Below, one piece after another: positions 1 to 52,056 of a stretch of 52,056 nt of DNA. Position numbers and translations under genes: made by a program. The first letter of the stretch is position 1. Each line of letters opens with the position of its first letter. This DNA comes from Gammaproteobacteria bacterium (GTDB lineage: Bacteria; Pseudomonadota; Gammaproteobacteria; Thiohalomonadales; Thiohalomonadaceae): the NCBI GenBank assembly GCA_015231435.1, contig JADGBN010000007.1, positions 1-52,056 on the forward strand, written 5' to 3'. The notes below the pieces were generated by a model. The model saw only the letters and a list, made by a program, of their open reading frames with translations. It searched no databases and was not told where the DNA came from.

Positions 1-45
1 CGCTACGCTTCATCCACCAGATAACGCTAAAGATAAAGGGCCCCC

Positions 46-558
46 ATGGATAGCTTTAATGCGCGCTACCTTACTTTTTGTAAACCCTATATTGATGCCA
101 CACAAACGGTCTACAGCACGATGGTACAGACTGAGCTAAAAACAACTAAAGCGCACTATAAAAGTGATCTAAAGTTCAATTACGACTACTCTGCGATTAT
201 TGGCAACAGCGGCGACTATACCCGTGTCAATCCCCATCTTTCATTCAAAAGCACGCTAATTATCTCCTGGCCAAAAGAGTCCTATATCAAGACGGCCAAC
301 AAAATGCTGATGGAGGCGTATGAGGAGTACAACAAAGAGATCTCCGATGTCGGCATGGAGATTTGCAACATCGTTACCGGAGCCGCCAAAGGGGTACTCT
401 ACGAACTTGGTTTTGAGATCCGCATGGCCATTCCCACTTCAATATGGGGAGCCAACCACTCATTTGGTGGACAAAATGCATCCAAGACGATTGTTATGCC
501 AATGAAATCTGAACTGGGAACCGTCTATATCCAGCTCTTCTACGCAGAGAACGATTAG
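46..558 (+). CDS. CheX/CheC-like chemotaxis phosphatase domain protein
   Basis: 170 aa ORF; '[26 protein letters not shown]' resembles the E-x2-N helix motif of CheX/CheC phosphatases. Confidence 0.6.
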
Positions 559-2141
559 TGCTCGCGGGTCGCGCGAAATGCAATCTCTGGCCAGCGCTCC
601 TGCATCACCTGTAGATTAACCCGTGTCGGGGCGATATAGGTCAGATCACCACCGCCGTCTATCGCCAGATGATCCGCTGCCTTACGCTGAAATTCGGCAA
701 AACGTTTACTATCTTCGCAACTCACCCAACGCGCAGTGGCCACGGTCACCGCTTCAAATATCGCCTCCACCTTATACTCATCGCGCAGGCGCTGCGCCAC
801 CACCTCAAACTGCAACACCCCGACGGCTCCCAAAATAAGATCGTTGTTACGCAAAGGGCGGAACAGCTGCGTCGCCCCCTCCTCGGAGAGTTGTTGCAAC
901 CCCTTTAACAGCTGCTTGTTTTTTAACGGATCTATTAACACTGCACGACGAAACAGCTCCGGCGCAAAATGCGGTATTCCGGTAAATTTAAGCACTTCAC
1001 CCTGACTGAAGGTATCACCAATCTGAATCGTGCCATGGTTATGCAGGCCGATAATATCGCCAGCCCACCCCTCCTCTGTATGGCCCCGATCATTGGCGAG
1101 AAAGGTGATGGCTGAGGGAATCTTCACCTCACGATTCAAACGATCGTGTCGCAACTTCATCCCCGGGGTGAAATGTCCTGAACAGATCCGCATAAAGGCA
1201 ACCCGATCGCGATGCTGCGGATCCATATTCGCCTGAATCTTAAAGACAAAGCCGGTAAACTCTGGCTCAAGCGGCGTCACCAGACGCTTCTCGGTGTGAC
1301 GCGGTAGCGGTGGCGGTGCCCAGGCAACCAGCGCGTCGAGAATCTCCTGCACCCCAAAATTATTAATCGCCGAGCCAAACAATACCGGGGTCAACTCGCC
1401 GCGCAGATAGGCCTCTTTATCAAAACGGTGGCTCGCACCATGAACCAGCTCGATCTCTTCACGCAACTCCACTGCAAGATCGCCCAAGAGTTCATCAAGG
1501 CGTGAATTATTCAGCCCGACAATCACCTCGCCCTGCTGCCGTTTACCACCATGCTGAGCGGCAAAAAGGTGAATGCGATCACGATAGAGATCAAAAACCC
1601 CCTTAAACCCCTTGCCCATACCAATCGGCCAGCTTAGCGGTGCGCACTGAATACCCAGCACCGACTCCACCTCATCGAGGAGTTCAATCGGTGGCCGCCC
1701 CTCACGGTCAAGCTTATTAATAAAGGTAATAATCGGGGTATCACGCAGGCGACACACCTCCATTAACTTAATCGTGCGCTCCTCGACCCCCTTGGCGACA
1801 TCGATGACCATCAGCGCTGAATCGACGGCGGTTAGGGTACGATAGGTGTCTTCAGAAAAATCCTCATGGCCTGGGGTATCCAGCAGATTAATCATCGCCT
1901 CGCCATAGGGGAACTGCATCACCGAGGAGGTGATTGAGATCCCGCGCTCCTGCTCCATCTTCATCCAGTCCGAAGTCGCATGACGCGCTGCCTTGCGGCC
2001 CTTCACACTGCCGGCAAGCTGAATAGCTCCGCCAAAAAGGAGCAGCTTTTCCGTGAGCGTCGTCTTTCCCGCATCAGGATGGGAGATAATCGCAAAAGTG
2101 CGGCGGCGCAAAACCTCTTGCGCAATAAGTTGCTGAGACAT
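555..2141 (-). CDS. prfC: Peptide chain release factor 3
   Basis: 528 aa; GTPase motifs [40 protein letters not shown]3-like full length. Confidence 0.97.
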
Positions 2142-2174
2142 GAGTGAACGGTTCTCTTGAGTTAAAAGGGCTAT

Positions 2175-4229
2175 TTAATGAATGCGCATGCCCGGCGTTG
2201 CACCGGCGTCAGGAGCAAGCAGGAAGATCTCTTTTCCCCCGCCACCTGCCGCAAGAACCATCCCTTCGGAGAGACCAAAACGCATTTTGCGCGGCGCGAG
2301 ATTGGCCACGACAATCGTTAAACGCCCTACCAGACTCTCTGCGGTATAGGCAGACTTAATGCCGGCAAAAACTTGACGTTCATCAAGGCCGACATCAAGA
2401 GTCAGTCGCAACAGCTTCTCCGCCCCCTCAACCACTTCGGCAGCAACTATTTTGGCAACGCGCAGATCAACTTTGGCAAAGGTCTCTATATCAACCATTG
2501 CCGCCAGGGGTTCCCCCTGAAAAGGGGCTGCGGCAGCTTTGGCCTCAGGAACAGCTGCAGCGTCACTGATTTGCAAATCACTGCCGGAAGCAGCGAGTAG
2601 CGCCTCTACCTGTTTGGCATCGATGCGGGTCATCATCGGCTGAAAAGGGGCAATATAATGTCCCAATAGCGGCGTATGGTAGTTATTCCAAGTTATTGCG
2701 TTAATTTTTAAAAATGTCTCTGAAGCGCGTGCCAACTGTGGCAGTACCGGCTTCAGATAGGCCATTATCACCCGAAAAAGGTTAATACCCATGGAGCAGA
2801 CATCGTGCAGCGTCTGCCGCTCTGCTGGCGACTTGGCCAATACCCAGGGCTTTTTCTCATCAATATACTGATTCGCCTGATCCGCGAGTTTCATAATCTG
2901 ACGAATCGCCTGAGAAAACTCACGCTTCTCATAAAGATCGGCAATATCGACACCGCGCTGCACCATGCGGCCATGCAGATCGGGCGCTTCCAGATAGGAG
3001 GAGAGTTGGCCATTAAAATATTTTTCAATAAAACTGGCACAGCGACTGGCAATATTAACCACCTTACCCACCAAATCAGCATTAATCCGCTGCGTAAAAT
3101 CCTCAAGATTAAGGTCAATATCATCAATACCCGAACCCAGTTTGGCAGCAAAATAGTAGCGCAGCGCCTCCGGATTGAGATGTTCCAGCCAACTGCGTGC
3201 CTGAATGAATGTACCCCGCGACTTGGACATTTTAGTGCCATTCACCGTTAAAAACCCATGGCAATAGACTGCATCCGGGGTACGAAAGCCGGCACCAGTT
3301 AACATCGCCGGCCAAAAGAGAGTATGAAAATAGGCAATATCTTTACCGATAAAATGGTAAAGCTCCGTCGCGCTCCCCTTTTTCCAGTACTCATCAAAAT
3401 TAAAGGTGTCATCACTGTCACAGAGATTCTTAAAGCTCGCCATATAGCCAATCGGCGCGTCAAGCCAGACATAAAAATATTTACCCGGCGCATCAGGAAT
3501 TTCAAAGCCAAAGTAGGGTGAATCGCGGCTAATATCCCAATCCTTAAGACCTGCGGCAAACCACTCATTAAGCTTGTTGCCAATCTCGCTCTGGACGCGA
3601 TGGCCCTTAATCCAGTAACTGAGCATCCCTTCAAAGTCGCCGAGACGGAAAAAGTGGTGTTGTGACTCCCGCTCTATCGGTTTGGCACCGGAGATGGCTG
3701 AAATGGCATTTTTCAGATCCGTTGGGTTATAGGTCGCCCCACACGCCTCACAGGAGTCACCATACTGATCCGCCGCACCACATTTTGGACAATCACCTTT
3801 AATAAAGCGATCAGGAAGAAACATCTCCTTAATCGGATCATAGGCCTGAACAATCGTCTTCTTGACAATATGCCCGCCATCACGCAGGCGCTTATAGATG
3901 TAGTTGGCAAAGTAGCGATTCTCTTCTGAATGAGTTGTATGGTAGTTATCAAACTCTATCGAAAATCCGGAGAAATCACGAAAATGGTCCTTCTTGACTC
4001 GCGCAATCAGCTCCTCAGGGGTGATCCCCTCACGCTCTGCCCGCAGCATAATCGGCGTACCGTGTGCATCATCCGCGCAGACATAGGTACAGCGATGACC
4101 ACGCATCTTCTGAAAACGCACCCAGATATCGGTCTGAATATACTCAACCAAATGGCCAATATGAATGGGACCATTGGCATAGGGAAGCGCACTGGTGACG
4201 AGAATTTTGCGTTTTTTCGTTTGCATCAT
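2175..4229 (-). CDS. metG: Methionyl-tRNA synthetase with C-terminal tRNA-binding domain
   Basis: 684 aa; '[27 protein letters not shown]', KMSKS motif ('[12 protein letters not shown]'), zinc knuckle CPKCG/CEACG, C-terminal EMAP-like domain. Confidence 0.97.
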
Positions 4230-4353
4230 GAATTAGCTTACCTTGCAACAAGGGACAATAAAAGATTGCCGCAGAGCGTTAAATAACCGGCGACGACCAT
4301 AAACTGCGGCACGACAATCAAGGGTGCGCTACAGTAGCAAATAATCAACAATA

Positions 4354-4389
4354 ATTACAGGGGGGCGGCAGCCCCGCAGACCTTGTAAT
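4354..4389. terminator. Hairpin in metG/sulfotransferase gap
   Basis: attacagg...ccttgtaat outer arms with inner ggggc/gcccc; weak U tract, so function uncertain. Confidence 0.35.
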
Positions 4390-4441
4390 AACGCCAAGAT
4401 AAAGGGTGACCACTGCCCAATTTTGCTGCCTGGTAGCGATT

Positions 4442-5287
4442 TCAGGTTCTGCGTGTTTTGCGCGGCAGCTCCGGGTAAAACCAGTCGTAATACCAGCCAC
4501 AAGCACGATGTATCAGCTTTTCAATGCGTGGCGGAATCTCATGTGATGGTGGTACAGAGATAGCGTCGCGCTGTCGGTGCGGATATTTATAGCGATAGTG
4601 GCTATCACTTTCATGCGCTCTGACCCCGATATGCAACGGATCTATCTGATGCGGGACGAGCCCAAGCCAGCAATAGACCGCACTCATGGTCTCCACCGGT
4701 CTGTTCACCAGATCTTCAAACTTAACAAAATAGAGCCGATCTTTCACCCACTGCGGCAGATCCTGAACCGCCTGAATCGATGAGAGGGGCGCCCCAATCG
4801 CCTTATCCTTGGCAAACAGCTGATCAGCTCTGGAGAAACGATCATAATCAGCAAGATGATCAATAAAATCGAGCAGAATCGTCTTTTGATGCTGCGCCTC
4901 TACCGAACCATAAATTTGCCCGAGATCACGAATCGCGATAAGCAGACGCGCTTCAGGCTGCAACTGCAGCAGTAACTCAATACAGTGTAACCACGCGCGG
5001 TTTTTGTCGACCACAACCGCCTGCTCAACCGAGTCATACCACCCCTGCAAAAAACCCTGCATAGCGGATTTAAGATGCCCGTAGGTGGTGTCAAACTGCA
5101 CATCTAGCTGCGCCAGCATGAACTGATCATCACTAATCTGACGCCGCGTTGCCAACAGGGCATTACACAACGGCGAACTGTGCCCCTCACAATAGATCTC
5201 AGGATGCTCTGCAAGCAACTGAGTTAACAGTGTCGAACCGGCTCGTGGCAAACCGGCAACGCCAACAAAATGTGATCTCATTTTCAC
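4442..5287 (-). CDS. Sulfotransferase family protein
   Basis: 281 aa; N-terminal 'GVAGLPRAGSTLLTQLLAEHPEIYCEG' PAPS 5'-phosphosulfate loop-like motif; later 'RDLGQIYGSVEAQH'. Confidence 0.8.
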   Translation of the reverse strand: MKMRSHFVGVAGLPRAGSTLLTQLLAEHPEIYCEGHSSPLCNALLATRRQISDDQFMLAQLDVQFDTTYGHLKSAMQGFLQGWYDSVEQAVVVDKNRAWLHCIELLLQLQPEARLLIAIRDLGQIYGSVEAQHQKTILLDFIDHLADYDRFSRADQLFAKDKAIGAPLSSIQAVQDLPQWVKDRLYFVKFEDLVNRPVETMSAVYCWLGLVPHQIDPLHIGVRAHESDSHYRYKYPHRQRDAISVPPSHEIPPRIEKLIHRACGWYYDWFYPELPRKTRRT

Positions 5288-5382
5288 CTCAACAATTATG
5301 GATAATGATCTCGGGAGTGTAAAATGGCAAAACGTGCTATTGAACTATTTTATGGTACTCACGCTCTAATCCCGGTGTCACC

Positions 5383-5940
5383 ATGACCGCATCGTCTGGC
5401 TATCACCCTACACAATCAACAGAGGTCTGCATGCAACAAATCAGTATTAAACAGAGCTGGCTGGCTATCGCCCTAGGCTCTGCCGGATTGGCTGGCGCCA
5501 GTATTATCATTACCCCCTGGCTTGATCTGCACCCCTGCCACCTCTGTATTTTCCAGCGACTGCTCTATACACTGCTCGCCCTGACTGCCCTTGCCAGCGC
5601 CCTGACGCTCACCAAACCACGCTGGCAACCTCTTTTTACTGGGCTCACCCTGCTGCTGGCGCTCACCGGACTGGCCACCGCCAGTTATCAAAGTTGGTTA
5701 CAGGCACAACCCAAGCCCCCCCTCTCCTGCGGCATGGGTGAACAGACGCTGTTAGAGGTGTTTGTCGATTGGCTTGGGCAGCAGTTGCCTTCCCTCTTTC
5801 TCGCAACCGGCTACTGCGAGGATAAAGAGCTGGTTATCCTTACCCTGTCACTGGCAAACTGGTCACTGGTTGCCTTTACCTTGGTGCTGCTGGTGGCGGG
5901 GATAAGCCTCTATCGCCAACGCGCAGTCGAAAATAAGTAA
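5383..5940 (+). CDS. dsbB: Disulfide bond formation protein B (start may be 5431)
   Basis: CxxC 'HPCHLCIFQRLLY', second Cys pair, four hydrophobic helices. Confidence 0.85.
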   Translation: MTASSGYHPTQSTEVCMQQISIKQSWLAIALGSAGLAGASIIITPWLDLHPCHLCIFQRLLYTLLALTALASALTLTKPRWQPLFTGLTLLLALTGLATASYQSWLQAQPKPPLSCGMGEQTLLEVFVDWLGQQLPSLFLATGYCEDKELVILTLSLANWSLVAFTLVLLVAGISLYRQRAVENK

Positions 5941-7432
5941 AGAGCAGCGCCAGAGCACCCAACAGCAACCCCCCCCAGAGCGGTCGATCACCCCAGCGAC
6001 CGTAGGGGGTTAACCCGGTCATCACCGGCAGATCTGCGGTTAGCGTAGCCGTGGTGAACTGTCGAGTTTGGCTGATAATCTCCCCTTTTACACCAATAAA
6101 AGCAGAGATGCCATTCGTGGTCACACGTGCGGTGGCCCGACCAAACTCCAGACTGCGCATCTGGGCAATCTGCAGATGCTGATGCGGTGCAAAGGAGTCG
6201 CCATACCAGGCGTTATTACTGGCGTTCAGCAGCAGGCCAACGCCCCCCTGTGCATCACTGCCCGGTAACTGATCACGCAATATATCGGGAAAGAGATCTT
6301 CATAACAGATGGTCACCGCCACCGTTTCACCCGCCAGTTGCAGCGCTTGCTGTCCTGTTGGCCCTGCGGAAAAATCACTCATGGGCAGGTTAAAAAAGGC
6401 AATCGCGCCGCGCAGCAGCTGATTAAAAGGGAGATACTCGCCAAACGGCACAAGATGCTGTTTATGGTAGATTCGGGAGGGATCGCCGGCGACCACCAGA
6501 CTGGTGTAGTAGCCTCTGCCGCGATCTTGCTGAACCGGTGCGCCGGTGACAATTTCACTGCCAAATCTCGCCGCCTCTGCTGCTAAAGGGGCAAAAAAAC
6601 GCCGATGCAAAGCGTGGTAAAAGCCGGGAATCGCATTTTCTGGCCAGAGAATGAGCTGCTGACCAAAGAGCGGCCGCGAAAGTGATTGATAGAGCTCAAG
6701 ACGCGTCGCCAGTGCTGCCGTATCCCAGGTCGTCTCCTGTGGTGCATTACCCTGCACCAGAGCCACCGCGATCTGCCGCCCCGTCGCCTCGCTCCAGCTG
6801 TGCTGGTAACTGAAATAGCCCACCAGCCAGAGCAGCAGCAGCGCGATGCTGGCACGATAGCGATAGCTTGCGGTTTGCGGGAGTGCAATAAAGAGCAGCA
6901 GTGCCGCACTGAGCGCCGTCAGCCACGAGACCCCGAGCACCCCCAGCAGCGGGGCAAAACCACCCAGCGGCGCCTCAGTTTGACTATAACCCAGCGACAG
7001 CCAAGGGAAACCGGTAAAGATCCAGCTTCGTAGCCACTCGGTTAACAACCAAAAAAAGGGCATGACAAACAGCAATAACCCAGGTGAGTTACTGCTCAGT
7101 TGCCAATGGTGACGCACCGCGACCACCAGCACTGCACAAAGTAGCGGAAAAAATGCCAGTACCGCGACAAACAGCAGGGTTAACAGCAGGGCAACCACTG
7201 CCGGTGAGTTGCCGAATTGATGAATGGCCACATAGACCCACGACACGCCAACCATAAAAGCGGTCAGGCCAAAAAGAAGGCCGTGGCGCGCCGCCTCTTT
7301 AAGCGTGTCGAAACGCCACAGACTGAAAAGCAGCGCCATGGCAATCAGTGATAATGGATAAAATTTAAACGGCGCAAAACCGAGCGGATAGAGAATCCCT
7401 GCAGCAACGGCGATAAAGCGACGACGCATCAA
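5876..7432 (-). CDS. lnt: Apolipoprotein N-acyltransferase
   Basis: 518 aa; multi-TM N-terminus, CN-hydrolase domain ('WPENAIPGF', 'KQHLVPFGEYLPF', 'CYEDLFPD'). Confidence 0.95.
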   Translation of the reverse strand: MMRRRFIAVAAGILYPLGFAPFKFYPLSLIAMALLFSLWRFDTLKEAARHGLLFGLTAFMVGVSWVYVAIHQFGNSPAVVALLLTLLFVAVLAFFPLLCAVLVVAVRHHWQLSSNSPGLLLFVMPFFWLLTEWLRSWIFTGFPWLSLGYSQTEAPLGGFAPLLGVLGVSWLTALSAALLLFIALPQTASYRYRASIALLLLWLVGYFSYQHSWSEATGRQIAVALVQGNAPQETTWDTAALATRLELYQSLSRPLFGQQLILWPENAIPGFYHALHRRFFAPLAAEAARFGSEIVTGAPVQQDRGRGYYTSLVVAGDPSRIYHKQHLVPFGEYLPFNQLLRGAIAFFNLPMSDFSAGPTGQQALQLAGETVAVTICYEDLFPDILRDQLPGSDAQGGVGLLLNASNNAWYGDSFAPHQHLQIAQMRSLEFGRATARVTTNGISAFIGVKGEIISQTRQFTTATLTADLPVMTGLTPYGRWGDRPLWGGLLLGALALLFTYFRLRVGDRGLSPPPAAPR

Positions 7433-7434
7433 AA

Positions 7435-8313
7435 TTAATCGCTGTCGGGGTGACTCACCTGGGTCACGGTGAGCTGATGAATGCGGCGACCATCAGCGCT
7501 ATAGACAGTAAACTCGAAATTTTCAAGAATAATCTTCTCGCCAACCTCCGGCAGATGCCCGAAACGGTGAATAATAATACCGCCAATGGTGTCAAAATCG
7601 CTGGTACTAAAGTTGGCAGAAAACTGACGGTTAAAATCCTCCACCGGGGTGAGTGCCTGAATCAGGAGTTCGCCACTCTCCAGCTTCACCACCCCCATCA
7701 CCTCATCAATAATATCAAACTCATCCTCAATCTCGCCGACAATCTGCTCCAGCACATCTTCGATGGTGACCAACCCGGAGATCCCGCCATACTCATCAGC
7801 GACAATCGCCATATGGTTACGACCACTGCGAAACTCATGCAGCAGGGTATTTAGCGGTTTAATATCCGGCACGATATGGGCGGGGCGCAGCAGATCACTC
7901 ATGCTAAAACTGGCTGAGGCGTTCTCCAGATGTTGCGCAAAGTGGCGCAGCATATCTTTGGCCAAGAGAATCCCGACCACCTCATCACGACTCTCACCAA
8001 TAACCGGGAAGCGGGAGTGCGCGGATTCAATAATTTTGGGGAGGATCTGTTGCGGTTGATCATCACGTTCAATCACCACCATCTGGGATCGGGGAATCAT
8101 AATGTCGCGCACCTGCATCTCAGAGATGGTCAGCACCCCCTCTAACATCGCCACCACATCACGACTGATAATGTCACGTTTGCTGGCGCCACGAATGAGC
8201 GCCCGTAACTGCTGTATATCGTTGGGGGTAGAGGGAATCAGATTACTGATACGTTCAAACCAACCACCGTTCCCCGACTCGGGATCACCGCTCTCTCGAC
8301 TGTTCTCGCTCAT
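7435..8313 (-). CDS. corC: HlyC/CorC family protein (CBS pair + transporter-associated domain)
   Basis: CBS motifs 'VRDIMIPRSQMVVIERDD', 'MAIVADEYGGISGLVTIEDVLEQIVGEIEDEFD'; ybeY-phoH-miaB neighbourhood. Confidence 0.93.
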   Translation of the reverse strand: MSENSRESGDPESGNGGWFERISNLIPSTPNDIQQLRALIRGASKRDIISRDVVAMLEGVLTISEMQVRDIMIPRSQMVVIERDDQPQQILPKIIESAHSRFPVIGESRDEVVGILLAKDMLRHFAQHLENASASFSMSDLLRPAHIVPDIKPLNTLLHEFRSGRNHMAIVADEYGGISGLVTIEDVLEQIVGEIEDEFDIIDEVMGVVKLESGELLIQALTPVEDFNRQFSANFSTSDFDTIGGIIIHRFGHLPEVGEKIILENFEFTVYSADGRRIHQLTVTQVSHPDSD

Positions 8314-8774
8314 TCGCTCTGCTCATAGGGGTTAGCAAATCCCAAACCGGCGAGGATCGCAATCTCTAACGTCTCCATCTCCTCCGCCTCCTTGTCATTC
8401 AGATGATCATACCCCGTCAGATGCAGGGCACCATGAATGACTAAATGGGCCCAATGGGCGGTGAGACTCTTCTGCTGGGCAACCGCCTCCGCCTCAACCA
8501 CCTGACGACAGATAATAATATCACCCAACAGCGCTAAATCGACCTCTGCAGGTGCCTCAAAAGGGAAGGAGAGGACATTGGTGGTTCCTGCCTGATGACG
8601 ATAGGCCAGATTAAGCTCTGCCATCTCCGCAGCATCCACTAGACGCACCGTGACCTCGCTACCCTCATCAACCCTTCTGCCCACCGCCGCCTCTATCCAG
8701 CAGGCAATCTCCCGATGATCGGGCAGACCCTCTTGGCTTTGGGTGGCAATTTGTAAATCAAGTACGACGCTCAT
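8310..8774 (-). CDS. ybeY: Endoribonuclease YbeY
   Basis: 'HLVIHGALHLTGYDHLNDKEAEEME' (HGxLHLxGYDH motif). Confidence 0.95.
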   Translation of the reverse strand: MSVVLDLQIATQSQEGLPDHREIACWIEAAVGRRVDEGSEVTVRLVDAAEMAELNLAYRHQAGTTNVLSFPFEAPAEVDLALLGDIIICRQVVEAEAVAQQKSLTAHWAHLVIHGALHLTGYDHLNDKEAEEMETLEIAILAGLGFANPYEQSE

Positions 8775-9742
8775 CGCTCCCCCTGAGCCGTTTCATAGGC
8801 GTCATAGGCAGCAACAATCTTCTGCACCAGTGCGTGACGTACCACATCGCGTGCCTGAAAAAAGGTAAAACTAATCCCCTCGACATCACGCAGAACATCC
8901 ACCGACTGGCGCAGTCCCGACTGCACCCCGCGCGGCAGATCAATTTGCGTCACATCACCGGTAATCACAGCGGTTGAACCGAAGCCAATTCGGGTTAAAA
9001 ACATCTTCATCTGCTCCGGTGTGGTGTTTTGTGCCTCATCAAGAATAATAAATGCCTCATTCAGACTGCGCCCACGCATATAGGCGAGCGGTGCCACCTC
9101 AATCACATTGCGCTCCATTAATTTAGCCACCTTCTCAAAACCGAGCATCTCATAAAGCGCATCATAAAGTGGTCGCAGATAGGGATCGACCTTTTGTGAC
9201 AGATCGCCGGGCAAAAACCCCAAACGCTCACCCGCTTCAACCGCAGGGCGTGTCAGAATGACCCGCCGTACCGCATCACGCTCCAGTGCCTCAACTGCAC
9301 AGGCTACCGCCAGATAGGTCTTCCCCGTTCCCGCCGGACCGACGCCAAAATTGATATCGTGGGATTTAATACGTTTAAGATAACGGTGTTGGTTGACACC
9401 ACGACCACGAATCAGGGAGCGCTTTATCCGAATCGTCTCCTCATCGACCACCTCATCAACCGGCAGGGCGTTACTCAATGTCTGTAACTGCAGATGCAAG
9501 GTTGCGGGGGTCAGCGCCTCATGAGCGGTCAAATTATATAGTTTTTGTAAAATGGTGGCGCTACTGTTGACCACCGATCCCACCCCAATAATGGTAAAGC
9601 GGTTGCCGCGATTATTGACCTCGACACCGAGACTGCGCTCAATTTGCCGTAAATTACTGTCAAGCTGACCACAGAGATTGGCGAGACGCAAGTTATCGTG
9701 AGGCTCTAACAACAGATCGACCGTCGTAGCTGCAAGGGTCAC
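8771..9742 (-). CDS. ybeZ: PhoH-like ATPase (YbeZ)
   Basis: '[21 protein letters not shown]', '[21 protein letters not shown]'. Confidence 0.95.
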
Positions 9743-11097
9743 GGCTGCACCTCGCCACGCAACGAATTCGGCAGCGCCTCGGTAATGCGAATATTGACAA
9801 AAGAGCCGATATAGTCGCTAAGGTCAGCCGCTGCACCGGGCAGCGAGAAGTTCACCACCCGATTATTGGCCGTGCGTCCCGAGAGTTGATCGCTGCGTTT
9901 ACGCGAGATCCCCTCAACCAACACCGCCTCTACCCGCCCGATCATCGCCGTACTAATCGCCGCAGCCTGTTGATTAATAAGCGCCTGCAGTTGCGCCAGA
10001 CGTGCTTTTTTTAGATCCATCGGAACATCATCGACCATCTCTGCCGCCGGTGTTCCAGGACGCGGGCTGTAGATAAAACTATAACTGTGATCAAACCCCA
10101 CGGTGGCGATAAGGTCCATGGTGGCCGCAAAATCGGCATCGCTCTCCCCCGGAAAACCGACGATAAAATCAGAGGAGAGTGTCAAATCGGGGCGTTGCTG
10201 ACGCAGGGCGGCGACCTTGGCGACATACTCCGCGACCGTATGCCCCCGCTTCATCTGTGCAAGAATACGATCAGAGCCGGACTGTACCGGAAGATGGAGA
10301 AAACTGACCAACTGTGGGATCTCACCATAAGCTGCGATCAAGCTGTCGCTTAACTCCACCGGATGCGACGTGGTGTAACGAATACGGCCGATCTTCTCCA
10401 TTGCAGCAATATGGTGCAGCAGCAGCGCCAAATCTGCCTCTCCCGCCGCAACACCCTGCGCATCGACAACCACTCCACGGTAGGCATTGACGTTCTGCCC
10501 GAGCAGATTCACCTCACGCACCCCGCGCTGCGCCAAAGAGAAGACCTCGCTAATCACATCATCCAGCGGTCGGCTTACCTCCTCACCACGGGTATAGGGG
10601 ACGACGCAGTAGGTACAATATTTTGAGCATCCCTCCATAATTGAGACATAGGCAGTCGCGCCTTTAACACTCGGTTCCGGCAGATAATCAAATTTCTCTA
10701 CCGCAGGAAAAGAGATATCGATAACTGTTTGCCGACGGCTCCACACCTCGCCGAGCATCTGTGGCAAACGGTGCAGCGTCTGGGGGCCGAAAATGAGATC
10801 TACATAGGGGGCACGCTGGCGAATTGCCTCCCCCTCCTGACTCGCTACGCACCCCCCGACACCAATCACCAAAGCGGGATTACGCTCCTTCAGGGGACGC
10901 CACATACCCAGTTGCGAAAAGACCTTCTCCTGCGCCTTCTCCCGCACTGAACAGGTATTGAGCAGCAACACATCCGCCTCTTCAGGGGTATCGACCAGCT
11001 CAAGACCGGCACTCACCCGCAGCACATCCGCAAGACGGTTAGAGTCATACTCATTCATCTGGCATCCAAAGGTTTTTATGTAGAGTCCTTTAGGCAT
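9739..11097 (-). CDS. miaB: tRNA-2-methylthio-N6-dimethylallyladenosine synthase
   Basis: '[12 protein letters not shown]', radical-SAM '[17 protein letters not shown]', TRAM domain. Confidence 0.97.
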
Positions 11098-11144
11098 AGT
11101 TCACTTTAATCATCATCAGTTGTTTGCCTGCTTAAACAGCATTT

Positions 11145-12668
11145 TTAGCGTAAGAAAAGTTGGTAGCCAAGGCTTTCACTCTCATCCCAGTAGGTATAAC
11201 CAACCTGTTCAAGAAAGGTGGCAAACTCATCGAGTTGGGTCTGTGGCACCTGCATTCCCACCAATACCCGGCCATAGGCAGCGCCGTGATTGCGGTAGTG
11301 AAAAAGGGAGATATTCCAGTGATGATCGCCAACGCAGTTTAAAAAGCGCAGCAGTGCCCCAGGACGCTCGGGAAACTCAAAGCGATAGAGGCGCTCATCA
11401 CTCACCCCGGCATGCCCCCCGACCATATAGCGAATATGAAGTTTTGCCAGCTCATTTTCGGTCAGGTCAACCAGTGCGTAACCCTGTTGGGTCAGTAGAT
11501 GAATCAGTTCACGACGTTCCACCTCGCCACGACTTAACTGCACACCGACAAATATCTGTGCCGCCGCACTATTGGCAAAGCGGTAGTTAAACTCAGTCAC
11601 CGAGCGTTCGCCCAAAAGTTCACAGAAACGGCGAAAACTGCCCACCACCTCGGGAATGGTCACCGCAAGAATGGCCTCGCGATGCTCACCTATCTCGGCA
11701 CGTTCAGCGACATGACGCAGCCTGTCAAAGTTAATATTGGCACCACTGGCAATGGCAATCAGTGACTTTTCACGAATACCCTCACGCGCAACATAGCGCT
11801 TCATGCCCGCTACCGCCAAAGCGCCCGCCGGTTCACAAATCGAGCGGGTGTCACAAAAAATATCCTTAATCGCTGCGCAAATCTCATCGGTAGAGACAAG
11901 AATCACCTCATCGACATACTGCTGTGCCAGGCGAAAGGGCTCTTTACCGACCTGCAGTACCGCTACGCCATCGGCAAAAATACCGACCTGACTCAGGCGC
12001 ACCCGCTCCTTTGCAGCCAGGGCGTGGTGCATGGAGGGGGCATCATCAGGCTCAACCCCGATAATTTTAATCTCCGGACGCAGGTACTTCACATAGGCGG
12101 CAACGCCGGCAATCAGCCCCCCCCCGCCCACGGGTACAAAAATGGCGTGCAGATCTTGCTGATGCTGTTGCATGATCTCCATGGCAATCGTCCCTTGTCC
12201 GGCAATCACCTCGGGATCATCATAGGGGTGAATAAAGGTGGCACCGGTTGCGGCGGCAAGCTCGCAGGCGTGCTCGTAGGCATCGTTGTAGGTATTGCCA
12301 TGCAAAACAATTTTCGCCCCGCGACTGGCGACCGAACGCACCTTAATCTCTGGTGTGGTCGCTGGCATGACAATCATCGCTTGCAAGCCAAGACGCGCCG
12401 CAGCGAGCGCCACCCCCTGCGCATGATTGCCAGCAGAAGCGGCGATCACCCCGGCCGCCGCCTCCTCAGGGGTGAGCTGCACCATACGATTGTAGGCACC
12501 ACGAAGTTTAAAGGAGAATACCGGCTGCAGATCTTCGCGTTTTAGATAGATCTCATTGGCGAGACGCGCCGAAAGCTGCGGGGCAAAATCGAGCGGTGTC
12601 TCCTGCGCCACATCGTAAACGCGAGCGGTAAGAATCTTTTTAATGTAGGGTTCAGACATGGGGCGCAT
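11145..12668 (-). CDS. ilvA: Threonine dehydratase, biosynthetic
   Basis: 507 aa; PLP motif 'KREDLQPVFSFKLRGAYN', two C-terminal ACT-like regulatory domains; start probably the internal Met at 12659. Confidence 0.96.
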   Translation of the reverse strand: MRPMSEPYIKKILTARVYDVAQETPLDFAPQLSARLANEIYLKREDLQPVFSFKLRGAYNRMVQLTPEEAAAGVIAASAGNHAQGVALAAARLGLQAMIVMPATTPEIKVRSVASRGAKIVLHGNTYNDAYEHACELAAATGATFIHPYDDPEVIAGQGTIAMEIMQQHQQDLHAIFVPVGGGGLIAGVAAYVKYLRPEIKIIGVEPDDAPSMHHALAAKERVRLSQVGIFADGVAVLQVGKEPFRLAQQYVDEVILVSTDEICAAIKDIFCDTRSICEPAGALAVAGMKRYVAREGIREKSLIAIASGANINFDRLRHVAERAEIGEHREAILAVTIPEVVGSFRRFCELLGERSVTEFNYRFANSAAAQIFVGVQLSRGEVERRELIHLLTQQGYALVDLTENELAKLHIRYMVGGHAGVSDERLYRFEFPERPGALLRFLNCVGDHHWNISLFHYRNHGAAYGRVLVGMQVPQTQLDEFATFLEQVGYTYWDESESLGYQLFLR

Positions 12669-12838
12669 ACCTTAGCAGCTGTGCAAAATCTTACAAGTAG
12701 TTAACCCATAAAAGTAACCGCCCTGCAGTCAAAATGCGGAAAAAAGGGAGCGACATCCCCTGCATACTGTTAAAATTGGGTCTCTCTGTGCAGCCATTAT
12801 CGGAAGATGCACGCCAACCTTAATGAAGAGGAGAAAAC

Positions 12839-13498
12839 ATGAACCAAGATGAGATGAAGCAAGCGGTTGCCCGTGCGGCGCTTGAGTATATCGTGCCGAA
12901 TACCATTGTTGGCGTCGGTACCGGCTCGACAGCCAACTTTTTTATTGATGCCCTTGCCGAACGCAAACAGCAAATTAACGGTGCGGTTGCAAGTTCTGAA
13001 GCAACGGCGACTCGCCTGAAAAAACATGGCATTGAGGTGTTAGATCTCAATAGTGTCAGTGCCATATCTGTCTATGTCGATGGTGCCGATGAGACCAACC
13101 ACTACGGTCACCTGATTAAGGGCGGTGGCGGTGCGCTGACCCGCGAAAAGATTGTCGCTGCCGCCTCCAAGCAGTTTGTCTGCATTGTTGATGCCAGCAA
13201 ACTGGTTAACTATTTGGGTGCTTTTCCGCTGCCGGTTGAGGTGATTCCCATGGCGCGCAGTTATGTCGCGCGTCAACTCGTTAAACTCGGGGGAACGCCC
13301 GTCTATCGCGAAGGTTTTATCACCGATAACGGCAATATTATTCTCGATGTTCGCAATCTGGAGATTATGCAACCCGTAGAGCTTGAACAACAGCTTAACC
13401 ATATCACCGGCGTGGTAACCAACGGCCTGTTTGCAATGCGCCCCGCCGATGTGGTGTTAATGGGTACCCCGAACGGCGTGCAAAAACTCGATCTCTAA
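12839..13498 (+). CDS. rpiA: Ribose-5-phosphate isomerase A
   Basis: '[16 protein letters not shown]', '[26 protein letters not shown]'. Confidence 0.97.
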
Positions 13499-13522
13499 TC
13501 TGCGCCCATATCACCAAGAGCG

Positions 13523-14140
13523 ATGACCATGTCTGCAATCACCTTACCTGAGACCCAAAGCGACACCGGGCGCGGCAGTTTTGCGATTAAAGAGACCATC
13601 TTTCTTGAGATCTCACCCTATATTGAGGGGGATGAGACCACCCATAAAGAGAGTAATATCGATGCCGAACTCGACACAATGAACGAGTTGCATCAGCAAT
13701 CCCAGTATATTCTGACCTCGCTACGCAAGACTCAGCCTGATCTTTGCAGTTATCTCACCCTTTTTGAGCGCAAGGTGCAGATACTGACTCACCTCTTTGA
13801 GTCGATGCGTCTTGGTGAAACCGCTAAACCTAATCAAATGGTGACGATAAGCACCAGCGGTTTAATTTATCAAAACGCAATGTCACTCGGTCAATACGCA
13901 ACAGCGGGCGGTAAAGTCGCCCTGCGCATGGTCTTTTTTCCCTCGCTATTAAGCATTCACTGTGATGCCGAGGTGGTTAGCAGCAAACCCTTCAGCAACC
14001 ATGAGGGGGTGACCCACTATCAGCATGAGCTGCGCTTTTGCCAAATTAGTGAAGTGAACGAAGATCGACTGGTGCGCCACATGCTAGAAACTCAATCACG
14101 TCAACTACGGCAACAGCGGGAAGAGCGCCAGCAACGCTAA
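13523..14140 (+). CDS. PilZ-like domain protein
   Basis: 205 aa; 'MVTISTSGLIYQNAMSLGQYATAGGKVALRMVFFPSLLSIHCDAEVV...' fits the PilZ beta-barrel with S-x2-G motif; no clear RxxxR. Confidence 0.6.
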   Translation: MTMSAITLPETQSDTGRGSFAIKETIFLEISPYIEGDETTHKESNIDAELDTMNELHQQSQYILTSLRKTQPDLCSYLTLFERKVQILTHLFESMRLGETAKPNQMVTISTSGLIYQNAMSLGQYATAGGKVALRMVFFPSLLSIHCDAEVVSSKPFSNHEGVTHYQHELRFCQISEVNEDRLVRHMLETQSRQLRQQREERQQR

Positions 14141-14200
14141 CAGACGACGCATCAATCTGCCCTGTTAAACCTGGCGACTCGCCCCTTACCCTACCCCTGT

Positions 14201-15082
14201 CTAACGAAGTACCCCGATAAAGGACTCTTCAAGTCCAGGCACCTTAACACCCGCAGTGCCGCCCGCCTCACTGGAACCAAAAGGTGTCACCATTAACTCT
14301 ACCCGACGATTTTTCGCACGATTCTCTGGGGAGTTATTGGGCTCTAACGGTTTTGTATCCGCCAATCCCTTCACCTCCATATTTTCACGACGCAGACGAC
14401 CATCGCGGGTCAGCGTCTCCACCACTGAAACTGCACGCGCAGCTGAAAGTTCCCAGTTTGAACGAAAACGTGCGGTGGCAATCGGAATGTCATCCGTATG
14501 GCCGGCAATGGCAATACGTCCTGGGGTATTGACCAGTTCATCAATAATGCGCTTCATGACCGGGTTAAAAGAGGCTTTCAGATCTGCCGTTCCAGAGTCG
14601 AAGGAGCCTCGCTCCTTAATGCGAATAATGACATTATTGTCCTTGCGTTCAATCTCGACCATCCCCTCTTTAATCTCATCCTTAAGCGACTCCTTAAGCT
14701 GCTTCTCCATGTTTTCAGCCTGCTTTTCAGCGACAGTCTCCGACTCAACTGGGGGTCGCAAATCAAGATTCGGGGCATCGGTGGTGGTTGACTGCTTCAC
14801 CTCGTCAACGGGCGTTGGCTCCGGCTTTCCCGGACTGAACTCCTGAGCAATAATACTGGTACCCATCGGCGAGAAGTTTTCCCGCACCTGACGCTGCACC
14901 CCAAACGCCTTGCTTAAGGAGCCGGCAGCGGCTTTAAAACGTTGCGCATCAATTTGAGAAAAAGTAAGCAGCAGTACGAAAAAGCACATTAACAGAGACA
15001 TCAGATCGGCAAAGGTGGCAAGCCATGGCGGGAGTCCGTCCTCACAGGCGGGACATTCGCACTCATCTTCTTCATCAGCCAT
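14201..15082 (-). CDS. pomB: Flagellar stator protein MotB/PomB family
   Basis: 'PPWLATFADLMSLLMCFFVLLLTFSQID' plug/TM with conserved Asp; OmpA-like peptidoglycan-binding C-terminus. Confidence 0.92.
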   Translation of the reverse strand: MADEEDECECPACEDGLPPWLATFADLMSLLMCFFVLLLTFSQIDAQRFKAAAGSLSKAFGVQRQVRENFSPMGTSIIAQEFSPGKPEPTPVDEVKQSTTTDAPNLDLRPPVESETVAEKQAENMEKQLKESLKDEIKEGMVEIERKDNNVIIRIKERGSFDSGTADLKASFNPVMKRIIDELVNTPGRIAIAGHTDDIPIATARFRSNWELSAARAVSVVETLTRDGRLRRENMEVKGLADTKPLEPNNSPENRAKNRRVELMVTPFGSSEAGGTAGVKVPGLEESFIGVLR

Positions 15083-15098
15083 GGCCTATTTTCCTTGA

Positions 15099-15857
15099 CT
15101 ACTCATCTTCTACCGGACGCTTGGAGGCCGGCAGATAGGTCGAGAGCAACTCTGAAATAACCCGTGGATTGTGGCCTGCCTGAATCGACTGCAAGCCATC
15201 AATAATTAATGATTTAACCAACTTCTCCTCATTACTGCGCAGCGCAAGCTTTTCGGCAATCGGTTGACAGATCATATTGGCAATCATCGAGCCATACAGG
15301 GTAGTCAGCAGCGCCACCGCCATCGCCGGTCCGATAGAGGCAGGGTCAGACATATTTGCCAACATCTGCACCAGACCCACCAGGGTTCCGATCATCCCCA
15401 TCGCCGGTGCATAGACCGCATAACCCTTAAATATCGTCACCCCGACCGAGTGGCGCTCTACCGTTTGTGCCATATCCTTATTAAGAACACTACGAATCAT
15501 CTCCGGTGCATGACCATCCACCATCATCTGAATCCCTTTTTTGAGAAACTCATCATCGATATCGGCCCCTTCCAGCGCCAGCAGGCCATCCTTACGGGAG
15601 ATATTTGCCAGCTCCTGCAACTTCTCAATGAGCTCAAGGGGATCGGAGAGTTTATTGCTAAAGGTTTTCCCCGCAATCTTAAAAGCCCCGAGAAATTGCC
15701 CCATGCTGTATTTCATCATGATGATCATTAACGTACCCCCCACCACAATCAGCAGAGAGGGGGCGTTAACAAAGATGATGGCACTTGGTCCCAGCATAAT
15801 TGCCGAGATGATAATCGCCCAGGCACCCAGAAAACCGATAAGTGTTGCTATATCCAC
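15099..15857 (-). CDS. pomA: Flagellar stator protein MotA/PomA family
   Basis: 252 aa; MotA/TolQ/ExbB core 'YAPAMGMIGTLVGLVQMLANM...GPAMAVALLTTLYGSMIANM'. Confidence 0.92.
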   Translation of the reverse strand: MDIATLIGFLGAWAIIISAIMLGPSAIIFVNAPSLLIVVGGTLMIIMMKYSMGQFLGAFKIAGKTFSNKLSDPLELIEKLQELANISRKDGLLALEGADIDDEFLKKGIQMMVDGHAPEMIRSVLNKDMAQTVERHSVGVTIFKGYAVYAPAMGMIGTLVGLVQMLANMSDPASIGPAMAVALLTTLYGSMIANMICQPIAEKLALRSNEEKLVKSLIIDGLQSIQAGHNPRVISELLSTYLPASKRPVEDE

Positions 15858-15968
15858 AGATTAAAACCAGTAGTCAAAAAAGAGAGAGTGAGATAAAAAA
15901 ACAGACCGCATTTTAGCCGATATAACAGAAAAAATCAGTTCGCAGCAGGGCAAACTGCAATGGCTATT

Positions 15969-16343
15969 TTACGCCGGGGTTTCACTATCCTGTTCTGCCA
16001 CCTGTTTTTTGACATCAGCCATATCAAGATCTTTTGCCTGTTCAATCAGCTGTTCAAACTGGCCACCCATCAACGCCCCCGGTTGTGCGTAGATAATAAT
16101 CTGTTCGCGAAAGATCATGAGCGTCGGGATCGAGCGGATATTGAAGTGACCTGCCAACTCCTGCTCGACCTCGGTATTTACCTTAGCAAAGACAATATCT
16201 GGATAATCCTCCGCTACCGACTCATAAACCGGGCCGAACTGCTTACACGGACCGCACCAAGGCGCCCAGAAGTCAATAATAACAAAGGGGTTATCATTAA
16301 TAATCTGCTCAAAATTATCGCCATTTAGATCTACCGTTGACAT
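15969..16343 (-). CDS. Thioredoxin-like protein
   Basis: WCGPC active site, 'IRSIPTLMIF' cis-Pro motif. Confidence 0.93.
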   Translation of the reverse strand: MSTVDLNGDNFEQIINDNPFVIIDFWAPWCGPCKQFGPVYESVAEDYPDIVFAKVNTEVEQELAGHFNIRSIPTLMIFREQIIIYAQPGALMGGQFEQLIEQAKDLDMADVKKQVAEQDSETPA

Positions 16344-16376
16344 ACATCACTCCTATGCGTCTGTTAAAAAATCGGT

Positions 16377-18659
16377 TTACTTCGAGGTCATCGTCCAAAT
16401 TCCGCTCCAGTCACTACCCGGATCATGTTGTTGCAGATGTTGACAGCGTTCAATGTAAACGCTGGTTAGGTAATCCTGCGGATGAATCGCAAGGATATCA
16501 TTAAATGAACCTATCGCCCGCTGCCAGTCCCCCTGCTTGTAGTGTTCCCGCCCTTCACGAAAGAGGCCGATCACATCCATCATATTGGGGAAGCTGCGAT
16601 TATCATGGTAGTCAAGCACCTCATAAATCTCTATCGGTTGCGTTTTGCCCTTGACCACCACATAGTCAATCGCCCTGACCCGATAGGTTCCGTGCAGCTG
16701 CTTATAGGTATTCTCACTAATGAGGATCTGCGCCCCATACTGCTTACAGGCGCTCTCTAACCGCGCCGCAAGGTTAACGCCATCACCAATAATAGTGTAG
16801 TCCATCCGTTTTGGTGAACCGATATTACCTGAGACCACATGACCGGTATTAAGACCAATCCCAATATGTACCGCTGGCTCACCACGACCTTCGCGATCCG
16901 CGTTCCAGCGCTGTAACGAAGTAATCATCTCAATTGCCGTACGCACACCACGGTCAGGATCATCATCGTGGGCGCGGGGAATGCCAAAGACTGACATAAT
17001 CGCATCACCAATGAACTTATCCAGCATCCCCTCATGACGCTGTATCGACTCCACCATAATGGTGAAGTACTCATTGAGCAGCGAAACCGTTCCCTGGGCG
17101 CCAAGCGTTTCGGTAATCGTCGTAAAGCTGCGAATATCGGAGAAGAGAACCGTTGCCTCAATGCTGGTGCCCCCCAATACATCTTGCCCCGAGTCGAGCA
17201 ACTGCGCCGCAAGCCCCGGATCCATATAACGCGCCATCGTTGCCTTAACGCGCTTTTCGTTACTAATATCCTCAATCATCAGCATACAGCCGAGTTGGCT
17301 GCCATCCGTACTCTTTAACGGGTGCGTCGTGATATTGACTGAACGCTCTGCGCCACTCACCCAAAGCGAGGCATCCATGGTTACATCACTCTGCTGCTCC
17401 CGCTGTACTTTGGTAATACGCTCGAGTAACCAGCTATTATGCTCGTTAAATATCTCTTCAGCCTTTCTGCCCAGCAGATCATCACCACTAACACCAAGAA
17501 TACGCTGACCCGCGGCATTGCAGGTGATGATCTGCCCCTCCTCATCAAGGGTAATCACCCCAGAGGGCATACTTTCAAGCATACTTTCGTTATAGTTTTT
17601 AATATTTTGCACATCTTCAAAGAGCTTGGCATTCTCCAGGGCAATGGCAATTTGGGCGGTAAATGCCTTAAGACGGGTCTCATCCTCGCTGGTAAAGGGG
17701 CCACCATGACGATTCAAAACCTGGGTAACGCCAATACATTTACCCTTTTTATTATTCACCGGAACGCAGAGAATAGAGCGGGTAAAGTAGCCAGTCTGCT
17801 TGTCAAAGGCGGGGTTAAAGCGCAAATCAGCATAGGCGTGCGGAATATTTATTGTCTGCTGTGAGGTAAAGACCGTCCCGGCAATACCTAAATGGTTGGG
17901 AAAGCGTATTTCACCAATGCTGTCCCCCTGCGCCACCCGCGCAAAGAGCATTTTTCGTTTCTCATCATTCAAAAAGAGGGTCGAGCGATCCGCCTGCAAC
18001 ATTTTGGTCGCCTCACCCATAACCCGTTGCAGCAAGGTGTCCAGCTCTAACTCGGAGGTGACATCGACGACAATATCAAGAAAGTCGAGCTCCTTCTGCC
18101 GCGTTTTATTCATCCGCTCGACAAACTGACTGCTCTGCAAAGAGATCGCCGCCTGCGTCGCCATGCGACTCATCAGATCCAGATCACTTTTGGAAAAGCC
18201 GCCATCAACTTTATTCAGCAGCTCAATAACCCCGATAGTCTCGCCCCGAACGGTGCGGATCGGGCAGCAGGCGATATTGCGGGTGGTATAACCGGTTTGG
18301 CTATCGACACTCTGATTAAAGCGAGGATCACTATAGGCATCGGCGATGAGGAGATCTTCGCCGGTGGTATAGACATGACCAGCTATCCCACTATTATTGA
18401 GAATGCGGATCTCGCGACGGTTGGTGCCCTGTGCAATACGGGAGTAGAGCTCGTTGGTTTCTGGATCATTCAAAAAGACCGAACCACGCTCCGCGCTTAA
18501 GGTCGTGGTGGCAATTTCAATGAGGATCTCTAGCTGTTCATCGAGAATATCGGAGTCGGCAATCCGTTTGGAGAGCTGTAACAGCAGCTGCAGGCGCGCC
18601 AGCTCCGGCATCGGTTTGGCCACTGCACGCGCCGTGGTCTCAGACTTGGCGCTGACCAT
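16377..18659 (-). CDS. GAF-GAF-PAS class III adenylate/guanylate cyclase
   Basis: ORF track runs to 18803; Met at 18659 (MVSAKSE) is the likely start. Two GAF domains (NKVDGGF, NRHGGPF), PAS, cyclase catalytic domain 'TVLFSDIRSFTTI', 'LDKFIGDAIMSVFG', 'MDYTIIGDGVNLAARLES'. Confidence 0.93.
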   Translation of the reverse strand: MVSAKSETTARAVAKPMPELARLQLLLQLSKRIADSDILDEQLEILIEIATTTLSAERGSVFLNDPETNELYSRIAQGTNRREIRILNNSGIAGHVYTTGEDLLIADAYSDPRFNQSVDSQTGYTTRNIACCPIRTVRGETIGVIELLNKVDGGFSKSDLDLMSRMATQAAISLQSSQFVERMNKTRQKELDFLDIVVDVTSELELDTLLQRVMGEATKMLQADRSTLFLNDEKRKMLFARVAQGDSIGEIRFPNHLGIAGTVFTSQQTINIPHAYADLRFNPAFDKQTGYFTRSILCVPVNNKKGKCIGVTQVLNRHGGPFTSEDETRLKAFTAQIAIALENAKLFEDVQNIKNYNESMLESMPSGVITLDEEGQIITCNAAGQRILGVSGDDLLGRKAEEIFNEHNSWLLERITKVQREQQSDVTMDASLWVSGAERSVNITTHPLKSTDGSQLGCMLMIEDISNEKRVKATMARYMDPGLAAQLLDSGQDVLGGTSIEATVLFSDIRSFTTITETLGAQGTVSLLNEYFTIMVESIQRHEGMLDKFIGDAIMSVFGIPRAHDDDPDRGVRTAIEMITSLQRWNADREGRGEPAVHIGIGLNTGHVVSGNIGSPKRMDYTIIGDGVNLAARLESACKQYGAQILISENTYKQLHGTYRVRAIDYVVVKGKTQPIEIYEVLDYHDNRSFPNMMDVIGLFREGREHYKQGDWQRAIGSFNDILAIHPQDYLTSVYIERCQHLQQHDPGSDWSGIWTMTSK

Positions 18660-19080
18660 GAACTGACTCTTCAAGTTTTTGCCGCAAAACAGCAATCGTC
18701 TGCTGTAACTGTAACTGTTCATTACGATTGGTTTGCGCGATCTTCTCCAATCGCTCCTGACAACGAAACTGACAACTGTCGAGTGCTTCACGCAGGGCAG
18801 CAATGGTCTGTTTCAACTGCACCACCTCCTCATAGCGATGACTGACGGCCTGCTGAATCTCGCGCTGCTGATTAAATACCAGATCATCACTACCCTGACG
18901 CATCGCCATAATCGTCTGTTTAAGCTCTTCGACCTCGCTACGCGAGTACAGCTGGGCACGTTGTACCGCCTCCTGCGACTCCTGTACCTGCGCTTCAAGG
19001 CGGTGACGCATCTCGACTATCGTCTGCTGCAAATGCAAAGTCTCTTTTTGCAGCGCAAGCTCACGGGAAGGCTCCATCAC
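18640..19080 (-). CDS. Coiled-coil protein with four exact-period 36-aa repeats (LxQTIxxxRxxL)
   Basis: 146 aa; QTI at residues 19, 55, 91 and 127; translationally overlaps both neighbours (4 nt with HD-GYP, ~20 nt with cyclase). Confidence 0.8.
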   Translation of the reverse strand: MMEPSRELALQKETLHLQQTIVEMRHRLEAQVQESQEAVQRAQLYSRSEVEELKQTIMAMRQGSDDLVFNQQREIQQAVSHRYEEVVQLKQTIAALREALDSCQFRCQERLEKIAQTNRNEQLQLQQTIAVLRQKLEESVHGQRQV

Positions 19081-20294
19081 ATACCCAAAATCTCGGTGTA
19101 AATACGCGGGTTAATATCGTAATCCGCTGCTGAGACCGCCTTTACCACACCATTATTGGCACTTTTTGCCAGATCAACCCGCTGCATATTGACATAGTGA
19201 TGACCTTTTACACTATAAAAAACCATCACCGTCGGCTTTAGCAGATTCTCGCCCGCCTCAATCACAATCGCCAAGTGGTTGGACTTCAGCTCAACCATTG
19301 TCCCCACCGGGTAGATTCCCAAACAGCGAATAAACTGCTGAACCAGGGTGGCATCAAAGTGGCTTGGGGTCCACTCCATCATCTTTTTCAGGGTTAGGGT
19401 CGGTTCCCAAGCGCTTTTATAGATGCGTACCGAGGTGAGCGCATCATAAACATCAACAATCGCCGACATCTGACCAATATGGGTGATCGCATCACCCTTC
19501 AGTTTTAGCGGATAACCGGTGCCATCAATGCGCTCATGGTGCATGGTCACCGCTTCTAGGGCAATTTTCGAAATACCGGAGGTTTCGCGCAAAATTTCAC
19601 CACTAATGACCACATGATTCTTCATCACCAGAAACTCATCATCGGTCAGTTTCCCGGGTTTGTTAAGCACCTCCTGCGGCGTCATAATTTTACCAATATC
19701 GTGTAACAGCGCCCCTTTGCCTATTTCGAGAATTGTCGTCTGATCCATCCCCTGACAACGGGCAAAGGCGATCGACAGCGCGGCGACACTCACCGAGTGC
19801 ATAAAGGTGTACTCGTCCTTGGTTTTAATTCGGCTAATACTGGTGAGGGCGTGAGGATTGCGAAACACCGACCCCATCATATCGCTGGCAATCGGTTCGA
19901 CATCACTGGCATCAATCTGTTTGCCGACACGAATATCCTGCATGAGCGTTTTAACCACACTCTGCGCCTGAGTGAACACTTTTTGTGCCTGTTGCCGCTC
20001 CTGCTCTACGGAGCGTGGCTGCGTGCCGGAGAGATCTTTAACCACCTCGATCATCTCGGCATCAATGCGATCGCTCACCTCGGCAACGGTGGGCGCATCC
20101 TCAACATCAAGACCTCGCTCGGGATCAATATAGAGCTGCTTAATCCCCTCTTTAATGATTTGATGAATCGTCTCACGATCCTTAACCATAAAGTTGTTAC
20201 GCAAAAACGAGTGTTCCATCCAGCTGCAATCGAGATCGCTGACATACATTCCCGGCTTAAGCTGGTCACTACGAATGCGCTTTTTCATCGCCAT
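19077..20294 (-). CDS. HD-GYP domain protein with DUF3391-type N-terminus (probable c-di-GMP phosphodiesterase)
   Basis: 405 aa; 'LLHDIGKIMTPQEVLNKPGKLTDDEF', 'HHERIDGTGYPLKLKGDAI'. Confidence 0.93.
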   Translation of the reverse strand: MAMKKRIRSDQLKPGMYVSDLDCSWMEHSFLRNNFMVKDRETIHQIIKEGIKQLYIDPERGLDVEDAPTVAEVSDRIDAEMIEVVKDLSGTQPRSVEQERQQAQKVFTQAQSVVKTLMQDIRVGKQIDASDVEPIASDMMGSVFRNPHALTSISRIKTKDEYTFMHSVSVAALSIAFARCQGMDQTTILEIGKGALLHDIGKIMTPQEVLNKPGKLTDDEFLVMKNHVVISGEILRETSGISKIALEAVTMHHERIDGTGYPLKLKGDAITHIGQMSAIVDVYDALTSVRIYKSAWEPTLTLKKMMEWTPSHFDATLVQQFIRCLGIYPVGTMVELKSNHLAIVIEAGENLLKPTVMVFYSVKGHHYVNMQRVDLAKSANNGVVKAVSAADYDINPRIYTEILGM

Positions 20295-20326
20295 GGTTGC
20301 TCGGGTAATACTCCGGTAATCACCAA

Positions 20327-21196
20327 CTAGCCAAGCCTGCGTTTTAAGGCTGAACCGATCTCAGCCAAAGAGCGAACTGTCGTCACCCCTGCAGCCTCCA
20401 GGGCAGCATATTTTTCACCCGCCGTACCACGGCCACCAGCAATAATTGCCCCGGCATGCCCCATGCGTTTTCCCTTGGGTGCCGTCACCCCGGCAATATA
20501 GGAGACGACCGGTTTATTTAGATGCTGCTGAATATAGCTTGCCGCCTCCTCCTCTGCACTACCACCAATCTCGCCAATCATGACCACCGCTTCGGTTGCG
20601 CCGTCTTCAGCAAACAGGCGCAAAATATCGATAAAACTTGAACCCGGGATCGGATCACCGCCAATACCGACACAGGTTGACTGACCGTAACCGGCATCAC
20701 TCGTCTGCTTGACCGCCTCATAGGTGAGCGTACCAGAGCGGGAGACAATACCGACACAGCCAGGCTGATGGATTTCGCCGGGCATAATACCGATTTTACA
20801 CTCGCCGGGGGTAATCACGCCGGGGCAGTTGGGACCAATGAGGTGTACCCCCAGCTCATCGCAGCGCATTTTGCAAATGAGCATATCAAGGGTCGGAATA
20901 CCCTCGGTGATCGCGACAATTACCTTAACGCCCGCCTCGGCAGCTTCGAGAATGGAGTCTTTACAAAAAGGAGCCGGTACATAGATCACCGAGGCATCCG
21001 CCGCAGTGGCGGCGACCGCTGCCTGTACGCTATTAAACACCGGCAGCCCCAGATGCGTTGTCCCCCCCTTGCCGGGCGTCACGCCGCCCACCAGACGAGT
21101 GCCGTAGGCAAGCGCCTGCTCGGAGTGAAAAGTCCCCTGACTGCCGGTAAAACCCTGACAGATCACCCGCGTTTCACGATTAATTAAAATACTCAT
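20327..21196 (-). CDS. sucD: Succinyl-CoA ligase alpha subunit
   Basis: '[21 protein letters not shown]', '[14 protein letters not shown]', 'MGHAGAII'. Confidence 0.97.
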
Positions 21197-22359
21197 GCCA
21201 CACCTCCTGCAGCATCAACCGCCTGTTGCGCCGCATCGGTCAGAGAAGCCGCAGCGATTATCGCCAAACTGCTCGCAGCCAGCAGCGCCCGCCCCGCCTC
21301 GGCACGGTTACCCTCAAGACGCACCACCACTGGCACGTTAACCCCAACCTCGGCAACCGCCGCAATAATTCCCTCGGCAATGAGATCACAACGGACAATA
21401 CCGCCAAAGATATTGACCAGAACCGAGCGTACCTTGCTGTCAGAAAGAATCAGTTTAAAAGCCTCGGCAACCCGCTCTTTGGTTGCCCCACCACCGACAT
21501 CAAGAAAGTTAGCCGGATTTCCTCCATGCAGCTTAATAATATCCATGGTACCCATCGCCAGCCCTGCCCCATTGACCATGCAACCAATATTGCCATCCAG
21601 AGCGACATAGTTTAAGTCCCACTGCGCCGCAGCCATCTCCCGCGCATCCTCCTGAGTAGGATCGTGAAGTTCACGCAGATCGGGATGTCGATAAAGGGCA
21701 TTACCGTCAATATTCACCTTGGCATCAAGACAGAGCAGATCACCTGCAGCGGTCACCACTAACGGATTAATCTCCAACAGTGAGAGATCCTGCTCATGAA
21801 AAAGACGACTTAAAGTGACAAAGAGCTGGCTGAACTGATTCACCTGTTTACCACTTAAACCCAAGGCGAATGCCAACGCCCGCCCCTGCCACGGCATCGC
21901 ACCGGTTAACGGATTAATGGTCATTTTAAGAATTTTGTCAGGTCTCTCTGCCGCGACCTTTTCAATCTCCATGCCCCCCTCGGTGGAGGCCATAAAGACC
22001 ACCCGACGTGAACTTCGATCGACCACCGCACCGAGATAGAGCTCGCGCTCAATCGCGCTACACGCCTCAACAAGAATTCGCGACACCGGCTGTCCTGCGG
22101 CATCTGTCTGGTAGGTCACCAGAGAGTTCCCCAGCCACTGCGTGGCAAACTGCGTCGCCTCCGCCACAGAGCTCACCAGTTTGACCCCGCCCGCCTTACC
22201 ACGCCCTCCCGCATGCACCTGGGTTTTAACCACCCAACGCTCACCACCCAGACGTTGAATGACGCTGGCAACCGCATCGGCGTTAGCAACAGCCTCTCCG
22301 GCGGGTACCGGCAATCCATAACGCGCTAATATCGCTTTGGCCTGATATTCATGCAAATT
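21193..22359 (-). CDS. sucC: Succinyl-CoA ligase beta subunit (ORF track start 22392; 'MNLHEYQAK' Met at 22359)
   Basis: '[20 protein letters not shown]', ATP-grasp, '[16 protein letters not shown]'. Confidence 0.97.
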
Positions 22360-22413
22360 CATAAATAAACCTAAACTCCATTCAGGTGACAAATAAACTA
22401 GGAAAGGCGGCCG

Positions 22414-23694
22414 TTATAGCGCCGCCTGATGCGGTTTTAATAGCGGATTGATGCGTACCATTTTGACGCTGCTCTGGGTGCTCTGCACGATCTCAATCGG
22501 ATGCCCCTCAAGCAGCAGGCTGGTTCCGCCATCCGGAATCATCTCCAGATACTCGACAATCAGCCCATTGAGGGTTTTTGGCCCGTCCGTCGGCAGATGC
22601 CACTTAAGATAACGATTTAGATCGCGCACTGAAATACTGCAGTCAACCAACAGTGTGCCATCCTCCTGCGGATGAATATCGGGAACACTATCCGAAGGAT
22701 CGGTCGTGAATTCGCCAACAATCTCCTCTAAAATATCATCCAGTGCCACTAAGCCCTGAATATCACCATACTCATCCACCACCAGGGCAATTCGCTGCCG
22801 CCGCTTCTGAAAATTGTGTAGCTGCGTACTCAGCGGCGTCGCCTCGGGAATATAGTAGGTCTCATCAAGAATCTCGGTAAACATCTCTAGGGAGACCGCC
22901 TGTTTGCGCTGCAAAGCAAGGAAGTTGCGCAGATGAACAATACCCACCATATTATCGATATCGCCTCGATAGACCGGTAGTCGGGTATGCTGGCTATCCA
23001 TCAGTCCGTTTTCGATCTCCTCCCACGACGACGCGAGATCGATGCCGACAATCTCATTGCGGGGCACCATCACCTCCTCAACCGTCGCCTTCTCTAAATC
23101 AAGAATACCAATGAGCATCGACTGATAACGACGCGAAATGCGTGAACCCGCATCATTAACGATTGATCGCAACTCATCGTGACTCAGGCTATGACTCACC
23201 TGATCCGCTGCACTCACCCCAAAAGGGCGCAACAGCAAACTGACAATGCCGTTAATCATCCAGACAATCGGATAAAAGATCTTTAACAGCGGTTGCAACA
23301 GGAGTGTTGAAGGAAAGGCGATTAACTCAGGTTTTAGTGCCGCAAAGGTTTTCGGGGCAACTTCGGCAAAAATAAGAATAACCACCGTCAGCAGCAGCGT
23401 GGCCACCGCCACCCCGCTCTCACCTAACAGACGAATAGCTATAATTGTCGCAATCGCCGATGCAAGAATATTGACAAAGTTGTTACCCAGAAGAATGATG
23501 CCAATAAGGCGATCAGGGCGCTCCAGAAGCTTACCCGCACGCATCGCCCCGGGATGATGATGTTTAATCAGATGCCGCAGACGGTAGCGATTAAGACTTA
23601 ACAGGCTGGTCTCTGAGCTTGAAAAAAATGCCGAACAGCCGATGAGAAACAGCAGCAGGGCAAAGAGAACCTCCAGGGATATATCGTTCAGCAC
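22414..23694 (-). CDS. CNNM/HlyC-CorC family transporter (CorB/YfjD-like)
   Basis: DUF21 TM domain + CBS pair 'VEEVMVPRNEIVGID', 'IALVVDEYGDIQGLVALDDILEEIVGEF'. Confidence 0.93.
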   Translation of the reverse strand: MLNDISLEVLFALLLFLIGCSAFFSSSETSLLSLNRYRLRHLIKHHHPGAMRAGKLLERPDRLIGIILLGNNFVNILASAIATIIAIRLLGESGVAVATLLLTVVILIFAEVAPKTFAALKPELIAFPSTLLLQPLLKIFYPIVWMINGIVSLLLRPFGVSAADQVSHSLSHDELRSIVNDAGSRISRRYQSMLIGILDLEKATVEEVMVPRNEIVGIDLASSWEEIENGLMDSQHTRLPVYRGDIDNMVGIVHLRNFLALQRKQAVSLEMFTEILDETYYIPEATPLSTQLHNFQKRRQRIALVVDEYGDIQGLVALDDILEEIVGEFTTDPSDSVPDIHPQEDGTLLVDCSISVRDLNRYLKWHLPTDGPKTLNGLIVEYLEMIPDGGTSLLLEGHPIEIVQSTQSSVKMVRINPLLKPHQAAL

Positions 23695-23760
23695 GGTTTA
23701 ACAATCACATCTTTAGTAGTGACAGTTTCGACTCTATCCGCTGCATTAGTCATTCGCAAC

Positions 23761-24600
23761 TCACGCAAGCACAACCTCCAGCACAAATTTACTGCCAAAG
23801 TAGGCGACCATTAGCAACGCAAAACCAACCAGTGTCCAACGAATAGCGGTCCGCCCCCGCCAACCAAACTGCAGACGTCCCCAAAGCAGCAGGGCAAAAA
23901 CGACCCACGCAGTAATAGACAATATCGTTTTATGAACCAGATGTTGCTTGAAAATATCCTCAAGATAGGTAGCACCGGTCAGTAACGAAACAGAGAGCAG
24001 GATGTAGCCGATAGTAATTAACTGAAAAAGTAGCGACTCCATCGATTCCAGCGGCGGAAGCAGGCGAATTATACCCGCCAGACGCCGTTTTCTCAGGTGA
24101 TGATCCTGCAACGCCAGCAGCAGCGCCTGAAGCGCGGCGATCCCAAGAAGACTGTAGGAGAAGAGAGAGACCAGAATATGAAAATAGAGACCTCTCCCGG
24201 CAAGAATAACGCCTTTATCCCCCTCGGCAATGAAGAGCGACAACAGCAGCGCCATTATCGCAAAGGGAAAAGACATCAACCCCAGGTTTTCAATACTCTT
24301 AAACAGCGCAACGGTGATAATAATCAGATTCATCGTCCATGCGGTCAGGGAGAGCATGGCGTATAACGACAGTGACAGCAGCGTCGCGCCACCGTGGGGG
24401 TCGACAAGATGAATCTGATAGTAGAGTGAGACGCCATGCAGTGCGACAGCAGCGAGAGCAGCCGCCAAGCTGCCGTAACGCAACCGTTTAATCAGATGCT
24501 GACGATTCCCCCCCTCAATATGCTGCACCCGCAGATAGAGCGCTGCGAAGGCGAGCAGATAGAGGAGCAGCGCACTACCCTGAAAGAGCGGAAGCGTCAC
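23761..24600 (-). CDS. CcsA/YpjD-like cytochrome c assembly family inner-membrane protein
   Basis: 8-TM ORF with 'FHILVSLFSYSLLGIAALQALLLALQDHHL' and 'HKTILSITAWVVFALLLWGRLQFGWRGRTAIRWTLVGF'. Confidence 0.88.
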   Translation of the reverse strand: MTLPLFQGSALLLYLLAFAALYLRVQHIEGGNRQHLIKRLRYGSLAAALAAVALHGVSLYYQIHLVDPHGGATLLSLSLYAMLSLTAWTMNLIIITVALFKSIENLGLMSFPFAIMALLLSLFIAEGDKGVILAGRGLYFHILVSLFSYSLLGIAALQALLLALQDHHLRKRRLAGIIRLLPPLESMESLLFQLITIGYILLSVSLLTGATYLEDIFKQHLVHKTILSITAWVVFALLLWGRLQFGWRGRTAIRWTLVGFALLMVAYFGSKFVLEVVLA

Positions 24601-24703
24601 GAAAGGAGACCCCGAAAAGGGCGTAAGTATGCGGCAAAACGGGTGCCGGAAATTTGCTTCACAAGTTTCAAACTGTTTATCCGATCAATCCTTAGTGGTT
24701 AAC

Positions 24704-25012
24704 CTAATCTAGGGTAAAGAGGGTATCAAACTTGGAGTTCGCAAGCACCTGTAACAGACTTTTACCCGCCCCCCGCAAAATTACCCTATCACTGCGATTT
24801 CCTGCATGTTCACGCAGCAGTAACAACATCCCCAAGGCTGAACTATCGATACTGTCAGCAGCACTTAACTCAACGACAAAATGGGCGCTCTTGGGGCTAC
24901 TCTCATAAGCATCACGAAACGCTTTATGAACCCCAAAATCAAAATGACCGGTTATTCTAATCGTCACCTCATCCTTATTATCGGAGAAACTGGTGGTTAA
25001 CGGCATACGCAT
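24704..25012 (-). CDS. STAS domain protein (anti-sigma factor antagonist-like)
   Basis: 'FVVELSAADSIDSSALGMLLLLREHAG' STAS phospho-serine loop. Confidence 0.88.
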   Translation of the reverse strand: MRMPLTTSFSDNKDEVTIRITGHFDFGVHKAFRDAYESSPKSAHFVVELSAADSIDSSALGMLLLLREHAGNRSDRVILRGAGKSLLQVLANSKFDTLFTLD

Positions 25013-25063
25013 TCCTTCCCAAGAGTTAATTCAATCGATGTTCTATAGTCGCAATAATAACAG

Positions 25064-25813
25064 CTATTGTCCATACCCGGAGGTGGCAGCCGCAAGAATC
25101 TGTTCGGCAAGCAGGAGATCAGCCGGCAGGGTTACCTTCAAATTACTGCTTTTTCCCAGCACCAGCGCTGGCCGCAGACCTAAATACTCCACCGCCGAAG
25201 CGTCATCGGTCACCGCAACGCCGGCAGCCTGCACCGCCACCAGCGCCTGTTGCAAAAGCTGCAGACGAAACATCTGCGGTGTCAGTGCCCGCCACAGGTG
25301 ACTTCTATCCACCGTCGCCACCACCTCAGCCCGATCATTGGCACGTTTCAGGGTATCGGCAACGGGAGATGCCAGCAGCCCCCCGACTGGATGGTTGGTT
25401 AAGGTGATGATCAGCCGTTCAAGATCACCCTCACTTAAGCAGGGGCGTGCCGCATCATGGATTAGTACCCAATCCTGCGCTTGTCCCTGCTGCGACACAA
25501 TGTAAGTCAACGCATTTGCCACCGACAGCGAACGCTCTGCACCCCCCGTGCAGCAGTGCAGCTTGGCGTGGGAGATCGCCAATTGAGGCCAGTAGGGATC
25601 GTTGGCAGCCAACACCAGCACCACCGCATCAACCAGCGGTGATGCTAAAAAGGGTGCCAATGTTCGATGCAGCAGCGGCTTCCCAGCCAGCGACAAGTAC
25701 TGCTTGGGCAGCTCACTACCCATGCGTTTACCGACACCTGCGGCGACAACCACGGCCCAACGCCGTGGCGCGACCGTACCCCATGAGTTTGCAAGCGGCG
25801 ACATTAACGACAA
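25064..25813 (-). CDS. ispD: 2-C-methyl-D-erythritol 4-phosphate cytidylyltransferase
   Basis: 'VVVAAGVGKRMGSELPKQYLSLAGKPLL', 'VLIHDAARPCLSEGDL'. Confidence 0.96.
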   Translation of the reverse strand: MSLMSPLANSWGTVAPRRWAVVVAAGVGKRMGSELPKQYLSLAGKPLLHRTLAPFLASPLVDAVVLVLAANDPYWPQLAISHAKLHCCTGGAERSLSVANALTYIVSQQGQAQDWVLIHDAARPCLSEGDLERLIITLTNHPVGGLLASPVADTLKRANDRAEVVATVDRSHLWRALTPQMFRLQLLQQALVAVQAAGVAVTDDASAVEYLGLRPALVLGKSSNLKVTLPADLLLAEQILAAATSGYGQ

Positions 25814-26107
25814 CTACTCTGGTGCCGCTTGTGGCTCAATAACCTGATAGAAGGTCTCATCACTGCGAACCATCCCTAATTCACTGCGGGCACGCTCCTC
25901 AATCGCCTCGCGTCCATGCTTGAGGTTATTCACCTCTGGCTCTAGCTCCTGATTGCGCTCCTGCAGGCGCTGGTTCTCCTCCTGCTGCGTTTCGACCTGT
26001 CCGTTTAGCTGTAACAGCCGCAGCACTCCGCCATTACCAAACCAGAAACGATATTGAAGCGCTACCAACAACACAATTAACAGTAGCAGCAGATAGCGGC
26101 GCATCAA
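25814..26107 (-). CDS. ftsB: Cell division protein FtsB
   Basis: N-terminal TM + coiled coil 'RFWFGNGGVLRLLQLNGQVETQQEENQRLQERNQELEPEVNNLKHGREAIEERARSELGMV'. Confidence 0.93.
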   Translation of the reverse strand: MMRRYLLLLLIVLLVALQYRFWFGNGGVLRLLQLNGQVETQQEENQRLQERNQELEPEVNNLKHGREAIEERARSELGMVRSDETFYQVIEPQAAPE

Positions 26108-26125
26108 GGCGAACCGTTCCCTCGT

Positions 26126-27433
<1,308 letters not shown>

Positions 27434-27451
27434 TCATTTGGGTTAAGGTAA

Positions 27452-27488
27452 GAGAAAAGCGCAGCGCCAGAATAACCTGTCACTGCGC
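27452..27488 (-). terminator. Possible terminator/attenuator hairpin between kdsA and eno
   Basis: minus strand gcgcag-tga-cag-gttatt-ctg-gcg-ctgcgc followed by ttttctctt. Confidence 0.45.
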
Positions 27489-27499
27489 ATCATAATTAA

Positions 27500-29984
<2,485 letters not shown>

Positions 29985-30065
29985 TTATCTCCCGCACTGA
30001 CGCAGACAATCTTATGTTGACAGATCTGCGCCGGGGGCAAAAAAATGATTAAAGCTGAAGAATCA

Positions 30066-30092
30066 GCAAGGGTGCTATTCTCACCCTTTTTA
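30066..30092. terminator. Hairpin with T-tract in pyrG-tsaB gap
   Basis: aagggtg-ctattct-cacccttttt; adjacent smaller hairpin gctga-agaa-tcagc. Confidence 0.45.
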
Positions 30093-30162
30093 GTGGCTAA
30101 TTCAATCGTCACGCAGAGTAACTTAGTCGCGCCGCACCCCTTTACCAGAAGGTAAAAAGAGT

Positions 30163-30849
30163 TTACGCAACGCTCACAACCTTGTTGCGCAGATAGAGCG
30201 GCAAGGCAGTGAATGGCGTCTGCAAAACGGCATCACCCTGCTGCTGATAGCGCATCGCCGCAAGCGCGGCGACAGCGGCTGCCTCGGGATGAAGAGAGGC
30301 GTTAACCCCCCGCAAACGCGCTGCGAGGCGCTGTTGCAACAATACCCCATCGCGCTGCCAACCGCTACCGACGCCAAACCACTCACCGCTTACCGGCAAC
30401 TCTGCTACAGCGGCTGGGGTCACCGCCGCCTCAATAATAGTCTCCACGGTTGTCGGGCTATAGCAATACCCCCCCCAATAGAGCTCACCCATGCGTGCAT
30501 CAAAGGCGGTTAACTGGTTCGCTTCACCGCTTAAACGATAACCTTGCAGGCCCAACGCCTGAAGTGTCGAAACGGGCAGCAGCGGCAAATTACAGCTAAA
30601 GGCCAGCCCTTGTGCCACCGCAGTAGCGATACGAATACCGGTAAAACCACCGGGGCCGGCACCAAAAGCGATCATGTCACACTGGTTTAAGGACCACTCT
30701 GCAGCGGTTAATAACCGCTCCAGCTGCGGCAGCAGCAGCTGTGTATGCTGTCGCGGCGCAATCTCCAACCAGCTGGCGACTAGCGTTCCATCCTGCCACA
30801 ACGCTAGGGAGCAGGCATCCCCCGAACTCTCTAAAGCGACAATACGCAT
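30163..30849 (-). CDS. tsaB: tRNA threonylcarbamoyladenosine biosynthesis protein TsaB
   Basis: 'ALESSGDACSLALW', 'FGAGPGGFTGIRIATAVAQGLAF'. Confidence 0.95.
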   Translation of the reverse strand: MRIVALESSGDACSLALWQDGTLVASWLEIAPRQHTQLLLPQLERLLTAAEWSLNQCDMIAFGAGPGGFTGIRIATAVAQGLAFSCNLPLLPVSTLQALGLQGYRLSGEANQLTAFDARMGELYWGGYCYSPTTVETIIEAAVTPAAVAELPVSGEWFGVGSGWQRDGVLLQQRLAARLRGVNASLHPEAAAVAALAAMRYQQQGDAVLQTPFTALPLYLRNKVVSVA

Positions 30850-31913
30850 GTATCACTAACCTCGTCCGCTTCAGGTTTCGGCCAGGAGGTGAGAATGGCA
30901 TTAACCATGGTTGCCAGCGGTATCGCAAAAAAGACGCCCCAAAAACCCCACAAGCCACCGAAAAAGAGAACCGCAACTATAATCGCAACCGGATGCAAAT
31001 TGACCACTTCAGAGAAGAGCAACGGCACCAAAATATTGCCATCAAGCGCCTGAATTACGGCGTAGATCCCCAGTAACCAGCCAAACTCACTGCTCCATCC
31101 CCACTGAAAGTAGGCGACAGCGGCGACTGGAATGGTCACCAGAGCCGCCCCGACATAGGGGATAACCACCGAAAGCCCGACCAAAACCGCAAGAAGAAGC
31201 GCGTACTTCAAATTAAGAATGGCAAAGGCGATATAAGTCACTACGCCGACAATAACAATCTCCCAAAACTTGCCACGCACATAGTTACCAATCTGCTGAT
31301 CCACCTCGCTCCAGACGGCCGTTATCAGATCGCGTTTTTGCGGCAGAAAGCTGACACTCCAACAGAGAATCCGCTCTTTATCCTTAAGAAAAAAGAAGAC
31401 CAGCATCGGCACCAGAATAAGATAGACCAGCAGGGTGATTAAACCCGGAATCGATGCCAGTGAAAAACTTAGTAACCCCTGACCGGACATCGCAATTTCG
31501 CGCTGTAAGCTCCGTACCACGGTATTAAAGTCCTCCTCGCTAACCATCGGCAGATTCTGAATAATGCCTAAAATCTTGATTTGTGCCAAATTCAGGTAGT
31601 TGGGCACCTCACGAATCAGTTCCCCAAGTTGCCGCCACATCAGCGGGCCAAGGAAGATAAAGATAAAAACAAGAAAGTTCATAAAAACAAGAAAAACCAG
31701 CAGCACCACTGACAGCCGGTTACTCCCTTTGCGTGAGAGAAAATGAACCACCCCCTCCAGCAGGTAGGCGATCACGATGCTGGCAAAAACCGGCATGAGC
31801 ATCTTCCCCAAAAGCAGCACAGCGCTAAAGATAAGGGTGAGAATAACCAACATGAGCACGAGTTGCGGATCGGAAAAATTACGGTCAAACCAGAGACGAA
31901 TCAACTTAAACAT
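30831..31913 (-). CDS. AI-2E family transporter / PerM-like permease
   Basis: 8-TM ORF, 'GLSVVIPYVGAALVTIPVAAVAY', 'ALDGNILVPLLFSEVVNLHPVAIIVAVLFFGGLWGFWGVFFAIPLA'. Confidence 0.92.
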   Translation of the reverse strand: MFKLIRLWFDRNFSDPQLVLMLVILTLIFSAVLLLGKMLMPVFASIVIAYLLEGVVHFLSRKGSNRLSVVLLVFLVFMNFLVFIFIFLGPLMWRQLGELIREVPNYLNLAQIKILGIIQNLPMVSEEDFNTVVRSLQREIAMSGQGLLSFSLASIPGLITLLVYLILVPMLVFFFLKDKERILCWSVSFLPQKRDLITAVWSEVDQQIGNYVRGKFWEIVIVGVVTYIAFAILNLKYALLLAVLVGLSVVIPYVGAALVTIPVAAVAYFQWGWSSEFGWLLGIYAVIQALDGNILVPLLFSEVVNLHPVAIIVAVLFFGGLWGFWGVFFAIPLATMVNAILTSWPKPEADEVSDTCVLSL

Positions 31914-31942
31914 GGTTTTATCAGCTATCTGTAAATTTAAAG

Positions 31943-32332
31943 TTATGACGACGAATGGGGCGTGACAGCCGACAGTTTGCGATAGTGACGCTGAAACAGC
32001 TGCTCGAGATCATCAATCACCGCTGACGCATCACGACCCTGCATGAGGTGTTGGGTCATTAGCTCTGAAGTTTCATGCAGCAGATCATCTCGGTTAATCA
32101 TATAGAAGGAGAGCGACAGACGTTTAATGGCACCTATGACACTCTCGGTCTCAGGGCGGGCGATCTCTTTTGGGTCAGGCACCTGCGCCTGCACCTGACA
32201 ATTGCGGCTCTGGAGAAACTCGGCATAGCTTAACAGCATCTGCTGATCAGCATCGCAAAGTTGTCGAAATAGTGTTAGCAGCTGCTGCTCGGTCGCCGAG
32301 GGGCGGCGCTGCATTGCCGTCATAGGTAGCAC
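31943..32332 (-). CDS. Conserved hypothetical protein directly downstream of a LysR gene
   Basis: 129 aa ORF immediately following the LysR stop; 'ESVIGAIKRLSLSFYMINRDDLLHETSELMTQHLMQGRDASAVIDDLEQLF'. Confidence 0.7.
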   Translation of the reverse strand: MLPMTAMQRRPSATEQQLLTLFRQLCDADQQMLLSYAEFLQSRNCQVQAQVPDPKEIARPETESVIGAIKRLSLSFYMINRDDLLHETSELMTQHLMQGRDASAVIDDLEQLFQRHYRKLSAVTPHSSS

Positions 32333-33259
32333 TTAACGCTTCACTCCCCGCTTTTTCTTTATCCCCGCTTCGATACAGTAGTTTTGAATAAAATCGAGGA
32401 GTTTATCCATCACCTTCATACGAAACTTCTGTTTTTTATGGACAATGGTAAAGGGGCGCTCAATCGGGATTGCCAGATCAATCGCCACCAACGTTTTTAG
32501 CGCCAGCTCCTTGGCAATGGTCGCCTCCGAGAGCAGAGAGATCCCCATGCCTGCCTCCACTGCACCCTTAACCGCCTCGGGACTACCCAACTCCATCGCC
32601 ACATTAATTTTATCCAAATCAGCACCGGCGGCAATTAGCGCCTCCATCATCACCTCACGCGTTCCCGAACCCTCCTCGCGACAGATACAGGGGTACTCGA
32701 CAAGAACCTCAATCGGTGCCACCTTCAATTTGGCAAGGGGGTGGTTGGTCGGCACCACCAGCACCATCTTGTCCATACGGCAGATATCGACCACCAGACT
32801 CTTGTTATTCACTGGCGACTCAACCACACCGAGGTCAATGATGTTGTTTTCGATCATCGCGACAATATTCTCCGAGTTGGAGACTTGCAGACGAATCGAG
32901 ACATCGGGAAAAATCGCCTTAAAATTACCCAGCAGAGAGGGCAGCATATACTCGGCAATTGAGGTACTCGCACCCAGCAGCAACACGCCGCTAACATTTC
33001 CCGTCAGATTGCGTACCGCATCCTCCATTTCGGCATAGAGGGTGAAGATGCCATCCGCATGGCGGTAGACCGCCTCTCCCGCCGCCGTCAGGTTAATGCG
33101 ATTATGGGTACGATCGAAAAGGCGGGTATTAAAGTAGTCCTCCAGCTGTCGCACCTGAAAGGTCACTGCAGGTTGCGTCATATGTAACTGATCTGCCGCT
33201 TTGGTAAAACTTAACGTCTTGGCAACGGTGTAGAATACCTGCAATCTTCTGTCTGCCAC
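32333..33259 (-). CDS. LysR-family transcriptional regulator (CbbR/CysB-like)
   Basis: HTH 'FYTVAKTLSFTKAADQLHMTQPAVTFQVRQLEDYFNTRLFDR'; LysR substrate-binding domain. Confidence 0.93.
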   Translation of the reverse strand: MADRRLQVFYTVAKTLSFTKAADQLHMTQPAVTFQVRQLEDYFNTRLFDRTHNRINLTAAGEAVYRHADGIFTLYAEMEDAVRNLTGNVSGVLLLGASTSIAEYMLPSLLGNFKAIFPDVSIRLQVSNSENIVAMIENNIIDLGVVESPVNNKSLVVDICRMDKMVLVVPTNHPLAKLKVAPIEVLVEYPCICREEGSGTREVMMEALIAAGADLDKINVAMELGSPEAVKGAVEAGMGISLLSEATIAKELALKTLVAIDLAIPIERPFTIVHKKQKFRMKVMDKLLDFIQNYCIEAGIKKKRGVKR

Positions 33260-33433
33260 CTCTACTCTCCTCAGATATATTCCAGATCCGTTTTATTTTC
33301 GCGATTATGCTCGCTACATAAGCCGCAGTTTGGGGCAGCACAAGCGTCACCTGCCAAGAGCTGTGATTATAGAAGATACTTATGGGGTGTAAAGATTATT
33401 TTTAGGTAAAAGAGCCGCCATCCTTTAAGAAAA

Positions 33434-33862
33434 CTATAATTGGCGCAACCTTTCCAGATAGAGCAGCGGTTCAATGGCAACGCCACTGCGCTGCTGCTGC
33501 CAGAGCGTCTCCGCCAATACCTCAAGCATCAGATGCTCCGCCGCGTGATCGCCCTGTAAACGCTGCTGTAACTGGGCATAGATCTGCGCCACCCCGGGCG
33601 GCTTGTCGGTACGGATCTGATCCTGCAGCGCCAGATGCAGCCCCATATGCAAATAGGGGTTGCTCTGCCCCTGTTCGGGAGGAAACTCCGCCTCCAGCAG
33701 CGCCTCCCCCCCCGCAATAATCGCATGATACTCAGGATGCAGTGCCACAACCGCAACCACCTGCTGCTGTAAGGGGGTTAGCGGTTCACCCCGCTGCGCA
33801 CCTTGCCAGCTCTCAAAATAGAAACGCCGCTGCGCCTGACGATTTAGATACTCCATGAACAC
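33434..33862 (-). CDS. DUF1841-like conserved protein
   Basis: 'HPEYHAIIAGGEALLEAEFPPEQGQSNPYLHMGLHLALQDQIRTDKPPG'. Confidence 0.8.
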   Translation of the reverse strand: MFMEYLNRQAQRRFYFESWQGAQRGEPLTPLQQQVVAVVALHPEYHAIIAGGEALLEAEFPPEQGQSNPYLHMGLHLALQDQIRTDKPPGVAQIYAQLQQRLQGDHAAEHLMLEVLAETLWQQQRSGVAIEPLLYLERLRQL

Positions 33863-33940
33863 TCCTCAACGCTGCAAATAGCCCCGCATTATGCCTGAGT
33901 GACAAAAAAAGATGCAATTACCCCCCCAGACTGGTAACTT

Positions 33941-35155
33941 GTGCGCATGAAACGACTCCTCTTGCTGCTCACACTGCCGCTTACACTGCAACTTTACGGC
34001 TGCAGCCATCAACCCCTAGGAGAGGGCGATCTCCCCTATCCGCCGCAACGCGAGGCAGAAGTCGGCGATATTCTGCACCTGCGCAGCGGCTATTACCTTG
34101 ACCGGCAGCGCCTGTTACAAAATATCGTTCACTCGCCCCTTGTCTATGTTGGTGAACTTCACGACAACCCTGCCTCACATCAGTTAGAGCTCGATATTGT
34201 CACCGCAGTTAACCATGCGCACCCAAACAACACCGCAATTGGGTTAGAGATGTTTAGCCACAGCCAGCAGCCGGTACTCAATCGCTGGATTGCCGGAGAG
34301 CTTGATGAGCGTGCTTTTTTAAAAGAGAGCCAATGGTATAGCCGTGGCTGGGGATCGTCATTTGATCACTACCGTGCGTTGCTTAACTTTGCCCGCGAGG
34401 CGCAGATCCCGCTTATCGCCCTAAATCATGACAAAAACAGCGACCCTGCCACTGATCCCGAAATTGATTTAAACGACCCCTATCACCAGGCGATGGTGAA
34501 GGCCATTCTCGGCGGCCATGATGGCCAAGATGCGCAGACGCTGCCACGTTTTCACTACCAGCAGAGTCGCTGGGATGAGACGATGGCAGCAACCATTGTC
34601 GCCTATCTGCAACAGCAGCCGCAGCAACATCTGGTCATTGTCGCCGGCGCCTGGCATGTGGAGTACGGCTTTGGTATTCCGCGTCGTGTCTTTCGCCGCC
34701 TCCCCATCCCCTACAGCATTATTAGCAGCCGCACCATTGAAGTGGCGGCAGGGCGTGAACCCCGCCTGATGCAGGTTGACCTGCCACAGTTTCCCATGCC
34801 TGCTGCTGACTATCTTGTCTATCAACGTTATGAGGCAGAAAAACGTCAGGAGGCACGACTTGGCGTTGCTTTTGAGCCACAGAGCGAAGTCACCACCGCT
34901 GCAGATCCCGTATTAACTGGCGGACTGCGGGTCACTAAAATCGTCCCTGGCTCGGCGGCGGCAGCAGCGGGCGTACTGCCCGACGATAGACTGCTTAAAC
35001 TCGGTGATGCTGCACTTAACGAATCCTTTGATCTGCTCTATGAGGTAAAAAGTTACAGCATGGGGGATCAGACGACGCTCACCGTCCAGCGGCAGGGAGA
35101 GATCTTCACCCTGCCCATCACCTTCACCCCGGATAACAGCCGTCATCCCCAGTAA
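33941..35155 (+). CDS. ChaN-family lipoprotein with C-terminal PDZ domain
   Basis: lipobox 'LQLYGCSHQ'; 'VYVGELHDNPASHQLELDIV', 'AGAWHVEYGFGIPRRV'; PDZ 'LRVTKIVPGSAAAAAGVLPDDRLLKLG'. Start GTG 33941 or ATG 33947. Confidence 0.88.
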   Translation: MRMKRLLLLLTLPLTLQLYGCSHQPLGEGDLPYPPQREAEVGDILHLRSGYYLDRQRLLQNIVHSPLVYVGELHDNPASHQLELDIVTAVNHAHPNNTAIGLEMFSHSQQPVLNRWIAGELDERAFLKESQWYSRGWGSSFDHYRALLNFAREAQIPLIALNHDKNSDPATDPEIDLNDPYHQAMVKAILGGHDGQDAQTLPRFHYQQSRWDETMAATIVAYLQQQPQQHLVIVAGAWHVEYGFGIPRRVFRRLPIPYSIISSRTIEVAAGREPRLMQVDLPQFPMPAADYLVYQRYEAEKRQEARLGVAFEPQSEVTTAADPVLTGGLRVTKIVPGSAAAAAGVLPDDRLLKLGDAALNESFDLLYEVKSYSMGDQTTLTVQRQGEIFTLPITFTPDNSRHPQ

Positions 35156-35202
35156 AAGAGTGACCATTGCCATGACTCTGATATAATCGGCAGCGATTAA
35201 TC

Positions 35203-35328
35203 GACCCAAAATTATTGGAAACTCAGGTAGGCGGTAAAGGCAAGAGTCCCATGAGCTTAGACAACCTAAGTGATTGAGGTGAGCGACTGAAGCCAGCGAC
35301 CCTGCAATTTCAACTAGAAAGGGTATAA
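35203..35328 (-). repeat. Dispersed intergenic MITE/REP-like element, copy A (reverse orientation)
   Basis: reverse complement ~75-80% identical by eye to 39938-40063; imperfect terminal inverted repeats; conserved central hairpin. Confidence 0.85.
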
Positions 35329-35367
35329 ATCTCTTTACTTTATAATTTACTTGGTTATAGTCCGTCC

Positions 35368-35967
35368 ATGTCACAGATTACCTTAAAGTTCCGCGATAAA
35401 ACCATCGCCCAGCAAACACTTCGCAACGGTACCATAACCATTGGCACCGACCCTGCCTGTGATATTAGCGTTGACACGCTTGCCCTGCGGCCACGCCACT
35501 TACAACTCACCACGGTGGATGATGTCACCACTCTGCTCAATCTTGAGGCCGAACATGCGGTGAATGTCAATGGTAGTAAAGTGATTGAGTGCCCACTGCA
35601 ACACGAAGATCTGATTGAAATCGGCAAATATCAGATAATCTACCAGTTTAATAAAAGCAAAAGCGATGCACCGCCAGACCCTATTTTTCGTAAAAACGAG
35701 AATCAACGCTCCGCTTGGTTACAGTTAATGAGCGGCAAGAATATTGGCAAGACGGTTAACCTTAAACGCGCCCTTAACCATATCGGCAAAGCAGGCGTAC
35801 AGATGGATCTCATTGCCCATCGCGATGACGGTTTTTATCTCTCCCACCTTGAGGGTCCGAGCATCCCCTCGGTCAACGGCGTTGACCTGAGCGAAACTGC
35901 CGTCATGCTCAACAATGGCGACTCGATTAAAATAGCCAATGTCGTGATGATCTTCAGCCTAAGTTAA
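35368..35967 (+). CDS. FHA-domain protein (two FHA-like modules)
   Basis: 'ITIGTDPACDISVDTLALRPRHLQLTTVDD...LEAEHAVNVNGSKV' plus second module 'GKTVNLKRALNHIGKAGVQMDLIAHRDDGFYLSHLEGPSIPSVNGVDL'. Confidence 0.8.
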   Translation: MSQITLKFRDKTIAQQTLRNGTITIGTDPACDISVDTLALRPRHLQLTTVDDVTTLLNLEAEHAVNVNGSKVIECPLQHEDLIEIGKYQIIYQFNKSKSDAPPDPIFRKNENQRSAWLQLMSGKNIGKTVNLKRALNHIGKAGVQMDLIAHRDDGFYLSHLEGPSIPSVNGVDLSETAVMLNNGDSIKIANVVMIFSLS

Positions 35968-35972
35968 CCGCA

Positions 35973-37334
35973 TTACAGATAGTCAAACGCATCGGCGAGA
36001 CGTTTAACGCTCTGCACCTCGATGCCGGCAATGGTTTTTCGCGGCAGGTTAGCTGCAGGAACAATGGCCCGATTAAAGCCATGCTTCGCCGCCTCACGAA
36101 TTCTGTCCTCACCATTAGGTACGGGGCGAATCTCCCCAGAGAGACCGATCTCACCAAAAACAACCAGACGCTGTGGTAACGGTCTGTCGCGCAAACTTGA
36201 ATAAATTGCCAGCACCAGTGCCAGATCAGCCGCCGTCTCATTGACCCGCACCCCACCCACCACATTGGCAAAGATATCCTGATTAAAGGTCTGAATACCT
36301 GCATGACGGTGCAGCACTGCCAACAGCATGGCCAGACGATTACCATCCAACCCCACAGTGACCCGCCGTGGATTACCAAGACTGCTCTCATCTACCAGCG
36401 ACTGCACCTCAACCAGCAACGGCCGACTCCCCTCCAGCGTCACCATCACCGCACTGCCGCTGGTATTCTCCTCACGATTGGAGAGAAACAGTGCGGACGG
36501 ATTTGCCACCTCCTTCAACCCCAGATCAGTCATGGCAAAAACCCCAAGTTCGTTGACCGCGCCAAAACGGTTTTTAAAGGCGCGAATCACCCGATACCGG
36601 CTGTTACTCTCCCCTTCAAAATAGAGAACCGTATCCACCATATGTTCAAGAATACGCGGCCCCGCCAGCTGACCATCTTTAGTCACATGACCAACAATAA
36701 AAATTGCCACGCCGCGCTCTTTGGCATAACGTACCAAACGCGTACTGCTTTCGCGCACCTGGGTCACCGAACCCGGCGCAGAGGGGATCTGCTCGCTGTA
36801 GATGGTCTGAATAGAGTCAATTACCACCACTGCCGGCTTCTCAAGGGTAATCGCATTGAGAATACGCTCCACCTGCGTCTCTGCCAGCATACGGATCTTT
36901 GCCGGCGCCAGCTTCAACCGCTGCGCCCGCAAACTGACCTGCTGCGGTGACTCCTCACCGGTGATGTAGAGCACCCCCAGCGACTCAGCAAGGGTGCCAA
37001 TGGTCTGCAGTAACAGGGTCGATTTACCAATCCCCGGGTTACCCCCAATGAGCACCACCGATCCCGGTACCAAACCGCCGCCAAGCACCCGATTAAACTC
37101 GCCCATTCCGACACTAATGCGGGTGACATCACTCGCCTCAATCTGCGCCAGCGAAATCACCCGTTGCTCTGCGCCGCCACCGGCATATCCGGTAAAACGA
37201 TCCGGCGTCGGTGGCGTCGTGAAAAGCTGCTCTTGCAGGCTGTTCCAGCTACCACAGTCGCCGCACTGCCCAGCCCACTTCGGGCTCTCACTGCCACAGG
37301 CGCTACAGAGATAACTCATTTTATTTTTAGCCAT
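35973..37334 (-). CDS. radA: DNA repair protein RadA
   Basis: zinc finger 'YLCSACGSESPKWAGQCGDCGSWNSL', Walker A 'GGNPGIGKSTLLLQ', KNRFG motif. Confidence 0.97.
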   Translation of the reverse strand: MAKNKMSYLCSACGSESPKWAGQCGDCGSWNSLQEQLFTTPPTPDRFTGYAGGGAEQRVISLAQIEASDVTRISVGMGEFNRVLGGGLVPGSVVLIGGNPGIGKSTLLLQTIGTLAESLGVLYITGEESPQQVSLRAQRLKLAPAKIRMLAETQVERILNAITLEKPAVVVIDSIQTIYSEQIPSAPGSVTQVRESSTRLVRYAKERGVAIFIVGHVTKDGQLAGPRILEHMVDTVLYFEGESNSRYRVIRAFKNRFGAVNELGVFAMTDLGLKEVANPSALFLSNREENTSGSAVMVTLEGSRPLLVEVQSLVDESSLGNPRRVTVGLDGNRLAMLLAVLHRHAGIQTFNQDIFANVVGGVRVNETAADLALVLAIYSSLRDRPLPQRLVVFGEIGLSGEIRPVPNGEDRIREAAKHGFNRAIVPAANLPRKTIAGIEVQSVKRLADAFDYL

Positions 37335-37395
37335 TCACCCTTTCCTGAAAATAGAAGGCGACTCATGCGATAATAACGCCTACCGTATCGCCATT

Positions 37396-38322
37396 TTGTT
37401 CATACTGGCAACCCCTGACACACCTTCACAGGAGATTCATTTGACACTTATCGATATGCTTAAAGGGTATCCACAATACCTAATGCCAGGGCACCTTATC
37501 TCGCGTCTCACCTATCGGTTGATGCGCATTGAGTCTCCGGCGGTTAAAAACCGACTTATCCGGCTCTTTATGCGCCTCTTTCAGATTAGCCTTGCCGAAG
37601 CGCAAATTCAGCAAGCGGAAGGGTTTTTGCACTTTAACGCCTTTTTTACCCGCGCCCTTAAGCCGGAGTGTCGTCCTATCGCCGGGAACAGCAATACCAT
37701 TATCTCCCCAGTCGATGGCATGGTGAGCCAATTCGGTGCAATTCGCAATGGCCGCATTATTCAGGCCAAAGGACACGACTATAGCGTTGCCGAACTCCTT
37801 GCGACCGTACCCGCCGTCAGTGAGCAGTTTAGCAAGGGACACTTTATCACTATCTATCTCTCCCCTCGCGACTACCATCGCATTCATCAACCGCTTGATG
37901 GTCTATTGCGGCAGATGATTCATGTTCCCGGACGCCTCTTTAGCGTCAACCTTGCCACCGCAGCGACGATTAACCGCCTCTTTGCGAAAAACGAACGCGT
38001 TATCACCCTGTTTGACAGTGATCGCGGCCCCTTCGCCCAGGTGCTGGTCGGTGCCGTGAACGTTGGCAGTATTGAGACGGTTTGGGCAGGTGAAGTGACC
38101 CCCCCTAGCTGCAAACTCCCCCGCGCATGGAGCTACGCTGAACTCACTGCCCCGCGACTGCAACGGGGGGAGGAGATGGGGCGCTTTAATATGGGATCAA
38201 CCGTGATTCTTCTTATTGCCAACCCTGAACTGAAGTGGGATGAAAAAATCATGATCGGCAGCAAAGTACGCATGGGTGAGGCGCTTGCGCAGTTCACGCC
38301 CGATCAAAAGGAAATGCCATAA
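37396..38322 (+). CDS. psd: Phosphatidylserine decarboxylase (true start may be 37441-37456)
   Basis: 'HFITIYLSPRDYHRIHQPLDG', LGST-like 'FNMGSTVILL' processing site. Confidence 0.95.
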   Translation: MFILATPDTPSQEIHLTLIDMLKGYPQYLMPGHLISRLTYRLMRIESPAVKNRLIRLFMRLFQISLAEAQIQQAEGFLHFNAFFTRALKPECRPIAGNSNTIISPVDGMVSQFGAIRNGRIIQAKGHDYSVAELLATVPAVSEQFSKGHFITIYLSPRDYHRIHQPLDGLLRQMIHVPGRLFSVNLATAATINRLFAKNERVITLFDSDRGPFAQVLVGAVNVGSIETVWAGEVTPPSCKLPRAWSYAELTAPRLQRGEEMGRFNMGSTVILLIANPELKWDEKIMIGSKVRMGEALAQFTPDQKEMP

Positions 38323-39328
38323 CCTCTGCCAAGGAATCGGCACCGCTTATCGCCAACAGAAGCCGGTCGACCCCCAATGCCACCCCCGACGCCTCGGGCA
38401 TACCCTGCACGAGGGCATTGAGAAAGTGGTTGTCGATCGGGAAGCAGGGCTGCCCCCGCTGTTGACGCAACGCTAACTCGGCATGAAAGCGGCGCTGCTG
38501 TTCTGCGGCATCTGTGAGTTCGGCAAAACCGTTCGCTATCTCAATGCCGTTCAAATAGAGTTCAAACCGTTCCGCAACCTCAGGGTTAGCATCACTAAGC
38601 CGTGCCAGAGAGGCTTGCGCCGCTGGAAAATCGTAGATAAAGAGAACCTTATGGTTTCGCTTCAGCGCCGGATCGACAACATGGGTCAGCAACAGATCAA
38701 GCTGCTGCTGGCGATCTAGCGGCGCTGCTTCTGGACGCTGCACAAGATCTATACCGGCAGCAGCCACTGCGGCGTCCAGCATCGCTGGTGTGGCGCAAAA
38801 GGGATCAACCGCAGCATAGCGCTGCATCACCTCACCATAACTTAACCGCTCGGCAGCCTCACCGTTTTGCAAGCCAAACGCGGAGGGCAGCAGCCGGGAT
38901 AACAGTGCCTCTACCTCATCCATTAACTGGCGATAAGCAAAACCGGGGCGGTACCACTCCAGCATGGTGAACTCAGGATTATGCAGGCGTCCCTCCTCGC
39001 CCTGACGAAAGACCTTGCAAATCTGATAGATTGCACCCGCACCTGACGCCAAAAGCCGCTTCATGGCAAACTCTGGCGAGGTGTGAAGATAGAGAGACTC
39101 CTGTCGCGCTGCCGCGCCTAGCGCAAAACTTTCAATATAGGGATCGCTGTTAGCGGCGTGGGAGAGCTGCGGTGTCTCCACCTCCAGCACCCCACGTTCA
39201 GCAAAAAAGCGGCGCAACTGCTGTAACAGCGCGGCGCGCTGCTGCAACCGTAGCAGGGTGGCCGTAGGCTGCCAGAGGTTGGCGTCACCGCCAAACAGAG
39301 AGGATTTGCTAATCGCGGGCTCGCGCAA
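38294..39328 (-). CDS. epmA: EF-P--(R)-beta-lysine ligase (EpmA/GenX/PoxA)
   Basis: class II aaRS core without anticodon domain; '[23 protein letters not shown]', '[30 protein letters not shown]', '[15 protein letters not shown]'. Confidence 0.95.
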
Positions 39329-39878
39329 TATAGCTGCCGCTGCGGGTATCCACCTTTAACAGATCGTCAATATCGACAAAAAGTGGCACAAGGATCTCGG
39401 CGCCCGTCTCCAAGGTTGCCGGTTTGGTCGCACCCTGGGCGGTATCACCGCGCACCCCAGGTTCCGTATGAACCACTTTTAAAATCACATGATTAGGGGG
39501 AACGATGCAAATAGGTGCGCCATTCCACAGGGTGACCATGCAGCTATCCTGCTCCTTTAGCCACTTATACTCCTCACCCACCGCACTTTTATCACAGGCG
39601 ATCTGCTCGAAGGAGGTCGGCTCCATAAAGTGCCAAAGCTCACCATCGTTATAGAGATACTGCATTTCGACATCTATCACATCAGCCGACTCGATGGTTT
39701 CGTTTGATTTAAAGGTCTTCTCCACCACTCGACCGTTAATCAGATTACGAATCTTGACACGGGTAAACGCCTGTCCCTTCCCCGGTTTGACAAACTCGAT
39801 TTCAACAATATTGCAGGGATTGCCATCAACCAGAATCTTCGTTCCACGTTTTAGTTCGTTACTGCCGTAATTCGCCAT
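39309..39878 (-). CDS. efp: Elongation factor P
   Basis: '[40 protein letters not shown]' with modifiable Lys loop. Confidence 0.97.
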
Positions 39879-39937
39879 CGTACCCTCTACTGTAATAGGT
39901 CAATAATGGTATATGATAACGTGATACGCAGCGGCAA

Positions 39938-40063
39938 TATACCCTTTCCACTTGAAATTGCAGGGTCGTTGTCTGCAGTCGCTCACCCCAATCACATAGC
40001 TTATCTATGCTCATGGGGATTCGCAACCTTGCCGCCTACCTGTATTTCCAAGTCGTTTGGGGT
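39938..40063 (+). repeat. Dispersed intergenic MITE/REP-like element, copy B (forward orientation), with partial duplicated terminus at ~40066-40092
   Basis: inverted relative to copy A at 35203-35328; TIR acttgaaattgcaggg / acttggaaatacagg; extra 'acccttcatccttgaaattgcagcg'. Confidence 0.85.
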
Positions 40064-40115
40064 TAGACCCTTCATCCTTGAAATTGCAGCGGTGCTAACT
40101 ATTTTTGTTCTTCCC

Positions 40116-41111
40116 ATGATAAAAAGAAAAAACTCACAGCAGACTGCGCCGATCACCGCCCCCGCCTCCCTGCTTCACGCCCTGCAACTACCGGAAAATT
40201 TAAGCGGCACTTTTCAGCCCACTGCAGCGGAGTTTCCGCTGCGGGTCAATGCGGCGTTTTTGCAGAGGATACACCCCGCAAATCCCGATGACCCACTGCT
40301 GCGGCAAGTCTTACCGTTAACCGATGAACGCCAGCCTGACCCGAACTACTGTGATGATGCCGTTGGCGATTTGGCTGCCTCGCCATCGCCGGGGCTGATT
40401 CATAAATACCACGGTCGGGTCCTTTTACTGCTCACCAACAGCTGCCCGATCCACTGTCGCTTCTGTTTTCGCCGCAACTTTCCCTACCGCGATCATCAAC
40501 TCAGTCACCGCCACCTGCAACAGGCGCTTGACTATATTACTGCTCATCATGAGATAAGTGAGGTTGTGTTAAGTGGTGGTGATCCGCTGATGGTGAGCAA
40601 CCAGCGCCTATTTGAAGTTATCGCAGCGCTTGGCAAGATCCCCCATCTCACCACCCTGCGTATTCATAGTCGCGTACCGGTAGTGATGCCCCAGCGAATC
40701 GACCCGGAGCTGCTTAACCATCTAAGAGAACTTGCACACACGCCGCTGCAACCGGTGCTAGTGATTCACTGCAACCATCCACAGGAGCTTGGCAGCGCGG
40801 CATTAACGGCGATTCACCAACTTAAGGAGAGCGGTGTCGTGCTCCTTAACCAATCGGTACTACTGCGCGGGGTGAATGATTCGCTGACGACACTTAAAAC
40901 ACTCAGTCACACCCTGTTTCGTAACGGTGTTCTCCCCTACTACCTGCATCGCCTTGATCATGCACGGGGAGTCTCCCACTTTGCGGTTAACCCTGAAAAG
41001 GAGGCGGCATTAGTTAAGTCACTACAAAGCCAGTTACCGGGGTATTTAATGCCTAAAGTGGTTCAGGATGTTGCAGGAACCCCCTATAAAGCGCCATACT
41101 ACCAACCATAA
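40116..41111 (+). CDS. epmB: EF-P beta-lysylation protein EpmB (lysine 2,3-aminomutase family); ORF track start 39906 reads through the repeat
   Basis: radical SAM 'LTNSCPIHCRFCFRRNFPY', 'VVLSGGDPLMVSNQRL'; Met at 40116 (MIKRKNSQQ) follows the repeat element. Confidence 0.93.
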   Translation: MIKRKNSQQTAPITAPASLLHALQLPENLSGTFQPTAAEFPLRVNAAFLQRIHPANPDDPLLRQVLPLTDERQPDPNYCDDAVGDLAASPSPGLIHKYHGRVLLLLTNSCPIHCRFCFRRNFPYRDHQLSHRHLQQALDYITAHHEISEVVLSGGDPLMVSNQRLFEVIAALGKIPHLTTLRIHSRVPVVMPQRIDPELLNHLRELAHTPLQPVLVIHCNHPQELGSAALTAIHQLKESGVVLLNQSVLLRGVNDSLTTLKTLSHTLFRNGVLPYYLHRLDHARGVSHFAVNPEKEAALVKSLQSQLPGYLMPKVVQDVAGTPYKAPYYQP

Positions 41112-41139
41112 CTGGGACAATTAGCAAAGGGGATAGGCA

Positions 41140-42840
41140 ATGGCTAGCGGAACAGACAATGATATTATCAGTGATAATGCCGAGGTAAGGAGCTACAGTC
41201 TCAATATTACCTCACAAAATCGCCGCACCCGCTTTGACTTTGATATCTCTCCCCGCATGATTAAAGCCTGGCTACAGCAACTTCCGCTAGGCGATCACCT
41301 CGAAGCATCACGAATTATTCACCATGCGTTACACAACGTGAACCGCACCCTGCACCCATGGGATACGCGCTTCACCTTTCTTGAGTCCATTCACGAAACA
41401 GTGAATACACTGCTCACAGCCCTAAACAGTAATATTAACGATATCAGCTTCCCTATTTCGGAAAAAGGGCAACGCTATATCGACAGCTATGAGCTCCTCT
41501 GCAGCGAAATGAACAACGGCTATAAAATCACCCTAAGTGACTACCGTAACCGACTTAAGTTTTTTCAAAAACAAAAAGATATCGCACTTATTATCTACCG
41601 CGCGGTGTTCTACATTGCCCACTCGATACTCCAGTCACACAACATTTACAGCGATATTCGTCCCGGGCGTTGGGAAGAGCTAAACACCCTGGTATTAATT
41701 GCCTCACAGGAGAAGGTCGCTGATCTCGATATCAGTCAGGGCAAGAGACCGCCCGGTGAAAACTTCTCCCCGATCACCATTATTCTATATCAACAGCTTC
41801 TCATGTTAAATTGTGCCTCCACCTCACGTCTGGCACAAAAAAATATTCAGCAACTCTTTAAGGCGCTCTCCTACTGGGGGCGCCGCGTCATGATTAAATC
41901 CTGGAGTAAAGAGAATATTATCGAGGCAACCTTTGTTATTGAGGTTAATAGGGATAGTGGCCCGATTTACAAAGAGCGTCTTAAAGGGGAGTGTAGTGCT
42001 AATCGCTGCCTCACCATTGATACTCGAAAGCTGGTTGAAAAAATGAGTAAAGTGATCGCTTTCTGTCAAGAAAAAGAGAGTGACACACCCTGTGAAGAGG
42101 CCACTTTGGGGGTCTCTCTTGAGACCATTAAACATGTTCGCCAGGCCTGGAAATCGCTGCCAACGCGCCATTTTCAACGCCGCAATATTGAAAATAACAA
42201 CAAACTGGTTATTCTTTCAGGCCTGCCCGCCATACACCGCCAATACGCCAAACTAATTATTGCGGATGATCACCCAGATAACCAGGGCACCGATATCTCT
42301 TACGGCACGGTGCTTGCGGGAAATAACATCCACCTCTTTGAGGAGTTTCTCTACAGTGGCGATAACACCGTTGCCAGCGAGCAAAACCAGCACCACCCAT
42401 GGGAGATTCTGAATGAGAGTGCGGGAGGTTTTCGTATTATTACCGATGCCCATGTCTCCTCTGGGGTGCGTGTCGGCGAACTCTTAAGTATTGCGCGTCA
42501 TGAAGATGATCGACATCGCTCGATTGCTACGATTCGCTGGCTGAATTTTCATAAAAATGGCGATACCGAACTCGGTATGGAGGTTATCTCACCCAGTGGT
42601 TCAGCAGCGATTGTACAAATCGGCGATAATAGCAGCAGTGTTAACCGGCTTATTCGTGCGCTGCTGCTTCCAGAACTCACTATTCTTAATCAAGAAGAGA
42701 GTATCATTCTCCCTCTTTGTGGTGTTCGCACAGGGGATCAGATGACACTTATCGAGGCGGAGCAACGTTATCAGATAATCCTTGGTCCGGTTATCACGCA
42801 ATGCGAAACCTATGCACGTTTTCGCTACGAACGAAAATAA
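41140..42840 (+). CDS. Large conserved protein with PilZ-like C-terminal domain (paralogue 1)
   Basis: 566 aa; 'WEILNESAGGFRIITDAHVSSGVRVGELLSI...ATIRWLN...ELGMEVISP' carries [DN]xSxxG; homologous to the next ORF. Confidence 0.8.
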   Translation: MASGTDNDIISDNAEVRSYSLNITSQNRRTRFDFDISPRMIKAWLQQLPLGDHLEASRIIHHALHNVNRTLHPWDTRFTFLESIHETVNTLLTALNSNINDISFPISEKGQRYIDSYELLCSEMNNGYKITLSDYRNRLKFFQKQKDIALIIYRAVFYIAHSILQSHNIYSDIRPGRWEELNTLVLIASQEKVADLDISQGKRPPGENFSPITIILYQQLLMLNCASTSRLAQKNIQQLFKALSYWGRRVMIKSWSKENIIEATFVIEVNRDSGPIYKERLKGECSANRCLTIDTRKLVEKMSKVIAFCQEKESDTPCEEATLGVSLETIKHVRQAWKSLPTRHFQRRNIENNNKLVILSGLPAIHRQYAKLIIADDHPDNQGTDISYGTVLAGNNIHLFEEFLYSGDNTVASEQNQHHPWEILNESAGGFRIITDAHVSSGVRVGELLSIARHEDDRHRSIATIRWLNFHKNGDTELGMEVISPSGSAAIVQIGDNSSSVNRLIRALLLPELTILNQEESIILPLCGVRTGDQMTLIEAEQRYQIILGPVITQCETYARFRYERK

Positions 42841-42896
42841 CTAACAGCACATCCAAACCAACCCACTACCGACCATAAAAATAGGAGCGACGCCGG

Positions 42897-44699
42897 ATGG
42901 AAATGGAACTATTTAATCTTCCTGCCCTGACCTCACCTGATAAAACCAGTTTTAGCCTTAAAGAGCGCCATGTCAGCAGTTGGTGTAACGACCTGCCTTT
43001 AGGCCACCCTCAGGAGACGCAGCAACTGGTACTGACCGCGCTACGTCAAAGTAATCAGCAACGCTGGCCGTGGAACGATCGCCTCGCTTTTTTAGAAAAG
43101 GTGCGTGAACCGATTAATATCCCCTTAGTGGCGTTAGAGAATAGTCTTAAATCTGTGGAGTTTCCGATTGGTGAAAGACATGCCAAAATGGCACAGGATC
43201 TGCGTTCCCTCTGCAGTGAAATTTGCACCGCCTATCGGCTCACCCTGCATGACTACCAGCAGCGCCACGCTTTTTTTCGCCGTAAAAAGGTCACTGCACT
43301 AATCGCCAGTCGGGCGATACGCTACGCGTCACTTATCAACCTTAACAGCCACCAGCTCTATGGGACCCCCCCTAATGGACACTGGCGAATAGTTCATAAT
43401 CTCTACAGCTATGCCGAGGCACTGGATGTTCACAATATCCCGATTGAGGACAATATCCGTTCGAGTATGCGTGATACCACCATCACCCAGATCTATAAAC
43501 AGATTCTGCTAATTGCCACCGCCTCCACCTCGCGCCTGGCACAAAAGGAGATCATCGTACTGTTTAGCATTCTCAAGGATATGGGGCAGCTTCTCGATCT
43601 CACCCCCTGTCAGGATAATCTCGTTGATAACGCATCCTTTCTTGTTGATCGCGAGCAGGATAAAGGCCCCGCCTATCTTGAGTTGCAAAATAGTAGCTTT
43701 AACCCGGGGACCACGCTGCTAATGGATACCCGTCGGCTGATTGCTTATCTGCAATACAGTGCCACCCGACAGGAGAGTATTCTCTGTGATATCTCTGATC
43801 TGAATACACTCTCGGCAGATCTATATCAACGCCTTGAAATATCTTGGAAAAAATTACCAAACCGCGGGCGTCGCATGAGTTCTGATGTGAGTAATCCTGA
43901 GTATGTCGAAATTATCTCTGGTCTTACCAATATTCATAAACAGACCCTTCAGCTCACCGGTGACAAACTGATGTCAACCGGTAAAAGTGCACAGTTCAAA
44001 GCCGCAGCCGTCTCCCCTGATGACCCTGAAGCCCGCATCGTCGATTTTTGGGATCAAAGCTCCAGCGAAACGATGCGCTACATGATCGACAAAAATGATT
44101 TTAGCGGTGTCGACAGAAAACAGAACAGCGACATTTTTACCCACAGCTTTGAAATTGCTGAAGAGAACAAGTTGGGCGGTAAAGAAGATGAGGTCATTAA
44201 TAGTAGCCAATGGCAGATTCTTGATGAGAGCGCAGGTGGCTTTCGTATTGTCTCTTCTGCTGCGAGTGAATCAACCATTAATGTTGGTGAACTGGTTAAG
44301 GTACGCAAAAACGGTCAAGAGTCCTATGAACTCATAGGCGTTATTCGCTGGATTAACTGTCATGGCAAGGGATCGGTTGAGGCTGGAGTTAGGGTGATCA
44401 CCCCTGAAGTCACACCTATTGTGCTTAAACGCATCGACAAGCAGGGAAAAGGCGGTCAACCTCGGCGTTCGCTAATATTAAATTACCATCACCAAAATCA
44501 GCAGGTAGAGACGCTGCTCGCCCCTATTACTATCTTTAACAGCGGCGATCAGGCACTGGTCAGCCATCATAGTGGTCAAGAGTACATTGAACTTGGTGAA
44601 AAGTTAAACCGTGGTAGCGGTGAAAACTTCTCCCTCTTCCGCTTTAGCAGAAAAGAGATCAAACAGGGTAATTTTCGGCGCAAACAGGAAGATAAATAA
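42897..44699 (+). CDS. Large conserved protein with PilZ-like C-terminal domain (paralogue 2)
   Basis: 600 aa; shares 'LPLG', 'STSRLAQK', 'LMDTRRLI', 'WQILDESAGGFRIVSS...VGELVKV...GVIRWIN' with paralogue 1. Confidence 0.8.
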   Translation: MEMELFNLPALTSPDKTSFSLKERHVSSWCNDLPLGHPQETQQLVLTALRQSNQQRWPWNDRLAFLEKVREPINIPLVALENSLKSVEFPIGERHAKMAQDLRSLCSEICTAYRLTLHDYQQRHAFFRRKKVTALIASRAIRYASLINLNSHQLYGTPPNGHWRIVHNLYSYAEALDVHNIPIEDNIRSSMRDTTITQIYKQILLIATASTSRLAQKEIIVLFSILKDMGQLLDLTPCQDNLVDNASFLVDREQDKGPAYLELQNSSFNPGTTLLMDTRRLIAYLQYSATRQESILCDISDLNTLSADLYQRLEISWKKLPNRGRRMSSDVSNPEYVEIISGLTNIHKQTLQLTGDKLMSTGKSAQFKAAAVSPDDPEARIVDFWDQSSSETMRYMIDKNDFSGVDRKQNSDIFTHSFEIAEENKLGGKEDEVINSSQWQILDESAGGFRIVSSAASESTINVGELVKVRKNGQESYELIGVIRWINCHGKGSVEAGVRVITPEVTPIVLKRIDKQGKGGQPRRSLILNYHHQNQQVETLLAPITIFNSGDQALVSHHSGQEYIELGEKLNRGSGENFSLFRFSRKEIKQGNFRRKQEDK

Positions 44700-44730
44700 A
44701 GGGTAGTGGCAGCGCGCCACCACCCTTTTA
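44698..44730. terminator. Bidirectional intrinsic terminator between convergent genes
   Basis: aaagggtagtggc-agcgc-gccaccaccctttt, 13-bp stem with one mismatch, A/T tracts on both sides. Confidence 0.8.
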
Positions 44731-44738
44731 GTAGTCAG

Positions 44739-45698
44739 CTATTGCAACAACTCCACAACCTTCAGTTTGTTAGCGGCTTGGGCAACCTCAGCAGCGCGTT
44801 TACCGTTACGATTGGTAATACCCTTGTCTGCACCCTTGCTTAACAGATAGGTGATCACCTCACTATGGCCTTCACGAGCCGCATAAAAGAGCGGTGTGGC
44901 ATTATCTGCATCCTGAATATCTAGCTTTGCGCCAAGTTTTTCCACCAGATAGACCGCCGCACGCGCATTGTTATATTGCGCGGCATAGTGCAGTGCTGCT
45001 GCCCCGAAGTTATCCTGAAAATCTACGTTTTTAGAACGCTTAAGCAGCATCTCAATAATCACCTGATTACCCTTGGTTAGGGCAACCATTAGCGAGGTCA
45101 TACCAATATTATTGGGAACACAGGGTGCCACCTGATTGCTATATCTGAACAGCGCATCAACCACGTCAACATGTTCACCTAACACCGCATACATTAGGGC
45201 TGAGTTCCCCTTCTGATCGGAAGATCGCACATCCGCACCGAACTGCAGTAACTGGGCGACAATGTTGGCATTACCGTCACGCGCTGCAATCATCAGGGAG
45301 TCTAAGCCTGTCCGGGTACGATCATGCACGTTAGCCCCCATCTCAATTAGTAGCGCCGTCACCTCAGAGTGCCCTGCCTCAACCGCCATCGTTAAGGCAG
45401 TCTCACCGGTGCGCATACGGGCGTTCACCTCAGCACCATAGGAGAGCAGCACCGCAACCATATCGACATGCCCAGCTTCGGCAGCAAACATTAAAGAACG
45501 TTTACCAAACTTACCCGGGGCATCAATATTGGCCCCCTTCTCAATTAACATCTGCAGCTGCGCCTGAGTTCCCGAGGCGGCGACATCAAGCAACTGTTCA
45601 TCTAGCTGCGCATCAGCGTAAAGTGCCGGAGAGAGCGACAGCAAGAGCAGTAGCGGTGTTAATTGCGTCAGTTTTTTGCGTAAATTAATAATCATCAT
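44739..45698 (-). CDS. Secreted ankyrin-repeat protein
   Basis: signal peptide 'LTPLLLLLSLSPALYADA'; at least seven ANK repeats ('GKRSLMFAAEAGHVDMVAVLLSYGAEVNAR...'). Confidence 0.93.
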   Translation of the reverse strand: MMIINLRKKLTQLTPLLLLLSLSPALYADAQLDEQLLDVAASGTQAQLQMLIEKGANIDAPGKFGKRSLMFAAEAGHVDMVAVLLSYGAEVNARMRTGETALTMAVEAGHSEVTALLIEMGANVHDRTRTGLDSLMIAARDGNANIVAQLLQFGADVRSSDQKGNSALMYAVLGEHVDVVDALFRYSNQVAPCVPNNIGMTSLMVALTKGNQVIIEMLLKRSKNVDFQDNFGAAALHYAAQYNNARAAVYLVEKLGAKLDIQDADNATPLFYAAREGHSEVITYLLSKGADKGITNRNGKRAAEVAQAANKLKVVELLQ

Positions 45699-45751
45699 CT
45701 GTTCCTGTGGTTAAATTAGAAAGCAAGGCGTTGCCATTAACTCGGCCAGCC

Positions 45752-46489
45752 CTACTCACGCGGCACGGTTTTAAAACCGGCACGAAAATCGGGATTACGC
45801 CAATCAAGGTGATCCGCAAGACGAGACTGCTCAGGCTTCATGCGCGAGACATAATCAGAGACGGCATCAATATCGGCATAACTGAAATTGTGTACCTGCT
45901 CTACCATCTCCTTATCAGAGTTACGGCGTTTGCCATTTTTTATCCACACCATCTGGCGCTGCAAATAGCGAAAGTGCTGCCCATGAATGCGCGGATAAAA
46001 CTCCGCAGCTTTCCCTTCACCATTGGCTTCATGGCAATTTTGGCAGTTATCCTCATAGAGCTTTTTACCGCTAACTAAACCATCGCCACCCATACCAAGG
46101 CTGTTATTAGGAACCATCGGCAACGCTTCAATATAAGCGGCAAGATCGGCAAGGGCCTGACTCCCAAGCTTAAAAAGCGATGTGGTAAAGGGGGACATCG
46201 TCGGATTATCACGATTGCCTTTATAGATATCGGCTAACTGCTTTAACAACACACTGCGATGCTGTCCGGCAATTTGCGGGTAGTAACCTGACGGTGACCC
46301 CCACCCCTCGGGGGTATGGCAAACGGCGCAGGCGTAATAGAGCCTTTTACCGTTATCACGATCAGGGGTTTTTTGTAGCGCTTCAATAACAACCGCATCG
46401 ACCGCAGTGATCTCTGCCTGGGCAACTGAACCCAGCAGCATCGAGAGCGCTAAAAGGCTCAAAGAGAGCGTGCTAAAACCTCGGTTCAT
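45752..46489 (-). CDS. Dihaem cytochrome c (c4/c553-like); ORF track start 46585, Met-signal peptide start at 46489
   Basis: CAVCH and CQNCH motifs; signal peptide 'MNRGFSTLSLSLLALSMLLGSVAQA'. Confidence 0.9.
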   Translation of the reverse strand: MNRGFSTLSLSLLALSMLLGSVAQAEITAVDAVVIEALQKTPDRDNGKRLYYACAVCHTPEGWGSPSGYYPQIAGQHRSVLLKQLADIYKGNRDNPTMSPFTTSLFKLGSQALADLAAYIEALPMVPNNSLGMGGDGLVSGKKLYEDNCQNCHEANGEGKAAEFYPRIHGQHFRYLQRQMVWIKNGKRRNSDKEMVEQVHNFSYADIDAVSDYVSRMKPEQSRLADHLDWRNPDFRAGFKTVPRE

Positions 46490-46526
46490 CAATTTTATCC
46501 TTAAATTAAAGAGCAAACAGAAGAGC

Positions 46527-46554
46527 GCCCACAGCCGAATGAACAGCTGTGGGC
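46527..46554 (-). terminator. Intercistronic hairpin between multihaem gene and dihaem cytochrome gene
   Basis: perfect 9-bp stem gcccacagc...gctgtgggc, minus-strand tail gctcttctgtttgctcttt; begins a few nt after the stop codon. Confidence 0.6.
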
Positions 46555-46562
46555 GATCCGAC

Positions 46563-48536
46563 TCAATGCATGGAGAGATAACCAATCAACACCAGCGTCA
46601 ACAGTGACAAACCTACAAATATCAGGAAGATAGCCAATATATTTGCACCAGTTGTCAGCAGACGTGAAGGCTTGCTCACAAGATATTTATCAAGTTCGCC
46701 ATTCGCTACCAAACGCTCATACTCCAGCTTATGCTCATGCTTAAACTCATCCAGCGGAATTGAACCCGTGAAGATAGTCGTACTCATCGGGAATTTATCC
46801 GGACGGAAGTGCGCATTAAAGAAGTGCACCGTAAACAGGAAGATAGTTGCTAACAGTGCCTCTTCAGCATGGATAATCGTGGCAATATTAAACATCCATC
46901 CCGGCAAGATGGTGGCGGTTAAAGTGGGATAGAAAAGCATAATACCACTTAAACCAATGACCCCTGCACCCCAGAAGGGAGCCCAATAGTCAAACTTCTG
47001 CCAGTAGCTCCAACGGTCAAAGTGCGGACGCTCTGCCTTGCCGAAGAACCAACGGAACATCGCTATCACATCGCGCAGATCTTGCCAGTTGGGCACCATC
47101 GAGGTAGGACCAAACCAGCGGAACTTCTTGCCACTGCGAATGATATTAACAATGGCAACGGCGAAGTGGACAAAGAAGACCGTTAACCAGATGGTCGCTG
47201 CGGTACGATGGATAATTGCCTCAATCTGGGGTCCGCCAAGCATCGCCATAACAAACTTCGCCCATGCCGTATGGGAGAAGAGCAGTGTCGAACCGGTCAG
47301 CACTAGGGTCATCGTACTCATCGCAAAGAGCAGATGAATAATGCGCCAGCTGACGGTGAAGCGACGGAAATAGACCGTCTCCCCCTGGATCGGCGGAATA
47401 TACCCCTTACCCTGCTGACGATCACGAAACTCGCGGAAGAACCAGAGAACGACATGGGTCCAGAAGAAGATGAAGACGCCAATAATTAGGGCATTCATAA
47501 ACTTGGCTGTGATGTATATTCCAGGATAACGCTCAAAATCATCGGCATTGCCATGGGCATGAAAGCCAAGGAATCCCTCCGGTGCATCCTCATGACAGCT
47601 GCGACAGGTCTCCAGACGATTATCCTGATGCACCTTTGAGGTGGGATCATCAATCGCCTTCAACTCATGACTGCCATGACAATCATAACATTTGGCAGTA
47701 TGGGCATAACCCAGACGGTTGACCTGCCCGTGGTATGAGGAGAGATAGGTTTTTAATGAGTCCTCATGACAACTACCGCAGTTTTGGGTAATCGTCAGCT
47801 TCATCGTGTCATCATTCGGAGATTGAATGGAGTGGGTGGTATGACAGTCAGAGCAGACCGCAGCATCCGCATTCTGCTTTTCAATCACCGCCTTGCCATG
47901 AATCGACGTGAAATAGGCCTCCTTCTGCTTTTCATGACAGCGGCCGCACACTTCCGGGTTATTCAGGCGATGTTCAGCGCGCTGTTCACTCCCCAGGGTG
48001 CCGACATTATGGGGATCATGGCAGTCGTGACAGGTCGCATTGGTGCGCGACTGATCCGCTTTACTCGGACGGGCATGTACCGAGTGCATATAGCTGTCAA
48101 TCTGCTTCATCACCACGCCAAGGCGCTTATGTTGCGGATCAGCACTCCCCTTGTCGGCTTCGAAAAGTTCGGTATGACAAGAGACGCAGCCGACCTTTAT
48201 CGGCATCTTCTCCTCATGCTCCCCCTTCTCCAGCACCACATTTTCATGGCAGCCGTTACAGTTCTGCTCGCCATGAACGCTCGCCTCAAACTTCTCCGAC
48301 TTCACATAAATGTGGATCTCTGAACCATCATCATACTCCCAGGTGGGCTCATCCTCATCATCATGACACTTGTAACAGCGTTTGTTGGGGATCGGTTCCA
48401 CACCGGGCTTTGTTGCAGAGGCAACACTCTCTTGAGTAGCGCTCTTATTCTCAGCAACACTGGCCTGCGCCGAGAGGCTGAAAAGTGAAAGCGACAGCAG
48501 CCATAACATGGCAAGGGTTGGAAAAACAACTCTCAT
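46563..48536 (-). CDS. Nine-haem cytochrome c / membrane cytochrome b fusion (CbcL-like)
   Basis: signal peptide; nine CxxCH motifs (CYKCH, CNGCH, CVSCH, CHDCH, CGRCH, CSDCH, CGSCH, CYDCH, CRSCH) followed by TM cytochrome b domain with His-bearing helices ('WRIIHLLFAMSTMTLVLTG', 'IHRTAATIWLTVFFVHF', 'HAEEALLATIFLFTVHFFNAHF'). Confidence 0.92.
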   Translation of the reverse strand: MRVVFPTLAMLWLLSLSLFSLSAQASVAENKSATQESVASATKPGVEPIPNKRCYKCHDDEDEPTWEYDDGSEIHIYVKSEKFEASVHGEQNCNGCHENVVLEKGEHEEKMPIKVGCVSCHTELFEADKGSADPQHKRLGVVMKQIDSYMHSVHARPSKADQSRTNATCHDCHDPHNVGTLGSEQRAEHRLNNPEVCGRCHEKQKEAYFTSIHGKAVIEKQNADAAVCSDCHTTHSIQSPNDDTMKLTITQNCGSCHEDSLKTYLSSYHGQVNRLGYAHTAKCYDCHGSHELKAIDDPTSKVHQDNRLETCRSCHEDAPEGFLGFHAHGNADDFERYPGIYITAKFMNALIIGVFIFFWTHVVLWFFREFRDRQQGKGYIPPIQGETVYFRRFTVSWRIIHLLFAMSTMTLVLTGSTLLFSHTAWAKFVMAMLGGPQIEAIIHRTAATIWLTVFFVHFAVAIVNIIRSGKKFRWFGPTSMVPNWQDLRDVIAMFRWFFGKAERPHFDRWSYWQKFDYWAPFWGAGVIGLSGIMLFYPTLTATILPGWMFNIATIIHAEEALLATIFLFTVHFFNAHFRPDKFPMSTTIFTGSIPLDEFKHEHKLEYERLVANGELDKYLVSKPSRLLTTGANILAIFLIFVGLSLLTLVLIGYLSMH

Positions 48537-48697
48537 CCTTATACTCCAGTCGTTCTATTGTTATATTAGAATATTATTATATTTACTGAATATTAACTAA
48601 ACAGTAAACTGTCTGCTTAAGCAAAACAGCAGGGATAACGGTGACAAAACATCTCCCCTGCAACTTAACCTTTAGGAGTTTACTGCCGCAAAGAAGA

Positions 48698-48727
48698 GCG
48701 CGTCAATAAAATTGACGCGCCTCTTTC
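48698..48727 (-). terminator. Intrinsic terminator downstream of gatB
   Basis: perfect 9-bp stem gcgcgtcaa-taaaa-ttgacgcgc; minus-strand tail tcttcttt. Confidence 0.7.
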
Positions 48728-48737
48728 AATGGATATT

Positions 48738-48751
48738 TTGATACATATCAA
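48738..48751. promoter_or_regulatory. FNR/ANR-type binding site
   Basis: TTGATACATATCAA, exact match to the established TTGAT-N4-ATCAA consensus, upstream of the multihaem cytochrome operon. Confidence 0.65.
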
Positions 48752-48828
48752 ATTACTACTAACTTAACGCTTTTATGCCTTGCGATAAAACCGTAGGATT
48801 GCTCCTCAGATGCAGCGGCTTCGCAGCG

Positions 48829-50274
48829 CTAACCCTTTAATTTGATAGTTAGAATTTCATTCACCAAAGCAGGGTTAGCCTGACCTTTTGTCTGTTTCAT
48901 CACCTGTCCGACAAAGAAACCAAAGAGCTTCTCTTTCCCGGCGCGATACTCATCACGCTGTTGCGGATAAGCGTCAATGGTTGTTGCAATCATCGCCTCC
49001 AGCGCACTGTTATCGGTGATCTGCTGCAAACCCCGATCCGCAATAATCGCATCGGCACGCCCCTCTCCCTGCCACATTAGATCAAACACCTGTTTGGCGA
49101 TCTTTCCAGAAATGGTATGGTCAGCAATTCGCCGCAACAGCTCTGCCAAGGCCTCTGCAGAGACAGGAGATGACTCAACGCTTATCGCGTCACGGTTCAA
49201 CGCTGCACTCAACGTCCCCATCACCCAGTTGGCGCACAACTTGGCATCACACTTTGCCGCGGCACAGACCGCCTCAAAATAGTCTGCCAGTGGGCGTGAA
49301 GCGGTGAGTGTATTGGCGTCATACTCCAATAACCCCAACTCTTGAATAAAACGCTGACAACGCGCCTCGGGAAGTTCTGGAAGGGTAGCGCGTACTGCCT
49401 CGATAAAGTTTGCATCAATCGCCAAGGGCAGCAGATCAGGGTCAGGGAAATAACGGTAGTCATTCGCCTCCTCCTTACTACGCATTGAGCGCGTCTCACC
49501 CCGGTCAGGATCGTAAAGACGGGTCTCCTGCACCACCCGGCCACCGGACTCAAGCAGCGCGATCTGCCGCTCTACCTCATAATTAACCGCCTGCTCGACA
49601 AAGCGAAAGGAGTTAATATTTTTAATCTCGGCGCGGGTGCCAAGCTCAGCCTGCCCCAACGGACGTACCGAAACATTGGCATCACAGCGAAAAGAACCCT
49701 CCTGCATATTGCCGTCACTAATGCCTAAGTAGCGCACCAGTTGATGAATCTTGCGCATATAGGCTGCCGCCTCGGCGGCAGAACGCAAATCCGGCTCGGA
49801 GACTATCTCCAGCAGCGGCGTACCGGCACGGTTAAGATCAATCCCGGTCATGCCGTGAAAATCTTCGTGAAGTGATTTTCCGGCGTCCTCCTCAAGGTGC
49901 GCCCGGGTAATACCGATACGTTTACGAACACCCTCCTCAAGCAAAATATCGACATGTCCGGCACCGACAATCGGACGCTCAAGCTGGCTGATCTGATACC
50001 CCTTGGGCAGATCTGGATAGAAATAGTTTTTCCGCGCAAAGACGGCGTGGGGCTCAATGTGAGCGTCTATCGCCAAACCAAACTTAACCGCCAAACGCAC
50101 CGCTTCGCCATTGAGTACCGGCAGAACGCCCGGCAAACCCAAATCAACCGCGCACGCCTGGGTATTCGGTGCAGCGCCAAAAGCGGTTGCCGCACCAGAG
50201 AAAATTTTGCTCTGGGTAGCCAGCTGCACATGAATTTCGCAGCCAATCACCACCTCCCATGCCGTTACTGCCAT
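48829..50274 (-). CDS. gatB: Asp-tRNA(Asn)/Glu-tRNA(Gln) amidotransferase subunit B (ORF track start 50307; Met at 50274)
   Basis: '[23 protein letters not shown]', '[17 protein letters not shown]'. Confidence 0.97.
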
Positions 50275-51737
50275 GCCAGATACTCCTCTGGTAACTGTAA
50301 ATGCCAATCGCTCTGTTGCTGTAACTGATGCCCCAGTTGCAGCAACTGCCCCTCGGAAAAGTAGTTGCCAACCAGTTGTAGCCCGACGGGCAAGCCGTCA
50401 CTGAAGCCTGCCGGTAGCGAGATTCCGGGCAGTCCGGCAAGATTGGCGGCAATGGTATAGATATCCGAAAGATACATCGTCACCGGATCATCCGCCTTGT
50501 CACCCAGCTTAAAGGCAGTGGTCGGCGAGGTCGGTCCGGCAATCACATCGACCATCGTAAAGGCGTGGCGAAAATCGTCACAAATGAGTTGTCGCACGCG
50601 CTGCGCTTTCAGATAGTAAGCATCATAATAGCCAGCGGAGAGGACATAGGTGCCAATCATAATGCGCCGTTTTACCTCGGCACCAAAACCCTCGCCCCGC
50701 GAGCGTTTGTAAAGGTCTTCCAGATCGACAGGGTTTTTGCAACGATGGCCAAAACGTACCCCATCCATGCGTGAGAGGTTTGATGAGCACTCGGCAGGCG
50801 CCACCACATAGTAGGCGGGAACCGCCAATGCGGTGTTGGGCAGCGAAATATCAACCAAGGTTGCACCCGCCGCAACCAGCAGTTTTAATGCCGCCTCCAC
50901 CTGCAGCGCCACGCCGCTCTCCAGCCCCTCACCAAAGTACTCCTTGGGCAGCCCAATGCGCACGCCGTTTAGGGGGGTGTGAAGGGTGGCGCTATAGTCT
51001 GGAACCTCACGTTGTAACGAAGTTGAGTCACGAGCATCAAAACCGGCCATCGCCTGTAACAGTTGCGCGCAATCCGCAGCGGCAGGCGCCATCGGACCGG
51101 CTTGATCCAGTGAAGAGGCAAAGGCGATCATGCCATAGCGCGACACGCTACCATAGGTCGGCTTTAATCCGGTGATCCCGCACAAAGCAGCAGGCTGGCG
51201 AATCGATCCCCCGGTATCGGTACCCGTCGCAGCGGGCACAAGACGTGCCGCCACAGCGGCAGCGGAACCCCCAGAGGAGCCCCCCGGCACCCGTTCGGTC
51301 TGCCACGGATTACGCACCGGGCCATAAAAACTCGTCTCGTTGGATGAGCCCATCGCAAACTCATCCATATTGGTCTTGCCAAGCATCACCATGCCCGCCT
51401 GCGCCAGTTTTTCAACAACCGTCGCATCATAGGGGGAGATAAATGTGTCGAGCATTTTTGAGCCGCTGGAGGTACGCAGCCCCTGGGTGCAGAAGAGATC
51501 TTTATGGGCAAAGGGGATGCCCAACAGAGGCATTGTCTGCGCCGCATCCGTCGCCAACAGAGTATCTGCGGCGGCGGCCTGTGCCAGCGCCTGATCCGCA
51601 CACAGCGTGATAAAACTGTTAAGCCGCCGATCATAGCGCGAAATACGCTCAAGGTAGTGTTGCGTCAGTTCGACACTGCTATACTCCCCTGCCCTTAAAG
51701 CAGCGGCATGTTCACCTAAATTGCGCTGAAAAATCAT
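50265..51737 (-). CDS. gatA: Amidotransferase subunit A
   Basis: amidase signature '[44 protein letters not shown]'. Confidence 0.98.
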
Positions 51738-52030
51738 TCCACGACCCTCGGCACCAGATAGAGTCCGTCACTCACCTGCGGTGCATGCGCCTGAAACTGG
51801 TCACGCCCCGTCTCCCCCGGATTCGCATCAACCAGATCTGGGCGCAGCCGTTGCGCCATCGCTAGGGGGTGCGACATCGGGGCAATTGTCTCGGTATTCA
51901 CCGAGTTCAAGCTATCGACCAGATCAAGAATACTGGAAAGGCTCTGGGCATATTGTGGCACTTCACTCGCATCAATTGCGAGACGAGCCAAGTGGGCGAT
52001 GTATTCAACATCACGCGACTGCAGGGACAT
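51734..52030 (-). CDS. gatC: Amidotransferase subunit C
   Basis: 98 aa; '[48 protein letters not shown]'; stop overlaps gatA start. Confidence 0.96.
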
Positions 52031-52056
52031 GAGGTGAACTCCTGATGGCTATCGGT

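Follow-up and report, generated by a model that had tools for sequence, protein, structure and literature searches.

A coiled coil of exact 36-residue repeats is the probable partner of one clade of GAF-GAF-PAS nucleotide cyclases

The window, a 52,056-nucleotide stretch of DNA from a gammaproteobacterium of the Thiohalomonadaceae (contig JADGBN010000007.1), encodes a small protein composed of tandem 36-residue units. This protein is very probably a straight coiled-coil rod and, judging from sequence, gene order, and distribution, is almost certainly a functional partner of the GAF-GAF-PAS class III nucleotide cyclase encoded directly downstream. Coiled coils with long periods are known, and so are GAF-cyclases; the libraries and papers searched contain no description of an exact 36-residue rod of variable copy number that constantly accompanies a single cyclase clade. 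Soluble bacterial adenylate cyclases are usually regarded as self-contained homodimers, and an obligate rod partner with a fixed period and a free length would give cells a new means of arranging cAMP synthesis spatially or of setting the response. It would also be a straight coiled-coil module of natural origin, already tested by evolution, with 3.60 residues per turn and an adjustable length.

The 36-residue repeat and its geometry

The coiled-coil open reading frame has two candidate starts, GTG at 19080 and an ATG one codon downstream (Table 1). The first-pass annotation described four copies of an LxQTIxxxRxxL motif exactly 36 residues apart, and this description is borne out. The QTI motif begins at residues 18, 54, 90, and 126 counted from the ATG (19, 55, 91, and 127 from the GTG). 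Compared with itself, the protein is 31% identical at a lag of 36 (34/109), while all other lags except 72 give 2 to 13%. In 10,000 shuffles the 34 matches at lag 36 were never equalled, and a set of 2,000 shuffles never gave the same fraction at any lag. On the DNA, the antisense anchor AT[C/G]GTCTG lies at exactly 18695, 18803, 18911, and 19019, as that annotation stated. With 7 copies in the window and 342 in the genome, this 8-base string is common by itself and is therefore informative only through its 108-bp spacing.

Table 1. Features of the coiled-coil locus and its two neighbours
Feature	Position in window	Strand	Details
DUF3391/HD-GYP protein, upstream neighbour	19077..20294	(-)	Pfam DUF3391 1e-32, HD_5 1e-24; overlaps coiled-coil gene here; not a conserved module member
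Coiled-coil repeat protein	18640..19080	(-)	146 aa from GTG 19080, or 145 aa from ATG 19077; TGA stop 18640-18642
36-residue unit 1	18925..19032	(-)	LQQTIVEMRHRLEAQVQESQEAVQRAQLYSRSEVEE; anchor PSSM, spacing 36
36-residue unit 2	18817..18924	(-)	LKQTIMAMRQGSDDLVFNQQREIQQAVSHRYEEVVQ; anchor PSSM, spacing 36
36-residue unit 3	18709..18816	(-)	LKQTIAALREALDSCQFRCQERLEKIAQTNRNEQLQ; anchor PSSM, spacing 36
Unit 4, C-terminal capping unit ending shortly past the anchor	18643..18708	(-)	LQQTIAVLRQKLEESVHGQRQV; anchor PSSM, spacing 36
GAF-GAF-PAS-class III nucleotide cyclase, 759 aa, downstream	16377..18656	(-)	Pfam GAF 6e-41 (2 domains), PAS, Guanylate_cyc 3e-27; TPR_2 8e-4 (C-terminal, below cut-off)

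The same period recurs in 50 relatives spread over the phylum, where anchor-to-anchor spacing is exactly 36 in 230 of 233 steps; orthologues without the 36-residue periodicity, which the first-pass annotation had named as evidence that would count against it, did not appear. Two of the exceptional spacings are 72, reflecting a weak unit under the threshold, and one is 38, in a fusion protein described below. The arrays contain 3 to 14 whole units, most commonly 4 or 5. At the threshold used for the anchor PSSM scan, 0.12 chance hits per 1000 residues are expected and 23.8 were observed. The anchor consensus is LxxTIxxLRxxLE, found in stand-alone tandem arrays: position 9 is Arg in 279 of 283 units, position 1 is Leu in 263, and position 13 is Glu or Asp in 272. 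Conservation of the anchor Arg could serve helix pairing alone.

Hydrophobic columns of the 36-residue profile fall at positions 1, 5, 8, 12, 15, (19), 23, 26, 30, and 34, a 7+7+11+11 pattern with seam spacing 4-3-4-3-4-4-3-4-4-3; position 19 is mainly polar, with Lys or His commonest. The mean array periodogram, computed with no register assumed, peaks at 3.600 residues rather than at 3.5 or 3.667, so that 36 residues make ten turns. A natural alpha-helix turn is close to 3.600 residues, and a hydrophobic period near this value places the seam almost parallel to the helix axis, with anchors repeating at the same angle. The periodogram thus supports the earlier suggestion that each unit makes ten turns of an almost straight helix, with the anchors on one face; at 0.15 nm per residue, successive anchors on that face would be separated by 36 x 0.15 nm, or about 5.4 nm. 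AlphaFold2 (monomer) predicts a single unbroken helix over residues 2 to 124 of a 125-aa array (pLDDT 96.7); the continuous predicted helix and the hydrophobic seam with its 3-4 residue spacing are the structural marks of a coiled coil.

Array length changes by whole units. Within one genus, arrays have 5 (G404, G407), 7 (G434, G532), or 11 (G426) units, with the first and last units recognisably kept and middle units gained or missing whole. Four middle units of another array (L084) are identical at 26 to 31 of 36 residues, an apparent sign of recent duplication. That length varies while the period stays constant argues for selection on the 36-residue step.

The first-pass annotation did not recognise the protein family, and neither do the libraries. 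The window protein stays below the curated cut-off of every Pfam and NCBIfam model: the best Pfam match is ApoO (20.1 bits versus a cut-off of 31.4) and the best NCBIfam match scores 13.3 against a cut-off of 100. A Pfam scan of 23 relatives found no family matching more than 4 members at E 0.001, and a PDB profile search with the family returned no sequence at E<=0.01. Weak matches to eukaryotic coiled coils (ApoO, CENP-F, Cnn_1N, GAS) vary from one member to the next and were read as matches of composition. We found no description of the protein in the open-licence literature; an earlier mention elsewhere is possible.

Scy, which has a 51-residue repeat, FilP, and other bacterial long-repeat coiled coils share with this family a non-heptad periodicity. 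They differ from it in repeat length and sequence, occur in other phyla, and are not known to have a cyclase partner, and the family itself has no consistent Pfam match among 23 members. The S-helix, a parallel coiled-coil element some 40 residues long, occurs near cNMP cyclases and has conserved Arg and Thr in the coil; it spans five heptads, bears an ERT signature at positions c-d-e, and lies within multidomain proteins (PMC1592074). The 36-residue unit is alike in its similar size, its location near cNMP cyclases, and its conserved Arg/Thr. Unlike the S-helix, it follows a mixed 7/11 pattern, occurs in tandem, and is normally a separate protein; the ten-turn unit, the LxxTIxxLRxxLE anchor, and the stand-alone arrays rule out identity with a five-heptad ERT helix.

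Gene order and distribution of the pair

In the window, the coiled-coil gene overlaps both of its neighbours, as first reported and as the start and stop coordinates confirm. The cyclase ATG at 18656 produces a 17-bp overlap with the end of the coiled-coil gene, and the TGA stop of the HD-GYP gene (19077-19079) overlaps the GTG start. Measured to the nearest in-frame cyclase start, the stop-to-start distance from coiled coil to cyclase has a median of -0.5 nt; the genes overlap in 17 of 34 cases and lie within 60 nt of each other in 31. This closeness fits translational coupling of the two genes.

In a phylum sample of 399 genomes, the coiled-coil profile (E<=1e-6) and the cyclase (E<=1e-150) match the identical 26 genomes and no others. 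Because the profile was built partly from these 26 genomes, an independent test was run in another class. There, all 13 further genomes found by the coiled-coil profile alone encode a cyclase ortholog (56-64% identical) directly after the coiled coil. Within the window's own order, the coiled coil is present in 2 of 20 genomes and the cyclase in the same 2. Among 369 genomes of the window's class, true coiled-coil members occur in 10, each adjoining the cyclase as far as contigs reach; four weak matches at this level (G213, G222, G259, G301) lack the anchor motif and were not counted. Two genomes in which the coiled coil appears without an adjoining cyclase both place it at contig breaks: in G303, the cyclase N terminus follows the coiled coil directly, whereas G602 has each gene on a separate short contig. 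Named genomes yielded one relative, L009 in a Rhodospirillales metagenome-assembled genome, directly before the cyclase.

One genome (G410) carries a natural fusion, the sole one found. A single 888-aa open reading frame (L103, 4270-6936) comprises three repeat units followed by a complete cyclase; its last anchor spacing is 38, and it is interrupted by a Pro-rich linker. The fusion suggests that the rod may be attached on the N-terminal side of the cyclase. The arrangement that recurs across genomes is an array of 36-residue units that immediately precedes, or is fused to, an orthologous cyclase. The synteny with the cyclase that was anticipated from the window holds across the loci compared, including the 13 of 13 further genomes. 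The synteny anticipated for the HD-GYP gene does not hold: this gene adjoins the module in the window only and is absent from the other tested loci (E 1e-15). No gene besides the coiled coil and the cyclase shares synteny beyond a few close relatives. Downstream of the module in the window, on the same strand, lie a MotA/MotB-like stator pair and a thioredoxin-like gene (14201-15857 and 15969-16343; named by eye), neither of which was seen beside the module in other genomes.

Possible roles of the rod

On the reading to which we give an even chance, the coiled coil is a subunit of variable length dedicated to one clade of GAF-GAF-PAS adenylate cyclases, which it docks or dimerises. Two or more chains would form a nearly straight rod to which each unit adds about 5.4 nm, and the L-x-x-T-I-x-x-L-R-x-x-L-E anchors would be aligned along one face. 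Cyclase dimers could then bind at the repeated anchor patches, with copy number setting valency and reach, or the rod could prolong the N-terminal helix of a parallel cyclase dimer. Either way, the cyclase would be clustered or positioned and its dimer geometry held for GAF/PAS control. Points that count against this reading are the irregular array of the sole fusion (three units, a spacing of 38, and a break containing Pro), the scatter of clade-specific residues over the cyclase, and the possibility that the anchor Arg is conserved for helix pairing only. A more specific form of this reading, which we offer tentatively, is a straight coiled-coil rod that presents the same cyclase-docking patch at 5.4-nm intervals, the number of sites (3-14) being tuned in evolution as whole units are gained or lost; if true, cAMP signalling would have a modular scaffold of a class not described before.

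Docking or dimerisation is preferred here over two other functions. The rod may instead be a regulatory or anchoring subunit that links the cyclase dimer to another component of the cell (a sensor protein or the membrane, pole, or nucleoid) and transmits or blocks a signal, with copy number acting as reach or ruler. The fusion places the rod at the N-terminal, sensory side of the cyclase, and the arrays keep their end units while their middle units vary, as expected if both ends bind different things. However, the pair has no conserved third neighbour, almost no additional N-terminal domain is available for target binding, and the near-invariant Arg in every unit suggests a job for each unit; we regard anchoring as rather unlikely. 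It is improbable that the coiled coil polymerises into cytoskeleton-like filaments and sequesters the cyclase. Staggered lateral assembly would be permitted by a whole-unit repeat, and there is precedent in bacterial coiled-coil proteins such as FilP, which self-assemble into filaments (PMC6599971). Yet arrays can be as short as three units (about 16 nm), the one in the cyclase fusion is short, and no recognised filament family was matched.

Two further explanations carry very little weight. The first-pass annotation proposed that the protein may act as a scaffold between the HD-GYP phosphodiesterase and the cyclase, an idea that drew on the overlapping genes on both sides in the window; no HD-GYP homolog lies beside the module at the other loci tested, and with this neighbour local to the window the proposal is highly improbable. 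The units of the window array are only 10 to 12 of 36 residues identical to one another and are Glu/Gln-rich in composition, as a generic coiled-coil ORF or a chance low-complexity repeat with no conserved role might be. The 230 of 233 exact spacings, the Arg in 279 of 283 units, and the perfect co-occurrence with one cyclase contradict this explanation and leave it a negligible probability.

The cyclase partner and its clade

The partner has the two GAF domains, the PAS domain, and the Guanylate_cyc domain in Pfam that define it as a GAF-GAF-PAS class III enzyme. Its substrate-site motifs, LDKFIGDA and MDYTxIGD, contain a Lys/Thr pair as in class IIIb enzymes. The pair suggests a class IIIb adenylate cyclase, possibly bicarbonate-responsive. 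The closest known enzymes are the Anabaena CyaB1/CyaB2-type adenylyl cyclases. A PAS domain is present in CyaB1 as well, and no separate coiled-coil rod gene is known for CyaB1 or CyaB2. In contrast, every examined member of the window cyclase clade has a repeat protein encoded upstream. Tandem GAF domains with a class III catalytic domain are shared with CyaB2 (PMC4411481).

Orthologs of the cyclase are unusually conserved across classes, at about 55-64% over near-full length, and share a conserved C-terminal end, W-x-G-x-x-x-M-x-x-K. In a cyclase tree, a fully supported branch separates 47 partnered enzymes from five coil-less paralogs, and the partnered sequences are largely grouped by class. 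The pair is kept in 11/78, 11/48, and 15/172 genomes of three classes. This tree pattern and patchy retention fit a single origin of the partnership followed by mostly vertical descent with many losses. Three further genomes of the window's class (G110, G231, G264) lack the coiled coil, and the only cyclases of this kind that they encode are diverged (42-49% identical). A phage origin was rejected, with no relatives on viral contigs, and no plasmid-borne relatives of the cyclase were found at E 1e-60. Residues specific to the partnered clade are scattered over the GAF-B, catalytic, and C-terminal regions with no clear cluster and do not single out any one docking site.

In two of the coil-less paralogs (L053 and L057), the N-terminal stretch before the GAF domains reads by eye like a cyclic-nucleotide-binding domain, which suggests that these enzymes may be subject to direct cAMP feedback.
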